This document shows, in pieces, positions 1 through 64,000 of a DNA stretch of 64,000 bases. Source of the stretch: Microbacterium helvum. Its GTDB lineage: Bacteria; Actinomycetota; Actinomycetes; Actinomycetales; Microbacteriaceae. Positions within the stretch are counted from its first letter, which is position 1, and each line of letters begins with the position of its first letter. The translations under genes and the position numbers were made by a program. The stretch covers positions 372,001-436,000 of the forward strand of contig NZ_JACXZS010000001.1 in the NCBI RefSeq assembly GCF_014779795.1. The letters run 5' to 3'. Below the pieces are notes generated by a model. That model had not been told where the DNA came from and searched no databases. It saw only the letters and a program-made list of their open reading frames with translations.

Positions 1-188
1 TCCAGGTTGACGGCGGGGCTCGCGGCCTTGACGAAGGCACGACGGCCCGACGCGGTCACGACGCGGTCGGCCGAGCCCGGGGAGTACCCGCCGGGCTGCG
101 ACACCGCCTCGACGACAGGGCTGCCGAGCACGTCCTCGATCTGGGCGCGCACGGACGCGGGGATGTCGTGCCACTCGAGCCGGCTCAT
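1..188 (-). CDS. Aminoglycoside phosphotransferase-like protein, N-terminal part (runs off window)
   Basis: Only the first 62 codons are inside the window. The ATG at 188 overlaps the stop of the upstream TetR gene as ATGA, so the two are translationally coupled. The visible part contains a glycine-rich stretch (QPGGYSPGSADRV) followed by GRRAFVKAAS, which looks like the start of the kinase N-lobe, with the lysine as the expected ATP-contacting residue of the APH/choline-kinase fold. The catalytic loop lies outside the window. The family includes drug-modifying enzymes and many metabolite kinases, so a resistance role should not be assumed. Confidence 0.6.
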   Translation of the reverse strand, partial: MSRLEWHDIPASVRAQIEDVLGSPVVEAVSQPGGYSPGSADRVVTASGRRAFVKAASPAVNL

Positions 189-817
189 GAGCGGGCCACC
201 GGGATGGTGCCGGATGCGGCGCCCACGAGAGCCTCGGCGGCGCGGGCGGTGCGGTGGGCGAAGCGGGTCGTGTCGGTCCCGCGCGCGAGCGACTGGGCGT
301 TGAGGCCGTCGATCATGCCGATGAGCTCCCACGCGACCTCACCCGGCTCGGTCGTCGAGAACGCTCCGGTGCGGCATCCTTCCGCGACGATGCCCTCGAC
401 GAGCGTCTGCCATCGCTGCATCTGCGCGCGGACGGCCTCGGCGAGCGCGTCGCTGCGCCGGGCCATCGCCCAGCCTTCGACCCACACGACGGTGAGCTCG
501 TCGCGTGCGCCGTCCATGAGCGTGTCGATGAGGGCGCCGAGGCGCCGCGCGGGGTCGGCGGCGGCCTCGACCACGCGTTCGACGTCACGCACCTCCTCCT
601 CCACGAGGTCGGTGTACACGCGGGCGACGAGGTCGTCCATGGACGGCTGGTAGTGCGCGACGAGGCCCGAGGTGATGCCGGCGCGCTCGGCGACCGCGCG
701 CAGCGTCAGCGCGCTGAGCCCCTGCTCGCGAGCGAGGGCGGTGGCCGCCGTGACGATCTCGGCGGCGCGTTCGGCGGGGGCCTTGCGGGTGCGGGGTCGG
801 GGCACTGTGCTTGACAT
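185..817 (-). CDS. TetR family transcriptional regulator
   Basis: A 210-residue TetR-type repressor. The helix-turn-helix lies at about residues 37-60 (LTLRAVAERAGITSGLVAHY), followed by an all-helical ligand-binding domain. The frame stays open upstream to 949, but ATG 817 is preferred because the protein then begins just before the DNA-binding domain and leaves an intergenic region for the divergent agmatine deiminase gene. A perfect dyad at 845-862 lies 28 bases upstream and is the likely operator for both directions. The ligand is unknown. By position it may be agmatine, a related guanidine, or a downstream product. Confidence 0.85.
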   Translation of the reverse strand: MSSTVPRPRTRKAPAERAAEIVTAATALAREQGLSALTLRAVAERAGITSGLVAHYQPSMDDLVARVYTDLVEEEVRDVERVVEAAADPARRLGALIDTLMDGARDELTVVWVEGWAMARRSDALAEAVRAQMQRWQTLVEGIVAEGCRTGAFSTTEPGEVAWELIGMIDGLNAQSLARGTDTTRFAHRTARAAEALVGAASGTIPVARS

Positions 818-844
818 GGTCTCGCCAGCATAGATACTGTCTCT

Positions 845-862
845 ATTGATCGCTAGATCAAT
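845..862. promoter_or_regulatory. Perfect dyad, likely TetR operator
   Basis: ATTGATC-GCTA-GATCAAT is a perfect inverted repeat (7-base arms, 4-base spacer) in the 88-base region between the divergent TetR gene (start 817) and the agmatine deiminase gene (start 906). It is AT-rich compared with its surroundings. Position and symmetry fit an operator that controls both promoters. Binding by the adjacent regulator is inferred. Confidence 0.6.
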
Positions 863-905
863 TACTTCCGGCGCAGGACGCCGGCCGAAAGCGAAGGGGC
901 TGACG

Positions 906-1955
906 ATGGCCTGGAGGATGCCGCACGAGGGCGACCCGCACGAGCGCACCTGGATGGCGTTCCCGAACGAGGGGCCGACGCTCGGCGACGACCCCGCCGA
1001 GCAGGAGCGCTTCTACGCCGCGTGGAGCGCCGTCGCGAACGCCGTCGCCGAGTTCGAGCCCGTCACGATGCTCGTCGACCCGGTTCAGGCGGCCCGGGCG
1101 CGCACGATGCTCGACGGCGCGATCGACCTCGTCGAGACGCCGGTCGACGAGTTCTGGTTCCGCGATCACGGCCCGACCTTCGTGGTCGACGACGAGCGCC
1201 CCGGTGCTCTGGGCGCGGTCGACTGGATCTTCAACGGCTGGGGCGCCCCGGAATGGGCATCGTGGACGAAGGCCGCCGCGCACGCCCGCTTCACGGCCGG
1301 GCTCGTCGGAGCCGAGGTCGTCAGCTCGCTGCTCGTCAACGAAGGAGGCGGCATCCACGTCGACGGCGAGGGAACCGTGCTCGTCACCGAGACCGTGCAG
1401 CTCGACCCGCGCCGCAACCGGTTCGCCGACAAGGAGCGCGTCGAGGCCGAACTCGCGCGCACGATCGGCGCGACCAAGGTGATCTGGCTCCCCCGCGGCC
1501 TCACGCGCGACTACGACGAGTTCGGCACGAACGGCCACGTCGACATCGTGGCGACCATTCCGACACCGGGGCGCGTCCTGCTGCACGCCCAGCAGAACCC
1601 CGAGCATCCCGACTTCGAGGTGTCGCACACCTTGCGCGCGTTCTTGCAGGAGCAGACGGATGCCGCCGGCCGAGCCTTCGAGATCGTCGACCTGCCCGCA
1701 CCCGAGACGCTGCGCGACCACGAGGGCTTCGTCGACTACAGCTATGTCAACCACCTCGTCGTGAACGGCGGCGTCATCGCGTGCGGCTTCGGCGAGGAGC
1801 GCGCCGACGCACAGGCGCGCGAGATCCTCGAAGCCGCCTACCCGGGGCGCCGCGCGGTCACGGTCGACGCCCGTCAGATCTTCGCGGGTGGCGGCGGCAT
1901 CCACTGCATCACCCAGCAGCAGCCGGCGCTGACGAGTGCGGAGGCGACCCGATGA
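906..1955 (+). CDS. aguA: Agmatine deiminase (peptidyl-arginine deiminase family)
   Basis: A 349-residue cytosolic guanidine-modifying enzyme. It would convert agmatine to N-carbamoylputrescine plus ammonia. Family marks are an N-terminal MPHEGDPHERTWMAFP, the substrate-binding FWFRDHGP at residues 83-90, NEGGGIHVDG, and the C-terminal GGGGIHCITQQQP with the catalytic cysteine near residue 334. The frame is open from 846, but ATG 906 matches the normal family N-terminus and follows GAAGGGG. The stop overlaps the start of the amidase gene (ATGA), so the two are one operon. Specificity for agmatine over other guanidines is inferred from family similarity. Confidence 0.88.
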   Translation: MAWRMPHEGDPHERTWMAFPNEGPTLGDDPAEQERFYAAWSAVANAVAEFEPVTMLVDPVQAARARTMLDGAIDLVETPVDEFWFRDHGPTFVVDDERPGALGAVDWIFNGWGAPEWASWTKAAAHARFTAGLVGAEVVSSLLVNEGGGIHVDGEGTVLVTETVQLDPRRNRFADKERVEAELARTIGATKVIWLPRGLTRDYDEFGTNGHVDIVATIPTPGRVLLHAQQNPEHPDFEVSHTLRAFLQEQTDAAGRAFEIVDLPAPETLRDHEGFVDYSYVNHLVVNGGVIACGFGEERADAQAREILEAAYPGRRAVTVDARQIFAGGGGIHCITQQQPALTSAEATR

Positions 1956-3676
1956 GCCACTATCCCGTCGTCGAGAAGACGATCGCGCAGCTGCGCGCCT
2001 CGCTCGAGGCCGGCGAGGTCACTGCCGTCGAACTGCTCGACGCCTACGAGGCCCGGATCGCCGCGTACGACGCGCCCGGAACGTCGACCGCGCTCAACGC
2101 CGTCGTCGTACCCAATCCGGACGCGCGGGCGGAGGCCGAGGCATCCGATCGGCGCCGCGCGGAAGGCCGCACGCTCGGTCCGCTCGACGGCATCCCGTAC
2201 ACCGCGAAGGACTCGTTCATGGCGAAGGGGCTCACGGTCGCCGCCGGGTCGCCCGCCTTCGAGGACCTCGTGGCGCAGCGCGACGCGTTCTCGATCGAGC
2301 GTCTGCGCGGCGCCGGAGCCGTGCTGATCGGCCTGACCAACATGCCGCCGATGGCCAACGGCGGCATGCAGCGCGGTGTGTACGGCCGCGCCGAGAGCCC
2401 CTACAACGCCGCCTACCTGACGAGCGCCTTCGGCAGCGGCTCGTCGAACGGCTCGGGCACCGCGACCGCGGCGAGCTTCGCGGCGTTCGGGCTCGGCGAA
2501 GAGACCTGGTCGAGCGGCCGGGCGCCGGCATCCTGCAACGCCCTCTGCGCCTACACGCCCAGCCGCGGCGTCATCTCGGTGCGCGGCAACTGGCCGCTCG
2601 TGCCCACCATGGACGTCGTCGTGCCGCACACCCGCACGATGGCCGACCTGCTCGAGATCCTCGACGTGATGGTCGCCGACGACCCCGAGACCCGCGGCGA
2701 CTTCTGGCGGGCGCAGCCGTGGATCGAGATCCCGGATGCCTCGGCCACGCGCCCGGCGTCGTACCCGTCGCTCGGGGCGGCAGGCGTGGACGGCGCCCGC
2801 GCCACGCTCGCCGGACGCCGGTTCGGCGTGCCGCGGATGTACATCAACGCCGACCCGGAGGCCGGGACCAACCCCGACGGCGGCATCGGCGGCCCGACCG
2901 CCACGCGCATCGAGACGCGCGCGTCGGTGCTCGACCTGTGGGAGCAGGCACGGCGTGATCTGGAGGCGGCCGGCGCCGAGGTCGTCGAGGTCGACTTCCC
3001 CGCGGTGACGAACTACGAGGGCGACCGGCCCGGCGCGCCGACGATCAAGATCCGCGGGCTCGTCACCGAGGCGTTCCTGCAGCGCGAGATCGTCGACCTT
3101 TCGGCGTGGGCGTGGGAGGACTTCCTCGCCGCCAACGGCGACCCCGCGCTGCACTCGCTGTCGGACATCGACGGCGCGCGGATCTTCCCGCACCCCGAGG
3201 GCGCGCTGCCCGACCGGTACACCGGCTTCGACGACGACATCGCCGAGTACCCGGCGCAGGTGCGCGAGCACCCGTACGGCTCGTTCGCCGACATCCCGTC
3301 GCTCGAAGAAGGAGTGCGGGGACTCGAAGAGACCCGTCGCGTCGACCTTGAAGAATGGATGCTGCGCCTCGGCCTTGACGCGGTCGTCTTTCCCGCGGTG
3401 GCCGATGTCGGGCCGGCCGACATGGATGTCGACGAGGCGTCCGCCGACCTCGGCTGGCGCAACGGCGTCTGGGTCGCCAACGGCAACCTCGCGATCCGCC
3501 ACCTCGGGATCCCGACGGTGACGGTGCCGATGGGCACGATGTCCGACATCGGGATGCCGGTCGGCCTGACGATCGCCGGCCGTGCGTACTCCGATGCCGA
3601 CCTGCTCGCCTGGGCCGCCGCCTTCGAGGCGCTGCGTCCGCGTCGCACCGCTCCCCCGCGGACCCCGGAGCTCTGA
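1952..3676 (+). CDS. Amidase-signature family hydrolase
   Basis: A 574-residue serine amidase. The Ser-cisSer-Lys triad can be placed: Lys86 in PYTAKDS, the cis-serine in GSGSSNGSG (161-169), and the nucleophile in WSSGRAPAS (Ser187/188), a variant of the usual GGSIR. The protein is about 100 residues longer than a typical amidase. It is coupled by an ATGA overlap to agmatine deiminase, which suggests it acts on the deiminase product or a related amide. The usual N-carbamoylputrescine amidase is a nitrilase-family enzyme, so that assignment would be a non-homologous replacement and is only a hypothesis. Confidence 0.8.
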   Translation: MSHYPVVEKTIAQLRASLEAGEVTAVELLDAYEARIAAYDAPGTSTALNAVVVPNPDARAEAEASDRRRAEGRTLGPLDGIPYTAKDSFMAKGLTVAAGSPAFEDLVAQRDAFSIERLRGAGAVLIGLTNMPPMANGGMQRGVYGRAESPYNAAYLTSAFGSGSSNGSGTATAASFAAFGLGEETWSSGRAPASCNALCAYTPSRGVISVRGNWPLVPTMDVVVPHTRTMADLLEILDVMVADDPETRGDFWRAQPWIEIPDASATRPASYPSLGAAGVDGARATLAGRRFGVPRMYINADPEAGTNPDGGIGGPTATRIETRASVLDLWEQARRDLEAAGAEVVEVDFPAVTNYEGDRPGAPTIKIRGLVTEAFLQREIVDLSAWAWEDFLAANGDPALHSLSDIDGARIFPHPEGALPDRYTGFDDDIAEYPAQVREHPYGSFADIPSLEEGVRGLEETRRVDLEEWMLRLGLDAVVFPAVADVGPADMDVDEASADLGWRNGVWVANGNLAIRHLGIPTVTVPMGTMSDIGMPVGLTIAGRAYSDADLLAWAAAFEALRPRRTAPPRTPEL

Positions 3677-3679
3677 CCG

Positions 3680-3754
3680 TGAATCGGTTCACTTGCGCTG
3701 TTTGTACGCCAGATCCCGCCTTTCGCGTACGTTCAGCGCAAGTGAACTGATTCA
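3680..3754. terminator. Long inverted repeat between convergent genes
   Basis: Two 29-base arms (3680-3708 and 3726-3754) match at 25 of 29 positions around a 17-base loop. They lie between the amidase stop (3676) and the convergent MFS gene stop (3768). The arms begin TGAATC and contain TTCACTTGCGCTG. It can form a strong hairpin on either strand, so a bidirectional terminator is the simplest role. It lacks a clear T-tract and differs from the GGATGCC hairpins seen elsewhere in the window. Confidence 0.6.
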
Positions 3755-3767
3755 GCGGTGACGCGGG

Positions 3768-5186
3768 TCAGCGGACGCTGGATCTGACGTCTTCGCCCGC
3801 ATCGCCGATCGCTGCCGCGGCGCCGGGTGCGGCATCCACCTCCCCGTCCTCGGAGGGAGGAGCCGCGGCGGCGTACGCGTCGCTGAGCTCGCGGTAGGGC
3901 TTCGACACGAACGCGAGCAGCACGACGAGCAGCAGGACCAGGCTCGCCCCCACGAAGGCGAGCGCGATGCCCCGAGCCTCGCCGTCGCCGAGCAGCCAGC
4001 CGAACCTGTTCTGCCCCTCGGGCGATTCCATGAACGGAATGAGCCAGAACTGCGCGAGCGGCCCGATGATGAAGGCCGACACCGGCGCCGCGGCCGACTC
4101 GACGCTCGCGGCGAAGCCGAACACGCGCCCCTGCTTGTCGAACGGCACGACCCGCTGCACGATCGTCTGCTCAGAGGCCTCGGCGATGGGCATGAGGCAC
4201 ATGAAGATGAGGATGCCGAGCGCGTAGATCCACCACTGCTCGCGGATCGCGAAGGTCATGCCGAGCACCGCGATGCCGATGTTCACGAGCAGCATCGTGC
4301 GCACCGGGTTCCTGCCGAGGCCGAACTTCGCCACGAGCGCCCCGCCGATGATGAAGCCGAAGCTGGTGACTCCCAGGACGATGCCCCACATCTCGACCGA
4401 GAACAGCGTCAGGCCGTACGGATCCATGAGTGCCATGAAGACGCCGCCGACGAGGTTGTTGAAGGTCGAGAACAGCACGAGGGCGAGGAGGCCCGGCACG
4501 GCCAGCACAGCCGGGATCACTCCGCGGAACCCGAAGCCGGTGGGCGCCGCACCCTCGACGTGTGCCACGCCTCGCTCGGGGATCGGCACGAACAGCAGGT
4601 GGATCAGTGCGATGCCGGTCGCGGCGGTCGCGATGGCGATCGTCCATCCCATGCCGAGCAGGCCGATCGACAGGCCCGAGAACACGCTCGTCACCATGAA
4701 CGCGATGCCCTGCACCGCACCGACGAGACCGTTGGCGCGGTCGCGGCGCTCCGCCGGCACGAGCAGCGTCACCGTCGTCGACAGCGCGATGTTGCGCAGA
4801 TTCTCGACGACGCCGCCCACGAGGATGACGCCCGCGAACGCCCAGAACCACGGACCGCCCCAGTCCAGCAGCGTGCTCTCGGGGAAGGCGAGGAACATCG
4901 CCCCCGCCACGAGGTACGCGGCGGTCGTGACGATGCTCGAGAGCATCATGACGGCCTTCTTCTTCATGCGGTCGACGATCACGCCGAACACCACGCCGAA
5001 GACCGCGACGAGCAGCATGTACGAGCCGCCGATGATCGCGGTGGCCAGCACCGATTCCGTCTCGAGATAGACCCAGAAGGTCAGCGCGAACCACAGGTAG
5101 CTGCTGGCGACGTTCGCGAGCGCGGTGTTGACGAGCACCTGGTGGAAGGCGCGCAGGGTGCGGGGGCCAGGGGTCGGCTGACTCAT
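3768..5186 (-). CDS. MFS transporter (probable drug or metabolite exporter)
   Basis: A 472-residue polytopic membrane protein with about 12 hydrophobic segments and an MFS-type cytoplasmic loop VDRMKKKAVM between TM2 and TM3. It ends in an acidic, alanine-rich tail. The frame is open to 5324, but ATG 5186 is preferred because GGAG lies 7 bases upstream and the TM segments then start at residue 20-30. It is divergent from a TetR gene, and the 115-base spacer holds two operator-like dyads, the classic layout for an efflux pump repressed by its neighbour. Substrate unknown. Confidence 0.85.
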   Translation of the reverse strand: MSQPTPGPRTLRAFHQVLVNTALANVASSYLWFALTFWVYLETESVLATAIIGGSYMLLVAVFGVVFGVIVDRMKKKAVMMLSSIVTTAAYLVAGAMFLAFPESTLLDWGGPWFWAFAGVILVGGVVENLRNIALSTTVTLLVPAERRDRANGLVGAVQGIAFMVTSVFSGLSIGLLGMGWTIAIATAATGIALIHLLFVPIPERGVAHVEGAAPTGFGFRGVIPAVLAVPGLLALVLFSTFNNLVGGVFMALMDPYGLTLFSVEMWGIVLGVTSFGFIIGGALVAKFGLGRNPVRTMLLVNIGIAVLGMTFAIREQWWIYALGILIFMCLMPIAEASEQTIVQRVVPFDKQGRVFGFAASVESAAAPVSAFIIGPLAQFWLIPFMESPEGQNRFGWLLGDGEARGIALAFVGASLVLLLVVLLAFVSKPYRELSDAYAAAAPPSEDGEVDAAPGAAAAIGDAGEDVRSSVR

Positions 5187-5242
5187 GGGGCTGCTCCGGC
5201 GTGTTCGGCGTCGATGGTGGTCGTGCGGGGGCCTACACTGAA

Positions 5243-5283
5243 TGTGGACACTGTGCACATTGCAGATGTTCACACCGTACACA
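5243..5283. promoter_or_regulatory. Two tandem TetR-type operator dyads
   Basis: Site 1 at 5243-5259 reads TGTGGACACTGTGCACA and is symmetric except at one base pair and the centre. Site 2 at 5267-5283 reads TGTTCACACCGTACACA, an imperfect dyad (TGTnnAC...GTnnACA). The sites agree at 13 of 17 positions and are offset by 24 bases. They lie between the divergent exporter and TetR genes. An exact copy of site 2 occurs at 12550-12566 before the DUF899 gene. Control by the TetR at 5302 is inferred. Confidence 0.65.
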
Positions 5284-5301
5284 CCAGACAGGGAGCGCGC
5301 A

Positions 5302-5961
5302 ATGACCTCACCCGCGGTGCGCACCTATCACCACGGCGATCTGCGCCGCGCCCTGATCGACGAAGGAGTGCAGCTGGCCCGCACGGGCGGCCCGTCCGCC
5401 GTGACGCTGCGCGAGGTCACCCGCGCGGTCGGGGTCTCGCCGAACGCCGCGTATCGCCACTTCGCCGACCGCGACGCCCTCGTCCACGCGGTCGCGCACG
5501 AGGCCCAGCTCGCCCTCGCCGACGCGATCCTCACCCGCGTCGCCGCGACACCCGGCGACCTGCCGCCGCGCGATGCCTCGATCGAGCGCCTGCGCCGCGT
5601 CGGGTTCGCGTACATCGCTTTCGCCCGCGCCGAACGCGGCTGGTTCGAGACCGCGTTCTTCACGCACGACGCGCAGGTGAGCGAGGGCATCGTGACCCTC
5701 GACGACCAGATCGTCGCGCCGTTCCGGCTGCTCATGGACACGCTCGATGGGATGGTGGATGCCGGCGCCCTCGCTGCCGACAGGCGACCGTTCGCGGAAT
5801 GGGCGTGCTGGTCCGCCGTCCACGGCTTCGCCGACATCGCCGTCCACGGGCCGGTGAGGTGGCAGCCGGCCGAGGTCGTGGACGCCCTCGCGGCGGCCGT
5901 CGTGGACTCGGCGATCACCGGCGTGATCGGCGCACCCGCTCCCGCGCCGTCGACCTCCTAG
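5302..5961 (+). CDS. TetR family regulator, probable repressor of the divergent exporter
   Basis: A 219-residue TetR protein. The helix-turn-helix is at about residues 31-55 (VTLREVTRAVGVSPNAAYRHF), followed by a helical effector domain with the WHG-like pattern (WACWSAVHGFADIAVHG) common in this subfamily. ATG 5302 is chosen over an open frame to 5242 because GGGAG lies 6 bases upstream and the extra residues would be translated operator DNA. It probably represses itself, the exporter at 3768-5186 and the DUF899 gene at 11812-12522, which share operator sequences. A lipase-like gene follows 10 bases downstream. Confidence 0.88.
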   Translation: MTSPAVRTYHHGDLRRALIDEGVQLARTGGPSAVTLREVTRAVGVSPNAAYRHFADRDALVHAVAHEAQLALADAILTRVAATPGDLPPRDASIERLRRVGFAYIAFARAERGWFETAFFTHDAQVSEGIVTLDDQIVAPFRLLMDTLDGMVDAGALAADRRPFAEWACWSAVHGFADIAVHGPVRWQPAEVVDALAAAVVDSAITGVIGAPAPAPSTS

Positions 5962-5971
5962 ACTGACGCGC

Positions 5972-6790
5972 ATGTCACACGCGTCGGCCGCGCGCCCGTC
6001 GGTGGCGCGCCGCGGGCTGTGGTGGGCGGCCGACTACGTGTACGCCGTCCGGCGGCAGCTCGCGGTGTTCTCGTTCCCGTGGTCGATCGGCCGGCCGCGA
6101 CCGACACCGGACGCCTGGCGCCGTGGCGACGCCGGCCTTGCCGAGATCTACCTCATCCCGGGCGTGTACGAGCACTGGACCTTCCTGCGTCCGCTCGGCG
6201 ATGCGCTGGCCGCGTCCGGTCATCGTGTCCGCGTCGTACACGGGCTCGGCGTGAACCGTCGCAGCATCGCCGACACCGCCGACCGCCTGGCACGACTGCT
6301 CGCCGAGCGTCCCCCGCCGCCCGCCGGCCGCGTCCTCGTCGCACACAGCAAGGGCGGGCTCATCGGCAAGCACCTGCTCGTCTCATCGGGCGCGGCGCAC
6401 CGGGCCGCCGCAGAGGCCGCAGACGGCGGTGACCCCGCCGCTGCGGCAGCGACGGCAGCCGAGCACGGCCGCGCCCTGGGGGTGCTCGGACTGGTCGCCG
6501 TGGCGACGCCGTTCGGCGGCTCACGGCTCGCGAGTCTGTTCGTCGTGCCCAGCATCCGCGCGTTCCGCCCGAAGGACGACACCATCGTGACCCTGGGGCG
6601 AGAGACATCGGTCAACGGCCGGATCGTGTCGGTCTTCGGTCCGTGGGATCCGCACATCCCCGAGGGCAGCGCGCTGGACGGAGCGACGAACGTGGCCGTG
6701 CCGACGGCCGGCCACTTCCGCGTGCTCGGCTCGCCGGCCACGCACCGTGCGGTGCTCGACGGCATCGCCCTGCTCGCGGGCGAGCGGTAG
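5972..6790 (+). CDS. Alpha/beta-hydrolase fold lipase/esterase-like protein
   Basis: A 272-residue protein with a PGAP1/lipase-like core. YLIPGVYEHW begins the first core strand and helix. The nucleophile elbow AHSKGG has Ser126, the acid is probably Asp226 (GPWDPHIP), and His248 (AGHFRVL) completes the triad. No signal peptide is evident. A short hydrophobic stretch near residues 29-37 could associate with the membrane. It follows the TetR gene by 10 bases and may be co-transcribed with it. Substrate unknown; lipid or ester hydrolysis is a family-level inference. Confidence 0.75.
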   Translation: MSHASAARPSVARRGLWWAADYVYAVRRQLAVFSFPWSIGRPRPTPDAWRRGDAGLAEIYLIPGVYEHWTFLRPLGDALAASGHRVRVVHGLGVNRRSIADTADRLARLLAERPPPPAGRVLVAHSKGGLIGKHLLVSSGAAHRAAAEAADGGDPAAAAATAAEHGRALGVLGLVAVATPFGGSRLASLFVVPSIRAFRPKDDTIVTLGRETSVNGRIVSVFGPWDPHIPEGSALDGATNVAVPTAGHFRVLGSPATHRAVLDGIALLAGER

Positions 6791-6874
6791 CCGCGAGCGC
6801 AAGACCCGGCCCGACGCATACGTCGCTGAGGTGGCCGTCCGATGGGCGGCTTGCGGCGTTTCGTCTCGCGGAGA

Positions 6875-6921
6875 CCCGCACTGAGCGAGCGGAGCGAGTC
6901 GAAGTGTCGCTCAACGACCAG
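6875..6921. repeat. Degenerate copy of the GAGCGAGCG/TCGTTGAGCG intergenic repeat
   Basis: The segment contains CTGAGCGAGCGGAGCGAGTCG and ends in CGCTCAACGACC. The same words build the long inverted repeat at 45021-45115. On the minus strand the GGTCGTTGA end supplies the stop codon of the HNH gene. The rest of 6791-6910 shows no gene. Confidence 0.55.
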
Positions 6922-7270
6922 CGGGGTCGATACCCCGCCACGCGGCGAGCACCTCGACATGCCGCAGCAGGAAGGCGCGCTCGTCGAGCCGTTTGCGCCG
7001 GAGCCACCCGGTCACCTCGTCGTTGCTCTTGCTCGCGTTGCACGAACGGCACGCCGGGACGACGTTCTCGAAGGTGTAGCGCCCGCCCCGCGAGATGGGC
7101 AGCACGCAGTCCTTCTGCAGGGCGACGCCGTCTGCGCCGCAGTACGCGCAGGCGCCCCATGCCTCGAGCAGCGCCTGCCATTCGTCGAGCGTGAGGTCGT
7201 TGTCGGCCGCCGCGACGCGACGGGCGCGACGGCGCGATGCGCGCGCCCGACGGGTCTGACTGACGGCCAT
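6911..7270 (-). CDS. HNH endonuclease-family protein with altered HNH centre
   Basis: A 119-residue protein with an arginine-rich N-terminus (residues 6-19) and a zinc-finger HNH core: CxxC at 41/44, a central KDCVLPISRGG (52-62), then ENVVPACRSCNASK with Cys74, Cys77 and Asn78. In canonical HNH nucleases the central motif is DH, where the histidine is the general base. Here it is Asp54-Cys55, so catalysis is doubtful or altered. ATG 7270 is preferred to GTG 7276 because AGGG lies 8 bases upstream. The gene follows the Cof phosphatase by 9 bases. Its stop lies in a repeat. Confidence 0.8.
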   Translation of the reverse strand: MAVSQTRRARASRRRARRVAAADNDLTLDEWQALLEAWGACAYCGADGVALQKDCVLPISRGGRYTFENVVPACRSCNASKSNDEVTGWLRRKRLDERAFLLRHVEVLAAWRGIDPAGR

Positions 7271-7279
7271 GTCCACACC

Positions 7280-8113
7280 CTACGGTGCAGGTGCCGCTTC
7301 CTCGGGGAGGCCGTCCAGCAGCTTCTCGATCGTCGTGATCACGCCGTGGTCGAGGTTCGACGGCGCCCGGAACCTCGCGCGCTCGGCCACGAGCGGGTGG
7401 GCGTTGGCCATCGCGAACGACAGGGCCGAGGCATCCATCATCTCCAGGTCGTTCAGGTAGTCGCCGAACACCGCCGTCTGGGCGCGGGTGATCCCGGTCG
7501 CCGCCTGCAGCCGCTCCAGCGCGGCTCCCTTGTTGACGCCGAGGTTCATGACGTCGATCCAGTGCTCGCCCGAGACGATGACCTGGTGTGCGGCACGCAG
7601 ATCGTCGAGCGCCGGCGCGGTGGTCGCGGCATCCTCGAAATCGAAGATCGCGACCTTGAAGATCTGGTCGTCGACGGACAGCAGATCGGGAACGATCTGC
7701 AGGCGGGCGTAGTACTTGTCGGCCTCGGCGTGGAAGGCGTCGTCGGCGCGCTCGATGTACGCCGAGCGCTTGCCGCACACCACGACGCCAAGATCGCGTC
7801 CCTCGATCGCACGGACCCGCCGGACGAGGGATGCCACGAACGCTGCATCCATCGCGTCCGAGCTGATCTCGACTCCGCCCTCGACGACGTACGCACCGTT
7901 CTCGGCGAGGAACACCATGTGGTCGAGGTGGTCGGCGAACGCGCGCTGGAGCGTCGCGAGCTGACGACCGCTCGCAGGCGCGAAGCGGATGCCGCGCTCG
8001 TGCAGCCGGTCCAGCAGCGGCCACAGCGCGTCGGGGATGCGACCGTCGCCGTCCAGCAGCGTGCCGTCCATGTCGACGGCGATCAGGCGCAGGTCTGGGC
8101 TGGGAAAAGGCAT
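7280..8113 (-). CDS. Cof-type HAD-superfamily phosphatase
   Basis: A 277-residue HAD hydrolase of the Cof/IIB type. Motif I is VDMDGTLL (nucleophile Asp14, acid/base Asp16), SGR supplies the motif II region, and the metal site is [12 protein letters not shown] near residue 210. The alpha/beta cap between motifs II and III, with FAxASGRQ and GV(N)KG signatures, places it with sugar-phosphate or nucleotide phosphatases. ATG 8113 is used rather than the longer open frame because it begins just before motif I. The HNH gene follows after 9 bases, so both are probably one transcript. Confidence 0.88.
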
Positions 8114-8204
8114 CGCCTCGAGCCTACGCGGCTCACTTCGCCGCCGACCCGGCGGTGAGAAACACGAAACCATCGCCGCCACGGGCGCGGGTACCTTAGG
8201 GTGC

Positions 8205-9887
8205 GTGACCGCTCCCGTCGATGCCACCACCACGCCCGCCTGGTCCGAGCTCAGCTCGATCAGGGATTCCTTCGCCCCCGACCTGCGCCGCTGGTTCGAG
8301 GCCGACCCGCAGCGCGCCGCGCGGCTGAGCTTCGAGCTCGCCGACCTGCACGTCGACCTGTCGAAGAACCTCGTGACCGACGAGATCCTCGCCGCCCTCG
8401 TGCGCCTCGCCGAGCAGACCGGCGTCGCCGAGCGCTACGCGGCGATGCTCGCCGGCGAGCACATCAACACCACCGAGGACCGGGCGGTGCTGCACACGGC
8501 GCTGCGGCGCCCCGCGGGCGCCGAACCCGCCCTGATCGTCGACGGACAGGACATCGACGACGACGTGCAGTCGGTGCTCTCCGCGATGACCGTGTTCGCC
8601 GACCGCGTGCGCTCGGGCGAGTGGACCGGCGTGACCGGCAAGAAGGTCACGCACATCGTCAACATCGGCATCGGCGGCTCAGACCTCGGCCCCGTCATGA
8701 TCTCGGCGGCATTGGAGCCGTACGCGACCGCCGGGATCCAGGCGCGCTTCGTGTCGAACATCGACCCGTTCGACATCGCGAACAAGACGAAGGACCTCGA
8801 CCCCGAGACGACGCTGTTCATCGTCGCGTCGAAGACCTTCACGACCCTCGAGACGCTGACCAACGCACGCCTGGCGCGCGACTGGCTGTGGGCGGGGCTG
8901 GAGGCGGCGGGCGCGATCGACGGCGGCGAGGCGGCGAAGACCGACTCCGTCGCCCACCACTTCGTCGCGGTGTCGACCGCACTCGACAAGGTCGCCGCGT
9001 TCGGCATCGACCCCGTCAACGCCTTCGGGTTCTGGGACTGGGTCGGCGGCCGCTATTCGGTCGACTCGGCCATCGGCCTCTCGCTCATGATCGAGCTCGG
9101 CCCCGATGCGTTCCGCGAGCTGCTCGCCGGCTTCCACGCCGTCGACGAGCACGTGCGCACGACCCCGCTCGAGCGCAACGTGCCCGTGCTCATGGGTCTG
9201 CTCAACGTCTGGTACTCGAACTTCCTCGGCGCGCAGTCGCACGCGGTGCTGCCGTACGCCCAGCAGCTCAGCCGCTTCGCCGCCTACCTGCAGCAGCTCA
9301 CGATGGAGTCCAACGGCAAGTCCGTGCGCTGGGACGGGTCGCCGGTCACCACCCACACCGGCGAGGTGTTCTGGGGCGAGCCCGGCACCAACGGCCAGCA
9401 CGCTTTCTACCAGCTGATCCACCAGGGCACGCGGCTCATCCCCGCGGACTTCATCGCGTTCGCGAATCCGGCGTACCCGCTGGAGGACGGCGGGCGCGAC
9501 GTGCACGGCCTGTTCCTGTCGAACTTCCTCGCGCAGACCAAGGCGCTGGCCTTCGGCAAGACCGCCGCCGAGGTCGAGGCCGAGGGCACCACTGGCCCGC
9601 TCGTGGCCGCACGCACCTTCGCCGGCAACAAGCCGACGACGTCGATCTTCGCGCCGGCGCTCACGCCCGCGGTGCTCGGTCAGCTCGTGGCGCTGTACGA
9701 GCACATCACGTTCACGCAGGGCGTCATCTGGGGTGTCAACTCGTTCGACCAGTGGGGTGTCGAGCTCGGCAAGCAGCTGGCGCTGCAGATCGCGCCGGCG
9801 ATCGAGGGCGACGCCGACGCGATCGCCGCGCAGGACGCCTCGACCCAGGCGCTGCTCGCGTACTACGCCGCCCACCGCAAGGCTTGA
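8205..9887 (+). CDS. pgi: Glucose-6-phosphate isomerase
   Basis: A 560-residue protein, the usual length for the long Pgi form, interconverting glucose 6-phosphate and fructose 6-phosphate. Visible signatures are [40 protein letters not shown] (signature 1) and [17 protein letters not shown] (signature 2). The catalytic Glu lies in [16 protein letters not shown] and its surroundings. The start is GTG 8205 ([10 protein letters not shown]), with AGGG just upstream. The frame is open further upstream but reads through the antisense of the Cof gene. A GGATGCC hairpin follows 7 bases after the stop. Confidence 0.95.
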
Positions 9888-9893
9888 GTGACG

Positions 9894-9915
9894 GGATGCC
9901 GGGCGCCCGGCATCC
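9894..9915. terminator. GGATGCC-type palindromic terminator after pgi
   Basis: A perfect 22-base palindrome with half-site GGATGCCGGGC starts 7 bases after the pgi stop. Similar hairpins with GGATGCC ends follow several genes in this window. There is no U-tract. Confidence 0.65.
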
Positions 9916-9928
9916 ACGTCTCCCCTGG

Positions 9929-10046
9929 TTCGCGCTGTCGAAATCGGCATCCGCTGCCCGACTGGCCCCCTCCCTCCTTCGCGCTGTCGAAATCGGCATC
10001 CGCGCCCCGAAGAAACGGGCGCGGATGCCGTTTTCTCTAGCGCGAA
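9929..10046. terminator. Extended bidirectional hairpin with a duplicated left arm
   Basis: This fills most of the 363-base gap between pgi and the next gene. The core hairpin at 9995-10029 has perfect 13-base arms and is followed by TTTTCTCT. The outer arms TTCGCGCT (9978) and AGCGCGAA (10046) extend the stem, with an A-rich left side facing a T-rich right side. A 26-base copy of the left arm alone, starting TTCGCGCTGTCGAAATCGGC, lies at 9929-9954 as a direct repeat of 9978-10003. It looks like a strong terminator whose left arm was duplicated. From 10047 to 10250 I see no gene; promoter elements for the next gene must lie there. Confidence 0.65.
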
Positions 10047-10250
10047 CGAAGGGCGCGAGCACCGCACGCCGGACCGGATCGAGCCTGGGATCAGGCCTTT
10101 CGCGGGAAACCGCTCCCACGGTTCTTCCAGGAAAACGCCAGAAGTCGTCCAGAAGCGATGAGGCAGACTCGGGGACTTGATGCGTCCGACCCGAGGACGC
10201 GGCGCGCTGCACCCGACGGCGCGGAACCCCCGAAGGATCGTACGTTCGTC

Positions 10251-11141
10251 ATGCATTCAGACCAGATCGCCCCTGCCCGCCGACCCCGTCGCCGCTTCAC
10301 CGCCGCGGCCGTCGTCGCCGGAACCGCTCTCGGAATCGTCGTCACGACCGGCCTCACCCTCGCCTCTCCGAGCCTCGCCGCCGCCGCCCCGATGGCCGCC
10401 ACCGCCATCGCGTCGGTCGCCGCCCCGGACGCCACCGTCCACACCCTGCGCGACATCCGCGCCGACGCGAAGAGCACGCTGCTCGCCGCCCGCGTGGCCG
10501 AGACCGCGGCCGACAGCATCACCGCCGACATCGCCGCCACCGGCCTCGACATCGGCATGACCGACACCTCGGTCGACACCGACGACCTCACCGAGACCAC
10601 CGACCGCCTCGCACAGCTCGACATCGTGCCGGCGCTGCTGCTGCCCGGCCTCGCCGCCGATGCCTCGGCGGCGACCGAGAAGGTCACCGCCCGCGTCGCC
10701 GACCTGCGCGAGCACCTCGATGCCGCGAAGGCGCAGAAGGCCGCCGAAGAGGCGGCTGCCGCCGCGGCCGCCGCGGCCGCCGAGGCGCAGCGCCAGGCCG
10801 AGGCCGCTGCCGCCGCCCTCGCCGCCGCGAACACCCCCGATGGCGCCAAGGCCACCGCACGTCAGATGGCGGCGGATCGCTACGGCTGGGGCGACGGCCA
10901 GTTCTCGTGCCTGCTGTCGCTGTGGACCAAGGAGTCGGGCTGGAACTACCAGGCCTACAACAACAACGGCGGCGCGACCGGCATCCCCCAGGCGCTCCCC
11001 GGCAACAAGATGGCCAGCGCCGGCGCCGACTGGCAGACCAACGCGGCCACCCAGATCGCGTGGGGACTCGACTACATCTCGCGCTCGTACGGTTCGCCGT
11101 GCGCCGCGTGGGGCCACTCGCAGGCGGTCAACTGGTACTGA
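10251..11141 (+). CDS. Secreted transglycosylase-like cell-wall protein
   Basis: A 296-residue exported protein. An arginine-rich N-terminus and hydrophobic segment (residues 10-45) form a signal peptide. Next comes an Ala/Glu-rich helical, probably coiled-coil region (about 60-195), then a C-terminal lysozyme-like domain. That domain includes FSCLLSLWTKESGWNYQAYN, with the likely catalytic Glu, and NGGATGIPQA. This layout matches actinobacterial peptidoglycan lytic transglycosylase-like or resuscitation-factor-like proteins. ATG 10251 is preferred to 10158 because it starts at the signal peptide, although AAGGA is 13 bases away. The gene converges with the lipoprotein gene, leaving 3 bases between stops. 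Confidence 0.8.
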   Translation: MHSDQIAPARRPRRRFTAAAVVAGTALGIVVTTGLTLASPSLAAAAPMAATAIASVAAPDATVHTLRDIRADAKSTLLAARVAETAADSITADIAATGLDIGMTDTSVDTDDLTETTDRLAQLDIVPALLLPGLAADASAATEKVTARVADLREHLDAAKAQKAAEEAAAAAAAAAAEAQRQAEAAAAALAAANTPDGAKATARQMAADRYGWGDGQFSCLLSLWTKESGWNYQAYNNNGGATGIPQALPGNKMASAGADWQTNAATQIAWGLDYISRSYGSPCAAWGHSQAVNWY

Positions 11142-11144
11142 CCG

Positions 11145-11798
11145 TCAGTCGAGCTGCGACAGGATCGTCTCGCTCGCCCAGACCGAGGTCCGGACGGTGA
11201 AGGTGTCGGTGTCCACGCTGACGAAACGGTCGTCGTAGTAGTCGTCGGTGGAGCCGGTCAGCTCGTGTGATGCCTCCGTGATGTCGGCGCACACCGTCGC
11301 ATCGACACCCCAGGCATCCGAGATGTCCTCTTCGTAGCACTGCGCCGACACGGTCAGGTCGAGGTGCGCATCGGTCGCCACCGGCATCCCGGCCTCGAGG
11401 ATCGCCGTGAGCTCCGCCGACGACACCGGCAGGTCGACCCACCTGGCGAGCGCCTCCTCCTCGGGCAGCGCGGCGACCGCGGACTCGGCGACGTCTCGCG
11501 CCGGTGAGATGTCGACGCCGAGGTGGAGGTTGCACGCGCCCTCGCAGTTGTGGCTCGCGACGACCGCCTTCGCCACCCAGTCGCCGTCCGAGAGCGCCTC
11601 GTCGAGCGCATCCTGCAGCGCGGGGAGCTGCGCGCGCACCGTGCGGAAGCCGGGGCCGAAAGGGTCGTCGAACGGGGAGCGCCCGTCGGCCAGCGGGATC
11701 ACGAAGCATCCCGCCAGCGCCACGGTCGTCGCGGCCGCCGACGCGATCGCCGCGGTCGCGCGCAGTGCGCGACCGACCCGTCGCCCGCGTGCCGCCAT
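11145..11798 (-). CDS. Putative lipoprotein of unknown function
   Basis: A 217-residue exported protein. The signal peptide ends in the lipobox LAGC (ATTVALAGC), so the mature protein should be lipid-anchored. It is acidic and contains Cys residues in HNCEGACNLH and in two later positions, which may form disulfides. I do not recognise a domain. ATG 11798 or GTG 11804 could be the start. It is 13 bases downstream of the DUF899 gene and may be co-transcribed with it. Confidence 0.7.
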   Translation of the reverse strand: MAARGRRVGRALRATAAIASAAATTVALAGCFVIPLADGRSPFDDPFGPGFRTVRAQLPALQDALDEALSDGDWVAKAVVASHNCEGACNLHLGVDISPARDVAESAVAALPEEEALARWVDLPVSSAELTAILEAGMPVATDAHLDLTVSAQCYEEDISDAWGVDATVCADITEASHELTGSTDDYYDDRFVSVDTDTFTVRTSVWASETILSQLD

Positions 11799-11811
11799 AG
11801 GCACGAGTCTG

Positions 11812-12522
11812 TCATGAAACGTCTGGCGAACCCGCCGGACCGTACAGCTCGGCGACCTTCTGCGACGACAGCCAGCCGTCGTACGCGTCGGTCTGCGGCC
11901 ACCCCTCTGGCGAATCCTGCCAGGACTCCTGCCGCCCGTAGGGAAGCACGTCGATGAGCGGGAACGTGTAGCTCAGCTGCTCGGTGCCGCGGCCGTTGGT
12001 GTGCCACGTGCGGTAGACGGTGTCGCCGTCGCGCAGGAAGACGTTGACCGCGAAGCCGCCCTCCGGCGGCGCGTCGACGTCGGCGCCGAACGGGCTGTCG
12101 GCCGTCGAGTACCACTCCATGCGGTTGCCGACCCGGTCGCGGTACTCCAGCGCTTCGCCGATCGGTCCCTGCGTGACGATGACGAACCGGGCGTCATAGG
12201 GCTCCAGAAAGCCCAGCCGGGCGAACTGCGAGGTGTAGCCGGTGCAGCCGGGGCAGTGCCATTGCTTCCCCGGGAACCACATGTGGTGGTACGTGATCAG
12301 CTGCGAACGCCCTTCGAAGACGTCGACCAGACGGATCGGCCCGTCCTTGCCGACGAGGGTGTAGTCGGGCAGCTCGACCATGGGCAGGCGCCGCCGCCGC
12401 GCGGCGATCGCGTCGAGCTCTCGGGTGGCCGCCTTCTCGCGGACGCGCAGCTCGGCGAGCTCGCGGCGCCAGGCCTCGGCGTCGACGACGGGCGGGAGGG
12501 CGTTCTGGGTCGTGCGCTGCAT
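11812..12522 (-). CDS. DUF899 family thioredoxin-like protein
   Basis: A 236-residue cytosolic protein of the DUF899 family. It has an N-terminal helical segment with AAWRRELAELR-like spacing, then LVDVFEGRSQLITYHHMWFPG and a CxxC-type pair at Cys90 and Cys93 (HCPGCTGYTSQ), and a C-terminal TWHTNGRGTEQL stretch. The fold is thioredoxin-like and a redox role is plausible but unproven. GGAGG 7 bases upstream fixes ATG 12522. A copy of the operator found at the MFS/TetR pair lies 28 bases upstream, which suggests shared induction with the exporter. Confidence 0.85.
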   Translation of the reverse strand: MQRTTQNALPPVVDAEAWRRELAELRVREKAATRELDAIAARRRRLPMVELPDYTLVGKDGPIRLVDVFEGRSQLITYHHMWFPGKQWHCPGCTGYTSQFARLGFLEPYDARFVIVTQGPIGEALEYRDRVGNRMEWYSTADSPFGADVDAPPEGGFAVNVFLRDGDTVYRTWHTNGRGTEQLSYTFPLIDVLPYGRQESWQDSPEGWPQTDAYDGWLSSQKVAELYGPAGSPDVS

Positions 12523-12549
12523 CGGTACCTCCGGATGGGCGAGTGCGTA

Positions 12550-12566
12550 TGTTCACACCGTACACA
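12550..12566. promoter_or_regulatory. TetR-type operator, identical to the 5267 site
   Basis: TGTTCACACCGTACACA is identical to the dyad at 5267-5283, and the match extends one base further (ATGTTC...). It lies 28 bases upstream of the DUF899 start. An exact 18-base match 7 kb apart in two promoter regions is unlikely by chance and suggests one regulon. Confidence 0.65.
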
Positions 12567-12607
12567 TCCGGATGCCGACGTCAAGGGCGATCGCGGAGAA
12601 ATAGTGC

Positions 12608-12636
12608 TCGACACGCTCGAAGCGCTTCGATAATCT
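12608..12636 (+). promoter_or_regulatory. Promoter with LacI-type operator for the GH74 gene
   Basis: A -35-like TCGACA (12608-12613) and a -10-like TAATCT (12631-12636) are separated by 17 bases. The spacer holds a perfect 14-base palindrome TCGAAGCGCTTCGA (12617-12630) of the kind bound by LacI-family sugar regulators. A bound repressor would block the promoter. The cognate regulator is not evident beside this gene. Confidence 0.6.
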
Positions 12637-12721
12637 CGCGATGGATCGAGCTCGGGAATCGGTCTCGTCTCGATCGGGTCGAAGAAGACCCGTCACCCGA
12701 ACACGACAGGAGTGTTTCATC

Positions 12722-15361
12722 GTGAGATTCAGACGTTCAGCGGCCGGACTCGTCGTCGCGGCCGGCGTCGTCCTCCCCCTCGCCGTCGTCGCGCCCGCGG
12801 CAGCGGCTCAGGCAGCACCACCACCTGTGCCGGCGGCATCCACTCCGTCCTACGAATGGTCGAACGCGGCCATCGCAGGCGGCGGCTACGTGCCGGGCAT
12901 CGTCTACAACCAGAGCGAGCCGGGGCTCGTGTACGCACGCACCGACATCGGCGGCGCGTACCGTCTGGACCGCACCACCGACCGATGGGTTCCGCTGCTC
13001 GACCACGTCGGCTGGGACGACTGGAACCGGCTCGGCGTGCTGAGCCTGGCCACCGACCCCGTCGACACCAGCCGGGTGTATGTCGCGGCGGGCATGTACA
13101 CGAACGAGTGGGATCCGGGCAACGGCGCCATCCTGCGGTCGGAAGACTACGGTGCGACATGGCAGGCCGCCCCGTTGCCCTTCAAGGTCGGTGGCAACAT
13201 GCCCGGCCGCGGGATCGGCGAGCGGCTGCAGATCGACCCGAGCGACGACGACGTGCTCTACTTCGGCGCCGAGTCGGGCCAGGGGCTGTGGCGTTCGACC
13301 GACGCCGGCGTCACGTTCACCAAGGTGGACTCGTTCCCCAACGCGGGCGACTTCGTGCCCGACGCGGGCTCGGGCAACTCATACCTGATGCAGAACCTCG
13401 GTGTGCTCTGGACCGCGTTCGACCCCGCCGGCACCTCCCCGGGCGAGCCGACGCGCACGATCCTCACGGCCGTGGCCGACACCGACGACATCCTGTACCG
13501 CTCAGACGACGCCGGCGCGACGTGGGCGCCGGTGACCGGCGCGCCGAAGGGCTTCCTGCCGCACCACGGCGTGATAGACGAGGACGGCCGGTTCCTCTAC
13601 CTCACGACGAGCAACACCTCGGGGCCGTACGACGGCTCGGACGGCGAGGTGTGGCGCTACGGCCTCGACGATGGCGTGTGGACGAACATCACCCCGGATT
13701 ACCGGCCGGTGGGCGTGGACTTCGGCTTCGGCGGGCTCACTGTCGACAAGAGCGACCCCGACACGATCATGGTCGCCTCGCAGATCCAGTGGTGGCCCGA
13801 CATCCTGATCTTCCGCTCGACCGACCGCGGTGCGACGTGGAGCCCGATCTGGGAGTACGCCTACGGCGCCGACGGCAGCACGACGCTCGACACCCGCTAC
13901 GTGCAGTCGGTGGACGAGGTGCCGTGGCTGACCTTCGGCAAGGACGCGGCGCCGCCCGTGCCGTGGTCCGAGCCCGCGCCGAAGCTCGGCTGGATGGTGT
14001 CGGCGCTCGAGATCGACCCGTTCGACTCCGACGAGCTCATGTACGGCACCGGTGCGACGATCTACCGCAGCGACGACCTCACCGCGTGGGACGAGCCCGG
14101 CGGCACGATCCACCTGACGCCCGAGGCGTTCGGCATCGAAGAGACTGCCATCCAGGATCTCGTCGCGCCTGCCGGTGACATCGAACTCGTCTCGGCCATG
14201 CTCGATCTCGGCGGCTTCGTCCACGACGACCTCGGCACGGTGCCACAGAGCTTCCGCAGTCCCTACTTCGGCGGCGGGACGAGCGTGGATGCCGCGGGCC
14301 TGGCCGCCTCGACGCTCGTGCGTGCCGGCACCGACGGCAACGGCGCGCGGGTGGTGGCGGCATCCACCGATTCCGGCACGACGTGGACGACCTCGCCCGC
14401 CGCCGACGGCGCAACCGGGCCGGGCACGGTCACGGTGAACGCGGACGGCTCGGGGATCGTGTGGGCGCCCGACGGAGCGGCCGTGCGCCACTCGTCGGAC
14501 GGCGGCGTGACGTTCGCAGAGGTCGGCGGGCTGCCCGTGGGCGCCCGCGTCGAGAGCGACCGCGTCGACCCGACCCGCGTGTACGCCTTCGCGGGCGGGA
14601 CGTTCTACCGCTCGGTCGACGCCGGTGCGACGTTCGCGGCGGTGTCGTCGGGGATACTCCCCGCCGAGGGTCCCGTGCGGTTCGGCGCGGCGCCGGGGGC
14701 GATCGGCGACGTGTGGCTCGCCGGCGGCTCCGACGATGGCGGCGTCTACGGGCTGTGGCACTCGACCGACGGCGGCACGACCTGGACCGCGACGGCCGGC
14801 TTCGACGAGGCCGACACGGTCGGCTTCGGCAAGGCGGCGCCCGGCGCGACGAGTCCGGCGATCTACACCGCGGCCTCGCGCGACGGCGTGCGCGGTGTCT
14901 ACCGCTCGACAGACGGCGGCGCCACGTGGGTGCGCATCAACGACGACCAGCACCAGTACGGCTGGATCGGCGCCGACATCGAGGGCGACCCCGACGTGTT
15001 CGGCCGCGTGTACCTCGCGACCAACGGCCGTGGGATCGTCGTCGGCGACGACGCGTCCGCCTCGGCGCCCGCGGCGTGGTCGGCGAGGGCCGTGTACGAC
15101 GAGGGCGACATCGTGACCTCGGACGGCGCCGTGTGGGTCGCGACCTGGTGGACGCAGAACCAGCGGCCAGGCGCGAAGAAGAACGGCCCGTGGCAAGAGG
15201 TCGCCGCGACCCCGACCGGCGTCGCCGTCTGGACGGCTTCGCGCATCTTCGACACCGGCGACGTGGTGTCGTCCGGGGGCAGCCTGTGGCGCGCGTCCTG
15301 GTGGACCCGCGGCGACGAGCCCGGCGCGAAGAAGAACGGTCCGTGGGAACGCCTCGGGTGA
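12722..15361 (+). CDS. Secreted GH74 xyloglucanase with two C-terminal carbohydrate-binding modules
   Basis: An 879-residue exported endoglucanase, predicted to cut xyloglucan. The signal peptide (1-31) ends in APAAAAQA. A two-propeller catalytic region has many Asp-box repeats (RSEDYGATW, RSTDAGVTF, RSDDAGATW, HSTDGGTTW). The conserved acidic pair of the family can be placed at Asp75 in RTDIGGAY and Asp495 in MLDLGGF. Two CBM5/12-like modules close the protein, both with the pattern W-x-A-x-x-(Y/F)-D-x-G-D-V and ending GAKKNGPWE. The start is GTG 12722, 9 bases after AGGAG. A terminator follows. Confidence 0.92.
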   Translation: MRFRRSAAGLVVAAGVVLPLAVVAPAAAAQAAPPPVPAASTPSYEWSNAAIAGGGYVPGIVYNQSEPGLVYARTDIGGAYRLDRTTDRWVPLLDHVGWDDWNRLGVLSLATDPVDTSRVYVAAGMYTNEWDPGNGAILRSEDYGATWQAAPLPFKVGGNMPGRGIGERLQIDPSDDDVLYFGAESGQGLWRSTDAGVTFTKVDSFPNAGDFVPDAGSGNSYLMQNLGVLWTAFDPAGTSPGEPTRTILTAVADTDDILYRSDDAGATWAPVTGAPKGFLPHHGVIDEDGRFLYLTTSNTSGPYDGSDGEVWRYGLDDGVWTNITPDYRPVGVDFGFGGLTVDKSDPDTIMVASQIQWWPDILIFRSTDRGATWSPIWEYAYGADGSTTLDTRYVQSVDEVPWLTFGKDAAPPVPWSEPAPKLGWMVSALEIDPFDSDELMYGTGATIYRSDDLTAWDEPGGTIHLTPEAFGIEETAIQDLVAPAGDIELVSAMLDLGGFVHDDLGTVPQSFRSPYFGGGTSVDAAGLAASTLVRAGTDGNGARVVAASTDSGTTWTTSPAADGATGPGTVTVNADGSGIVWAPDGAAVRHSSDGGVTFAEVGGLPVGARVESDRVDPTRVYAFAGGTFYRSVDAGATFAAVSSGILPAEGPVRFGAAPGAIGDVWLAGGSDDGGVYGLWHSTDGGTTWTATAGFDEADTVGFGKAAPGATSPAIYTAASRDGVRGVYRSTDGGATWVRINDDQHQYGWIGADIEGDPDVFGRVYLATNGRGIVVGDDASASAPAAWSARAVYDEGDIVTSDGAVWVATWWTQNQRPGAKKNGPWQEVAATPTGVAVWTASRIFDTGDVVSSGGSLWRASWWTRGDEPGAKKNGPWERLG

Positions 15362-15369
15362 TGTGAGGG

Positions 15370-15403
15370 GTGGATGCCGGCTGCCGCGGCCGCCGGCATC
15401 CAC
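15370..15403. terminator. GTGGATGCC-type terminator hairpin after GH74
   Basis: Perfect 12-base arms (GTGGATGCCGGC and its complement) with a 10-base loop start 8 bases after the GH74 stop. The hairpin carries the GGATGCC word shared with other terminators here. Confidence 0.7.
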
Positions 15404-15487
15404 CGTTCCTTCAGCCAGTCCGGCCGTCGACGGCGCGCATCCCCGCCGGGCCCGCATCGCGCCTCGCACCGGTGCCAGGATGGAGTG

Positions 15488-16189
15488 GTGACCGTGGATC
15501 TCGACGCTCCCCTCACCACGTGGGCTGCGGTGGGGTTCGACCTCGACGACACGCTGTTCGACCACCACGGCGCCGCCACCGCCGGAGCCGAAGGCTTCAT
15601 CCGCGAGCTCGGCGGCGAGCCCCACGCAGAGCTCCTCGCAGCATGGTTCGATCTCGAAGCCGAGCACTTCGAGTCGTGGCGCACCGGCAAGGTGTCGTTC
15701 CTCGAACAGCGGCGGCGACGCATCCGGGGATTCCTCCCGTTCCTCGAACGCGCCGCGCCCGACGAGGATGACGCGGTCGACGCGCTCTTCGGCCGCTACG
15801 TCGCCGCGTACCGCGCATCGTGGCGGGCGTTCGACGATGCCGTGCCGCTCTTGACCCGGCTGCGGGCGCAGGGCGTGCGCGTGGGCGTGCTCACCAACGG
15901 CAGCGAACCGCAGCAGCTCGACAAACTCGCGGCCATCGGGCTCCGGCCGCTCGTCGACGTCGTGTGCGCGTCCGAGCAGCTCGGCGTGTGGAAGCCGGAC
16001 CCGCGGGCATTCGAGGCCCTTGCCGATCGCCTCGACGTGCCGATCGGGTCCATGGCGTTCGTCGGCGACAATCCCGAGCATGACGTCGCGGGCGCCCGGC
16101 AGGCGGGAATGGCCGCCGGGCTCGTCGACCGCACCGCGGCCTCTCCCCTGCGACTTCTCAACGCGCTCCGCTCGGCCCAGCGCGGCTGA
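15488..16189 (+). CDS. HAD-superfamily hydrolase (subfamily IA)
   Basis: A 233-residue phosphatase-like protein. Motif I is GFDLDDTLFDH (Asp18, Asp20), motif II is VLTNGS, motif III is the lysine in WKPDPRAF, and motif IV is FVGDNPEHDV. The helical cap lies between motifs I and II. The layout matches YjjG/haloacid dehalogenase-type enzymes, often nucleotide or sugar phosphatases. GTG 15488 is used, with GGAG just upstream; an upstream GTG at 15485 is also possible. It is flanked by strong hairpins on both sides, so it is probably monocistronic. Confidence 0.85.
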   Translation: MTVDLDAPLTTWAAVGFDLDDTLFDHHGAATAGAEGFIRELGGEPHAELLAAWFDLEAEHFESWRTGKVSFLEQRRRRIRGFLPFLERAAPDEDDAVDALFGRYVAAYRASWRAFDDAVPLLTRLRAQGVRVGVLTNGSEPQQLDKLAAIGLRPLVDVVCASEQLGVWKPDPRAFEALADRLDVPIGSMAFVGDNPEHDVAGARQAGMAAGLVDRTAASPLRLLNALRSAQRG

Positions 16190-16201
16190 GACAGGCGATC
16201 G

Positions 16202-16235
16202 GTGGATGCCGGCGGCCTCGGCCGCCGGCATCCAC
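16202..16235. terminator. Perfect 15-base-arm terminator hairpin
   Basis: Arms GTGGATGCCGGCGGC and its complement surround the loop CTCG, 13 bases after the HAD stop. It is the most regular of the GGATGCC hairpins. Confidence 0.75.
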
Positions 16236-16327
16236 TTCCCGTCAGCGGGGTCCACTCGCGCGCTGCTCATCGAGGTCATGCGTCCTCAACGGAAGAGGCC
16301 CGCTCAGCCCGTCGATACGCTGGGGGC

Positions 16328-17123
16328 GTGCCTGACGACGACGCGCGGCGCCCGGAGTCGCCGGCCCAGCCTCGCGAGGTGCTGCGAATGCCGGCCTTCG
16401 CGCTGTTCTGGAGCGCCGCGACGCTGCGCGCGTTCGGCGGCAGCATCGCGGGGGTCGCCTTCCAGGTGCTCATCGTCTCGGTGATCGACGCGACCCCCCT
16501 GCAGATCAGCGTGCTGAGCGCGCTCGGGGTCGTGCCCTACCTGTTCCTCGGGCTGATCATCGGCGCGCTGATGGACCGGTGGCGGCGGCAGCGGACGCTC
16601 GTGCTGACGAGCATCGGGCGTGCCGTCGCGCTCGCGATCATCCCGGTGCTGCTGCTCACCGGAACCCTCGGATTCTGGTCGCTCGCCGCAATGGTGCTTG
16701 CACTGGGCGTGCTGACGCTGTTCGCGGACTCGGCCGCGCAGCCGCTCCTCCCCCGCATCGTGCCGCGGGGCACGCTGGTCATGGCCAATGCCCGCCTCGG
16801 TCAGAGCCAGACGGTCGCCGAGACGGCGGGTCCCGCACTCGGCGGCACGCTGCTGAACCTCGTCGGTGCGCCGCTGCTGTTCGCCTTTGACGCGGTCATC
16901 AACGCGGTCGCGGCGCTGCTGCAGTGGCGCATCGCCGTGGACGAGCCCCGAGCCGAGCCTCGCCCGCCGGGCCGGCGGCGCGCTGCTGACGGGCGCGCTC
17001 ATGACGGCCTTCGGCTTTGCGGCCACGCTCGGCATCGGCGCCGTGGTGTTCGCCGTCGCCGCGGTGGTCGTGGTCGTATCGCCGCTGCGCAGCGCGCGGC
17101 ACGACGACCCGCCGGACGCCTGA
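16328..17123 (+). pseudogene. MFS transporter remnant with internal deletion and frameshift
   Basis: The first ~205 codons from GTG 16328 encode a normal N-terminal MFS half: six hydrophobic segments and the loop GALMDRWRRQRTL. After AVDEPRAEPRPP (near 16970) this frame loses hydrophobic character. Another frame then encodes one final TM segment and a typical MFS end (GFAATLGIGAVVFAV...SPLRSARHDDPPDA), stopping at 17123. About 150-180 residues of the C-terminal half are missing. A deletion with frame change is the simplest explanation. A half-size transporter cannot be excluded, but the misplaced terminal TM argues against it. Confidence 0.75.
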
Positions 17124-17151
17124 CCCTGCGCGCCGCGGCTTCGGGATGACC

Positions 17152-17173
17152 GGATGCCGGGGGCCCGGCATCC
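17152..17173. terminator. GGATGCC-type palindrome between convergent genes
   Basis: Ten-base arms (GGATGCCGGG and complement) around GG form a hairpin between the MFS remnant and the convergent acetyltransferase gene, whose stop is 2 bases away. It could serve both strands. Confidence 0.65.
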
Positions 17174-17174
17174 C

Positions 17175-17834
17175 TCAGCCGGAGGTCGCGGGCCCGAGCA
17201 GGTGGTCCCGGGCGCGCTCGGCCCCTTCGACCGACAGCGACCACGACGGCCTGACGAACTGCTCGGCCGACACGCGCACACGGATCTCGTCCACGGGTTG
17301 GCCGGGACGCGGCTCGGCTCGGCTGACGCCGTTGCGCTCGTAGCCGAGACTCTGCGAGACGCCCAGGGATGCCTCGTTCCACGACGCCGCACTGGACTCC
17401 GCCCAGAGGGCGCCGAGGTGATCGAAGCCGAACAGCAGCAGGGCGGCGCGCATCTCTTTGCCGAGACCGGCACCTTGGCGCTCGGCGGTGAGCCACGACG
17501 CGGTGTCGATCGTGCGGCGCCCGGCGAAGTTGCGCGCGTGCATCTCCTGGATGCCGACGGGGACGCCCTCGTGCAGCACCGTGAAGCTGACACCCCAGTT
17601 CTCCACCGTGGCGTTCGCCCGCAGGCTCCAGTGGAACTGCGCCATCGATCGCGTGAGGCGCTCGGGCTCCCAGTCCGTCCACGGCACGCCGAACGGCATG
17701 CGGTCAGGCTCGTGGATTCCGCGCAGCGCCGCCTCGACGAGTCCCGGGAAGTCCTCGTCGCGGATCGGACGCATCACCAGGCGCGGCGTCTCCAGGCGCA
17801 GCGCGAACAGGGGCCAGACGTCCTCTATGTTCAT
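17175..17834 (-). CDS. GNAT-family N-acetyltransferase (RimJ/RimL-like)
   Basis: A 219-residue protein. The N-terminal LETPRLVMRPIRDEDF is the typical RimJ/RimL strand-helix start. GVSFTVLHEGVPVGIQEMHA is the central sheet. The acetyl-CoA loop is degenerate but recognisable (TAERQGAGLGKEMRAALL, containing QGxGxGKE). NEASLGVSQSLGYERNG is the usual C-terminal helix and strand. Substrate unknown; ribosomal protein or small-amine acetylation are both possible. No operon partner: it is separated from pyrH by 357 bases of repeat-bearing DNA. Confidence 0.85.
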   Translation of the reverse strand: MNIEDVWPLFALRLETPRLVMRPIRDEDFPGLVEAALRGIHEPDRMPFGVPWTDWEPERLTRSMAQFHWSLRANATVENWGVSFTVLHEGVPVGIQEMHARNFAGRRTIDTASWLTAERQGAGLGKEMRAALLLFGFDHLGALWAESSAASWNEASLGVSQSLGYERNGVSRAEPRPGQPVDEIRVRVSAEQFVRPSWSLSVEGAERARDHLLGPATSG

Positions 17835-17986
17835 GACGCCACGCTAGGGCTCGCGCGCGGCGCGTTACATCGGGCCGCCTTTCGAGGCCTCGCGCGCCCG
17901 TCGCCGTAACATCTCGCGCTGCCGAGACCTGCGTTCGCGCCCCGAGGTTTCGGCGCCGCCTGCCGCGCATCCACCGACGCAGGTGC

Positions 17987-18120
17987 GAGACGCCGCGGAG
18001 TCACGTGAGACGCCGCGCTTCGAATGCCGAAATGCGGCGCCTCATACAGCACCGCGGCGGCTCCTCCGGGACCGGGTGCCGAAGTGCGGCGTCTCCTGCC
18101 GGACCGCGGCGTTTCGGCCG
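17987..18120. repeat. Clustered GAGACGCCGC/GCGGCGTCTC repeats in a gene-free stretch
   Basis: The 357-base gap (17835-18191) holds no convincing gene. GAGACGCCGC occurs at 17987 and 18007, its complement at 18086, and a one-base variant GCGGCGCCTC at 18034. The pair 18007-18043 can fold into a hairpin, with GCCGAA between. The words GCCGAA and TTTCGGC recur through the stretch. It looks like a nest of short palindromic repeats rather than coding DNA. The terminator at 18133-18183 closes the gap. Confidence 0.5.
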
Positions 18121-18132
18121 TACGAGGGAACG

Positions 18133-18183
18133 ATGGACGCCGCCATCCGGTGCCGGCCAGAGCGCCCGGGTGGCAGCATCCAT
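18133..18183 (-). terminator. Terminator hairpin after pyrH
   Basis: Eighteen-base arms pair at 15 positions (ATGGACGCCGCCATCCGG against CCGGGTGGCAGCATCCAT). It lies 9 bases downstream of the pyrH stop on the minus strand. Confidence 0.65.
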
Positions 18184-18191
18184 TCTTCGGC

Positions 18192-18908
18192 TCAGGCCGT
18201 GATCAGCGTGCCCAGGTCCTCGCCCTCGCAGATGCGGCGCATGAGCCCGGGGCGGCCCACGTCGAAGACGTGCATCGTGAGGTCCTGCTCGCCCGCGAGC
18301 ACGAAGGCGCTGGTGTCCATCACGCGGATGCCGAGGCGCACCGCCTCGTCGTAGCTGAGCCGGTCGAAGCGCACCGCGTCGTCGTGCTGGTTCGGGTCCT
18401 TGTCGTAGACGGCGTCGATGTCGCGCTTGGCGACCAGCAGCGCGTCGGCCTCGAGCTCGAGCGCCCGCTGCACGGACGGGTAGTCGGTGGTGACGTACGG
18501 CTGCCCGATGCCGCCCGCGAGGATCACGATCCGTCGCTGCGTCAGGTGCGAGATCGCCCGCAGCCGGATGAACGGCTCCGCGACCGACTGCATCGGGATC
18601 GCCGTCATCACGCGGATGTCGGCATCGGTGCGGCCGGTGAGCGCACCGCGCAGCATGAGCGCGTTCATCACGGTGCCGAGCATGCCGATGTTGTCGGCCT
18701 CGGCTCGTCCGATGCCCCAGCCGTCGGCCATGCGCCCGCGGAAGTAGTTGCCGCCGCCGACCACGACGGCGACCTCGACGCCCAGGTCGTGCACGGCGAG
18801 CACCTCGTCGCTCAGGTGCGCGAGCCGCTCCGGATCCACGCCCGAACCGGATGCGCCGGCGAGCGCCTCGCCGCTCAGCTTCAGGACCACTCGCCCGTAT
18901 CTCGACAT
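18192..18908 (-). CDS. pyrH: Uridylate (UMP) kinase
   Basis: A 238-residue amino-acid-kinase-fold enzyme, the normal PyrH length, phosphorylating UMP to UDP. Signatures are VVLKLSGEAL at the N-terminus, VVVGGGNYFRG, GMLGTVMNALML, AGGIGQPYVTTDYPS (UMP-site TTD region), and VMDTSAFVLA with a C-terminal GTLITA. PyrH is normally encoded between tsf and frr. Here it stands alone between two strong hairpins, beside the DAHP synthase gene, which suggests either rearrangement or a second copy. I cannot tell which from this window. Confidence 0.93.
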   Translation of the reverse strand: MSRYGRVVLKLSGEALAGASGSGVDPERLAHLSDEVLAVHDLGVEVAVVVGGGNYFRGRMADGWGIGRAEADNIGMLGTVMNALMLRGALTGRTDADIRVMTAIPMQSVAEPFIRLRAISHLTQRRIVILAGGIGQPYVTTDYPSVQRALELEADALLVAKRDIDAVYDKDPNQHDDAVRFDRLSYDEAVRLGIRVMDTSAFVLAGEQDLTMHVFDVGRPGLMRRICEGEDLGTLITA

Positions 18909-19004
18909 CGAACCCTCGTCTCTCGTCCGGCGCCGGCCGGCATCGCCCGGACGATGCTACCGGTGCGGTTCACCCGGGTCTGATCGCTCCCGGTTTCAGA
19001 ACAA

Positions 19005-19052
19005 TGGATGCCGCCACCCGGCGCGCCGGGAGCGCCCGGGTGGCGGCATCCA
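19005..19052 (-). terminator. Terminator hairpin after the DAHP synthase gene
   Basis: Perfect 17-base arms (TGGATGCCGCCACCCGG and complement) with a 14-base loop lie 10 bases after the stop on the minus strand. This is another GGATGCC-type hairpin. Confidence 0.75.
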
Positions 19053-19062
19053 CCGTTCCGGT

Positions 19063-20139
19063 TCAGGCGACGGCGGCCTCGGCCACGCGCCTGCGCTGCC
19101 GTGCGGCGGCGGCGAGGTCGCCGAGGAGCGCCTCGGTGGTGTCCCAGTCGATGCACGCGTCGGTGACCGATTGGCCGTAGACCAGGCGGTCACGGGTCTC
19201 GGCGGTGAGCTTCTGGTTGCCGCCCACGAGGAAGCTCTCGATCATGACGCCCGCGATGTCGTCGGTGGCGGCGAGCTGACCGGCGAGCTCGCGCACGACC
19301 TCGGCCTGCCGAACGTGATCCTTGCCGCTGTTGGCGTGGCTCGCGTCGACGACGAGGCGGCGCGGCATGCCCGCACGCTCCAGCAGGCCCGCGGACGCCT
19401 CGATGTCGGCGGGGCGGAAGTTCGGGCCGCCTCGCCCGCCGCGCAGCACGACGTGCGCGGCACGGTTGCCCGTGGTCGAGACGACGGCGGCGGCACCGGA
19501 GTCGTCGGTGCCGAAGAACACGTGCTGCTGCGACGCGACCGTGCAGCCGTCGACCGCGATCTGCACGTCGCCGTCCGTGGCGTTCTTGAAGCCGATCGGC
19601 ATCGACAGCCCGGAGGCCAGCTGGCGGTGGATCTGGCTCTCGGTCGTGCGGGCGCCGATGGCGCCCCAGGCGACGGCATCCGCGATGAACTGCGGGCTGA
19701 TCGGCTCCAGGAACTCGCACCCGATCGGCAGACCCAGGTCGAGCACGTCGAGCAGCAGGCGTCGCGCGACGCGCAGGCCGCGCACGACGTCGTGGGTGCC
19801 ATCGAGGCCCGGGTCGTTGATGAGGCCCTTCCAGCCGCCCGTCGAACGCGGCTTCTCGAAGTAGACGCGCATCACGACGAGCAGATCGTCGCGGTGCCGC
19901 TCCGCCGCGACGGCGAGGCGGCGGGCGTAGTCCACAGCCGCCTCGGGATCGTGCACCGAGCACGGGCCGACGACCACCAGCAGGCGGTCGTCGTCACCGC
20001 GCAGGACGGCCTCGACCTCGGCGCGGGAGTCGGTGACCGCCGCCTCGTGGGCAGCCGTCATGGGCAGCTCCCGCCGCAGCTCGGCCGGCGAGGGCAGCGG
20101 GGTGAAAGAGGCGACACGGAGGTCGTGAGTGGCGTTCAT
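19063..20139 (-). CDS. aroG: 3-deoxy-7-phosphoheptulonate (DAHP) synthase, type I
   Basis: A 358-residue type I (AroFGH) enzyme catalysing the first step of the shikimate pathway from phosphoenolpyruvate and erythrose 4-phosphate. Marks are VVVGPCSVHDPEAA, RVYFEKPRSTGGWKGLINDP, GARTTESQIHRQLASGLSMPIGFKN in spaced blocks, and DASHANSGKDH near the metal site. Type I enzymes are usually feedback-inhibited by aromatic amino acids. The 160-base leader carries an aromatic-rich leader peptide and hairpins, so transcription is probably controlled by attenuation. Which amino acid dominates is unclear because the peptide has Phe, Trp and Tyr codons. Confidence 0.95.
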   Translation of the reverse strand: MNATHDLRVASFTPLPSPAELRRELPMTAAHEAAVTDSRAEVEAVLRGDDDRLLVVVGPCSVHDPEAAVDYARRLAVAAERHRDDLLVVMRVYFEKPRSTGGWKGLINDPGLDGTHDVVRGLRVARRLLLDVLDLGLPIGCEFLEPISPQFIADAVAWGAIGARTTESQIHRQLASGLSMPIGFKNATDGDVQIAVDGCTVASQQHVFFGTDDSGAAAVVSTTGNRAAHVVLRGGRGGPNFRPADIEASAGLLERAGMPRRLVVDASHANSGKDHVRQAEVVRELAGQLAATDDIAGVMIESFLVGGNQKLTAETRDRLVYGQSVTDACIDWDTTEALLGDLAAAARQRRRVAEAAVA

Positions 20140-20196
20140 GCGGGTTCCTGTTCCCGGCGGGACCCGGGACCAGGCCACCGCCGTGTTAACGACGAA

Positions 20197-20275
20197 GGCA
20201 GACCCTCGAACGAGTGTCTGCCTGTGGCTCTGGAGGTGCGGTGCGCTTATCGGCGGTCGGCTCCTCCAGAGCCAC
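20197..20275 (-). promoter_or_regulatory. Transcription attenuator hairpins upstream of aroG
   Basis: Reading on the minus strand: a 13-base inverted repeat pairs 20275-20263 (inside leader codons 10-14) with 20236-20224. This is followed by a terminator-like hairpin 20222-20197 (GGCAGAC...GTCTGCC), with TTCGTCGTT after it. CAGAGCC in the second arm could also pair with GGGTCTG of the terminator's 3' arm at 6 of 7 positions, which would give an antiterminator. The first arm lies immediately after the aromatic codons, so a ribosome stalled there would cover it. The arrangement is seen; the mechanism is inferred. Confidence 0.75.
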
Positions 20276-20303
20276 TCCGATACGCATACCAGCGGAAGTC
20301 CAT
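20247..20303 (-). CDS. aroG leader peptide MDFRWYAYRSGSGGADRR
   Basis: An 18-codon reading frame ends 107 bases upstream of the aroG start. Codons 3, 5, 6 and 8 are Phe, Trp, Tyr and Tyr, so four of the first eight codons specify the pathway's end products. The stop TAA falls in the loop between the arms of the 13-base inverted repeat. No strong ribosome-binding site is visible, only purines near CACCGG. The composition and position are those of a classical attenuation leader peptide. Confidence 0.75.
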   Translation of the reverse strand: MDFRWYAYRSGSGGADRR

Positions 20304-20361
20304 GCCGCGACGGTACCGGTGACTCACCCCGATTCCAAATCGCGGCGCATAGTGTGGCGTC

Positions 20362-20904
20362 ATGATCTGGCAGACGCTCGCCTCCCGCACCGTGTACGAG
20401 AACCGCTGGATCCGGGTGCGAGAGGACGACGTCATCGGGCCCGACGGCGCCGGCATCTACGGCGTGGTCGAGATGCGGCATCCCGCCGTCTTCGTCGTGG
20501 CGCTCGATCCCGACGATCGTGTGCTGCTCGTGTCGCTGTACCGGTACGCGACGAGCCGCGCATCGCTCGAGGTGCCTGCCGGAGGCTCCGACGGCGAGGA
20601 CGCGCTGATCGCCGCCCGACGTGAGCTGGCCGAAGAGACCGGCTACGCGGCGTCGGAATGGACCGAGATCGGCCGCATGGACGCCCTGAACGGCCTCGCC
20701 GACGCGCCCGAGCACGTGTTCCTGGCGCGAGGCCTGCACCGCGTCGCCGACGCCGCCCACACGCAGCACGAGGAGGGCATCGACAGCGTCCGGTGGGTGC
20801 CGTTCGGCGAGGTTCTCTCGCTCATCGCGGGCGGCGAGATCACCGACGGCGAGACGATCGCCGCGCTCGCGTTCGCCGGCATCCAGCTGGGACGGTTCCG
20901 GTGA
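20362..20904 (+). CDS. NUDIX hydrolase, ADP-ribose pyrophosphatase-like
   Basis: A 180-residue NUDIX enzyme. The NUDIX box is GGSDGEDALIAARRELAEE followed by TGY, with the metal-binding REL-x-EE intact. It is one residue short in the first loop compared with the usual AGKxxxGE. EVPAGG before the box and an N-terminal strand region (YENRWIRVREDDV) resemble ADP-ribose pyrophosphatases, which hydrolyse nucleoside diphosphate sugars. It is divergent from the aroG leader and followed 23 bases later by the YdeI-like gene. Confidence 0.88.
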   Translation: MIWQTLASRTVYENRWIRVREDDVIGPDGAGIYGVVEMRHPAVFVVALDPDDRVLLVSLYRYATSRASLEVPAGGSDGEDALIAARRELAEETGYAASEWTEIGRMDALNGLADAPEHVFLARGLHRVADAAHTQHEEGIDSVRWVPFGEVLSLIAGGEITDGETIAALAFAGIQLGRFR

Positions 20905-20927
20905 GGACCCCCGGCTAGCATTCGGTC

Positions 20928-21500
20928 ATGGTTTCTCACGCCGACAAGCCCGAGCTGCACGTGGAGACGGCTGCGGAGTGGGAGAACTGGCTTGACTCGG
21001 CCCCGGACCCCGGCGGAGTGCGTCTGCGCCTGCGCAAGACGGCCTCGTCCCAGCCGGGCATCACGTACGCCGAGGCGCTCGATGTCGCGCTGTGCTTCGG
21101 GTGGATCGACGGGCAGAAGCAGTCGCTCGACGCCGACTACTTCCTGCAGGCGTTCACACCGCGACGCCCGCGAAGCATCTGGTCGAAGGTCAACATCGCG
21201 CATGCGGATCGGCTGATCGACGCGGGACGCATGCGTCCCGCGGGTCAGCACGAGATCGATCGGGCGAAGGCTGACGGACGATGGGCTGCCGCCTACCGTC
21301 AGCGCGACGGCGACATCCCGGTCGAGCTCAAGACCGCCCTCGATGCCGATCCTCAGCTCGCCGCGGCCTTCGCCGCGCAATCCGCGCAGAACCGGTTCGC
21401 GATGGCTTTCCGCGTCGCCAGCCTCAAGCGACCCGAATCACGCGCCGCGCGTGCCGCCGAGTTCATCGAGATGCTCAAGCGCGGCGAGACCCTGCACTGA
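20928..21500 (+). CDS. YdeI/OmdA family protein
   Basis: A 190-residue protein with the conserved blocks of the YdeI/OmpD-associated family: AEALDVALCFGWIDGQ, FTPRRPRSIWSKVN and a C-terminal helix with an R/K-rich end (RAAEFIEMLKRGE). Some relatives have been linked to resistance to antimicrobial peptides or bacteriocins, but the biochemical role is not established. It follows the NUDIX gene by 23 bases and is probably co-transcribed. Confidence 0.85.
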   Translation: MVSHADKPELHVETAAEWENWLDSAPDPGGVRLRLRKTASSQPGITYAEALDVALCFGWIDGQKQSLDADYFLQAFTPRRPRSIWSKVNIAHADRLIDAGRMRPAGQHEIDRAKADGRWAAAYRQRDGDIPVELKTALDADPQLAAAFAAQSAQNRFAMAFRVASLKRPESRAARAAEFIEMLKRGETLH

Positions 21501-21614
21501 ACAACCGCGCGCGGGCGGAGAGTGGATGCTGCCGGCCGAGTGCGCTGTGATGCCCAGCGGCCACCGACACCGGTCCGCGGAGCGATACGCCGCCCAGCGC
21601 CCGACCGTCGAGCG

Positions 21615-22271
21615 TCAGCCGACGAGCCCGAGCACGGTGCCCAGTCGTTCGTCGCGGGGTCCCTGCAGGGGCGGCAGGAGCAGCGTGGTGATGCCGCACT
21701 CGACGGCGCCGCCGTCGGGTCGTGACCGATCGCCGACCATGAGGGTCTCGGCTGCGTCGACCGCAAGTGCATCCAGCGCGACAGCGAAGATCGCCGGATC
21801 GGGCTTCTGTGCGCCCACTTCGAACGACAGCGCATAGGCCTCGACGAGCGCGGCGAGGCCGACGTCGACGAACGCGGGACGGATGTCGAAGTGGATGTCG
21901 CTCACCACGCCGACCCGCACGCCCGAGGCGACCAGCGCCCGGATCGTGTCGGCCGCGTCAGAGGCGAACGGGTTGAACGCCGGGTCGGACTCCGATGCGT
22001 ACAGCGCCTCGGAGAGCACAGCGTCGATGCCGGCGTCTGCGAGCACCTCGAGGTAGATGCGGCGATGGAGGGCGGCATCCGCATCGATCCCCGGCGTGTC
22101 GAACCGGTCCTCAGTGCCGTTGGCCTCGAGGATCCTGGCCACAAGCTCGCGGACGTCGCGCTCCGAGCGCGGACGGCTTGCGCGCCGCAGGCCATCGCCC
22201 GCCCACTGGTCCATCGTCGGCGGCACGACGAGCGTGCCTCGCCAGTCGAAGAGCACCGCGCGGAATGTCAC
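21615..22271 (-). CDS. HAD-family hydrolase with an altered motif I
   Basis: A 218-residue HAD protein starting at GTG 22271, with GGGG upstream. Motif I is LFDWRGTLV: the nucleophile Asp9 is present, but the usual acid/base Asp two residues later is Arg11. Motif II is VVSDIH, motif III the lysine of AQKPDPAIF, and motif IV MVGDRSRPDGG. Loss of the second aspartate is known in HAD enzymes that are not ordinary phosphatases, so activity may differ. It is divergent from the candidate small RNA region. Confidence 0.78.
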   Translation of the reverse strand: MTFRAVLFDWRGTLVVPPTMDQWAGDGLRRASRPRSERDVRELVARILEANGTEDRFDTPGIDADAALHRRIYLEVLADAGIDAVLSEALYASESDPAFNPFASDAADTIRALVASGVRVGVVSDIHFDIRPAFVDVGLAALVEAYALSFEVGAQKPDPAIFAVALDALAVDAAETLMVGDRSRPDGGAVECGITTLLLPPLQGPRDERLGTVLGLVG

Positions 22272-22339
22272 GCCCCGAACATATCGACAGCGGCGCACGA
22301 CCGCGTCCTCATCGGACTCTCATCGAACGAATCACAAAA

Positions 22340-22382
22340 AGATAACGGCAAACCCTTGCTGTCGTTATCTGGCCGTTATAGA
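22340..22382 (+). promoter_or_regulatory. AT-rich promoter region with overlapping ATAACG dyads
   Basis: The stretch is markedly more AT-rich than its neighbours. AGATAACG (22340-22347) and CGTTATCT (22363-22370) form one perfect dyad. ATAACGGC (22342-22349) and GCCGTTAT (22372-22379) form a second. A -35-like TTGCTG (22356-22361) and a -10-like TATAGA (22377-22382), 15 bases apart, point rightwards. This looks like a regulated promoter for the RNA at 22386-22489. The start site is not determined. Confidence 0.5.
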
Positions 22383-22385
22383 GTG

Positions 22386-22489
22386 CTTGCACGGTAGTTG
22401 TTTTGCTGTGGCAGCTACCGGCATGTGATTGCAGGACACTCTTGGTGCAAGGGACAAGGGCCGGTCGGTAGCCTCTCCGACCGGCCCTT
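22386..22489 (+). ncRNA. Candidate structured small RNA or terminator-controlled leader
   Basis: Downstream of the promoter lies about 105 bases of non-coding DNA with nested pairing. Outer stem: CTTGCAC (22386-22392) with GTGCAAG (22445-22451). Inner stem: GGTAGTTG (22393-22400) with CAGCTACC (22412-22419), using one G-U pair. Then a terminator-like hairpin with perfect 13-base arms follows (22456-22468 and 22477-22489), with a pyrimidine-rich tail ACTCTT. It ends 11 bases before the GyrI-like gene, so it could be an independent small RNA or an attenuating leader. I do not recognise a known family. Confidence 0.5.
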
Positions 22490-22500
22490 ACTCTTGCCGT

Positions 22501-22980
22501 GTGGCAGAGACAGGAGTGGCCGGCAAGATCGACGTCACGAAGACGGTCGACAGCTACCGCGCGAAGCGCGGCGAGTTCCGGATCGTCGACGTGCCCGCCC
22601 GGCGGTATCTGATGATCGACGGACACGGCGACCCCAACACCGCCCCCGCCTACGCCGAGGCGCTCGCGGCGCTGTACCCGGTCGCGTACAAGCTGAAGTT
22701 CGCGAGCAAGCGCACGTTGGACCGCGACTACGTCGTGCCGCCGCTCGAAGGCCTCTGGACCGCCGCCGACGTGGACTCGTTCACCACCGCCCGCGACAAG
22801 TCGCAGTGGGACTGGACGATGATGATCCTCGTCCCGGCACCGCGCACCTTCGGGTGGCGCGTATGGTCGCTTCGACCCCCGGAAGGCCGCCGACTGCGCC
22901 ACCTCAGCGCGACGGACTGCGGCTCAGGTGGCGCAACCGGCCACCTGAGTGAAATCGAAGCGACCACACGCGTCACCTGA
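22501..22980 (+). pseudogene. GyrI-like small-molecule-binding domain gene, 3' end replaced by a repeat
   Basis: From GTG 22501 the frame matches the GyrI-like/SOUL-fold family: VDSYRAKRGEFRIVDVP, RYLMIDGHGDPNT, PVAYKLKFASKR, DYVVPPLEGLW and TTARDKSQWDWTMMILVP. Family proteins continue for roughly 60 more residues with a conserved C-terminal block. Here, after LVPAPRTF, the frame enters the palindromic repeat at 22850-22980 and stops at its outer end. The missing sequence is not found downstream. The product, if made, would be a truncated domain of 159 residues with an unrelated tail. Confidence 0.7.
22850..22980. repeat. ~130-base palindromic element with 26-base terminal inverted repeats
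   Basis: Arms at 22850-22875 and 22955-22980 match at 23 of 26 positions, and all three differences are transitions. Both contain GTGGTCGCTTCGA-like sequence. Inside, GCGCCACCTCAG pairs with CTCAGGTGGCGC at 11 of 12 positions. No coding capacity is seen. It forms the truncated 3' end of the GyrI-like gene and supplies its TGA. Similar GAAGTCGAAGCG/CTTCGACT words occur in other intergenic repeats of this window. Confidence 0.65.
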
Positions 22981-23018
22981 ACCGTCGCCGCCACCGCGGC
23001 GCTCGCTCGGCACCGCGC

Positions 23019-23408
23019 TCACGCCACATCCGCGACGACCTCCACCTTGAAGCCTGCGGCGTTCTCGAGCCACCCCGCATAGTGGTCGGGACCACCCGCA
23101 TGCGGGTACCGGTCGTGGTACAGCGGACGCCAGCCATGTGCCGGAGCGTCGTGCATGACGGCATCCACCGCGGCACGGTCTCCCGCCGAGAACGCGAGGT
23201 GGTTCACCCCCGGACGCCGCCGATCGTGACCCCCCTCGGCCAGGTTCGGCGAGCCGGTGAGCGTCAGGTACGCGCCGCCGTCGCCCCAGGTCTCGCCACC
23301 CGGCCACACGCTCAGTCGCATGAGACCGAGGCGGCCGAGCAGCCACGCCCAGTCCTCGCGCACACTTTCGAGGTCGGCGATCCACAACTCGACGTGGTGG
23401 AGTCCCAT
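23019..23408 (-). CDS. VOC-superfamily (glyoxalase/dioxygenase fold) protein
   Basis: A 129-residue single-domain VOC protein. MGLHHVELWIADL gives the first metal-ligand histidine position, NHLAFSAGDRAAVD the second, and YAGWLENAAGFKVEVVAD the C-terminal glutamate. The four-ligand pattern is plausible, but substrate and activity are unknown. It lies 3 bases downstream of the DUF2207 gene and is probably co-transcribed. Confidence 0.82.
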   Translation of the reverse strand: MGLHHVELWIADLESVREDWAWLLGRLGLMRLSVWPGGETWGDGGAYLTLTGSPNLAEGGHDRRRPGVNHLAFSAGDRAAVDAVMHDAPAHGWRPLYHDRYPHAGGPDHYAGWLENAAGFKVEVVADVA

Positions 23409-23411
23409 GCG

Positions 23412-25211
23412 TCAGACTCCGCCGCCGCCACCGCCGCCGCCACCACCGCCTGCGGAGCCGCCGCCCGACGAGCCGCCGCTCGACGACGAGGACGACGCCG
23501 ACGCGGACAGGTGCGAGATGCCGGACGAGAACGCCGCCGCATTGAAGCCCGACGTGCCGACATACCAGCCGGGGTTGCCGCGGTCTCCGTACAGCACGGC
23601 GAGCTCTTCGGCCCACTGCTTCTCTTGCCCGAACACGACCGCGTACGGCAACAGGGCCTCATAGAGCTTCAGCTTCACGGTCGGATCGGTGAGATCCACC
23701 GCCACCCGCTCGGCCCCCTGCGGCGACTGCAGCATGCGGATGCGATCCGCCTCGGCCCACTCGATGAACTCCTTGAGCCCGAGAAGGTGATCGCGGGCCT
23801 CCGCCCCGGCCGCGGTGAGCGGGTCCCGTGCCACGAGGAGCGTGGCGGTGAGCGCCAACCCGATCCCGCCGAAGAACAGCAGCAGCGGAACCAGCGGGTC
23901 CACGAACGACACGAGCGCGGCGACGCCGAACACGATCACGAGCGCGGCCGAGATCCACGCGATCGCGATCGGCCATGCCTTCGCCCCGATCGGCACGACA
24001 CGTCGGAAGCCGCGCGCCTTCAGGTCGTCGGCGGCCGCCTTGAGCACGGCCTGCGCGGTCTTCGAGAACCTCGTGTCGGTGCCGCCGAACTCGAACTCCT
24101 CGCCCGGCACACCCGACGGGAAGAGCCCGGGCAGCAGCATCCGTCCGTCCGCGTCCGCGATCTGCGGATCCTGCAGCACCGCCTTCAGCCGCACGCCGCC
24201 GAAGAACTTGCGCGAGCCTTCTTCGATGCGGATGCTGCCCACGATCGCCTGCTCGAGCACCTCGGCCGGCACCGCCTTGGTCGGGCGGCCGAGCAGCACC
24301 GCGCTCTGCAGCGCGTCGAGACCGGGCGGCGGCGTGTACTCGGCGATGATCACTGAGCGGCCGGGCGCGTCGCGCAAGAACCTGCGACGCGCCACGAGCG
24401 CGGCCACGAACGATCCGCCGAGACCCAGCAGTGCGACGATCCCCTGCAGCCACCCCCACGGCGACGCGAGGTACGACGTGTCGAAAGCCGCGAACGTGCC
24501 CTTCTCGAAGGCGATCGCGAACGTCACGGTCTGATACGGTCCGACGTCGGTCGCCGACGCGACGATCCCATCACCCGAGTCCGAGATGGGACACGTCGCC
24601 TCGGACCCCTGACTGCCGACGTAGCAGGCCATCGCACCCGTGCGGGCGGCATCCACGTCATCGCTCATCGTGACGCGCGCCGTGATGCTGCCGAACGACT
24701 GCGGCCACGCCGTGCCGTTGACGTCCCAGTAGAACTCGTCGACGCCGGTGTCGGGGAAGTAGCGCGTCACGTTCTCAAGCGTGTACGTGAAGACGTACGT
24801 CTGACGGCCGTGGACGAAGCCGTCGGCGCGCGAGGTCATGGAGTAGAAGCCGTCGTCGGATTCGGTCTCGGACTCGCGCGGCGTGCCGTTCTCGTCGGTG
24901 ATCGACACCAGCTGCGGGTGCAATGGTGCGCCCTGGTACGAGTCCGGGACGGCCCTGCGCATGCCGTGGTTCTGGTCGTACTCGGGAAAGAGCGCGACGA
25001 ACGTCTCGACGACGGTCACGGTGCTCGTGCCGTCTTCGGCACGACCGAGCTGGTATTCGACGTCGAGGCTCTCGAACGAGAAGTCGTCCACGTCGGCGCG
25101 CGCCGGCGTCGGGGCTCCGGCCGCGAGCAGGACTCCGGCGAACAGCGCGATCAGCAGGCCGATGACGCCGAGGGGGCGCGGGCGCGACGCGCGCGCTGCA
25201 GGAGAGGCCAT
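23412..25211 (-). CDS. DUF2207 membrane protein with glycine-rich tail
   Basis: A 599-residue membrane protein. It has a signal peptide or first TM (residues 12-40), then an extracytoplasmic DUF2207 domain (VDDFSFESLDVEYQLGRAEDG... to about 240), a TM near 250-270, a cytoplasmic region including the typical YTPPPGLDAL and PAEVLEQAIVGSIRI, two closely spaced TMs near 410-455, and a Ser/Gly-rich end of about 35 residues. Proteins of this type are common in actinobacteria, with no settled function. The VOC gene follows immediately. Confidence 0.9.
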   Translation of the reverse strand: MASPAARASRPRPLGVIGLLIALFAGVLLAAGAPTPARADVDDFSFESLDVEYQLGRAEDGTSTVTVVETFVALFPEYDQNHGMRRAVPDSYQGAPLHPQLVSITDENGTPRESETESDDGFYSMTSRADGFVHGRQTYVFTYTLENVTRYFPDTGVDEFYWDVNGTAWPQSFGSITARVTMSDDVDAARTGAMACYVGSQGSEATCPISDSGDGIVASATDVGPYQTVTFAIAFEKGTFAAFDTSYLASPWGWLQGIVALLGLGGSFVAALVARRRFLRDAPGRSVIIAEYTPPPGLDALQSAVLLGRPTKAVPAEVLEQAIVGSIRIEEGSRKFFGGVRLKAVLQDPQIADADGRMLLPGLFPSGVPGEEFEFGGTDTRFSKTAQAVLKAAADDLKARGFRRVVPIGAKAWPIAIAWISAALVIVFGVAALVSFVDPLVPLLLFFGGIGLALTATLLVARDPLTAAGAEARDHLLGLKEFIEWAEADRIRMLQSPQGAERVAVDLTDPTVKLKLYEALLPYAVVFGQEKQWAEELAVLYGDRGNPGWYVGTSGFNAAAFSSGISHLSASASSSSSSGGSSGGGSAGGGGGGGGGGGV

Positions 25212-25253
25212 GCCGCAAGCCTACGGTCCGCGCCAGGCCCTACTCTTGACGAT

Positions 25254-25694
25254 ATGACCGACCGCCGCCTCGCCATCGACGCGTGGGAGAGCCTGTTCCG
25301 CGCCCAGCATGAGGTGTTCGGCGACATCAACGACGACTTCGACGACGACACGCTGAGCCAGGCCGAGTACGACGTGCTGCTGACCGTCACCCGCGCGGAC
25401 GACCTCACCGCGCGGCTGCGCGACGTCACCGCCAACATGCTCATCAGCCAGCCGAGCGTGTCGCGCCTCGTCGACCGCATGGTCGCGCGCGGACTGATCA
25501 CGAAATGCGCGGATCCCGAGGACGGACGCGGCTCGCTGGTTCACGCGACGGATGCCGGAGCCTCGCTGTTCCGCCGCATCGCGAGTGCGCACGGCCGCGC
25601 CATCGCCGAGCGGATGTCGATCCTGAGCGACGACGAGCTCTCGCAGCTGCGCGACCTCACCGCGAAGCTGCGCAAGAAGCAGCCCGGCTGCTGA
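25254..25694 (+). CDS. MarR family transcriptional regulator
   Basis: A 146-residue winged-helix regulator. The N-terminal helices end in LSQAEYDVLLTVTRA. The recognition helix region is VTANMLISQPSVSRLVDRMVARGLI, and the wing carries DPEDGRGSLVHATDAG. ATG 25254 is used. It is divergent from the DUF2207 gene (42-base spacer) and convergent with the ABC exporter genes, whose stop lies 7 bases past its own. Target genes and ligand are unknown. Confidence 0.88.
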   Translation: MTDRRLAIDAWESLFRAQHEVFGDINDDFDDDTLSQAEYDVLLTVTRADDLTARLRDVTANMLISQPSVSRLVDRMVARGLITKCADPEDGRGSLVHATDAGASLFRRIASAHGRAIAERMSILSDDELSQLRDLTAKLRKKQPGC

Positions 25695-25701
25695 CGACCG
25701 T

Positions 25702-26436
25702 CTACGGCGTCCGGCGGCGCAGCGTGAGCGACGCCAGGATCAGCGAGCCCACCGCGAAGGCCACGACGACGAGCAGCGGCCCGAACACGTCCCATCCCTC
25801 GTCGCCTGCCGTGACGGCGTTGATGGTGTCGATCGCGTAGCTCAGCGGCAGGATCTTCGAGAACTGGTACAGCGCTTCGGGCATGTCTTCACGCGGCATG
25901 AAGAGTCCGCCGAGGATGATCTGCGGGAACACCAGGATCGGCATGAACTGCACCGCCTGGAACTCGGTGCGGGCGAACGCGCTGGCCAGCAGCCCGAGCG
26001 CCGTGCCGAGGATCGCGTCGACCACGGCCACCAGTCCGAGCTGCCACAGCTCCCCGTCGACCTGCAGGTCGCACACCCACACGGCGAAGGTCACGGTGAT
26101 CACCGCCTGCAGCGTCGCCATCAGCCCGAACGCGAGCCCGTAGCCGACGATGAAGTCAGCCTTGCCGATGGATGTCGTCATCAGGCGCTCGAGCGTGCCC
26201 GACCGCCGCTCGCGGAGCGTCGTGATCGACGTGATGAGGAACATCACGATGAACGGGAACAGCGCGAGGATCGGGCCGCCGAACTGGTCGAAGACCCCCT
26301 CCTGGTCGCTGAACAGCCAGGCGAACAGTCCCACGAGCAGGCTCGGGGCGACGAGCATCAGCGCGATGGAGCGCGGGTCGTGGCTCAGCTGCCGCAGCAC
26401 GCGGCCCGCCGTCGCGAAGGTGCGCACGCCGTTCAT
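25702..26436 (-). CDS. ABC-2 type exporter permease
   Basis: A 244-residue membrane protein with six hydrophobic segments and the ABC-2 features: LMLVAPSLLVGLFAWLF at the N-terminus, then RERRSGTLERLMTTSI and PQIILGGLFMPREDMPE before the last segments. The start overlaps the stop of the ATPase gene (ATGA), so both form one exporter. Similar pairs export drugs or lipids, but the substrate cannot be read from sequence. The complex would be a dimer of each subunit. Confidence 0.9.
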   Translation of the reverse strand: MNGVRTFATAGRVLRQLSHDPRSIALMLVAPSLLVGLFAWLFSDQEGVFDQFGGPILALFPFIVMFLITSITTLRERRSGTLERLMTTSIGKADFIVGYGLAFGLMATLQAVITVTFAVWVCDLQVDGELWQLGLVAVVDAILGTALGLLASAFARTEFQAVQFMPILVFPQIILGGLFMPREDMPEALYQFSKILPLSYAIDTINAVTAGDEGWDVFGPLLVVVAFAVGSLILASLTLRRRTP

Positions 26437-27248
26437 GACGCGTCCTGCCCCGACGGCGGCCCCGGCTCGGGATGCTGCGCATGCTCGCGGGCCTCGCGGC
26501 GGGTGAGGGGATGATCGGATGCCGCAGCCCGGTCGCCGCCGTGCGCATCGTGCTCGATGAGCGCCAGGAAGGCGGCATCCGGATCGGTCGTCCCGGTGTC
26601 GGCGAGCAGTCCGTCCGGGGTGGTGTCCGCGATGATGCGGCCGGCCCGCATGAGCAGGAGCCGGTCGCAGCGCAGCGCCTCGTCCATGACGTGGCTCGAC
26701 ACGATGAGGGTCGTTCCGGCATCCGAGAGCCCTCGGAACACGTCCCACAGCTCGGACCGCAGCAGCGGGTCCAGGCCCACGGTCGGTTCGTCGAGCACGA
26801 TGAGCTCGGGGGTGCCGAGCATCGCCACCGCGAGCGAGACCCGATTCTCCTGTCCGCCGCTCAGCGACCCGATGGTCTGGTCGCGCTGGTCGGCGAGCCC
26901 GACCTGCTCGATCACCCGGTCGACGTCGCTCCGCGGCGCTCCGCCCAGCCGCGCGAAGTAGCGCAGGTTCTGGCGGATCGTGAGGTCGGAGTAGACCGAG
27001 GCGGCCTGGGTGTCATAGGCCACGCGGTGCCGCAGGCCCCGCGACCCTGCCGGTTCACCGAGGACCGTGACCGTTCCTCCGGCGACTTTCTGCACCCCGA
27101 CGATGGAGCGCATGAGCGTCGTCTTGCCGCACCCGGACGGCCCGAGCAGCCCCGTGATCTGCCCGCGCGGAATGACGAGATCGAGCCCGGCGAACACCTC
27201 GGTAGCGCCGCGCCGGACCCGCAGTCCACGCACCTGGACGGCATCCAT
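26433..27248 (-). CDS. ABC exporter ATP-binding protein
   Basis: A 271-residue ATPase. Walker A is GLLGPSGCGKTTL, the signature motif is LSGGQENRVSLA, and Walker B is LIVLDEPTVGLDP, followed by the H-loop SSHVMDEA. The C-terminal ~40 residues are charged and hydrophilic. ATG 27248 (MDAVQVRG) gives the usual N-terminus; ATG 27269 would overlap the stop of the DUF2804 gene as TGATG. It is coupled to the permease downstream. It directly follows the glycoside operon, but function suggests a separate unit. Confidence 0.9.
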   Translation of the reverse strand: MDAVQVRGLRVRRGATEVFAGLDLVIPRGQITGLLGPSGCGKTTLMRSIVGVQKVAGGTVTVLGEPAGSRGLRHRVAYDTQAASVYSDLTIRQNLRYFARLGGAPRSDVDRVIEQVGLADQRDQTIGSLSGGQENRVSLAVAMLGTPELIVLDEPTVGLDPLLRSELWDVFRGLSDAGTTLIVSSHVMDEALRCDRLLLMRAGRIIADTTPDGLLADTGTTDPDAAFLALIEHDAHGGDRAAASDHPLTRREAREHAQHPEPGPPSGQDAS

Positions 27249-27268
27249 GCGCTCAGAGTAGACCCGCA

Positions 27269-28282
27269 TCACCAGCGGTTGTGGACCTCTTCCGCCCAGC
27301 CCAGGATTCCGTCGAACGCGACCGCTTCGCCACCGGGGATCTGGAAAGAACCCGACCAGTGCCCGAAGCACTGATCGGTGCGCGACGACAGCACCGCGAG
27401 GTTCGTGCGGGTCGTCTTGTCGTAGAAGGGCGCGAAGGATGCCGCCAGCCCGCCGCCGGTGATCCGCCAGGGCTTGCGCCAGTCGGCGATGTCGTAGTCC
27501 CACGTGAGCTCGTCGTGGATCTTGTGCAGGCGGCCGTCGACGAAGAACGCGTTCTCGGTGGACCCGGTGCCCTCGGTCCAGCGGCCGCCGACTTGGATGC
27601 CGATCGTGCGGCCATGCGAGACGCCCGAGCCGGCGCCCCAGTTCCACGCGATGTCGTACGGCCAGCGGCCCCGGCCGTGGTCGAGCACCGCCCACGACTC
27701 CCCCGCAGGGACCTCGTGGGTGACGCCGTCGACGGTGACGGTGCCCGAGGCCGGGCGCGCGACGTCCTTGACCGTGTACTGGAACCGCGTGCGGCTCCAC
27801 GGCACCACGACCGCGAGCCGCTCGTGGCCTTCGGGAAGCTCGGCGAACACGTCGAACGACGCGCCGGGGATCCGGGCGCGCAGCCGGGTGCCTCTTGCGC
27901 CGGTCCCTGAGCCTGTCGAAGGGATCACCTCGATCTCGAGGTCCTTCGCCCGCGCACGCGCGGGCCCGCTCTCGACTCCCGCCGGAAGCTCGGCGCCCCG
28001 CGCGGGGATGACGGTCGCGCCCTTGCCCCACGTGCGCTCGGTGGCGCGATCGAACACCCACACCTCGTGCACCGCCGCGTAGTCGATCGATGGCACGGTG
28101 AGCGCGAGGATGTGCGTCGGCGTCGTGACGTTCCAGTACTCCCAGCGCTTGTTGCGGCCGAACCCCCGGCCGATGCCCGACGTGTCGACGAGCGGCTGAC
28201 GCGCCCAGCCGATCGCGTCGGGGTTCACCCTCCCGTTCGCGAGCGTCAGCGACACGGGGGCGGTGAGCTCGCGCTCCGTCAT
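27269..28282 (-). CDS. DUF2804 family protein
   Basis: A 337-residue protein of the DUF2804 family. It has an N-terminal NGRVNPDAIGWARQPL block, a central IPGASFDVFAELPEGHERLAVVVPWSRTRFQYT region and WDYDIADWRKPWRI near the C-terminus. The family lacks a proven activity, and the beta-rich pattern resembles lipocalin-like or hydroxyneurosporene-synthase-like folds. The start overlaps the GH2 gene stop (ATGA). A 22-base chromosomal repeat is embedded in frame and encodes IPSTGSGTGARG. The gene is in the glycoside operon, so a role with GH2 products is possible. Confidence 0.85.
   Translation of the reverse strand: MTERELTAPVSLTLANGRVNPDAIGWARQPLVDTSGIGRGFGRNKRWEYWNVTTPTHILALTVPSIDYAAVHEVWVFDRATERTWGKGATVIPARGAELPAGVESGPARARAKDLEIEVIPSTGSGTGARGTRLRARIPGASFDVFAELPEGHERLAVVVPWSRTRFQYTVKDVARPASGTVTVDGVTHEVPAGESWAVLDHGRGRWPYDIAWNWGAGSGVSHGRTIGIQVGGRWTEGTGSTENAFFVDGRLHKIHDELTWDYDIADWRKPWRITGGGLAASFAPFYDKTTRTNLAVLSSRTDQCFGHWSGSFQIPGGEAVAFDGILGWAEEVHNRW
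27902..27923. repeat. 22-base repeat inside the DUF2804 coding sequence
   Basis: The sequence begins GGTCCCTGAGCCTGTCGAAG and is identical to 29990-30011. On the coding strand it reads CCCTTCGACAGGCTCAGGG and is translated as part of PSTGSGTGAR. It lies in a hydrophilic loop between predicted strands. Confidence 0.75.
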
Positions 28283-30138
28283 GCGGGGTCCTTCCTGAGG
28301 CGCGGGGATGCGGCATCCCTCAGTCGATCGTTGATCGCGCGCATCACGTCCTCGGGAACCTTCACGAACCGCCGATCGTACGTCACGAGCCCGTTGACCT
28401 CTTCTTCGACGTCGGCGAGCTGCGTGTACACCGTGACGGCGAGGCCGCGGGCGATCGCCGGCGCGATCTCGCGGTCGTGCAGGCGTTCGAGGGCCGCGAC
28501 GAGCTGATCGCGCGAGCGGTACTTCTTGTAGCCGAACGTCGTCGGGCTCCAGGTGTGCTGCGGCACGGCGAGGCTGTAGCCGCCGTACTCGGTGAGCGCG
28601 ATGACGCGCCCGTCGCCGCGCGGCGCCTTCACCGGGCGGAAGTAGATGTGAAGGCTGCGCAGGTCGCCGGCACCCTGGTCGTGCCAGCCGCTCGCGTGGT
28701 CGACGGGGCGCGTGGGGTCGAGCTCGCGCACGACGCCCGCGATGCGCGCCGCGTCGAACTGCCCCCAGCCCTCGTTGAACGGCACCCACAGCGACAGCGA
28801 CGGCACGCTGCGCAGGTGCTCGATCATGTCGCGCAGCTCGCGCTCGAACGCGACACGGCCGGTCTCGTCGGCCCGCCCGAATCGCGCGTGCCTGCGATCG
28901 TCGAGCGTCGGCGAGGCGATCGCCGGCGCCGACACCACGAGCGGGTTGTAGCTCGTGCCGCCACTGACGGCGTCCTGCCACACCAGCATGCCGAGCCGGT
29001 CGCAGTGGTGGTACCAGCGCAGCGGCTCGACCTTGATGTGCTTGCGCAGCATCGTGAACCCGAGGCGCTTCGCCAGGCGGACGTCGTACTCCAGCGCCGC
29101 GTCCGACGCCGGCGTGTACCCGCCGTCCGGCCAGTAGCCCTGGTCGAGCAGGCCGACCGGCAGGTGCGGCCGCCCGTTCAGCAGCAGCCGTGCGAAGCCG
29201 CGGTCGTCCACGCCGACGCCGAACGACCGCATGCCGACGTACGACTCGACGACATCGTCGCCGAGCGTCACCCGCACGTCGTACAGGAACGGGTCGTCCG
29301 GGCTCCATGTGCGCACCATCCCGTCGAGCACGACCGCCGTCGGCTCGCCGACCGGAAGATCGATGGATGCCGCCACCCGCTCGCCGTCGTGCACCTCGAC
29401 CCGTGCGGTCTCGGAGCCCGCCGCATGCTCGCTGTGCACGGTGACCACGACGGCTCCGGCGTCGAGGTCGGGCGTGAGCACGAGGCGATCCACCGCGAGG
29501 CGAGGCACGATCTCGAGCCACACCGTCTGCCAGATTCCCGACTGCGGCGTGTACCAGATGCCGCCCGGACGGCTCGTCTGCTTGCCGCGTGAGAGCCACG
29601 AGGCATCGGTGACATCCCGCACCGCGACGACGAGCTCGTGCTCGTCGGGGTCTCGGTCTGCGGCGAGCGCCGCCGTGATGTCGAGGGCGAACGGCAGGTA
29701 CCCGCCGCTATGGGCGTGAGCGCCGTCGCCGCCGACCTCGACGCCGTCGACGGCGACGCGGCACGACTGGTCGACGGCGCCGAAGTGCAGGATCGCGCGC
29801 TCGCCGTCGCGGAGGCCGCGAGGCAGCGCGAAGGAGCGCCGGTACCAGAGCGTCTGGTCGGCGCGGAGGGTGCGGCCGACACCCGACAGCGCGGTCTCAG
29901 GAGAGAACGGCACGACGATGCGACCGTCCCAGGTGCCGGGCGGCGCGGTCGGGTCATCCACGGCCACCGGGTCGGCGCCCTCGGCTCCTGGTCCCTGAGC
30001 CTGTCGAAGGGGCGTGATGGCGTGGTCCCACCGCCCGTTGAGGTTCGTCCACGCCCCGCGCACGAGCTGGGGGCGCGGATACTCCGGCAGCGGGGCGTCG
30101 GGATCGAGCGTCTCGGCCCACGGGGTCAGCAGCGTCAT
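28279..30138 (-). CDS. Glycoside hydrolase family 2 protein
   Basis: A 619-residue cytosolic GH2 enzyme with no signal peptide. It has the jelly-roll domain (YRRSFALPRG...HFGAVDQSCRVAVDGVEVG), an Ig-like domain (about 200-300) and a TIM barrel. The acid/base is Glu456 in VPFNEGWGQ and the nucleophile Glu517 in ALTEYGGY. Family members are beta-galactosidases, beta-glucuronidases or beta-mannosidases; which applies here is open. Both ends overlap neighbours by ATGA, so MFS, GH2 and DUF2804 are one operon. A chromosomal repeat is embedded near residue 45 (PLRQAQGPG). Confidence 0.92.
   Translation of the reverse strand: MTLLTPWAETLDPDAPLPEYPRPQLVRGAWTNLNGRWDHAITPLRQAQGPGAEGADPVAVDDPTAPPGTWDGRIVVPFSPETALSGVGRTLRADQTLWYRRSFALPRGLRDGERAILHFGAVDQSCRVAVDGVEVGGDGAHAHSGGYLPFALDITAALAADRDPDEHELVVAVRDVTDASWLSRGKQTSRPGGIWYTPQSGIWQTVWLEIVPRLAVDRLVLTPDLDAGAVVVTVHSEHAAGSETARVEVHDGERVAASIDLPVGEPTAVVLDGMVRTWSPDDPFLYDVRVTLGDDVVESYVGMRSFGVGVDDRGFARLLLNGRPHLPVGLLDQGYWPDGGYTPASDAALEYDVRLAKRLGFTMLRKHIKVEPLRWYHHCDRLGMLVWQDAVSGGTSYNPLVVSAPAIASPTLDDRRHARFGRADETGRVAFERELRDMIEHLRSVPSLSLWVPFNEGWGQFDAARIAGVVRELDPTRPVDHASGWHDQGAGDLRSLHIYFRPVKAPRGDGRVIALTEYGGYSLAVPQHTWSPTTFGYKKYRSRDQLVAALERLHDREIAPAIARGLAVTVYTQLADVEEEVNGLVTYDRRFVKVPEDVMRAINDRLRDAASPRLRKDPA
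29990..30011. repeat. 22-base repeat inside the GH2 coding sequence
   Basis: This is an exact copy of 27902-27923 but read in another frame, giving PLRQAQGPG in a loop near residue 45 of GH2. Two identical copies in frame in neighbouring genes of one operon are unlikely by chance. Confidence 0.75.
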
Positions 30139-31517
30139 GCCTGGGCCTCCGTGACCGCCGGGCCGGCGGCATCCTGACGTCTCCTGTCGTGACGACGCAG
30201 CAGCAGCACGGGCACGACCACGAGCACGGCGACCACGGCCGCGGCGGGGAAGATCCAGGGCGTGGGCACCTGCTTGACCACGCCGAGGTCGACGTACGTC
30301 TCGGCCGCGCCGACGATGACCGCGGCGCCGATGAAGGGGCCGGCGACCATCGGGATCAGCACCGCAGCGATCATCCGCAGCCCCTGCACCATGCCGACAC
30401 GGTCGGTCGGCGTGGCGTCGCGGACGCTCGCCGAGATCGCGGCGACCGACAGCATGAAGCCGGCCATCATGACTGTGCCCGCGACGATCACCGCGACCAT
30501 GTCGCGCACGAAGAACATCGCGACCAGGCCCGCGACGAGGATCGCGACGGCGGGCAGGATGGTGCGGACCTTTCCTTCTGCGTGCCGCTGGCCCACCCGG
30601 TCGATCACCCGGCCGCCCAGGACGCTCGCGATCGAGGCGAGGATCAGCACGCTCGCGAGCACGATCGCGTATCCGTCGATGCGCAGATAGCGCTGGATGT
30701 AGATGATCAGGTAAGGGATGAACACCTGGGTGCTGGTGCCGACGACGGCGTACGCGAGCAGCAGCAGGTACAGGCGAGGGTTCGCGCGGATCGTGCTCGG
30801 GCGCAGCCCGTAGACCACCGTGGCGAGGTAGGCGCCCTGCGCCGACTCGATGCGCTCGGGGTCGCGCACCAGGAACCACGCGACGACGCCGACGGCCGCG
30901 GTCACGAGCCCGACGATGCCGAAGAACAGCGTCCATTGCCCGGCCTGCGTGAGTCCGTCGAGCGCGCCGAAGACGACCAGCATGCCGATGAGCGGCATGA
31001 TCGCGAGCACGCCGTCCACGCGGCCGCGGTTGGACGGGTCGGTCGACTCCGTCACCCACGCATTGAACGCGGCGTCGTTGGCGCCCGAGCCGAAGAACGA
31101 CATGACGCAGTCCAGCGCCACGATCGCCACCACCGCCGTGCCGACAGCGAGTGCGGCATCCGCTCCCGTCGACGGCTGCACGAAGCCGAACGTCGCCGTC
31201 GTGAGGCCCCACAGCACGTAGCCGACCGCGATGAACGGACGGCGGGTGCGGGCGCGGTCCGACCAGGCGCCCACCAGCATCGTCGCAAGCGTGGCCGCGA
31301 CGGCGGAGGCCGCCACCAGCGTCGCGATCACGGTGGGGTCGGTCGTGATCGTGTCGTACACGAACACGTTGAGGTACATGTTCTCGACCGTCCAGGCGAG
31401 CTGGCCGACCAGGCCCAGCACCACGACGGTCACCCACGTGCGGGCGGCGAGTCGGTGGGCGCGAGGGGTCTGCGCGCGCGGCGGCGCGGGCGCAGGAGAT
31501 TCTGCGGGCATCGGCAT
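30135..31517 (-). CDS. MFS transporter, probable glycoside importer
   Basis: A 460-residue protein with 12 hydrophobic segments and the MFS loop GAWSDRARTRRPF after TM2. The N-terminal VGQLAWTVENMYLNVFVYD and the motif FGSGANDAAFNAWVTE resemble sugar-cation symporters of the SLC45/GPH-like group found next to glycosidase genes. The stop overlaps the GH2 start (ATGA), so it probably imports the oligosaccharide or glycoside that GH2 cleaves. GTG/ATG choices near 31511-31517 do not change the protein much. A partial LacI-type dyad lies upstream. Confidence 0.87.
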   Translation of the reverse strand: MPMPAESPAPAPPRAQTPRAHRLAARTWVTVVVLGLVGQLAWTVENMYLNVFVYDTITTDPTVIATLVAASAVAATLATMLVGAWSDRARTRRPFIAVGYVLWGLTTATFGFVQPSTGADAALAVGTAVVAIVALDCVMSFFGSGANDAAFNAWVTESTDPSNRGRVDGVLAIMPLIGMLVVFGALDGLTQAGQWTLFFGIVGLVTAAVGVVAWFLVRDPERIESAQGAYLATVVYGLRPSTIRANPRLYLLLLAYAVVGTSTQVFIPYLIIYIQRYLRIDGYAIVLASVLILASIASVLGGRVIDRVGQRHAEGKVRTILPAVAILVAGLVAMFFVRDMVAVIVAGTVMMAGFMLSVAAISASVRDATPTDRVGMVQGLRMIAAVLIPMVAGPFIGAAVIVGAAETYVDLGVVKQVPTPWIFPAAAVVAVLVVVPVLLLRRHDRRRQDAAGPAVTEAQA

Positions 31518-31552
31518 CCTTGCTGACGGTCCGGGTACGGGTGTTCCAGGGG

Positions 31553-31566
31553 GTGGAGCGCTTCGA
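31553..31566. promoter_or_regulatory. Partial LacI-type operator before the MFS-GH2 operon
   Basis: GTGGAGCGCTTCGA matches the perfect palindrome before the GH74 gene (TCGAAGCGCTTCGA) at 11 of 14 positions, with the central AGCGCT intact. It lies 36 bases upstream of the MFS start and 26 bases from the divergent tdk start. This is a candidate site for the same LacI regulator. Confidence 0.4.
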
Positions 31567-31591
31567 TCCTAAGCCGACATAGTCTGACGCC

Positions 31592-32182
31592 ATGCGCACT
31601 CCTGACCTCGCCCGCCTGCAGGTGGTCACCGGGCCGATGTTCGCCGGCAAGTCCGAAGAGCTGATGCGCCGCGTCCGCCGCGCGCGCATCGCAGGGCTCT
31701 CGGTCGAGCTCGTCAGCCACGCGTTGGACGACCGGCGCGGCGCCGGACAGGTGAGCTCGCACTCGGGTCTGAGCGTGCCCTCGCGCACCGTCCCGGACGC
31801 CGCTGCCCTGGCGACCGAGACGCGCGGCCGCGAGCTCGACATCGTGGCGATCGACGAGGCGCAGTTCTTCGGTACGTCGCTCGTCGACGCGGTCGACGAG
31901 CTGCTCGCGGACGGCATCACCGTGATCGTCGCCGGTCTGTGCGTGACGTTCGACGGGCGACCGTTCGAGCCGCTGCCCGCGCTCATGGCCACGGCCGAGG
32001 ACGTCCTGAAGCTCACGGCCGTGTGCGCCGTGTGCGGCGCCGACGCGGCGTTCCACCAACGCCTCGCGCCCGGCGACGTCGCCGACGCCCGCGTGCCCAC
32101 GGCCGAGCAGGTCGGCGGCATCGAGTCGTATCAAGCGCGCTGCCGCCGTCACTTCACCGGCGGTGCGCTCAGCACTCGATGA
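31592..32182 (+). CDS. tdk: Thymidine kinase (type II)
   Basis: A 196-residue thymidine-salvage kinase. Walker A is GPMFAGKSEEL, the Walker B/lid region is AIDEAQFF, and the zinc site is formed by CAVCG with a later C-x-x-H (YQARCRRHF). YQARC is also the thymidine-binding region. Length and motifs are those of the bacterial/human-cytosolic class. The 3' end overlaps the convergent serine dehydratase gene by 14 bases. Confidence 0.94.
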   Translation: MRTPDLARLQVVTGPMFAGKSEELMRRVRRARIAGLSVELVSHALDDRRGAGQVSSHSGLSVPSRTVPDAAALATETRGRELDIVAIDEAQFFGTSLVDAVDELLADGITVIVAGLCVTFDGRPFEPLPALMATAEDVLKLTAVCAVCGADAAFHQRLAPGDVADARVPTAEQVGGIESYQARCRRHFTGGALSTR

Positions 32183-33755
32183 CGTTGACGGCGAGGCCTC
32201 CCTCGCTGGTCTCCTTGTACTTCGTCGACATGTCGATGCCGGTCTGGCGCATCGTCTCGACCACGGCATCCAGCGAGACGTAGTGCGAGCCGTCACCGCG
32301 CAGCGCCAGGCGCGCGGCGGTCACCGCGGTCGACGCGGCGATCGCGTTGCGCTCGATGCACGGGATCTGCACGAGGCCGCCCACGGGGTCGCACGTGAGC
32401 CCGAGATGGTGTTCCATCGCGATCTCGGCGGCGTTCTCGATCTGCCGGTTCGTGCCGCCCATGACCGCGGTCAGCCCGCCGGCCGCCATCGCGCACGCCG
32501 AGCCGACCTCGGCCTGGCAGCCGCCCTCGGCCCCCGAGATGGACGCGTTGGCCTTGAACAGCGAGCCGAGGGCCGCTGCGGTGAGCAGATAGCGACGGAT
32601 GCCGCGCCGCCGGTTCGCATCGGCCACCTGGTCGTCGTCCCAGGCGCCGGATTCCTCAGGCTGCGCGACATGGCCGTCGTATCCGAGCAGCGCGCTGCCG
32701 ACGAGCTCGCCGTACGGAGTCACCGCGTTGCCCGAGCCGAGCCCGGAGTCGGCGAGGAAGCGCCACCAGTACATCGCGACGGCAGGCACGATGCCTGCCG
32801 CGCCGTTGGTCGGCGCCGTGACGACCCGGCCGCCGGCCGCGTTCTCCTCGTTGACGGCGAGCGCGAACGCGCCCAGCCACTCGCCGGGCAGCTCGCGCCG
32901 TCCGTCGGCCTCTGCGGTCTCCAGCTGCGCGCGGATCGCCGCCGCCCGCCGCTTGACCCCGAGCATGCCCGGCAGCACGCCGTCGGCGCGCAGGCCCGCC
33001 TCGACGCAGCCAGCCATCGCGTCCCAGATCGCGTCGAGACCTGCGGCGACCTCCTCCTCGCCCCGCAGCGCGGACTCGTTCAGCCGTGCCGCCTCGGCGA
33101 TGGTGAGCCCCTGCTCGTCGCACAGGTGCAGCAGCTGCTCGGCGCTCGAGAAGTCGAGCGGATAGGCGTGCGCCCGCACCTGCGGCGGCTCTCCCTCGCG
33201 GCGGATGAAGCCCCCGCCCACGGAGTAGTACGTCTCTCGGGCGAGCAGTCCGTCTTCCGGGACCGGCTGGGCGTCCTGGACGACGGCCGTCCCGGTCGAA
33301 CGGATGCCGCCGGCCGAGGCGAGCGCGCGGTCCGGGCCGTCGTCCGGCCCGGCCCAGGCCTCGAGCGTCATCGCGTTCGGGTGCGCGGGCAGCCGGGTCC
33401 GAGGCGCGAACACGACATCGCCGCGGTCGAACGGCACGGCGTGCACGCCGGCGACGTCGAGGTGCCGCCCGTCGGGCCAGCCCGTCCACGCCGCGCGGAC
33501 GGCATCCGGATCCACCGTCTCAGGCTCCAGACCCTGCAGTCCCGCCACGACGGCGTCGGGAGTGCCGTGGCCGATGCCGGTGGCGCCGAGCGAGCCGTAG
33601 AGCGTGCAGGTGACGCGGCCGACGCGCGGCAGCACACCGGACTCGCGCAGGCGGACGGCGAAGTCGTGGGCGGCCCGCATGGGTCCGACCGTGTGGGAGC
33701 TCGAGGGTCCTACGCCGATGGAGAACAGCTCGAACGCCGAGACGTAGGCGCTCAT
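32169..33755 (-). CDS. sdaA: L-serine ammonia-lyase (iron-sulfur, single chain)
   Basis: A 528-residue enzyme deaminating L-serine to pyruvate. The beta domain begins [19 protein letters not shown]. The alpha domain has [31 protein letters not shown] and [22 protein letters not shown], which carry the Cys ligands of the [4Fe-4S] cluster. It is about 70 residues longer than E. coli SdaA, mainly from an insert around residues 130-200. ATG 33755 is chosen because it begins 12 residues before the conserved [11 protein letters not shown]. The gene converges with tdk and overlaps its 3' end. Confidence 0.94.
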
Positions 33756-33869
33756 CCCGACCAGGCTACGCCGCTCGGGAGCGCACTCTGCCCACCGTAA
33801 TGGATTCGAGAGCGACAGGATGCCGCATCCCCAGCCGATCCGGCCGCGCACTGTGCACGCCACCGAGCA

Positions 33870-34238
33870 TCACACGCGCGGTTGGAACGCGATCAGACCG
33901 ACGGTGTTGCCCTCGGAGTCCTTCACGAACGCCTGCCACTCCTCGTGACCCGCGGGGCCGAGCGTGTCGTCGTCGTGCGTGAAGATCACGTGCGGCGCCG
34001 ACACGACCTCGACGCCCTCGCCGAGCCGATCGAGCGCGGCCTGGACGTCCTCGACGCGCAGATACAGGAGTGCGGACGGCGCATTGCGATCCAGCAGCAG
34101 CCGGACCCCGTCGAGGTCGAAGAACAGCAGCCCCGGCGGATCGAACCGCGCTCTCGGCGGAGCGCCGAGGAGCGTCTGGTAGAACTCCGCCGCACGGTCG
34201 AGGTCGTCGGCACGCTGCGCGATCTGCATGAGTCTCAT
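33870..34238 (-). CDS. VOC-superfamily protein
   Basis: A 122-residue glyoxalase-fold protein: MRLMQIAQRADDLDRAAEFYQTLLG, a central FFDLDGVRLLLD strand pair, then HVIFTHDDDT and WQAFVKDSEGNTVGLI with the final acidic ligand. ATG 34238 is preferred over the longer frame because it begins one strand before the conserved YQTLLG helix. Substrate unknown. Confidence 0.82.
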   Translation of the reverse strand: MRLMQIAQRADDLDRAAEFYQTLLGAPPRARFDPPGLLFFDLDGVRLLLDRNAPSALLYLRVEDVQAALDRLGEGVEVVSAPHVIFTHDDDTLGPAGHEEWQAFVKDSEGNTVGLIAFQPRV

Positions 34239-34357
34239 GGCGACATTCTCGTGCGCGCTCGTCCCCGCACACACGTGCCGCGATGCGCCGCCTTGCTCAC
34301 GAGCGGCGGGTGCGGTAGGCAGAGAGGGCAACGGCTAACGAGTCAGGGGGCTGCCAC

Positions 34358-34522
34358 ATGCTTTTCGTGCTCTACCTCATCCTGCTGATCGGCGGAATGG
34401 TGCTGCTGGGGATCTCGTTCGCTTCGCCGCTGCCCGCATTGCTGTTCGTCGTCGGACTGCTGTGCATCGTGCTGGCCGTCGCTCTGCCGATCTCTGCCGG
34501 CGCCTTCGAGCAGCGCAAATAG
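34358..34522 (+). CDS. Small membrane protein, two predicted TM segments
   Basis: A 54-residue frame beginning MLFVLYLILLIGGMVLLGIS and ending AGAFEQRK. Nearly the whole chain is hydrophobic, with a break at ASPLPA that suggests a two-TM hairpin. A good ribosome-binding site AGGGGG lies 9 bases upstream of ATG 34358. It stands alone between the divergent VOC gene and the GreA-like gene. Function unknown. Confidence 0.6.
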   Translation: MLFVLYLILLIGGMVLLGISFASPLPALLFVVGLLCIVLAVALPISAGAFEQRK

Positions 34523-34594
34523 CCTGATCGCGCCGTCGACGCGACAAACCGGCTAGGCTCGGGAACTTCATCTGTCCCGGCCGAGGAGGTTGCC

Positions 34595-35005
34595 GTGTCT
34601 GTTGTGGAGGAGCCGATCTGGCTCACGCAGGACGCTCTGCGTCAACTGCAGGACGAGCTCGACGCGATCGTGGGCGACAGTGCCGCCGACGACCAGTCGC
34701 TGGCGCGTGCCGTCGAGCTGCGCAGCATCATCCGGCGCGCGCAGGTCGGCGCGCGCCCCGATGACGGCATCGTCGAGCCCGGCATGCGGGTCACCGTCGA
34801 GTTCGCCGCAGACGGCTCGCAGGACACCTTCCTGCTCGGTTCGCGGGCGCTGCTCGGCGCCGACGGGGACGTCGCGGTGTACTCCCCCGAGTCGCCGCTC
34901 GGCCAGGCGATCGCCGGGCTGCTCCCCGGCGACCGCTTCGAGTACCGCGCCCCGAGCGGAGCGACCGTTGCGGGCGCGATCGTGAGCGCCGTCCCGCACG
35001 CGTGA
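34595..35005 (+). CDS. GreA/GreB-like transcription elongation factor
   Basis: A 136-residue protein with a shortened N-terminal coiled coil (about 1-50: LTQDALRQLQDELDAIV) and the FKBP-like C-terminal domain of Gre factors (DGIVEPGMRVTVEF, then SPESPLGQAIAGLLPGDRFEYRAPSG). The coil tip that would carry catalytic acidic residues is short, so it may be an Rnk-like or regulatory paralogue rather than a true GreA. The start is GTG 34595 after a strong GAGGAGGT. Confidence 0.85.
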   Translation: MSVVEEPIWLTQDALRQLQDELDAIVGDSAADDQSLARAVELRSIIRRAQVGARPDDGIVEPGMRVTVEFAADGSQDTFLLGSRALLGADGDVAVYSPESPLGQAIAGLLPGDRFEYRAPSGATVAGAIVSAVPHA

Positions 35006-35091
35006 TGCGTCTCGGCGGCCACCGCGAGGACGATCCGCGCTCTTCGGAGTGATCACCGATGCTCGTGTAGCGCCTGCTCGTCGACTGTCGT

Positions 35092-35107
35092 AGCTTCGTG
35101 CGAAGCT
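35092..35107. promoter_or_regulatory. AGCTTCG-TG-CGAAGCT dyad before dinB
   Basis: A perfect 7-base-arm dyad with a 2-base centre lies 31 bases upstream of dinB. It does not match the actinobacterial SOS box (CGAAC...GTTCG), though it shares the CGAA/TTCG halves. It may be an operator for another regulator. Confidence 0.4.
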
Positions 35108-35137
35108 CCGGGTGTGAGGACACCGACGGGAGGCGGC

Positions 35138-36334
35138 ATGCGGGGTGAGGCGACCGTGCTGCACGCGGATTTGGACGCGTTCTACGCGTCCGTCGAACAG
35201 CGAGACGCCCCTGCGTTGCGCGGCCGCCCGGTCATCGTCGGCGGGGGCGTGGTGCTCGCTGCGAGCTATGAGGCGAAGGCGCGCGGCGTCCGCACGGCGA
35301 TGGGCGGACGGATGGCGCGCGAGCTCTGTCCGGATGCCGTCGTCGTGCCGCCGCGCATGGAGGCGTACTCGGCGGCCAGCAAGGCCGTCTTCGCGATCTT
35401 CCGCGACACCACGCCGCTCGTCGAGGGACTGTCGATCGACGAGGCGTTCCTCGAAGTGGGCGGGCTGCGGCGCATCGCCGGAAGCCCCGAGCAGATCGCG
35501 GTGCAGCTGCGCCGGCGCGTGCGCGCGGAGGTGGGACTCGCCATCTCGGTGGGGGTCGCGCGCACCAAGTTCCTCGCCAAGGTCGCGAGCGCCGTCAGCA
35601 AGCCCGACGGCCTGCTCGTGGTCGAGCCCGACCGTGAGAGCGAGTTCCTGCTGCCGCTGCCGGTCGAAAGGCTCTGGGGTGTCGGAGCGGTGACCGCCGA
35701 GAAGCTGCACCGGCTCGGCATCCGCACCGTCGGGCAACTCGCGGAGCTCGAAGAGGCGACCACCGCGAGGCTGCTGGGCCGGGCGGCCGGCGCCCACCTC
35801 CACGCGCTCGCGCGGCTGCGCGATCCGCGTCCGGTGGACACCACCCGTCGGCGGGGATCGATCGGCTCGCAGCGCGCCCTCGGCAACCGGCCGCGCTCAT
35901 CCGGCGAGCTGGAGGTCATCCTCACGCAGATCGTCGATCGGCTCAGCCGCCGCCTGCGTGACGGCGACCGCGTATGCCGCACGGTGGTGCTGCGCCTGCG
36001 GTTCGGTGACTACACGAAGGCCACGCGCTCCCGGTCGTTCCGTTCGCCGACCGATCGCACGGCACTCATCCTCGCTGTCGCGCAGGGTCTCCTCGCCGCC
36101 GCCCAGCCTGAGATCGCGGACCGCGGCGTCACGCTGATCGGCGTCTCGCTGTCGCAGCTGGGGCGTGTCGACGGCGTTCCACCCGAACTGCCGATCGACT
36201 GGGACGACGGCGTGCGCCTCGACTCGGTGCTCGATGCCGTCCGCGACCGCTTCGGCGCGGCGTCGGTGTCGCGGGCCGCGCAGCTCGGACGAGACCCTGG
36301 ATGGTCGACGCCGCTGCTGCCCGAGCACGAGTGA
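35138..36334 (+). CDS. dinB: DNA polymerase IV (Y-family)
   Basis: A 398-residue translesion polymerase. The palm motif is VLHADLDAFYASVEQRD, the finger region YEAKARGVRTAM, and the catalytic second site SIDEAFLEVGG. The C-terminal little-finger domain follows GSIGSQRALGNR. GVGAVTAEKLHRLGIRTVGQLA is the HhH thumb. ATG 35138 has GGAGG just upstream; GTG 35114 is possible and would add eight residues. Confidence 0.93.
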   Translation: MRGEATVLHADLDAFYASVEQRDAPALRGRPVIVGGGVVLAASYEAKARGVRTAMGGRMARELCPDAVVVPPRMEAYSAASKAVFAIFRDTTPLVEGLSIDEAFLEVGGLRRIAGSPEQIAVQLRRRVRAEVGLAISVGVARTKFLAKVASAVSKPDGLLVVEPDRESEFLLPLPVERLWGVGAVTAEKLHRLGIRTVGQLAELEEATTARLLGRAAGAHLHALARLRDPRPVDTTRRRGSIGSQRALGNRPRSSGELEVILTQIVDRLSRRLRDGDRVCRTVVLRLRFGDYTKATRSRSFRSPTDRTALILAVAQGLLAAAQPEIADRGVTLIGVSLSQLGRVDGVPPELPIDWDDGVRLDSVLDAVRDRFGAASVSRAAQLGRDPGWSTPLLPEHE

Positions 36335-36386
36335 CCGTCGCGGAGCGGCAGCCGTCGATGTCGGCGGCCGCGCCTACTCTGCCTGC

Positions 36387-37274
36387 ATGCCCGAACGCGT
36401 CGAACTGTGGTGGGCCCGCCGCCAGTTCTCCAAGGGCGCCGAGGTCCCGTACCCGGTCGGCACCTATCGCGAGGCCTGGGCGTCGTACCCCGCCGTGATC
36501 CGTCAGTACCATCCCGAACTCAATGCGGGCATCGTGCTCAGCCAGGTTCCGCCGGCCGCCGACGTGCTGCTGCTGTGGCAGTGCGAGGCCGGGCACAAGT
36601 TCGCGGCCACGCCGGACGAGCAGCGCAACCGACCCGGCCGAGAGCGACGGCGCTCCGCCTGGTGCCCCGAGTGCTCCGACCTCGCGCGCCCCGCCCGCGC
36701 GCTGCCGATGCGCGACGTGGTGACCCTGCCGGGTTCGCCGGTGCCCGCCGCGGTCGCCGCCCCGGTCGGTCGCACCGTGCTCCGGCCGCGCCGACCTCCG
36801 CGCACCGTGCAGCTGTGCCCGAAGACGCCCGATCTTCCCACCGGCTCGGCATTCCTCTCGGCCTGCGCACCGAAGCCCGCATCAGCCGTGGAGGCGCGGC
36901 TGCGCGCGGACCTGTTCGCCCGGCTCGCACTGACCCCCGGGCTCAACGCCGTCCGCGTGGCGCGGCCCTTCTTCGACCACCTCGAGGTGTGGCCCGACAT
37001 CGTGCTGCCCGAGCTGCGCGTGGCGATCGAGTACGACAGCACCGGCCGCCATGGGCTGGAGCACGTCGGCAAGAAGGAGGACGCCGACCGGCGCAAGGAC
37101 CGGGCGCTGCGGGCGGCGAAGTGGGAGGTGGTGAGGGTCCGCACCGGCAGGCTTCAGCCCCTCGGCCCGCACGACCTGCAGGTGGCCGCCTGGAACGCCA
37201 AGACTCTGGACCGCCTCATCGATGCTCTCCGCGAGATCCGCGGGCCGCTCCTCGTCGACCCCTACCTCGTGTGA
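36387..37274 (+). CDS. Zinc-ribbon protein with C-terminal Vsr/DUF559-like nuclease domain
   Basis: A 295-residue protein in two parts. The N-terminal part has a zinc ribbon of the treble-clef type: WQCEAGH (Cys66, His70) and CPEC (Cys93, Cys96), preceded by YPAVIRQYHPELN. The C-terminal part (about 165-290) has a restriction-endonuclease-like core: WPDIVLPELRVAIEYDS with Glu215 and Asp217, then KKEDADRRKDRALRAAKWEVVRVR. The acidic EYD pair and D-x-R helix resemble DUF559/Vsr nucleases. Function unknown; DNA or nick repair and defence are both possible. Confidence 0.75.
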   Translation: MPERVELWWARRQFSKGAEVPYPVGTYREAWASYPAVIRQYHPELNAGIVLSQVPPAADVLLLWQCEAGHKFAATPDEQRNRPGRERRRSAWCPECSDLARPARALPMRDVVTLPGSPVPAAVAAPVGRTVLRPRRPPRTVQLCPKTPDLPTGSAFLSACAPKPASAVEARLRADLFARLALTPGLNAVRVARPFFDHLEVWPDIVLPELRVAIEYDSTGRHGLEHVGKKEDADRRKDRALRAAKWEVVRVRTGRLQPLGPHDLQVAAWNAKTLDRLIDALREIRGPLLVDPYLV

Positions 37275-37439
37275 GGCTCGTACGTCCGTCACGGTGCGGC
37301 GAATCCGCCGGTCATCCGAATCATCTGCGGGGATAGTGTCGTATTCGAGCGTCGCCGTTCGTGGATGAGGTGTGCGACCCTTCCGGGTCGCCGCGACAGG
37401 GAGCCACGACACGGCTCTCGTCCTTGAGAGGAGACGGCA

Positions 37440-37826
37440 ATGCCGAAGTATCTGATCGCGTTCAATGACGAGTGGGTTCCCCCGCACACCGCCGAGGAGC
37501 TGCAGCGCAAGAGCGAGGCCTCGCGGGCTGTGCTGGAAGACATGACCGCCGCCGGCGTCTTCCTCTACGCAGACGGCGGGATCGACGCATCGACCGCCGT
37601 GTTCAGCGTCGTGAACAAGGGCGGCGAGCCGGTCTTCACGGACGGACCGTTCGTCGAGACCAAGGAGCACCTCGGCGGGTTCACAGTCATCGAGGTGCCC
37701 GACGACGAAGCCGCTCGCTACTGGGCGGGCCGGCTGGCCGTGTCGCTGGACTGGCCGCAAGAGGTGCACCGCTTCCCGTCCGACATGGCCGAGATCGTCG
37801 AGAAGCATGCGACCACGAGCGCGTGA
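37440..37826 (+). CDS. YCII-related (DGPF) domain protein
   Basis: A 128-residue protein with the family's diagnostic TDGPFVETKEHLGGFTVIEV and the N-terminal MPKYLIAFNDEW. A good ribosome-binding site (GAGAGGAGACGGCA) precedes ATG 37440. Proteins of this type are encoded beside ECF42-type sigma factors, as here (15 bases apart), and are thought to work with them. Enzymatic activity has not been settled. Confidence 0.88.
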   Translation: MPKYLIAFNDEWVPPHTAEELQRKSEASRAVLEDMTAAGVFLYADGGIDASTAVFSVVNKGGEPVFTDGPFVETKEHLGGFTVIEVPDDEAARYWAGRLAVSLDWPQEVHRFPSDMAEIVEKHATTSA

Positions 37827-37841
37827 GATGACCCGGGAGTC

Positions 37842-39086
37842 GTGACGCGCCCGGCTGTCGACGAGGCCATCGCCCGCGCCCACCGCGAGGAGTGGGCGCG
37901 GCTGGTGGCGGGCCTGACCCGCCGCTTCGGCGACGTCGGGCTGGCGGAGGATGCCGCGGCCGAGGCGTATGTCGCCGCGATGGAGCGCTGGCCGGATGAC
38001 GGCGTCCCGCCCAATCCGGGTGCGTGGCTCACCACCACCGCGACGAGGAAGGCGATCGACCGGCTGCGCCGCGAGTCCCTGCGCGATGCCAAGCACCAGG
38101 CCGCCCACATGCTGTCCGACGACACGCCGCCCGAACCCGTCGGTCCGGTCGAGGACGACCGGCTGCGGCTGGTCTTCACCTGCTGCCATCCGGCGCTGTC
38201 GATGGAGGCGAGGGTCGCGCTGACGCTGCGCCTGCTCGGAGGCCTCACCGTCGCAGAGATCGCGCATGCCTTCTTCGTGGCCGAGACCACCATGGCGCAG
38301 CGGATCACGCGCGCGAAGGCCAAGATCAAGGCGGCACGGGTGCCCTTCCGCGTTCCCCAGGCAGCCGACCTGCGGGAACGGCTCTCGGGTGTGCTCGCCG
38401 TCGTCTATCTGATCTTCAATGAGGGCTACCTCGCCAGCGCCGGCGGCGACCCGCTCCGAGCCGATCTCGTCGACGAGGCGATCCGGTTGGGGCGCCTGCT
38501 GCATACCCTGCTCCCCCGTGAGGGCGAAGTGACGGGGCTGCTTGCGCTCATGCTCCTCGTCGATGCGCGACGGCCGGCGCGCGTCTCGCGCACCGGCGAA
38601 CTGCTGACGCTCGACGAGCAGGACCGCGGTGCGTGGAATCAAGGCCTGATCGCGGAGGGTCACGCCCTGGTGCGTGAGAGGATCGCCGCCGTCGCCGCCG
38701 GCGCCGGACAGCCCGGCCGCTATCAGCTTCTGGCGGCGATCAACGCGGTGCACACCGACGCCCCGTCGGCGCGTGACACCGACTGGTCTCAGATCGTCGC
38801 CCTGTACGACCGCCTGCTCAGGGTCGACGCCTCGCCGATCGTCCATCTCAACCGCGCGATCGCGGTCGCCGAAGTCGACGGGCCTGACGTGGCGCTCGCC
38901 GAGATCGAACGGCTCGCCGAACCCCTCGACGGGTATCACGCGTATCACGCTGCTCGCGCCGACCTCCTGCGCCGAGTCGGTCGCAGCCGCGAGGCCCGTC
39001 GTACGTATGACCGGGCGCTCGGCCTCGCGGGGAATCCCGCAGAACGGGCTTATCTGACCCGTCGCCGCGACCAGCTGGTGTCGTGA
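37842..39086 (+). CDS. ECF sigma factor, ECF42-like, with C-terminal extension
   Basis: A 414-residue sigma factor, about twice the usual ECF length. Region 2 is in residues 1-80 (EEWARLVAGLTRRFGDVGLAEDAAAEAYVAA...GAWLTTTATRKAIDRLRR). Region 4 is about 110-180 (LTLRLLGGLTVAEIAHAFFVAETTMAQRITRAKAKI). A ~210-residue C-terminal extension with helix-pair character, including YQLLAAINAVHTDA and YDRLLRVDASPIVHLNRAIA, resembles TPR-like repeats. This extension and the neighbouring DGPF gene are the hallmarks of ECF42. No anti-sigma gene is adjacent. GTG 37842 is the start. Confidence 0.9.
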   Translation: MTRPAVDEAIARAHREEWARLVAGLTRRFGDVGLAEDAAAEAYVAAMERWPDDGVPPNPGAWLTTTATRKAIDRLRRESLRDAKHQAAHMLSDDTPPEPVGPVEDDRLRLVFTCCHPALSMEARVALTLRLLGGLTVAEIAHAFFVAETTMAQRITRAKAKIKAARVPFRVPQAADLRERLSGVLAVVYLIFNEGYLASAGGDPLRADLVDEAIRLGRLLHTLLPREGEVTGLLALMLLVDARRPARVSRTGELLTLDEQDRGAWNQGLIAEGHALVRERIAAVAAGAGQPGRYQLLAAINAVHTDAPSARDTDWSQIVALYDRLLRVDASPIVHLNRAIAVAEVDGPDVALAEIERLAEPLDGYHAYHAARADLLRRVGRSREARRTYDRALGLAGNPAERAYLTRRRDQLVS

Positions 39087-39172
39087 TCCACGGACGCGGG
39101 CGACGCGACTCCTGACCCCGCCCCGCCCGGCGAGTACCGTGAGGTGCACGCACGCCGCGAAGGGGGTTGCTC

Positions 39173-39847
39173 ATGGGCGAGTCGACGACCGGATCCACAG
39201 GCATCAGTCCGGCCGCGTTCCAGCGTGCGCCGGGCGTCGCGGACTGGCGGGTGACGGCGACAGGGCCTCAGGCGGTGTTCATCGCCGAGTCGCTCGCCGA
39301 CGCCGCGGGGCTCGTCGCCCCGGTCGTGGCGGCAGCCGAACGCTGCGGCATCCTTCCCGACATCGATGTGCGACCGGAGGGCGTGATCGTACGGGTCCCG
39401 CCTCGGGATCCGCAGGGCATTCCGGCGCGTGCACCGGAGTTCGCCGCGCTGGTATCTCAGGCGGCCAGCGAACGGCACCTGGCGGCCGACCCCTCGCGCA
39501 TCCAGTCGATCGGCGTCTACGTCGCCGAGCACTCGCGCGCGGATGCCCGCCCCTTCTTCCTGGCCGCGCTGGGTTACGACGCGCTCGGCGACACCGACGC
39601 GGCCGATCCGCTGCGCAGCGGCCCGCAGCTCGCCTTCAATCCGATCTCCGGCGACGTCGCCGGGCGGGGCCGCACGCACTTCGACGTCTTCGTGCCCGCT
39701 GACCAGGCGCGCAGTCGAGTGGATGCCGCACTCTCTGCCGGCGGACGCCTGGCCGACGACTCGCATGCGCCGATGTGGTGGTCACTCGCCTCGCCCGACA
39801 ACCACGGCGTCGACATCGCCTCCTGGACGGACACGTACGACGGCTGA
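39173..39847 (+). CDS. Pterin dehydratase-like/VOC two-domain protein
   Basis: A 224-residue protein. The N-terminal ~100 residues resemble pterin-4a-carbinolamine dehydratase in layout (FQRAPGVADWRV, then AERCGILPDIDVRPEGVIVRV), but the catalytic histidines of that enzyme are absent: GILPDIDV replaces the usual H-H-P. The C-terminal part looks like a VOC module (GRTHFDVFVPADQ, ending WWSLASPDNHGVDIASW). A dehydratase role is therefore doubtful. ATG 39173 follows AGGGGG by 7 bases. Confidence 0.65.
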   Translation: MGESTTGSTGISPAAFQRAPGVADWRVTATGPQAVFIAESLADAAGLVAPVVAAAERCGILPDIDVRPEGVIVRVPPRDPQGIPARAPEFAALVSQAASERHLAADPSRIQSIGVYVAEHSRADARPFFLAALGYDALGDTDAADPLRSGPQLAFNPISGDVAGRGRTHFDVFVPADQARSRVDAALSAGGRLADDSHAPMWWSLASPDNHGVDIASWTDTYDG

Positions 39848-39883
39848 GGCGGGCGCAGGCGCCTCGACCCGAGCGCAGATACA

Positions 39884-39910
39884 GAAAAAGCCCCGAACGG
39901 GGCTTCTTCC
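39884..39910. terminator. Bidirectional intrinsic terminator
   Basis: GCCCC-GAAC-GGGGC is flanked by AGAAAAA on the left and TTCTTCC on the right. It lies between the pterin dehydratase-like gene and the convergent tRNA gene and should stop both transcripts. Confidence 0.8.
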
Positions 39911-39931
39911 GGTTACTGTCTCAACACAGTG

Positions 39932-40004
39932 CGCGCCTCGAGGGACTCGAACCCCCAACCTTCTGATCCGTAGTCAGATGCTCTATCCATTGAGCTAGAG
40001 GCGC
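39932..40004 (-). tRNA. tRNA-Arg (anticodon ACG)
   Basis: The minus strand folds into a 73-base tRNA. Acceptor GCGCCTC pairs with GAGGCGC, the D-arm contains TAGCTCAATGGATAGAGC, the anticodon arm is TCTGA-CTACGGA-TCAGA (anticodon ACG), and the T-arm contains GGTTCGAGTCC. The discriminator base is G, and CCA is not encoded. ACG (inosine at position 34) reads CGU, CGC and CGA. Confidence 0.95.
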
Positions 40005-40104
40005 CCGTTGCACACTCTCGCGCACAACGTCGTCAAGAATACCTGACGGATCGACTGCGCGCGAATCGAGAGCGGATGCCGGATTCCCGGGCGTGTCCGT
40101 CGAC

Positions 40105-40503
40105 TCACGGATCGATCACGTCGAGCGCACGAAGCTGGCGCTGCAGCGCCACACGCCGGTACGAGGTGTCGATGAGCTCGCCCAGGAGCGCCCAGTCGCC
40201 GGCATCCTCGTCCACACGCAGCGCGAGCCAGCCGGAGGCTCCCTCGTACGGCGGGACGAAGACATCATCGCGCTCGAGCAGCGCCGGACGTTCGAGCTCG
40301 TCGGGGATGAACAGCACCGCGGGTTCGGGGCCGACGCCGACGATCGCGAACTGACGCTTGCCGGCACGGAACGTGCAGCGGCCGTGCGCGATGGCCTCGA
40401 CGGCCTCGGGATACGGCAGGCAGATCGCGCGCACCCGCACCGCGAGCGGATGCCCGGGCGGGAACCACATCGGGTGCGCTGCCGGCGCAGGGGCCTCGTC
40501 CAC
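40105..40503 (-). CDS. MmcQ/YjbR family protein
   Basis: A 132-residue protein of the MmcQ/YjbR type: ICLPYPEAVEAIAHGRCTFRAGKRQFAIVG, split here by its conserved F-x-V/A pattern, then VPPYEGASGWLALRVD and the C-terminal LLGELIDTSYRRVA. The fold is double-wing and often annotated as DNA-binding, without proof for most members. Stands alone beside the tRNA gene. Confidence 0.85.
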   Translation of the reverse strand: MDEAPAPAAHPMWFPPGHPLAVRVRAICLPYPEAVEAIAHGRCTFRAGKRQFAIVGVGPEPAVLFIPDELERPALLERDDVFVPPYEGASGWLALRVDEDAGDWALLGELIDTSYRRVALQRQLRALDVIDP

Positions 40504-40536
40504 GAGGGCGAGCGTACGCCCCGCGGGCGACAGGCG

Positions 40537-41169
40537 TCAGCCCTCGAGCTCGCTCACGTCGATGCCCGACACGCGCGGAGACGGTGTCACCACGGGCGCC
40601 GGGGTGTCCGCGTCGTCCGCGTCGGCCTCGTCGGCGCGCCGCTTGTGCGCCGCCAGGCGCGGCAGGTCGACGAGGCGGATCGACTGCATGCGTGCGGCGC
40701 GCATGCGCTCGTAGTCGGGGTCGAGGTCGGCGCGCATGCCCTCGACCTGCAGACGGCGCTGCAGGTTCGCCTCGACGTCGCCCCAGGCGGCGTCGCGCGA
40801 CTGCTCGATGAGCGTGCGGACGACGTGCGGGTCGTCGGCCATGCGGCGCAGCGCCTGTGCGACCCCCGCGTACTGGCGTCCGCGCTTGCGCAGGTTGCGG
40901 GTGTCGCGGTCGCGGTAGTCGTGAGTGCCGTCGGGGTCGGTGAACTTGCCCCAGGCCTTCTTGCGCTGCCTCTTCACGAGCTCTGCGGCGGCGTCCTGCT
41001 CGTCGGCGAGCGCGATCAGCGTCTCATGCGCGAACGGCGCGAAGCGTGTCACCTCGAAGGGCTCGTCGTTCGCGATCGTGTCGACGAGGATGCGGTTGCG
41101 GATCGAGAGGCGCGCGGCGGCGGACGCGATGGACACCCCTTCGGCGATCGCCTCTGCGGTCTTGCCCAT
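40537..41169 (-). CDS. Conserved hypothetical protein, family unknown
   Basis: A 210-residue soluble protein, mostly helical and rich in charged residues. It has AARLSIRNRILVDTIANDEPF near the N-terminus, a basic linker RQRKKAWGKF, and DRDTRNLRKRGRQYAGVAQALRRM in the middle. The C-terminus is acidic and low in complexity (ADEADADDADTPAP). I do not recognise a domain. GGAGG 5 bases upstream fixes ATG 41169. The gene is 33 bases upstream of, and on the same strand as, the MmcQ-like gene, so they may form an operon. Confidence 0.75.
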   Translation of the reverse strand: MGKTAEAIAEGVSIASAAARLSIRNRILVDTIANDEPFEVTRFAPFAHETLIALADEQDAAAELVKRQRKKAWGKFTDPDGTHDYRDRDTRNLRKRGRQYAGVAQALRRMADDPHVVRTLIEQSRDAAWGDVEANLQRRLQVEGMRADLDPDYERMRAARMQSIRLVDLPRLAAHKRRADEADADDADTPAPVVTPSPRVSGIDVSELEG

Positions 41170-41271
41170 CACACCTCCCATGAAGAGGCTAGCGTCCGCG
41201 AGGGCTTCGTGAGTCGGCGAGAATCGTAGGCGCGATCGTCGACGAGGACGATCCCGAGCGAGAGGCTGCAC

Positions 41272-42120
41272 ATGACGAGACGGCGACCCCTTCAGGTGCG
41301 CGGGCGCGCGACGGTCATCACCGGAGCCGCAGCCGGAATGGGCGCCGACGTCGCCCGGCAGCTGGCGGCGAAGGGCGCACGCGTGGCGCTCGTGGATCGC
41401 AACGCCGAGGGCCTGGACGCGGTCGCGTCCACTCTCGAAGGGACCGGCCACACGACACACGCCGTCGACCTCACCGACGACGCGGCGGTGACCGACGCCG
41501 TCGCCGAGGTGGAGGCATCCCATCCCCGCATCCAGGCGCTCATCACGTGCGCCGGGTCGTCCATGCTCGGCGACCTCGGCCAGCTCACGATGGCCGAGAT
41601 GCGGTGGCTCATGGACGTGAACCTGTGGGGCACCGTCAACATCACGCAGGCGCTCCTGCCCGCGATGCTGCGCGAGCCCGCCGCACACATCACGCACCTC
41701 GTGTCGATCTACGGGCTGGCCGCTCCCGCCGGGCGGATCCCGTACGCGATGAGCAAGTTCGCGGTGCGCGGCTTCACCGAGGCACTGCGGCACGAGCTGG
41801 AGCGCACGACCGTGAGCGTCGGCGCCGTCTACCCGGCGGGCGTCAAGACGGGCATCATCCTGCGCGGCCGGTACGCCGCGGCGATCGACCCCGAGGTCGC
41901 CCAGCGCGCCGCCGAGGCTCAGGCCGCGATGTACCACACCGAGCCGGAGGACGCGGCGGCGCGCATCGTGGACGCCACCATCGCGCGCCGTCCGCGCATC
42001 ATGATCGGGCGCGAGGCGCGGCTGGTCGACGTGCTGACGCGCATCACTCCCGTGCACTACTGGGCGCCGATGCGCCGCCCGCTGCGCGACGCGATCGACA
42101 CGCGCACGCCCGTGCGCTAG
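41272..42120 (+). CDS. Short-chain dehydrogenase/reductase
   Basis: A 282-residue SDR with the classical Rossmann motif TGAAAGMG (17-24), NAG-like CAGSS, Ser in HLVSIYG and the catalytic YxxxK (Tyr158-Lys162 in PYAMSKFAVRG). ERTTVSVGAVYPAGVKTG contains the post-catalytic PxxVxT region. It most likely uses NADP(H) or NAD(H) on a small carbonyl or alcohol; the substrate is unknown. Confidence 0.88.
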   Translation: MTRRRPLQVRGRATVITGAAAGMGADVARQLAAKGARVALVDRNAEGLDAVASTLEGTGHTTHAVDLTDDAAVTDAVAEVEASHPRIQALITCAGSSMLGDLGQLTMAEMRWLMDVNLWGTVNITQALLPAMLREPAAHITHLVSIYGLAAPAGRIPYAMSKFAVRGFTEALRHELERTTVSVGAVYPAGVKTGIILRGRYAAAIDPEVAQRAAEAQAAMYHTEPEDAAARIVDATIARRPRIMIGREARLVDVLTRITPVHYWAPMRRPLRDAIDTRTPVR

Positions 42121-42206
42121 CAAGCCCGCGGCCTCGGCGCAAGCCCCGTCGTCCCGGTCGACTGTCGCCGTACGGTGGAAAGACCACCCCACGAGAGGAG
42201 CGACCG

Positions 42207-42404
42207 ATGGGATTCATGGACGACGCCAAAGAGACCGCGGAAGCCGTCGGCGAAAAGCTGAAGGACGCGTGGGAGGACACCGCTGATCGGATCGACGACA
42301 AGGTCGACGAGATGAAGGCGGATGCTGACGTCAAGAAGGCCGAGGCCGAGCGCGACTCGGTCAAGGCCCGCAACGACATCAAGGAAGACCTGCGCGACCA
42401 CTGA
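42207..42404 (+). CDS. Small hydrophilic helical stress-type protein
   Basis: A 65-residue protein composed almost entirely of charged, amphipathic helix (MGFMDDAKETAEAVGEKL..., then KVDEMKADADVKKAEAERD). It resembles small CsbD/LEA-like stress proteins of actinobacteria, but has no clear CsbD signature. A strong GAGAGGAG precedes ATG 42207, and a terminator follows 13 bases after the stop, so it is an independent, well-defined small gene. Confidence 0.75.
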   Translation: MGFMDDAKETAEAVGEKLKDAWEDTADRIDDKVDEMKADADVKKAEAERDSVKARNDIKEDLRDH

Positions 42405-42417
42405 TCCGCAGACGACG

Positions 42418-42451
42418 AAGGCGGAGCCGACCGGGGGGCCGGCTCCGCCTT
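42418..42451. terminator. Terminator hairpin between convergent genes
   Basis: Perfect 12-base arms (AAGGCGGAGCCG and complement) with a 10-base loop sit between the small protein gene and the convergent epimerase gene (stop 42489). The right side ends TTCAT. Confidence 0.75.
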
Positions 42452-42488
42452 CATCATGCGGGGCCCGATGCGAGCGGCGCCGCGGAGA

Positions 42489-43433
42489 TCAGCCGATCGC
42501 CGCGATGCGCCACGATGCGGTGGTGGATGCTTCCGGCTCGAGCACGATCAGACCGGCGTCGTAGTCGTACGAGGCCGCATTGAACGCGTCGGGCGCACAC
42601 GTCATCGGCTCGACGGCGAGGCCCAGACGGCTCTCCGCCGGGTCGGGCTTGTCGGCCGTGTGCACCTGGACCCACGGGCACGCGGCATCCCACGTCATCT
42701 CGACGCCCTGGCCGGAGGCATCCGTCAGCCGCACCGTCGCGAAGCCCTCGGCGTCGCGGATGAGTCCGGTGTACGCGTGGTCGATCTCGGCAGACCCGAT
42801 GGGACGCGCCGTGCGGAAGTCGAAGCGCTCCGGGTCGTCGCCGTCGACCGGGCCGAGCGCGACAGGGCTCAGGCGGTCGGGCGTGACCGACAGCACCTCG
42901 GCGGCGGGCAGCTCCAGCGTCCAGCCGTCGACGTGTCCCTCGCCGCCCACGAGGTACGGGTGCGGGCCGGTGCCCCACGGCGCGGGCGCGTCGCCCTCGT
43001 TTCGCGCGCTGACGGACTGGGTCAGACCGTCAGGGCCGAGCGAGAACGTCGTGCTCACGACGAGGCGCCAGGGGTAGAACGTGGACGGCTGGATGACGGC
43101 GGCCAGGGTCACATGGTCGGGGCCCTTGTCGATCGCCTCGAAGTCGAGCCACGTCGCGAGGCCGTGCAGCGCGTGCGAGCGGGCAGGCTCGGTCAGCGGC
43201 AGCTGGAAGTCGCTCCCGCCGAACGAGTACCGCCCGTCGACCACGCGGTTCGGCCACGGCGCGAGGGTCGCGCCGCGGTGCGCCGGGCGCACCTCGTCGG
43301 CCTCGAACGGGACGACGAGGTCGCGACCGCGATAGGTGAGGGAACGGAGCGTCGCACCCACGCTCGCGACGACGGCTTCGTAGTCGCCGGCGCGGAGCGC
43401 GTGCTGGGTTCCGGATGCGGGGGGACGTGCCAT
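42489..43433 (-). CDS. Aldose 1-epimerase (mutarotase)
   Basis: A 314-residue GalM-like enzyme interconverting alpha and beta sugar anomers. It has the substrate-binding PWPNRVVDGRYSFGG, catalytic His in SHALHGLATW, and GTGPHPYLVGG with its second His; the acid lies near the C-terminal LAVEPMTCAPDAFN. It is the last gene of the arabinose locus and follows araA by 52 bases. It would interconvert the anomers of the arabinose released in the cell and suits furanose/pyranose sugars. Confidence 0.9.
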   Translation of the reverse strand: MARPPASGTQHALRAGDYEAVVASVGATLRSLTYRGRDLVVPFEADEVRPAHRGATLAPWPNRVVDGRYSFGGSDFQLPLTEPARSHALHGLATWLDFEAIDKGPDHVTLAAVIQPSTFYPWRLVVSTTFSLGPDGLTQSVSARNEGDAPAPWGTGPHPYLVGGEGHVDGWTLELPAAEVLSVTPDRLSPVALGPVDGDDPERFDFRTARPIGSAEIDHAYTGLIRDAEGFATVRLTDASGQGVEMTWDAACPWVQVHTADKPDPAESRLGLAVEPMTCAPDAFNAASYDYDAGLIVLEPEASTTASWRIAAIG

Positions 43434-43485
43434 GAGGGCTCCTTGGGGGAACGGATGGATGCCGCTGACCAGAGTAGCGGCGAGC

Positions 43486-44997
43486 TCAGAGGCCCTGCGC
43501 CAGCCGGTAGTACGCCTGGTTCCAGCGCAGCTCGCGCTGGAACCCGCGCACCGTGGTGTCCTCGTCGATGACGACCAGCTCGGTGGCGGCGATCTCGGCG
43601 AAGTCGCGGAACACCTCGATGCCCACCGCCGTCGTCATGACGGTGTGGTGAGCGGCACCGGCGGCGAGCCAGCACGCGGCGCTCGTGGCGAAGTCGGGCG
43701 CGGGCTTCCACACCGCACGGCCGACGGGCAGCTTCGGCAGGTCGGGCGCGTCGACGTTCTCGACCACGTTGGCGACCAGGCGGAAGCGGTCGCGCATGTC
43801 GCTCATCGCCACGACGAGCGCCGGACCGGGGTCGGCGGTGAAGACGAGGCGCACCGGGTCGTCCTTGCCGCCGATGCCGAGTTCGTGCACCTCGAGGCGT
43901 GGCTTCGCGGAGGTGAGCGACGGCGAGACCTCGAGCATGTGCGCGCCGAGGATCTTCTCGTCGCCCGCGACGAGGTCGTAGGTGTAGTCCTCCATGAGGC
44001 TCGCGCCGCCGGGCAGCCCCGAGCCCATGACGTTCGCGATGCGCACGAGGATCGCGGTCTTCCAGTCGCCCTCGGCGCCGAAGCCGTAGCCCTCGGCCAT
44101 CAGTCGCTGCACGGCGAGGCCGGGCAGCTGCTTCAGCGCGCCGAGGTCCTCGAACGAGGTCGTGAAGGCGCCGAAGCCGCCCTCCTCCAGGAACGAGCGC
44201 AGACCCAGCTCGATCGCCGCGCCGTCGCGCAGCGACTGGTGGCGTTCGCCGCCGGGCAGCAGCTCGTCGGCCACGTCGTACTCCGCCAGGTACACCTCGA
44301 CCAGGGCGTCGACGTCGGCATCGGACTGCGCTTCGACGGCCTCGACGAGCTCGTTCACGCCCCACGTGTTCACCTGCACGCCGAAGCGCAGCTCGGCCTC
44401 GGTCTTGTCGCCCTCGGTGACCGCGACGTACCGCATGTTGTCGCCGAAGCGGGCCAGCTTGAGGGAGCGGGATGCCGCCCACCCGGCCGCCGCACGCTGC
44501 CAGTCCTCGACCTGCTGACGCACCGCCGGGTTCGACACGTGGCCGACGACGGTCTTGCGGGCGACCCCGAGGCGGGTCTGGATGTACCCGAACTCGCGGT
44601 CGCCGTGCGCGGCCTGGTTGAGGTTCATGAAATCGAAATCGATGTCGGCCCACGGCAGCTCGACATTGGCCTGCGTGTGCAGGTGCAGCAGCGGCTTGCG
44701 CAGCGCGTCGAGACCGGCGATCCACATCTTGGCGGGGCTGAAGGTGTGCATCCACGCGATCACGCCGATCACCTCGTCGCGCGCGTTGACGTCGAGCGCG
44801 AGGCGGCGGATCGAGTCGGAGTCCTTCAGCACCGGCTTCCACACCACCTTGACCGGAAGCCCGTCGAGGCCGGCGGCGACCGCCTGGGACTGCTCGGCGA
44901 CCTGACGCAGGGTCTCGTCGCCGTAGAGGGTCTGGCTGCCGGTGACGAACCAGATCTCGTACGCGTCGAGGCTGGTCGAGAGGGGGGTACGGGTCAT
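43486..44997 (-). CDS. araA: L-arabinose isomerase
   Basis: A 503-residue enzyme converting L-arabinose to L-ribulose, matching the usual ~500-residue AraA. Marks are [13 protein letters not shown] at the N-terminus, [36 protein letters not shown] in part, [15 protein letters not shown] with the metal Glu, and EDYTYDL...ILGAHMLEV with the second metal site. A purine-rich GAAGGA precedes ATG 44997. It follows araB after a repeat of about 95 bases and probably belongs to the same operon. Confidence 0.96.
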
Positions 44998-45020
44998 AGT
45001 GGGGGTTCCTTCCGTGGGTT

Positions 45021-45115
45021 CCCGGTCGTTGAGCGAGCGAAGCGAGACGAAACGCGGTGAGCCGAGCTCTGGACGTTTCGACTTCGCTCCTTCGTCGCTC
45101 CGCTCAACGACCGGG
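45021..45115. repeat. Long intercistronic inverted repeat (TCGTTGAGCG element)
   Basis: Two arms of about 34 and 42 bases face each other. Both begin with CCCGGTCGTTGAGCG from their outer ends and finish GAAACG at their inner ends, separated by a 19-base loop. The outer right end overlaps the last codons and stop of araB. The arrangement is a large RNA hairpin between araB and araA. Shorter relatives occur at 6875-6921 and 22850-22980. Confidence 0.75.
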
Positions 45116-46720
45116 GAGTGCGGTGACGGCGGCGGCTTCGACGGCGAGGCCGGCGCGATAGCGGTCGAGGTAGGCGGTGAAGCCGGCGACGTCCGCCGGC
45201 TCGGGGTCGGCGACGTCGATGGCGGCGCCGGCGAACACGGTGCGGTCGAGATACTCGGGGAGACCGGATGCCGGGCGCCCGGCATCCTGAATCGCCCTCG
45301 TGTAGGCGGCCAGCACGGCGATCCCCCATGCGCCGCCCTCGCTCGCGGTGTCGCCCACCGCGACGGGGGCGTCCAGCGCCGCGGCGAGGAACCGCTGGGC
45401 GACGCCGGCGGTGCGGAACAGGCCGCCGTGCGCGAACATGCGGTCCAGCCCCACGCCCTCGGCGTCGAGCACGCGCATGCCGAGGGCGAGCGTGCCGAAC
45501 ACGCCGTACAGCTGGGCGCGGGCGAAGTTGCCCAGCGTGAAGGCGCTATCGGGAGTCCGGACGAACAGCGGGCGCCCCTCGTCGAGACCGGCGATCGGCT
45601 CACCGGCGAGGTGGTTGTAGGCGAGCAGGCCGCCCGCGTCGGCGTCGCCCGAGAGCGCCTCGCGGAACAGCGCATCGAACACGGCGTCGCTGTCGACGGG
45701 CACACCCGCCGCGGCGGCGAAGCGCCCGAACAGGGCCGCCCAGGCGCCCAGCTCGCTCGCTCCGTTGTTGCAGTGGACCATCGCCACCGCGTCGCCCGAC
45801 GGCGTCGTGACGAGGTCCAGCTCGTGGTGCACGCTCTGAAGCGGCCGCTCGAGCACGACCATCGCGAAGATGCTCGTGCCGGCGCTGACGTTGCCGGTGC
45901 GCGGTGCCACCGCGTTGGTGGCGACCATGCCGGTTCCGGCGTCGCCCTCGGGAGCGCAGAACGGGATGCCGGCGGCCACGGTCCCCGTCGGGTCGAGCAG
46001 CGCGGCGCCTTCGGCCGTCAGCTCCCCCGCAGCCTCGCCGGCGACGAGCACGCGCGGCAGCAGGTCGGCGAGAGCGGGGATGCGCCCGGCAGCGAGCGTG
46101 TCGTAGCGCGACACCAGTTCGGCGTCGTAGTCGCGGGTCGCGGAGTCGATCGGGAACATGCCCGACGCGTCTCCCACACCGAGCACCTTCTCGCCGGTGA
46201 GGCGCCAGTGCACGTAGCCGGCGAGCGTCGTAACGGACCGGACGTCGGGCACGTGCGCCTCGGCGTCGATCACCGCCTGATGCAGGTGCGCGATCGACCA
46301 GCGCAGCGGGATGTTGACGCCGAGCAGCTCGGTGAGCTCGGCGGCGGCCGGCCCGGTGTTGGTGTTGCGCCACGTGCGGAACGGCACGAGCAGCTCGCCG
46401 GCCTCGTCGAACGCCAGATAGCCGTGCATCATCGCCGAGACGCCGATGGCGCCGAACGTCGTGGGGCGCACGCCGTGACGACGCTCGGCGTCGGCGACGA
46501 GATCGGCGAACGCCGTCTGCAGCCCCGTCCACACGTCGTCGAGAGCATATGTCCAGAGCTTGTCGCGGTACTGGTTCTCCCACTCGTACCCGCCGACGGC
46601 GAGAACCGTCGACGGGTCGTCGGCGTCGACCAGGCACGCCTTGATGCGCGTGGAGCCGAACTCGATGCCGAGTGCGGTGCGGCCGTCGAGGATCGCCTGG
46701 CCGCTGGCATCCTGGGTCAT
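45104..46720 (-). CDS. araB: Ribulokinase / FGGY carbohydrate kinase
   Basis: A 538-residue FGGY kinase, predicted to phosphorylate L-ribulose. It has the actin-like phosphate-1 region [25 protein letters not shown], the second phosphate motif [13 protein letters not shown] and the adenosine-binding [15 protein letters not shown]. The family also includes xylulokinases, so the name rests on the coupled araD upstream and araA downstream. ATGA overlap with araD. The last codons (LPGR) and stop derive from the repeat at 45021-45115. Confidence 0.9.
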
Positions 46721-47430
46721 CGCTCGCCCTCGCGACGCTCGTCGGACGACTGCCCGTAGATGTTCTGGTACCGGTTGTAGAGGCTGTCGATCGCCTCCTG
46801 CGAGATCGGGATCAGCGGGCCGGCCTCGCGCGCGTAGTGCACGGTGCGCGCGACGTCCTCGACCATGACGGCGGCCTTCACGGCGTCTTTGGCCGACACC
46901 CCGATCGTGAACGGGCCGTGGTTCTGCATGAGCACGGCGCGGCTGCGGTGGCCGGTCAGCGTCTGCACGATGCCGCGGCCGATCGAGTCGTCGCCGATGA
47001 TCGCGAACGGGCCGATCGGGATGGGGCCGCCGAACTCGTCGGCCATCGCCGTGATCACGCACGGGATCTCTTCGCCACGTGCGGCCCACGCGACGGCGAA
47101 GGTCGAGTGCGTGTGCACCACTCCCCCGACCTCGGGCATGTTCCGGTACACGTAGGCGTGCGCGGCCGTGTCGCTCGAGGGGCTTCTCTCGCTGCCCTCG
47201 GAGCCGGGAACCACGTTGCCGTCGAGGTCGCACAGGATCATGTTCTCGGGCGCGAGGTCGTCGTAGCTCACGCCCGACGGCTTGATCACGAAGAGGTCGG
47301 CGCCGGGCACGCGCCCCGACACGTTGCCGCCGGTCCACACGATGAGGCCGTAGCGCACGAGCTCGCCGTGCAGCTTCGCGACGTCGGCGCGGACGGCGGC
47401 GATGGATGCCTCCACCTGTGCATCGGTCAT
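46717..47430 (-). CDS. araD: L-ribulose-5-phosphate 4-epimerase
   Basis: A 237-residue class II aldolase-family enzyme converting L-ribulose 5-phosphate to D-xylulose 5-phosphate. [13 protein letters not shown] and [10 protein letters not shown] bind the phosphate. The zinc ligands are in [13 protein letters not shown] (two His) and [11 protein letters not shown] (third His). [12 protein letters not shown] supplies an essential loop. ATGA overlaps join it to both the upstream permease gene and downstream araB. Confidence 0.95.
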
Positions 47431-48497
47431 GAACTCGTCCCTCTTCGGGCCAGTGCGCGTTGCAGCAGCACGAAGACGAGCAGCACGGCGCCGGTGATGA
47501 TGGTCAGGTATTCGGGGTTGATCGTGCCGTCCTTCGTGATGATCAGGCGCAGAGCCGCGATCACGAAGACGCCGACGACGGATCCGAGGATGTAGCCGTA
47601 TCCGCCGGTGAGCAGCGTGCCGCCGATCACCACGGCGGCGATCGCGTCGAGCTCCCAGCCGATGCCCGTCACGTTCTGCGCCTTGCCGCCGACTTCTGCG
47701 GTGTAGACGATCGCCGCCAGACCCGACAGGGCGCCCGAGACGATGTAGATCCACACGCGCGTCCGGCTGACGGGAAGGCCCATCAGCTGGGCGGAGGACT
47801 CGTTGCCGCCGATCGCGTACACGGTGCGGCCCATGCGGGTGCGGTGCATGAAGAACATGCCGCCGAGGACGACGATCACCGCGATGAGCAGGCCCGGCGT
47901 GACCGTGAAGTCGTTGACCTTCGGCCCGTCGATGATCTTCCAGTCCGTGGCCAGCAGCAGGATCGGCGAGCCGTCCGGTGCGATCACCGGGGTCGTCGAC
48001 AGGATCGAGGCGAGCCCGCGGGCGAGGAACATCATGGCCAGCGTGGCGATGAACGGCTGCACGTTGAAGTACTGGATCATCACACCGGCGATGAGGCCGA
48101 ACACCGCTCCGAAGACGATCATGAGCAGCATCGACAGCCAGCCGTTGACGCCGATGTTCATGAGCATCACACCGGCCACCGAGCTGAAGGCCACCACCGC
48201 TCCGACCGACAGGTCGATGCCGCCCGAGACGATGACGATGGTCATGCCGACCGCAAGGATGATCGTAGGCGCGAAGCTGACGAGCAGGCTCGACATCGTG
48301 CCGGCGTGGAACACGCGGCCGTAGGCGATCTCGGCGTAGATCAGCATGCCGAACAGCAGGACGAGCGCTGCGAGCGTGGGGATCAGCGACTGGCTGCGCT
48401 CCCACAGACCTGAGATGCGGCTCACCTGGTTCGGCTGCTTGCTCTCGGCCAGATCGGCGACGGGCGGAACGGACTCCGCGAGACTGCGCGCGTTCAC
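47427..48497 (-). CDS. Sugar ABC transporter permease (YjfF-like)
   Basis: A 356-residue inner-membrane permease of the ribose/galactofuranose type with 8-10 hydrophobic segments. Marks are [24 protein letters not shown] and [18 protein letters not shown], plus [20 protein letters not shown] near the C-terminus. GTG 48497 with GGAGG 7 bases upstream is the start and overlaps the stop of the other permease. Two consecutive permeases with one ATPase fit the YtfT-YjfF layout. Confidence 0.9.
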
Positions 48498-49600
48498 GCG
48501 ACGACCTCCTTCGTGGCGGGCGAGTCCTGACCGGCCGCGGCGGGCGAGGAGCCGCCCGGGCTGGGCGTGCCCAGGCTCGGCGTGCCCCCGGACTTCGATC
48601 GCCCGAGGGCGAACGAGCGCACCCGCTCCGACTGCACGAGCACCAGGACGATGATGACGAGAGCCTTGAACGCGGGGGTGGCCGCGGCGGGGATGCCGAG
48701 GAACAGCACCGTCTTGTTCAAGGTCGCGATGAGGAGGGCGCCGATCGTCGAGCCCAGAATGGAGAACTTGCCGCCGGCGAGCGAGGTGCCGCCGATGACC
48801 ACCGCGAGGATGGCGTCCAGCTCCATCAGGTTGCCGGTTCCCGAGACGCTCACCGTCATCACCTCGGACACGCTGAACAGACCGCCGACCGCGGCGAGCG
48901 CCGCCGACAGGATATATACCCCCAGCAGGATCGGACGGGGACGGATGCCGGCCAGTCGGCTGGCCTTGGGGTTGATGCCGATCGACTCGATCATGAGACC
49001 CAGCGCGGTGCGGCGCATGAACAGGGCGACGATGACGACGATCGCGATGGCGATCACGAAGCTCGTCGGCAGGCCGAGGATCTGCCCGTTCGACAGCTGC
49101 CGGAACGGCTCGTTGGTCGCGTTGGTGTTCTGGCCGTCCGTGATGACGCGGGCGAGGCCGCGCGCCGCCATCATCATGATCAGGGTGCTGATGAACGGCT
49201 GCAGTCCGACGACGGCCACCAGAAAGCCGTTGACGGCGCCGAGAAGGATCGCCAGCGCCAGCGCCAGGCCGATCGCTGCCAGCATCGCGCCGACCGACGT
49301 GGGGTCGTCGAGCGTGGCGAGCGTCTGCATCGCGACCGCGCCGCCGACGGCCATCATCGAGCCGACGGACAGGTCGATGCCCTCCGTCGCGATGACGAAC
49401 GTCATGCCGAGCGCGATCATGATGATCGGCGCCGACACGCGAAGGATGTCGAGCAGGTTGCCGGTGAGCAGGCCCGTGGTGGGGTTCACGCTGAGCGCGA
49501 GGTAGGCGGGGTTCTTGATCGAGTTGATCAACAGCAGCACCGCGATGCCCACGATCGCCCAGAACCATGGGGTTCTGAGTGCGGTCTTGACACGACTCAT
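48494..49600 (-). CDS. Sugar ABC transporter permease (YtfT-like)
   Basis: A 368-residue permease paralogous to its neighbour: FVIATEGIDLSVGSMMAVGG, QPFISTLIMMMAARGLARVI and ELDAILAVVIGGTSLAGGKFS. Its tail (about 40 residues) is Gly/Ser/Pro-rich. The ATG overlaps the ATPase stop and the stop overlaps the next GTG. It should form a heterodimeric channel with the second permease. Confidence 0.9.
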   Translation of the reverse strand: MSRVKTALRTPWFWAIVGIAVLLLINSIKNPAYLALSVNPTTGLLTGNLLDILRVSAPIIMIALGMTFVIATEGIDLSVGSMMAVGGAVAMQTLATLDDPTSVGAMLAAIGLALALAILLGAVNGFLVAVVGLQPFISTLIMMMAARGLARVITDGQNTNATNEPFRQLSNGQILGLPTSFVIAIAIVVIVALFMRRTALGLMIESIGINPKASRLAGIRPRPILLGVYILSAALAAVGGLFSVSEVMTVSVSGTGNLMELDAILAVVIGGTSLAGGKFSILGSTIGALLIATLNKTVLFLGIPAAATPAFKALVIIVLVLVQSERVRSFALGRSKSGGTPSLGTPSPGGSSPAAAGQDSPATKEVVA

Positions 49601-51213
49601 GACGCGTCCCCTTCCTTTGCTTCCGTTGCGGTGGGGCCTTCGCCCTCGGCGACGTCCTCGGCGAGCGCGTCGGCGTGGGCTTCGGCCTCGGATCCTGATT
49701 CGGTGGCGATGACGGCCACGATGCTCTCGGCCGTCACTTCGGGGCCGTTGATCACTTCGCCGACCTTCTGGTGGTCCTTGAGGATGACGATGCGCTCCGA
49801 GAGGCGCACGACCTCTTCGAGTTCGGACGAGATGAACACGACACCCATGCCGCCTTCGGCGAGCTCGGCGACGGTCTCTTGGATGTCTGCCTTCGCCCCG
49901 ACGTCGATGCCGCGGGTGGGCTCGTCCAGGAGCAGCAGGTCAGGATTGGTGGCGAGCCACCGACCCAGCAGCACCTTCTGCTGGTTGCCGCCGGAGAGCA
50001 GGCGGATCGGACGGTTCGGGTCGTTGGGGCGTACGCTGAAGCGCTCCATATAGGTGTTGACGAGCTGGTCGACCTCACGGCCGGGCACGCGCCGGAACCA
50101 GCCGCGCCGTGCCTGGACGGCGAGCATGATGTTCTCGCGGATGCTGAGGTCGCCGACGATGCCGTCGTCGCGTCGACTCTCGGTCGAGTAGGCGATGCCG
50201 TGCGAGAGCCCCGCGACGGGCGAGTTCAGTGAGACCTTGTTCCCGTTGATGCGGACCGTGCCTGAGTCGGCTTTGTCTGCGCCGGCGATGAGCCGCGCGA
50301 GCTCGGTGCGGCCGGCGCCCAGCAGCCCGGCGAAGCCGACGACCTCGCCGGCGTGGATCTCGACAGCGGTAGGCTCGATCGCCCCCTTGCGTCCGAGTTC
50401 CTCGGCGGCGAAGAGCGGTGTGCGGGTGCGATCACGCAGCTCGGTCTGCCGGTTGGAGCCGAGTGCGCGGAGCGACTCGAAGTCCTTGCCGATCATCTTG
50501 GAGATCAGTTGGGTGCGATCGAGGTCGCGCGTGAGGTACTCGCCGACGAACCCCCCGTTGCGCAGCACCGTAATGCGGTCGCTGATCGCGTAGACCTGGT
50601 CGAGGAAGTGTGAGACGAAGAGAATCGCGACGCCCTGGTCGCGCAGTCGCCGGATGACGCCGAAGAGCACCTCGACCTCGTTCGCGTCGAGGCTCGAGGT
50701 CGGCTCGTCGAGGATGAGCACCTTCGAGTCGGTGACCATGGCGCGGCTGATCGCGACGAGCTGCTGCATCGCGATCGAGATGGACGACAGCGGAGCACGC
50801 GGGTCGAGGTCGCCCAGGCCCATGCGCGCGAGCGCCTCGCGAGCCTTCGCGTGGGTCTTGCGCCAGTTGACGCCGCCGAGGCCGCGCACCTCGTGGCCCA
50901 GCATGACGTTCTCGCCGATGCTGAGGTTCGTGCACAGGTTGACCTCCTGATACACGGTGGAGATGCGTGCCGCCTGCGCAGAGGCGGTGCCGGTGAAGCG
51001 GCGCACCTCGCCGTTGACCACGATCTCGCCGGAATCGAGCTGATAGACCCCGGTCAGTGCCTTGATGAGGGTGGATTTTCCGGCGCCGTTCTCGCCCATG
51101 AGCGTGTGGACCTCACCGGGGAGCAGCCGGAAGCTGACCTCATCGAGGGCTTTCACGCCGGGAAACGAGATGGACGCGCCTCGGACCTCGACGATCGGGA
51201 GCGGTTCAATCAT
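49597..51213 (-). CDS. Sugar ABC transporter ATP-binding protein (double ATPase)
   Basis: A 538-residue protein with two ATPase domains. Domain 1 has Walker A GENGAGKSTL and LDEPTSSLD. Domain 2 has a degenerate Walker A (LLGAGRTEL), an intact signature LSGGNQQKVLLG and LDEPTRGIDVGAK. Domain 1's signature (ISIAMQQLVAI) is weak. This asymmetry is normal for the ribose/galactose family. An acidic tail of about 30 residues is unusual. The start is 122 bases after the binding-protein gene, across a hairpin. Confidence 0.92.
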   Translation of the reverse strand: MIEPLPIVEVRGASISFPGVKALDEVSFRLLPGEVHTLMGENGAGKSTLIKALTGVYQLDSGEIVVNGEVRRFTGTASAQAARISTVYQEVNLCTNLSIGENVMLGHEVRGLGGVNWRKTHAKAREALARMGLGDLDPRAPLSSISIAMQQLVAISRAMVTDSKVLILDEPTSSLDANEVEVLFGVIRRLRDQGVAILFVSHFLDQVYAISDRITVLRNGGFVGEYLTRDLDRTQLISKMIGKDFESLRALGSNRQTELRDRTRTPLFAAEELGRKGAIEPTAVEIHAGEVVGFAGLLGAGRTELARLIAGADKADSGTVRINGNKVSLNSPVAGLSHGIAYSTESRRDDGIVGDLSIRENIMLAVQARRGWFRRVPGREVDQLVNTYMERFSVRPNDPNRPIRLLSGGNQQKVLLGRWLATNPDLLLLDEPTRGIDVGAKADIQETVAELAEGGMGVVFISSELEEVVRLSERIVILKDHQKVGEVINGPEVTAESIVAVIATESGSEAEAHADALAEDVAEGEGPTATEAKEGDAS

Positions 51214-51266
51214 CGCTGGGTGACTCCTTAGTGCAGCAATGCAGACATACGGACGGAGACGAACAC

Positions 51267-51301
51267 GAGCGGGGGCTGCCGCGTACGGCTTGCCCCCGCT
51301 C
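51267..51301 (-). terminator. Intercistronic hairpin after the binding-protein gene
   Basis: Ten-base arms (GAGCGGGGGC and complement) stand between the binding-protein stop (51335) and the ATPase start (51213), with no T-tract. Hairpins here commonly let the binding protein be made in excess by stabilising its message or by partial termination. Confidence 0.6.
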
Positions 51302-51334
51302 GCACTTCTCTTCTCTAGCCGACGGAATGTCGGA

Positions 51335-52345
51335 TCAGAAGCCCTTGCCCGCGTCGATCGCGGCCTGGCCGGCCTCCGGCGAGTCGAAGGTCTCACCCGG
51401 GACGACGATGGTCTTCTCGACCGTCTCGCCCGCGAGCGTGTCGTTGACAGCGTCCACGGCGAGGTCGCCGAAGAACGGGTTGTACTGGGCGACGAAGCTC
51501 AGGTCGCCGGCGGCGAGCGCCTCGAGGGCCGGAGTGGTGCCGTCGATCGTGGCGATCTTGACGTCGGTGCCCGGGACCAGGCCGGCGGCGGTCACCGCAG
51601 CAGCGGCGCCGATGCCCATCTCGTCGTTCTGAGCGAAGATGAACTGCAGGTCGGGGTTCTCCTTCAGGACGGTCTCGATGACCGACTTGCCCTCGTCAGC
51701 CGTCCAGTTCGCCGTCTGAGCGCCGATCTTGTTCCAGCCGTCGTGGCCTTCGATCGCGGCGTCGAAGCCCTCGTTGCGCTCGTTGACGACCGACAGGCCG
51801 GGCACACCCTCGAGCGTGTAGTAGTTGGCGCCCTCGGGGAAGGTCTCGACGGCCCAGTCGCCGACGGAGCCCGCGACCTTCACGTTGTCGGGGGCGATGC
51901 GGGTGACATAGAGGTCGTCGCTCGAGTCGACGCCGCGGTCGAGCAGGATGACGGGGATCTCTGCCTCTTCAGCCAGCTTGAGCGAGTCGTCCCAACCCGA
52001 TGCCTCGGTGGCGGTGAGCAGGATCACATCGACCTCGTCGTTGACGAACGTCGCGAAGGCGTCGAGCTGCGACTTCTGGTCGGTCGGGCTCGCGGCGGGA
52101 GCGTACTTCAGGTCGAAGCCGGCGTCCTCCGAGAACGCGTCCTTGATCGCCTGCTCGTTGGCGTTGCGCCAGCCGCCCTCGGGTCCGACGGCCACGAAGC
52201 CGACGGTCGTGAGCTCGCTGTCGCTGCCGCCGTCGCTGCCGCTGTCGGCGTTGTCGGCTGCGCCCGAGCAGCCCGCGAGGCTGAGCGCGAGCACGCCCGC
52301 GCCCACGAAGCCCAGCATCCCCAGCATGCGCTTCTTGTGTGCCAT
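51335..52345 (-). CDS. Sugar-binding lipoprotein, YtfQ-like
   Basis: A 336-residue lipoprotein. The signal peptide ends in the lipobox LAGC (Cys26), followed by a Ser/Gly/Asp-rich linker. The mature part follows the order of YtfQ-type galactofuranose-binding proteins: TVGFVAVGPEGGWRNANEQAI, DVILLTATEASGWDDSLKLA, IPVILLDRGVDSSDDLYVTRI, and IATIDGTTPALEALAAG. Next to araDBA, L-arabinofuranose is the likely ligand. AAGGAGGAG sits just upstream of ATG 52345. Confidence 0.9.
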   Translation of the reverse strand: MAHKKRMLGMLGFVGAGVLALSLAGCSGAADNADSGSDGGSDSELTTVGFVAVGPEGGWRNANEQAIKDAFSEDAGFDLKYAPAASPTDQKSQLDAFATFVNDEVDVILLTATEASGWDDSLKLAEEAEIPVILLDRGVDSSDDLYVTRIAPDNVKVAGSVGDWAVETFPEGANYYTLEGVPGLSVVNERNEGFDAAIEGHDGWNKIGAQTANWTADEGKSVIETVLKENPDLQFIFAQNDEMGIGAAAAVTAAGLVPGTDVKIATIDGTTPALEALAAGDLSFVAQYNPFFGDLAVDAVNDTLAGETVEKTIVVPGETFDSPEAGQAAIDAGKGF

Positions 52346-52396
52346 GTTCTCCTCCTTGAGAGACCGATCGGCGCCCTTCGCCGGCCGGAGAGTTGT

Positions 52397-52412
52397 GTGT
52401 CCCGCGGGACAC
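52397..52412. promoter_or_regulatory. Perfect 16-base palindrome in the ara operon leader
   Basis: GTGTCCCGCGGGACAC is a perfect palindrome located 52 bases upstream of the binding-protein start and about 20 bases beyond the proposed promoter's -10. It may be a second operator for a LacI or another regulator, or a leader hairpin. Confidence 0.5.
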
Positions 52413-52432
52413 TCTCGGTATGTGCGGTACCC

Positions 52433-52461
52433 ATTGTGCGCGCTAACATCTCCTAATGCAA
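52433..52461 (-). promoter_or_regulatory. ara operon promoter with LacI-type operator
   Basis: On the minus strand TTGCAT (52461-52456) and CACAAT (52438-52433) are 17 bases apart and form a good -35/-10 pair. The dyad TGTTAGCGCGCACA (52448-52435), with pattern TGTnnGCGCnnACA, lies between them and overlaps the -10. This is where a repressor would block initiation. The LacI gene encoded just upstream is the natural candidate. The GCGC centre is typical of LacI-family sites. Confidence 0.6.
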
Positions 52462-52555
52462 GCGCGAGACGGGTATCTGTTACGTTTCCGTTACCGCGAA
52501 CATCGCGGAGTGCGTTCCGCTGCTCGGTCGAGGCGTCCGTTCTGTCCGGCGTGTC

Positions 52556-53578
52556 TCAGATCCGTGCGCGCGCCGTTGACGACCGCACCACCAGCTGCGG
52601 CTCGATCATGTGGTGCTGAATGCCCTCTTCGCCTTCGATCGCGGCGATGATCTGGTCGAGCGCGAGCTCGCCGAGCGAGGCGAAGTCCTGCCGGACCGTG
52701 GTGAGCGGCGGAAGGAAGTGTCGCGCATCGGGCAGGTCGTCGAAGCCCACGACGCTGACGTCCTGCGGCACGCGCAGACCCCGTTCCGACAGCCCGTGCA
52801 CGAGCCCCAAGGCCATCTGGTCATTCGCGGCGAAGATCGCGGTGACGTCGCCGGGGGTGAAGCCGCGGCCGAACTCGTAGCCGCAGTCCGAGGTCCAGTC
52901 GCCGGCGATCACCGGCCCGATCGGCAGGCCGGCCAGAGCGAGAGCGTCGCGCCAGCCGCCGTCGCGTTCTCGGGCGTCATACCAATCCAGCGGGCCGGCA
53001 AGGTGCAGGATCGAGCGGTGGCCGCGCTCGATGAGATGGTTGACTGCGAGCGTCGCGCCCGCGCGCTGGTCGACGGCCACCGTGTGCCAGGCTGCGTCTT
53101 GTTCGGCCTTGACCACGATCGTGGGCAGACCGGTCGTCTGCTTGCGCAGCAGGTCCAGCGATGAGGCGCGGGGGGCGATCACGCAGAGCGCGTCCACGCC
53201 GTGCGTGACGAGCTCCACCACACCGACATCGATCTGGGAGTCCTCTTCGTCCGAGATCGAGAACGCGCTGATCGCGTATCCCACATTGCGCGCGGCTGAC
53301 TCGAGAGCGCGGAGTGTGCTGTTCGGCCCATACTGCACGGGACTGTCGACCAGCACCCCGATTCGCATCGCACGGCGCGTCGCCAGGGCACGAGCGATCG
53401 AGCTGCGGGTGTAGTTCATCTCTTCGATGGCCTGCAGCACACGCTCGCGAGTCGACGCCCGGATGTTCGGGTGCCCGTTGAGCACCCGCGAGACGGTCAT
53501 GTGCGACACGCCGGCACGCTTCGCGACATCGTAGATACTCGGTCGCTGCCACCCCGGTCGCGTGGTGTTCTCCGCCAT
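52556..53578 (-). CDS. LacI family transcriptional regulator, probable arabinose-locus repressor
   Basis: A 340-residue LacI protein. The N-terminal HTH with hinge reads SIYDVAKRAGVSHMTVSRVLNGHPNI, and the hinge helix region ARALATRRAMRIGVLVD leads into a periplasmic-binding-protein-like effector domain. It ends MIEPQLVVRSSTARARI, as expected for this family. It is 210 bases upstream of the transporter genes and on the same strand. Its effector is probably L-arabinose or a phosphorylated intermediate. The dyads at 52435-52448 and 52397-52412 are its likely sites. Confidence 0.9.
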   Translation of the reverse strand: MAENTTRPGWQRPSIYDVAKRAGVSHMTVSRVLNGHPNIRASTRERVLQAIEEMNYTRSSIARALATRRAMRIGVLVDSPVQYGPNSTLRALESAARNVGYAISAFSISDEEDSQIDVGVVELVTHGVDALCVIAPRASSLDLLRKQTTGLPTIVVKAEQDAAWHTVAVDQRAGATLAVNHLIERGHRSILHLAGPLDWYDARERDGGWRDALALAGLPIGPVIAGDWTSDCGYEFGRGFTPGDVTAIFAANDQMALGLVHGLSERGLRVPQDVSVVGFDDLPDARHFLPPLTTVRQDFASLGELALDQIIAAIEGEEGIQHHMIEPQLVVRSSTARARI

Positions 53579-53638
53579 CGACCTACATCCATTCGTCTTT
53601 CACGTCTTGCCGCCCGAAGGGGCATCCAGCCGAGTCAC

Positions 53639-54016
53639 TCAGCGAGGCGAGGCGAGCTGACCGGCCGGAGTCCTCGGCTCCTTCGAGCCGCCGTCCGCCT
53701 TCGGACCCTTCGCGCCCTGTCCGCATACTAAGGGGTTCACTCCCCCCAGCCAGGGGTCCACGCCGCACAGCGGAATGCGCGGGCCCTTGCACCCGGGCTT
53801 GTCCGGCCGCCCGGGCCGCGGCTTCACACCTGACTCCGGGACCTCGCGCCCTCGGCATCGATCGTCCAGTGGCGTGATGGTGACAGAGATGCTCACGGTG
53901 CCGTCCGACTGCGCGCCCGGATCCGGTTCGGCGGCGCGCGAAGCACCCGGCGTCAGCAGTGCCGACGTCAGCACCAGCGCGAGGACGGGCGCCAGCAGCC
54001 GCACTCCCGGAGTCAC
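53639..54016 (-). CDS. Small secreted protein of the WxL/DUF916-like operon
   Basis: A 125-residue exported protein starting at GTG 54016, overlapping the stop of the DUF916-like gene (GTGA). The signal peptide is VTPGVRLLAPVLALVLTSAL... ending in SRAAEP. The mature part begins with a beta-strand-like TVSISVTITPL. It then becomes Pro/Gly/Lys-rich with three Cys (DDRCRGRE, GCKG, LCGVD, VCGQ), suggesting disulfides. I recognise no domain. Its place in the operon suggests a role in cell-surface assembly. Confidence 0.65.
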   Translation of the reverse strand: MTPGVRLLAPVLALVLTSALLTPGASRAAEPDPGAQSDGTVSISVTITPLDDRCRGREVPESGVKPRPGRPDKPGCKGPRIPLCGVDPWLGGVNPLVCGQGAKGPKADGGSKEPRTPAGQLASPR

Positions 54017-55089
54017 GGAAGCCTCGACTCCGCGACCTCGCGGCGGCCGGCCTCGCGCGCCTCTTCGAGCAGGGCGTCCAAACGGCCGCGGGAACGACCT
54101 CGGCGCCACACGAGCGCTGCCGCCAGCATCCCGACTCCCAAGACCACGAGCAGCTGCGGCCAGGGCATCGCCCACGCGGTCGCATCGGCTCGCATCGCGG
54201 CAAGGGTCGGAGCCTCACCGCTGACGACGATGACCTCCGGCTCGAGGTCGATCGCGACGGGAACGACGAACTGCGGCCAGACACCGTCGATCTCGACGGT
54301 GAAGTGCCGCGCGTCGCCCGAGAGCAGCTCCTGTGGCTCATCCTGCGGAGGGAAGTCGACCTGGCGTCCATCCGCCGTCACGACGCCGGCGATGCGCAGT
54401 CGGGTGTTCCCCGTGTTCACGACGTCGAATTCGACGCGAAGCCGTCCCGGCGCGACGGGATTCCAGGCCGTCAGATAGGCGGTCTCGATCTTGTCGACGA
54501 CAGCGCTCGGCGAGAGCTCACCGGTCACCCTCGTCATCACCCTGAAGCCGACGCGACTCTCGACGCCGACGGTGGCCCCCGCGTCGTCGGCGCCTGTCGA
54601 AGAGATCGACGCGGCGACACCGGCGGCGTGGTCGCCGGGCTCGGCGTCATCGGGAACGCGGATCATGAGAGCGACCACGGCCGTCTCGCCGGCAGCAACC
54701 GTGACCGACTCGGGCAATTGGATCCACCTGCCGGCCGCAGTGGACTCCTGGCCTGCGGGGAGGATGTTGAAGCGACCGTTCTCGTTGAAGTATCCATCCG
54801 CGGCGGTGAGCCGGAACGTCACGTCATGATCGCTGAAGTTTCGCACGGCGAGATGCTCCTGCGCACTCTCGCCAGGGTCGAGGGTCTGCTCGATCCAGGG
54901 CCGCCCGTCGGGCCCGTTCTCGTCGGCGGGCTGCACCGACCAGGTCACCGAGCCGTCGTCGGCGGCTGCCGCCGCGCCCGCCGACAACTGCAGCGGGAGC
55001 ACGACACCGGCGATCGCCGCGATCGCCGCTGTCAGCGCGGAGGCCCGAAGCACGGATGCCCGAAGGGCGGATGATGCACGATGGATCAC
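54013..55089 (-). CDS. DUF916-like (WxL-interacting) membrane-anchored protein
   Basis: A 358-residue exported protein. The signal peptide (about 1-40) precedes the DUF916/PGBD region: VTWSVQPADENGPDGRPWIEQTLDPGES, ending before the conserved LAVRNFSDHDVTFRLTAADGYF. A second Ig-like domain follows, then a C-terminal TM (WPQLLVVLGVGMLAAALVW) and a basic cytoplasmic tail. Such proteins accompany WxL surface proteins in Gram-positives. GTG 55089 after GAGGA is preferred to GTG 55137, which would begin inside a strong hairpin. Confidence 0.82.
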   Translation of the reverse strand: MIHRASSALRASVLRASALTAAIAAIAGVVLPLQLSAGAAAAADDGSVTWSVQPADENGPDGRPWIEQTLDPGESAQEHLAVRNFSDHDVTFRLTAADGYFNENGRFNILPAGQESTAAGRWIQLPESVTVAAGETAVVALMIRVPDDAEPGDHAAGVAASISSTGADDAGATVGVESRVGFRVMTRVTGELSPSAVVDKIETAYLTAWNPVAPGRLRVEFDVVNTGNTRLRIAGVVTADGRQVDFPPQDEPQELLSGDARHFTVEIDGVWPQFVVPVAIDLEPEVIVVSGEAPTLAAMRADATAWAMPWPQLLVVLGVGMLAAALVWRRGRSRGRLDALLEEAREAGRREVAESRLP

Positions 55090-55116
55090 GGCGGATGTCC
55101 TCGGTGAAATGTCGAC

Positions 55117-55143
55117 GGGGCCGTGGGTCACCCCCACGGCCCC
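55117..55143 (-). terminator. Intercistronic hairpin in the surface operon
   Basis: Arms GGGGCCGTGGG and its complement (11 bases) with a 5-base loop sit between the surface-protein stop (55155) and the DUF916-like start (55089). It may partly terminate transcription, so that the surface protein is made in excess over the membrane partner. Confidence 0.6.
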
Positions 55144-55154
55144 GTCCGCACAGA

Positions 55155-55799
55155 CTATTCGAACAGCGAGAGGGTCAGCACGGAGGTGTACGCACCGGGT
55201 GCCGTGTCGACCGGGACCTTGAGGAACAGGTCCGCGTCAGCCGCCCACGAGTCGGACACGGCCTGTGCCGAGCCCGAGCCGTTCAGCGTCATCGCGAGAA
55301 GCTCGGGACCCGCGACGCCTTCGAGACCCACGTTGTTCGGGCCGTCATCGAGGACCGTGTCCACGGTGTCACCCGCCAGGACTTCATAGGTCTCACCGGG
55401 ATCGACGACGCGGGGCACCCAGCCGAGATACCCGGCGGAGATGTCGGGCTGGCCGCCGCCGTCGGTCGAGACGAACGCGCTGGCCTGGCCGAGCACTGCC
55501 CACGCCGCACCCTCAGGGATCGAGGTGCGCGTGTCGGACACGGTCACCGACGGAAGGGTGCCCGTGAACTTCCGCTCGGTCGGATCGTCGGAATCGACCT
55601 CGGCGAGCGTGGTCGCGTCATCGGCCACGGTCATCGCCAGCGTGCCCGGTCCGGTCAGCTCCTCGATCACGACATTCACGTCGACGTCGTCGGTCTGCTG
55701 CTCTTCATCGGCGAAGGCCGCGCCCGCGACCCCCGCCAGGAGGATGCCCCCGAGCGTCGCCACCGCGACGCGGGAAGTGACCGCCTTCCTCATCTTCAT
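55155..55799 (-). CDS. WxL-like surface protein
   Basis: A 214-residue exported protein. The signal peptide ends in AGAAFADEE. The mature chain is acidic, with beta-strand character and a C-terminal WxL-like domain ending AYTSVLTLSLFE. A WxL-type VPR pattern (GWVPRVVDPGETYEV) and SWAADADLFLKVPVDTAPG lie in the second half. ATG 55799 follows GGAG by 6 bases; ATG 55811 is possible. It is the first gene of the three-gene surface operon and probably docks to the DUF916-like protein at the cell wall. Confidence 0.78.
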   Translation of the reverse strand: MKMRKAVTSRVAVATLGGILLAGVAGAAFADEEQQTDDVDVNVVIEELTGPGTLAMTVADDATTLAEVDSDDPTERKFTGTLPSVTVSDTRTSIPEGAAWAVLGQASAFVSTDGGGQPDISAGYLGWVPRVVDPGETYEVLAGDTVDTVLDDGPNNVGLEGVAGPELLAMTLNGSGSAQAVSDSWAADADLFLKVPVDTAPGAYTSVLTLSLFE

Positions 55800-55858
55800 C
55801 GCTTTCTCCATTTCTCCGGCCGGCCTCCATGCCTCCGGATATGCGTTCGGCTGATCTC

Positions 55859-55887
55859 ATGTTAGCGAGAACAGTTACCGAGAACAA
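55859..55887 (-). promoter_or_regulatory. Promoter with tandem 13-base direct repeat
   Basis: GTTAGCGAGAACA (55861-55873) and GTTACCGAGAACA (55874-55886) are direct repeats with one difference. On the minus strand they include a -35-like TTGTTC (55887-55882) and -10-like TAACAT (55864-55859), 17 bases apart, upstream of the surface operon. The repeats could be a two-site activator or repressor target. Confidence 0.5.
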
Positions 55888-55908
55888 GACTTCTCGGCGC
55901 TCTATGGA

Positions 55909-55948
55909 CACCATCCGGGGGGACGCGCGTTCGTCCCCCCGGATGGTG
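55909..55948 (-). terminator. Strong terminator after the first GH43 gene
   Basis: Perfect 17-base arms with six consecutive G/C pairs (CACCATCCGGGGGGACG and complement) and a 6-base loop stand 11 bases after the GH43 stop on the minus strand. It separates the enzyme genes from the surface operon. Confidence 0.8.
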
Positions 55949-55959
55949 GTCTCGCGTGG

Positions 55960-58404
55960 CTAGCCGCAGGTGGCCGCCGGGTACTCCACCGAGACGGGGC
56001 TGCCCGTCGCGGGCGTCACCGTGACCTGTCCGGCGGGGATGCCGGCGGCCCGGGTGGTGAACGCCTGAGCCACCGACTTGCCCGCCGCGACCACGACGTT
56101 CTGCTTCGATCCGTAGGGCGTGGTCACCGCGACCGAGACGGCCTCGTCCGTCGGGTTCGCGATGGTGGCGACCAGCACGACCTTTCCGGCGACGCACCGT
56201 GTCGATGTGGTGACCTGCACCGCAGGCGTGGCGGCACCCTGGACGAACGACCAGTTGTCGACCTGAACCAGACGCTGGCCCTCGGGCCCGTGGAACACGA
56301 AGAACACATCGTGCACTCCGCTCGCACCGGTCACCTCGGCGGACACCTCGCCCCATTCGCCGACCGCGGTGTCCACCGGGATCGTGGCCACCGCGGGGCC
56401 GGTCTCGGAGTCCAGCCGGACTTCGATCGAGCCACCTTCGACCAGCGGCTTGACCCGGGCCGTCACCGTGGCAGCGCCGTCCGCGAAGTCGGCCTGCGAG
56501 ATGCCGGTGAAGTCGCCGTCGTCGATGTTGGTGAGGACCGTGTTCCCGCCGCCGTTGTGCTCGGGGAACTCGACCGCGGGCGCATCGACGCCCTCAGTGC
56601 GAACACCGAGCTGCCAGGCGAGCGTCTCAGCCTCGAACGTCCGGTATGGATCGAAGTTCTGGATCTGGTCGACCCCGGCGTTCGTGCCCACGACCTCCTT
56701 GATGGTGCCGTCCTCGTTGAACTCGAGCTCGTCGAGGTGCACGCTGCGGTAGTTCACGACGCGTCCGCCGTTGAGCTCGCGACCCCACTCCAGACCGGCG
56801 ACCTGGGTGTGGTACGCGAAGTACGTCTTGCCCTTGTACTCGAACATGTCGGAGTGGTTGTTGCCACCCGACCCCGGGAACCACTTGCCGTGGGACGCGA
56901 ACGCCGTGCCGGCGAACTTGTCGCGCGTCAGGTTCATCGGGTCGTCGGTCACCATATACGCGATCTCACCCTGCCCGGGATACAGCTGGCCCGGGAGCTT
57001 GAAGCCGGCGTATGTGGGGTTGTTCACCGCGAAGTTCGACGAGTAGGAGTAGTAGTACTTGCCGTCGTGCTTGAACATCGACGACGCCTCGAACATGCCC
57101 GGCCCGTCGATGACGGTGATGCCCGACCCGGTCGGGTCCGCCAGCTTGGTCGGGTCGTTCTCGTCGAGCTTGACCACGCGCGTCGACTTGGGGTGAGCCG
57201 GGTCTCTGGGGCCGAAATCCCAGTTGCCGCCGAAGTAGAGGTACGGCTGCTCATCATCGTCGATGAAGATCTCCGGGTCGAACAGCCACATCCCCGACGG
57301 GAACTGGACCGGGTTGCCCTGCGAGATCAGCATCTTGCCGTTCGGATCCGTCCAGCCGCTCACCGGCGAGTCGCCGACGATCACACCGGTGCCGGCACCG
57401 CCGTTGCAGAAATAGAGGTAGACCTCTTCGTGACCGTCGCCGTCGAAGTCCGCCGAGACGGCCGCCGGGGCCCACGAGTTGCCCGCCCACTTCGCGACGC
57501 CGTCCAGCCCCGCGACGGGAACCTCACCGTGGTCGACCCAGTTCACCATGTCGTCGGTCGAGATGACGTTCAGGTGGGTGATGCGGTCGTACCCGCCGTC
57601 CTGGACAGGCAGACCGTTCGCCTGCTTCGTCGCCGTACGGTACTGCTGGTCGTCGCTCGTGGAGTAGATGTACAGGCGGCCGTTGAACACCACGTGGTGC
57701 GGGTCGGCGCCGAACTTGTGACCCATCAGCGGGTTGTGGTCGCCCACGGGCTTGGTCTGGATCTGTTCGACCGCCAGTTCGCCGTCGGGGGCAGGCTCTT
57801 CGAGGTCGCCCGGGTTCAGCATCTCGAGACTCACATCGTCGATGAGGAACGGCACCGTCGACGACCACGGCGTCTCGAACTGGAAGTAGCTGAACACCGC
57901 GGACACGCTGTCTGCCGTGTAGTACGAAGACTGCTCCGGAATGAAGTCGAGGGTGTAGGTCTGCCAGCCGCCCTGCGGCAGGGACTTGATGGCGTTCGCC
58001 GCAGCCACGCACGCGCCCGAAGCGGGGCAGAACGCGAACCCGAACGGCTCGGTCGCCGCACCGTCGGTGTGCTTCACCTTGGCGGTGACGCGGTACTCGG
58101 CATCGTGGTCCAGCGGCTCAGTCAGGCTGCCGCGCAGGCCGTTCCAGAAATTGGCGCGACCTGACAGCGAGCCACTGGCTGCGCCGGATGCCGCATCGGT
58201 GCTCAGCGTGAATGTCGCGCCGCTGGTGGACCAGCCGGTGGTGCCCGACTCGAATCCGGGGTTCGCGACGATGTTGGTGCCCGCCGCCGCCGACGGCAGC
58301 CCCGGAAGTGCGACGAGCGCCGATACCGTCAGCGCCGCAGCGCCCACCGCCGCCAGGATGCGACTTCGGGGCCTTCTGCGTGCACGAGCCACTTGTGATG
58401 ACAT
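55960..58404 (-). CDS. Secreted GH43 arabinanase/arabinofuranosidase with CBM modules and shared C-terminal module
   Basis: An 814-residue secreted enzyme. Signal peptide 1-40; CBM4/22-like domain about 43-195 (NPGFESGTTGW); GH43 propeller about 225-570 with the triad Asp234 (GADPHHV), Asp376 (FDPEIF) and Glu439 (FEASSMF). A CBM6-like domain follows at 585-722 (TFEAETLAWQLG). The last 84 residues, from TSTRCVAGKV to PAATCG, are the module also found on the next two enzymes. ATG 58404 lies 6 bases after AAGGAG. Predicted substrate: arabinose-containing plant glycans. Confidence 0.9.
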   Translation of the reverse strand: MSSQVARARRRPRSRILAAVGAAALTVSALVALPGLPSAAAGTNIVANPGFESGTTGWSTSGATFTLSTDAASGAASGSLSGRANFWNGLRGSLTEPLDHDAEYRVTAKVKHTDGAATEPFGFAFCPASGACVAAANAIKSLPQGGWQTYTLDFIPEQSSYYTADSVSAVFSYFQFETPWSSTVPFLIDDVSLEMLNPGDLEEPAPDGELAVEQIQTKPVGDHNPLMGHKFGADPHHVVFNGRLYIYSTSDDQQYRTATKQANGLPVQDGGYDRITHLNVISTDDMVNWVDHGEVPVAGLDGVAKWAGNSWAPAAVSADFDGDGHEEVYLYFCNGGAGTGVIVGDSPVSGWTDPNGKMLISQGNPVQFPSGMWLFDPEIFIDDDEQPYLYFGGNWDFGPRDPAHPKSTRVVKLDENDPTKLADPTGSGITVIDGPGMFEASSMFKHDGKYYYSYSSNFAVNNPTYAGFKLPGQLYPGQGEIAYMVTDDPMNLTRDKFAGTAFASHGKWFPGSGGNNHSDMFEYKGKTYFAYHTQVAGLEWGRELNGGRVVNYRSVHLDELEFNEDGTIKEVVGTNAGVDQIQNFDPYRTFEAETLAWQLGVRTEGVDAPAVEFPEHNGGGNTVLTNIDDGDFTGISQADFADGAATVTARVKPLVEGGSIEVRLDSETGPAVATIPVDTAVGEWGEVSAEVTGASGVHDVFFVFHGPEGQRLVQVDNWSFVQGAATPAVQVTTSTRCVAGKVVLVATIANPTDEAVSVAVTTPYGSKQNVVVAAGKSVAQAFTTRAAGIPAGQVTVTPATGSPVSVEYPAATCG

Positions 58405-58464
58405 CTTCATCTCCTTCGTTCATCGGTTGTCCACTGCTTCGCCGGTCGCAGACACGCCGCGACC

Positions 58465-58495
58465 GGCGGGGCGCCGACGACGTCGGCGCCCCGCC
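58465..58495 (-). terminator. Terminator hairpin after the second GH43 gene
   Basis: Arms GGCGGGGCGCCGA and complement (13 bases) with loop CGACG lie 4 bases after the stop on the minus strand. A smaller 8-base-arm hairpin (CCGGTCGC) overlaps at 58442-58466. The first GH43 gene starts 60 bases on, so its expression may need read-through or its own weak promoter. Confidence 0.75.
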
Positions 58496-58498
58496 AGG

Positions 58499-61459
58499 TC
58501 ACCCGCAGGTGCGGGCCGCGTACTCGGCCGCGGCGACGGTCGTCACCGTTGCGCCGTCGACCTGGGCCGTCGCGGTCGCCGAGGCGGAACCGTCCGGCAC
58601 GCTCGCCGCGCGCGTCGTGAACACCTGCGTCACGCTCTTGCCCGGTGCCACCGCGGCGAACGACTTCGTGCCGTACGCGGTGCCGAGCTCGATCGCGACG
58701 GGGATGTCCTCGCCGTTCGTCGCCTGAACCGTCACGAACACCTTGCCTGCGACGCAACGTGTGTCTGCGGTGGCGGCGACATCGAGAGCCGACGCCGCCT
58801 CGACGAGCGTGTCGAGGCGGGCGAGCCGGTAGCTGAGGGTCCGTTCGGGCGCGTCGATCTGGTTCTGCGTGCCGGGGTCCGCGGCCTTCACGGACTGCGC
58901 GTCCCGCAGGGCGTCCTGCATCTCGTCCCACGCGTCGGCCGGGTAGTCGCCGGCGTGGAGCGTCCCCGCATAGGCGATCGCCGCGTCGAGCGCGTCCTCA
59001 TCGAGCGGCAGGTTCTGTGCGGTCAGGGTGTCGCTCAGCAGATAGTCGTCGAAGTCGACGTGCCCGCCTGCCTCTTGGGTCGCGTACGCGAACAGCCCGA
59101 TCCGGTGCCCCATGAAGTGGGTCAGCCCGCCGTCCAGTCGGAGCGGACCGACTTGGTTGCCGAGCCGCGTCCACGTCTTGCCGTCGAGGCTGTAGTAGAA
59201 CGTGGTGTACAGCTCCCCCGACGTGCGTGCGAAGTCGAGATCCGCCTTGAGATGGACGACGGTGGAGGCGCCGAGTGACGCCGTCGCGCCGGGAAGGAAG
59301 CCCTCGATCGCGGCCTGATCGATCGAGTTCGCGAACGGCTGCCCGCGATACACGACGCCGACCGTGTTCTGCCCGTCGACACGTTTCACGGCGACATACG
59401 AGAAGTCCCGGTTGTAGGCGGCGAGGCCTGCGACGTCGCCGTCGTTCATGCCCGAGACGTCCAGCGTCGTCTCGACCGACTGCCGTGGCCCGAATGTCCG
59501 CTGCGAAAGGGTGTTGCGAGCCTCCTCGAGATAGGTCATCTCACCGCCGTTGCGGTGCACGTAGGTCCCCGTGACGCTCTTTCCCGTGGTCAGCCGGAGC
59601 CAGCCGTCACGATCGGTCAGAGACCAGTACCGGTTGTCCGGGGCGTGGTTCCACTCCCACGCCAGATCGAGGTTGGAGCCGTTCGGGGCGATCTCGTCGG
59701 AATGCGGCAGCTCGGTCGTCATCGGGCGACCCCGGAGCGACGCGTCATCGACTGTGAAGTCCATCAGATGAGTGTTCGGGTCGGTTGACGGAGAGCTCGT
59801 CCACGGCGTCTCGATGAACAACCGGACATCTGACAGCGCCTGCGCGGCGGGTACGGTGAACGTCCCCGACACCTTGCCCCACGTGCCCCTCGGAATGGAC
59901 GTCGCCGACGTCAGATTGGTGAAGGTCGTGCCGGCGCCGCCGTACCGCGCGGTGATGTAGAACTGCTTGGTCGCGGGACTCGCCGGGTTGTCGTACTTGA
60001 CCCATGCCGACACGTCGTACGTCACGCCGTGCTGCAGCTTGCCGGTGACGTTCTGCGCCGGCCCCGACCCCGTGGTGACGCGCCCGGTCACCGCAAGGGC
60101 GCCGGCGCCGCTGCGAGCATCGGCGGTGGCCGAGAGGACAGCGGTGTCGTTGACGATCCAGCCGTCCGTGCCGCCGGACTCGAGCCCGGGATTGCTGAAC
60201 AGCTCGACGCCGAGCAGGCTCTCGTCGATGTCGGGCCCCGAGGGGATCGTCCACTGCTCGTCCTGGAAGGCGCGATGAGGGGCGTCGTTGTCGAAGTCGT
60301 CGGATGCGACGATGCTCTTCTGCTGCTCGAAGCGCTCCTGTGCCGGAGTGAGCGTGATCGGCTTGTCGAACGTTCCGTTCACCGGCACTGCCCCGGCATT
60401 GCCGAACACGGGCCACCCGGCGCTCCACGCGGCAGGGATCAGCGCGGGGCTGCGGCCGATCGGAAAGTTGTCGCGGAAGAAGAACCCGTACCAGTCGTCT
60501 GCGCCATCGCCGTTCGCGATCGGGACGAGGCTGCCCTGAGCGAACCCGTTCGAGTTGAGCACGCCCTTCGACTCGTACGGAGCCGGAGTCGGCGCCAGCT
60601 TTCCCAGCAGCTGCGTCGAACGGAACATCGCGACCTGACGACCACTGCTCGGCCACGTGATCATGACAACGTAGTAATAGCCGTCGATGTAGAACGCCTG
60701 CGCCCCCTCGAAGAGGCCGCTGGTGCCGACGTAGGGCTGGCTGGCATAGTCGGCGCGCGGGATGAAGTTCGGAAAGTCCTGCTCGATGGCGGTCAGGTCG
60801 GCATTGAGACGTACGGCGCTCACACCCCCGTAGATGATGTACGGAGTTCCGCCGTCGGCGTCGTCGAAGAACAGCGAGGGGTCGTGCAGACTCCGCCCGA
60901 GCGCCGTGCGGCTCCATGAGCCGTTCTCGATGTCATCAGTGCGGTAGATGAAGGCGCCGCCGAGATTGAGCGAATTGATCAGGACGTAATACGTGCCGTC
61001 GTGGTAGCGCAGCGACGAAGCCCACTGCCCCTGGCCGTACGAGCTCGCCCCGTTGCGCAGCGACGCCGCGTCGCTGATGTTCAGCCGATCGAACACGTAA
61101 TTGACGATCTGCCAGTTCACCAGGTCGTACGACTTCATGATCGGGGAACCCGGGCTCAGCTGCATCGTGGTGCTGATCATGTAATAGATGTCGCGGCCCT
61201 CGTCGTTCTGCGACGCGGGAACGCGCTCCACGCTCACGTCGGGCACGTCGGCGTTCAGCATCGGCACGGAGTAGGTGCCGTCGCCACGATCAGTCGATGT
61301 GTAGGACACGCCCGGGTCCCATCCCTCCGCAGCGGTCGCCTGCTGCCCGGCCCACAGCCCCGCGCCGGCGACCGCAACCGCCGTCGCCAGGGCGATCGAT
61401 CGCCGCAGGTGCCCGGGCCGTCGTCCTTGTCTCGCCGCCATCGAGTCGTCGTGGCTCAT
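58499..61459 (-). CDS. Secreted GH43 enzyme with CBM, XynB-like domain and shared C-terminal module
   Basis: A 986-residue secreted enzyme. The signal peptide ends in ATAAEG. The GH43 domain (about 50-400) has LNADVPDVSVERV (base Asp), SLHDPSLFFDD and SGLFEGAQAFYI (acid Glu). A CBM4/22-like domain (NPGLESGGTDGW) is followed by a concanavalin-like XynB/GH43 C-terminal region (YYSLDGKTWTRLG). A helical linker (TLHAGDYPADAWDEM) precedes the terminal ~90-residue module, RCVAGKV to RTCG. ATG 61459 has AAGGAG 5 bases upstream. It follows GH127 by 25 bases, so they are one operon. Confidence 0.9.
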   Translation of the reverse strand: MSHDDSMAARQGRRPGHLRRSIALATAVAVAGAGLWAGQQATAAEGWDPGVSYTSTDRGDGTYSVPMLNADVPDVSVERVPASQNDEGRDIYYMISTTMQLSPGSPIMKSYDLVNWQIVNYVFDRLNISDAASLRNGASSYGQGQWASSLRYHDGTYYVLINSLNLGGAFIYRTDDIENGSWSRTALGRSLHDPSLFFDDADGGTPYIIYGGVSAVRLNADLTAIEQDFPNFIPRADYASQPYVGTSGLFEGAQAFYIDGYYYVVMITWPSSGRQVAMFRSTQLLGKLAPTPAPYESKGVLNSNGFAQGSLVPIANGDGADDWYGFFFRDNFPIGRSPALIPAAWSAGWPVFGNAGAVPVNGTFDKPITLTPAQERFEQQKSIVASDDFDNDAPHRAFQDEQWTIPSGPDIDESLLGVELFSNPGLESGGTDGWIVNDTAVLSATADARSGAGALAVTGRVTTGSGPAQNVTGKLQHGVTYDVSAWVKYDNPASPATKQFYITARYGGAGTTFTNLTSATSIPRGTWGKVSGTFTVPAAQALSDVRLFIETPWTSSPSTDPNTHLMDFTVDDASLRGRPMTTELPHSDEIAPNGSNLDLAWEWNHAPDNRYWSLTDRDGWLRLTTGKSVTGTYVHRNGGEMTYLEEARNTLSQRTFGPRQSVETTLDVSGMNDGDVAGLAAYNRDFSYVAVKRVDGQNTVGVVYRGQPFANSIDQAAIEGFLPGATASLGASTVVHLKADLDFARTSGELYTTFYYSLDGKTWTRLGNQVGPLRLDGGLTHFMGHRIGLFAYATQEAGGHVDFDDYLLSDTLTAQNLPLDEDALDAAIAYAGTLHAGDYPADAWDEMQDALRDAQSVKAADPGTQNQIDAPERTLSYRLARLDTLVEAASALDVAATADTRCVAGKVFVTVQATNGEDIPVAIELGTAYGTKSFAAVAPGKSVTQVFTTRAASVPDGSASATATAQVDGATVTTVAAAEYAARTCG

Positions 61460-61484
61460 CGTTCTCCTTTTCGCAATGCGGTGA

Positions 61485-64000
61485 TCAGTTGCAGGATGCG
61501 GATCCGTAAGACGCCTCGACGCGCGTCGAGACCGGCTGCCCGTCGACGGCGGCCGCGGCATCCACGGATACCTCTCCCGGCTCGAGCTGCGCGAGACGGG
61601 TCGAGAACGAGTACGACGCGCTCTTGCCGCCGCCGAGCGCCTCGACGTGCTTCGCGCCGTACGGGGTCTGCACATCGAGCGCGACCGCGCTCTGCTCGGC
61701 GTTGCGCACCTGGACGACGAGCGTGACCTTGCCGGCGACGCACCGCGTCGTCACCGACGCCGTGACCTTCAGGGGTGCCGTGTGCTGCTCCTGGATGAGG
61801 ACGGTGTAGCTCGTCGAGGTCGTGTGGTCCTGCGCGAACGACGTGATCGTCAGCGCCGTCGGAGACCCGGGCGTCACGGCAACCCGGCGCGGCTGCGTGT
61901 CGTCGATGAGGATGTCACCGACTTTCACCAGGCCGCTTTCGAACTGCGGATCGGCGTCGAAGTCGACCTCGGTCACGCCCGCCGGCACCGACAGGACGTA
62001 CGACGTGGTGGCCGGCGCGAACGGCGTGTCGAGCGTTCCCACGTCGAACGTGAGCGCCTTCAGCGCGGGATTCGAGTCGTAGACCAGCGGCCGCGTCGTC
62101 GCGATCCCGAAGACCCCGCCGGCGAACCCTCCGGTCGACTGGAACCTGACCGTCACGACGGGGATCGGATTCCCCTCCGCGTCGAGTACGAGGTTGCCCA
62201 GCGCGTCGACCTTGTGACGTACGCCGGGGCCGTCGATGTACGTCCTCGAAATCTCGTCGACGACGTCATAGAAGACGTTCGTGCCCGCGGAATTCGTGAT
62301 CGTCTGCGTCTTCAGCTTCACGTCGTCGAGGTACACATCGAAGCTGCGCCCGGAATCCCCGGAGTAATACGTGACCGCGAGCAGATTCTTCTCGGCTGCG
62401 GGATCCACCTCGAGGTCCCAGCTGAACCATCCGCCCGAGTTCGCGTCGCGATATTGACGCCCGTTGAACGTTCCGACGGTCGAGTTCGCCGACGCCTTCT
62501 TGTTCTTCTCCGCCTCGAAGTTGTTGTTGTCGAAATTGGTGAGCGAGTCGATGTACAACTCGGTCGTGCGCTGCGCCAGCTTGGAGTCCAAGATCCGCTG
62601 CTGCGCCGCCTGCGAGTCGGGCGACTCGATGGTGACGTACATCGCATACCGCTCCTGGCTGCGCAGGTAATGCGGGGTGAAGCGCGTGCCATCGGCGTTG
62701 CTCGTGCCTCGCACCTCGAACTGCACCTCACCGTCGGCGGAATCCTCGATGCGCACCAGGTTCTCCGACAGGGATGCCAGCCACGTGGCCGATGTACCCT
62801 GCGCGACGACCAGCGACGAGAGCGCGTCGGGGTCGAGCTTGGGCACGCGCACGCCGATGCCGACCGGGGTGTACGCACCGAGGTCTTTCGTGCCCGCTCC
62901 GGCACTGAGCACCGTCGGGCCGTACCTGAAGGCGACGAAGTCAGGATTGTCGGGCGCCGCGATCGCGACGAGCTTCATCGGCATCCGGTAGGTCACGACG
63001 TCGCCCGCGTCCAGACCGCGTAGCACGACATAGCCTTCGTCGATCGTCGGCTGGACCGCCTCAGCGTTGACGGCCACCGTGGGCTCTCCGTCGATCCAGT
63101 CCGGGACCCGCAGCCGCAACTCGGCGTCTTCTGCCACAGCCCCGCCGTCGGCCGCGCCGATCTCGAATGTCACCGTGTCACTCGTGGGGAGATCGGCCGT
63201 CTGCGTGACGCGCATGTTGGCGCCGGCGTATGAGAACGCCGAGCTGAAGAACATGTTCACCCAGACCGACGAGCGCCCCGTGAAGTAGATGGAGTCGCCC
63301 AGCTTGGAGAAGTTCTCCATGCCCGAGCCGGTGCAGCACCAGAAGTCGGTGAACGGCATCGAATAGAGCTTGTTGTACCCAGGCGCCATCGCCTGGAAGT
63401 ACGTCGTCATCCCGGTGTCGGGATTCTGCGACGACAGGATGTCGTTGATGTACGCCGTCTCGTAGAAGTCGGCATACCGCACATCCTGCGTGAGCTTGAA
63501 GAGCTCACGCGAGAGCTTCAGCATGTTGTAGACGTTGCAGGTCTCAGCCGTCTGCGGGTTGCCCGTCTCGCCCATCTCGGCGGCGTACCGGTACAGCTCA
63601 TCGGCACCGTGGAAGTGCTCGGCCTGGCTGTTCGCGCCCGTGACGTATGTGTGATGCTCTGCGACGATCTGCCAGAAGTTCTGCGCCGCGGTCAGATACA
63701 TCCCGAGGTCCTGCTTCTCAGCGGGCGTGAGCATCGCCAGGTATTCCGGGTTCTGCGTGAACACCGTGTACCGCTTGAGAGCGCCGATGACCTTGGGGAT
63801 CATCGTGTTGGCGTGCTTGCCGTTGAGCACGTCCTGCCCCGCCGCGAGGCTCCGGAACAGGCTCGTCTCGTCGAATGCCTCGGCCGCCGTCTTGATGTGC
63901 GGATTGCCGGTGAGGCGGAACAGCTCGTACAGCGCCTCGTTGGTGCCGCCGTACTCGGTGCGCAGCATCTGCGACTTGTCGGCGAGCGTGGACATGCGCC
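61485..64000 (-). CDS. GH127 beta-L-arabinofuranosidase, C-terminal part (runs off window)
   Basis: At least 838 residues, truncated at its N-terminus by the window edge; the reading frame is open to 64000. The DUF1680/GH127 catalytic core is visible: TEYGGTNEALYELFRLTGN, HHTYVTGANSQAEHF, AETCNVYNMLKLSRELF and FWCCTGSGMENFSKLGDS. These supply the Glu and Cys of the zinc-thiolate centre (Cys-Cys codons at 63333-63338). Behind it come beta-sandwich regions, a cadherin-like Ig domain (TTSYVLSVPAGVTEV) and the shared C-terminal module (TRCVAGKV to SASCN). It cleaves terminal beta-L-arabinofuranose in characterised relatives. Confidence 0.9.
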   Translation of the reverse strand, partial: RMSTLADKSQMLRTEYGGTNEALYELFRLTGNPHIKTAAEAFDETSLFRSLAAGQDVLNGKHANTMIPKVIGALKRYTVFTQNPEYLAMLTPAEKQDLGMYLTAAQNFWQIVAEHHTYVTGANSQAEHFHGADELYRYAAEMGETGNPQTAETCNVYNMLKLSRELFKLTQDVRYADFYETAYINDILSSQNPDTGMTTYFQAMAPGYNKLYSMPFTDFWCCTGSGMENFSKLGDSIYFTGRSSVWVNMFFSSAFSYAGANMRVTQTADLPTSDTVTFEIGAADGGAVAEDAELRLRVPDWIDGEPTVAVNAEAVQPTIDEGYVVLRGLDAGDVVTYRMPMKLVAIAAPDNPDFVAFRYGPTVLSAGAGTKDLGAYTPVGIGVRVPKLDPDALSSLVVAQGTSATWLASLSENLVRIEDSADGEVQFEVRGTSNADGTRFTPHYLRSQERYAMYVTIESPDSQAAQQRILDSKLAQRTTELYIDSLTNFDNNNFEAEKNKKASANSTVGTFNGRQYRDANSGGWFSWDLEVDPAAEKNLLAVTYYSGDSGRSFDVYLDDVKLKTQTITNSAGTNVFYDVVDEISRTYIDGPGVRHKVDALGNLVLDAEGNPIPVVTVRFQSTGGFAGGVFGIATTRPLVYDSNPALKALTFDVGTLDTPFAPATTSYVLSVPAGVTEVDFDADPQFESGLVKVGDILIDDTQPRRVAVTPGSPTALTITSFAQDHTTSTSYTVLIQEQHTAPLKVTASVTTRCVAGKVTLVVQVRNAEQSAVALDVQTPYGAKHVEALGGGKSASYSFSTRLAQLEPGEVSVDAAAAVDGQPVSTRVEASYGSASCN

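Follow-up and report, generated by a model that had tools for sequence, protein, structure and literature searches.

Leader-peptide attenuation is known from trpL, the trp attenuator of Escherichia coli, and the ilv and thr attenuators respond to several amino acids. The element described here lies directly before the DAHP synthase gene aroG in a 64,000-nt stretch of Microbacterium helvum DNA (the window), and it shares with trpL a leader ORF with codons for the product, alternative hairpins and a stem-loop before the gene. The same features belong to the actinobacterial trpL (PMC1262725). Antiterminator and terminator of the trp attenuators share conserved complementary triples, whereas for the window element no segment pairing with the terminator arms was found. 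The ilvB-II motif of Corynebacterium (PMC10272879) is alike in having an upstream ORF over most of the first stem, a terminator as the second stem, and covariation; the right shoulder of its terminator has an alternative partner, but none was found in our case. The mycobacterial uORF candidates (PMC4633059, PMC1262725) are also small conserved upstream ORFs with product codons, but the codons are for cysteine and no conserved terminator hairpin is given, which makes them a different element. Upstream of actinobacterial phenylalanine and tyrosine operons a survey from 2005 reported no conserved RNA structure (PMC1262725).

A full-text literature search, mostly of papers outside subscription, returned a single published case of an aromatic leader before a DAHP synthase (DAHPS) gene, the AroR leader of aroF in Corynebacterium glutamicum (Neshat et al. 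2014, through parts of PMC4046766, PMC11802643, PMC7356990 and PMC11525245). In these parts, aroF has attenuator transcripts and a Phe-Tyr-Phe leader (PMC4046766), and AroR controls aroF by phenylalanine supply, with induction under phenylalanine limitation (PMC11802643, PMC11525245). Tyrosine is reported there to be without effect (PMC11802643) in spite of the tyrosine codon, and therefore a codon in a leader does not prove sensing. Like AroR, the window has a short aromatic leader directly before the DAHPS gene. The two differ in that AroR reads Phe-Tyr-Phe and responds to phenylalanine, whereas the window leader reads Trp-Tyr-Ala-Tyr, with a conserved Trp-Tyr-x-Tyr and no conserved Phe. Moreover, the AroR accounts, in the parts cited, mention neither a wider spread nor targets such as tyrS and chorismate mutase, nor the rare codons and the lack of an antiterminator that mark the family reported here, and the same search, within its scope, found neither this wider family nor its tyrS and chorismate mutase elements nor the window's leader described. 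The AroR-type plan, that is an aromatic leader with helices b:c and d:d' directly before a type I DAHPS gene, is found in the window element. Two Corynebacterium-like genomes (L194 and L195; genus inferred in part from their family and the FYF motif) carry a leader with WRFYF, the same GGCTCCGG / CCGGAGCC arms and a hairpin after them. The window element is related to AroR but differs from it in its codons, and is not AroR itself.

The aroG leader of Microbacterium

The features of the locus are collected in Table 1. The original prediction of a short frame, MDFRWYAYRSGSGGADRR, ahead of aroG with Phe, Trp, Tyr and Tyr at codons 3, 5, 6 and 8 was confirmed in the minus-strand sequence. Its 13-base inverted repeat was found as described, with 20275-20263 (codons 10-14) complementary to 20236-20224 at 13/13 bases. 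The terminator-like hairpin placed at 20197-20222 is present, with its extent corrected to 20223-20196, one base more at each end. When the 240 nt upstream of aroG were shuffled preserving dinucleotides, a perfect inverted repeat of at least 13 bases arose in 1/1000 shuffles, a short ORF with three aromatic codons in four in 6/1000, and both together in 0/1000. The fold of 151 nt at the leader region had a z of -3.8. Rfam models at gathering scores called no family at the leader and one tRNA across the whole 64-kb window, and a T-box or other catalogued RNA family was rejected for lack of such a match. A pattern search of the own genome for the element matched the aroG locus only.

Table 1. 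Features of the aroG leader region in the window
Feature	Positions	Strand	Details	Evidence
Promoter	20310..20338	minus	-35 TTGGAA (20338-20333), 17-nt spacer, -10 TACCGT (20315-20310), 6 nt to leader ATG	sequence and relatives
Leader ORF	20247..20303	minus	MDFRWYAYRSGSGGADRR; ATG 20303 to TAA 20247, 18 codons	sequence
Phe codon	20297-20295	minus	TTC of leader ORF	not conserved
Sensor codons	within leader ORF	minus	TGG (20291-20289), TAT (20288-20286), TAT (20282-20280)	conserved in relatives
Possible outer stem P1	20240..20290	minus	GGTATGCGTATCGG (20290-20277, sensor codons) with CCGATAAGCGCACC (20253-20240, around stop codon)	12/14 pairs
Arm b	20263..20275	minus	GTGGCTCTGGAGG, leader codons 10-14	sequence, ungapped helices, covariation
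Local hairpin P2	20259..20273	minus	GGCTC (20273-20269) with GAGCC (20263-20259)	sequence, single-sequence folds of many relatives, helix scan of 17 Microbacterium leaders
Arm c	20224..20236	minus	CCTCCAGAGCCAC, partner of b	covariation; own vs cross-group pairing 31.25 vs 22.52, 0/400
Terminator-like hairpin d:d' and tail	20188..20223	minus	20223-20212 with 20207-20196; tail TCGTCGTT (20195-20188)	abuts arm c without gap; d:d' covaries
Post-hairpin segment	20140..20187	minus	Shine-Dalgarno AGGAA (20149-20145); possible partners of arm c and the SD inside	
Type I DAHP synthase (aroG)	19063..20139	minus	358 aa, controlled gene	PF00793 E 2e-82; TIGR00034 aroFGH 475.5 bits vs cut-off 173.2

Two genomes of the same genus (G028 and G065) have a type I DAHPS 93-94% identical to that of the window. 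Their leader ORFs are identical at 57/57 and 56/57 positions, compared with only 72% and 67% of the DAHPS third codon positions. In the three species the DNA hardly varies between the -10 box and the hairpin tail, while the upstream flank differs, and the only leader change between the window and these two closest relatives is Phe3 to Ile. In a relative outside the genus but within Microbacteriaceae (71% DAHPS identity) the leader is MVIRWYAYEVGSGGAAFAR, which also has no Phe. Trp5, Tyr6 and Tyr8 are constant in the window and its three closest relatives. A type II DAHPS was found in 58/59 genus genomes searched, including the window's genome, and type I in 21/119, so the isozyme behind the leader is a second and optional one.

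The surroundings of the gene were also inspected. The divergent Nudix gene upstream of aroG (20362-20904) adjoins the element in the window and lies about 700 bases off in the two closest relatives (L082, L083); the element itself kept its place at aroG. Directly downstream of aroG there is a second UMP kinase gene (pyrH; 18192-18908, minus strand). The own genome has two UMP kinase matches above the family cut-off, and no such gene was found beside aroG within the 1.5-kb flanks in G028 or G065. A GGTGGATGCCGCC-like sequence occurs in 39 copies in the window at no more than two mismatches versus 5.7 expected. Several copies form inverted pairs, one of them right after aroG (e.g. 19003-19015 / 19042-19054, 14284-14368, 15369-15404, 16201-16236), and the sequence may be a palindromic terminator or repeat that occurs in dispersed copies.

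The window transcript probably begins at or adjoining the leader ATG. G028 and G065 have TTGACC or TTGACG and TACGGT at the positions matching the two promoter boxes, despite their differing upstream neighbourhood. A consensus promoter scan called none at the leader. In all 92 DAHPS leaders of the tally described below, a TANNNT box is followed after 6-8 nt by an in-frame start, ATG or GTG (shifted control, 0.01), and because of this spacing the DAHPS leaders are probably leaderless. An SD-like sequence was present in 5/92 of them, and 0/91 structural genes have such a box. In the chorismate mutase and tyrS leaders TANNNT lies 5-9 nt ahead of an in-frame start in 24/24 cases, with the starts chosen by reading. 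Transcripts beginning at the start codon are reported for ilvB in C. diphtheriae and for several S. lividans leaders (PMC5784534, PMC8079986).

Spread, target genes and codons of the family

A leader of the same plan was found upstream of type I DAHPS in 25/32 actinobacterial loci, drawn from 80 that were fetched (two Bifidobacterium loci, L043 and L044, are among the remainder left out). Among 87 genomes of the class with a type I DAHPS, 57 have the leader (53 by ORF scan and 4 by covariance model R1 and reading), 29 lack it and one is masked by N. The genomes lacking the leader comprise 27 of family f22, including a Nocardiopsis, with one each of f24 and f43. Within the genus the element stands directly before the gene in 21/21 genomes that have type I DAHPS, 10 of which were in the training set of R1; the R1 E-value is 5e-14 or better for the window trio and 1.3e-19 or better for the others. 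Examples come from Microbacterium (RWYAYFESALEGPA), Arthrobacter (RWYAYFPLALEEPA), Gordonia (AYWRFIEAPGGA), a Streptomyces (RWYWRYEPAPGGAGG) and Rhodococcus (RAYFWFSRPAPGGS), and the element also occurs in mycobacteria and a Catellatospora. Covariance model R2 gave no match outside the class in 396 sampled genomes of the phylum, with filters that lose weak matches. Weak model matches (E ~1e-4 to 1e-2) were not counted, and four that were read (L244, L245, L248, L252) resembled ordinary gene-end terminators. L101 was excluded since its match begins at residue 119. One genome, G570, has two type I DAHPS genes (L204, L205), one with an aromatic leader; the scan found none for the other.

The element also precedes other genes. 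R1, trained on DAHPS leaders only, detected second copies before tyrosyl-tRNA synthetase genes in G042 and G107 (E ~1.5e-9) and in G444 (E 2e-8). With R2 further tyrS cases came to light in families f7 and f9; as two tyrS loci, along with ten chorismate mutase loci, had served to train this model, these later matches are not fully independent. All seven tyrS genes score above the TIGR00234 cut-off, their elements come from three families, and each of the seven leaders has one aromatic codon, TAT. In 17 f22 genomes, none of them among the 27 with type I DAHPS, R1 found elements (E 2e-8 to 1e-13) that precede a gene for chorismate mutase, either by itself or in fusion with a partial DAHPS-like domain. 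The chorismate mutase was identified by Pfam CM_2 in 11/17 and by sequence pattern in the other six, and all these elements come from f22. Their leaders have Phe (TTT) in 17/17, Tyr in 11/17, mostly as the common TAC (8/11), and Trp in 0/17. The fusion behind a Phe-type leader is seen at eight f22 loci (L237, L238, L246, L247, L250, L255, L261, L262), where the Pfam match of the DAHPS part is confined to the middle of the profile; this part is possibly a remnant with a regulatory role.

Codons were tallied in 92 DAHPS leaders, which are 96 minus four near-duplicates, picked by their aromatic motif; four leaders with Tyr and Phe only (L104, L116, L163, L172) stand outside this tally. All three aromatic residues occur in 76/92, Tyr and Phe in 12/92 and Trp and Tyr in 4/92, in a count that depends on the motif selection, and the leaders without Trp number 12/92. 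The ratio of TAT to TAC was 128:4 in the leaders versus 0:252 in gene bodies (Fisher p 2e-98), and that of TTT to TTC was 76:28 versus 3:416 (Fisher p 2e-63), in tests on related sequences that are not independent. Gene-body codons were taken from up to 300 codons per gene, and from only ~20 for the 510-base fetches.

The match between leader codon and gene product is the best evidence of what is sensed, and we infer that the window copy senses tryptophan and tyrosine. The original prediction of a leader sensing all three aromatic amino acids was not supported for the window copy, since Phe3 is Ile in two of the three closest relatives and is written with the common TTC, while the other three codons are conserved. 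It had also called sensing of several amino acids at once unusual, which does not hold in principle, because the ilv and thr attenuators do so. The Phe-Tyr-Phe of AroR is a further case (PMC4046766, PMC11802643).

Helices and the output step

Helices b:c and d:d' were examined in an alignment of 45 loci built without structure information. Its selection started without the 17 Rhodococcus-type leaders; the tail pattern cost another 9, thinning of near-identical sequences left 52, and 7 of these were removed by hand (L003, L006, L037, L139, L149, L166, L168). The two helices were paired in 92.2% of cells versus 79.5% in shuffled alignments, with two-sided changes at 14/22 pairs, and d:d' alone was paired in 97.0%. 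Four measures of covariation were reached by 0/500 shuffles and a fifth by 4/500, and alignments slid out of register gave a pairing of no more than 52.3%. The covariation was reproduced with other target genes, in 33 sequences. One cross-group score of b:c is biased, since c was chosen by its pairing with b; the test given in Table 1 uses an unbiased c. Ungapped b:c helices were never reached by shuffles in 73/92 leaders. The energy of the whole b:c duplex was a weak test, never reached by mononucleotide shuffles in 16/92, probably due to the high GC content.

P2 and b:c are mutually exclusive. The outer stem P1 is a possible addition: it is present in the folds of most Microbacterium relatives, and its cross-group test was not significant (65/300). 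The gap between arm c and d is 0-2 nt in 101/105 loci, measured within the 22 nt before d, which sets a limit to the gaps that could show. The tail is T-poor, and a consensus terminator scan, which wants 5 T in 8, made no call at the window hairpin; the mean over 105 loci is 3.8 T in 8. Most Rhodococcus-type leaders (L024-L029, L177-L180) are without d:d', and in them arm c pairs with a directly following CCGGCTC. This c:c' design is mutually exclusive with b:c and closer to the textbook attenuator; L027 and L154 do have a d:d'-like hairpin.

The comparison of sequences supports the leader, its codon choice, the promoter spacing of the leaderless type, both helices and the match of codon and gene. 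The original prediction that DAHP synthase is preceded by an attenuator with an aromatic leader peptide is supported by the test it had itself proposed, since codons and stems are conserved and covarying in relatives. As in trp-type attenuators, a short ORF with clustered end-product codons is kept in relatives and its codons overlap a covarying helix. We consider it likely that this leader-peptide attenuator couples the second, type I DAHP synthase to charged tRNA-Trp and tRNA-Tyr. RNA synthesis would start at the leader ATG, and ribosomes would load on the leaderless message. When tryptophan or tyrosine is short, the ribosome would stall at TGG-TAT-GCG-TAT with its leading edge at arm b or immediately ahead of it, where it would exclude P2 (and P1, if real) and bring b:c and the terminator junction under its control, and RNA polymerase would continue into aroG. 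With ample supply the ribosome would reach the stop codon or leave, and the d:d' hairpin would terminate the transcript. Stalling would raise expression, and the output would mainly be premature termination at d:d'.

A classical 2:3 antiterminator was rejected by equilibrium folding with an occluding ribosome in 11 loci and by cross-group complementarity tests. Modelled stalling left terminator formation nearly unchanged in the 11 loci. Four upstream segments showed no covarying complementarity to d and d' in the own versus cross-group test; the nearest candidate, the P2/b region with d' (18/300), was not confirmed with d' plus tail (319/400). The pairing of arm c with the terminator 3' arm (6/7) proposed earlier can be written, but it has no covariation in the family (190/300), and the modelled terminator probability in the window stays at 0.89 whether the message is free of ribosomes or carries one at Trp5, Tyr6, Tyr8 or the stop codon. 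Since no antiterminator exclusive with the terminator was found, we do not file the element as a standard trp-type member but describe it as a variant that would work like a ribosome-mediated trp-type attenuator.

In the window, the modelled probability of b:c is 0.93 without ribosome or with the ribosome at Trp5 or Tyr6, 0.62 at Tyr8 and 0.49 at the stop codon. Since b:c is already dominant, the expected switch would be weak there. In L088 the modelled b:c rises from 0.04 without ribosome to 0.85 with the ribosome at the Trp or the first Tyr codon, and in L013 from 0.02 to 0.96 when stalled, but there a ribosome at the stop codon gives 0.96 as well. In some relatives, according to these models, ribosome position can choose between P2 (plus the possible outer stem) and b:c, although equilibrium folding predicts co-transcriptional events poorly. 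The sensor codon sits a few nucleotides before arm b, and together with c abutting d this geometry is near-invariant, which suggests that the stalled ribosome acts sterically at the junction of b:c and d:d'. We tentatively propose, as a possibility with the odds against it, a class of attenuators without antiterminator. The open end of b:c would lie 0-2 nt from the terminator stem, a ribosome that stalls at the sensor codon and reaches the start of b would press on this junction and block the terminator sterically, and a codon swap at the near-fixed place would retune the switch (Tyr ahead of tyrS, Phe and often Tyr ahead of chorismate mutase, a mixture ahead of DAHP synthase).

The output could instead be translational. 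Helix b:c would then compete with a pairing of c and a post-hairpin segment e, which in turn would compete with a pairing of e and sequence near the aroG SD (f), so that stalling would free the SD. Arm c does pair better with the post-hairpin region of its own group than across groups (19.28 vs 17.20, 0/400, and 19.2 vs 16.3, 0/400), the control pair of b with this region is not significant (365/400; 71/400), and c:e can be pointed out in several groups (CAGAGCC:GGCTCTG in Microbacterium, 10 pairs in L175, 11 pairs with two G-U in L246). The post-hairpin region with the SD reached 1/400, judged from the second test only, since in the 19.28 vs 17.20 test the segments taken for SD and region share 4 nt. 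Most Rhodococcus/Nocardia-group loci, with a c:c' hairpin in place of d:d', would also fit a translational output. Yet c:e falls short of significance in the window group (median p 0.70), as does, overall, the e:f step that the relay needs (Fisher p 0.44), and modelled SD accessibility shows no consistent rise on stalling, being lower in the stalled state than at the stop in 4/4 loci of the window group. We regard this relay as rather improbable.

A role of Rho is less probable still, and we hold it unlikely. Rho would load on a C-rich, ribosome-free stretch near c that b:c hides on stalling, and d:d' would only pause polymerase or guard the 3' end. The T-poor tails of the family would suit this, as would the C-rich, G-poor sequence seen by eye from the leader stop to arm c in many relatives and the few intrinsic terminators predicted in actinobacteria (PMC2965389), but the model needs no hairpin such as d:d', which covaries and is paired almost throughout the 45 loci. 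It is very improbable that we are dealing with a conserved small peptide or promoter-proximal hairpin without a role in aromatic supply, in which the aromatic codons are incidental, for this offers no ready explanation of the Tyr-only tyrS leaders, the Trp-free chorismate mutase leaders and the rare-codon bias.

On the sequence comparisons, our judgement is that of a real aromatic leader attenuator whose output step appears to depart from the textbook, and the element very probably adjusts the making of aromatic amino acids to their supply. If so, a single transferable RNA module whose sensor codons can be exchanged would control the entry step of the pathway, its branch point towards Phe and Tyr, and the tyrosyl-tRNA synthetase in many Actinomycetes. 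The natural codon swaps would make the rule that the leader codon is the amino acid sensed directly testable, and likewise antitermination without an antiterminator.
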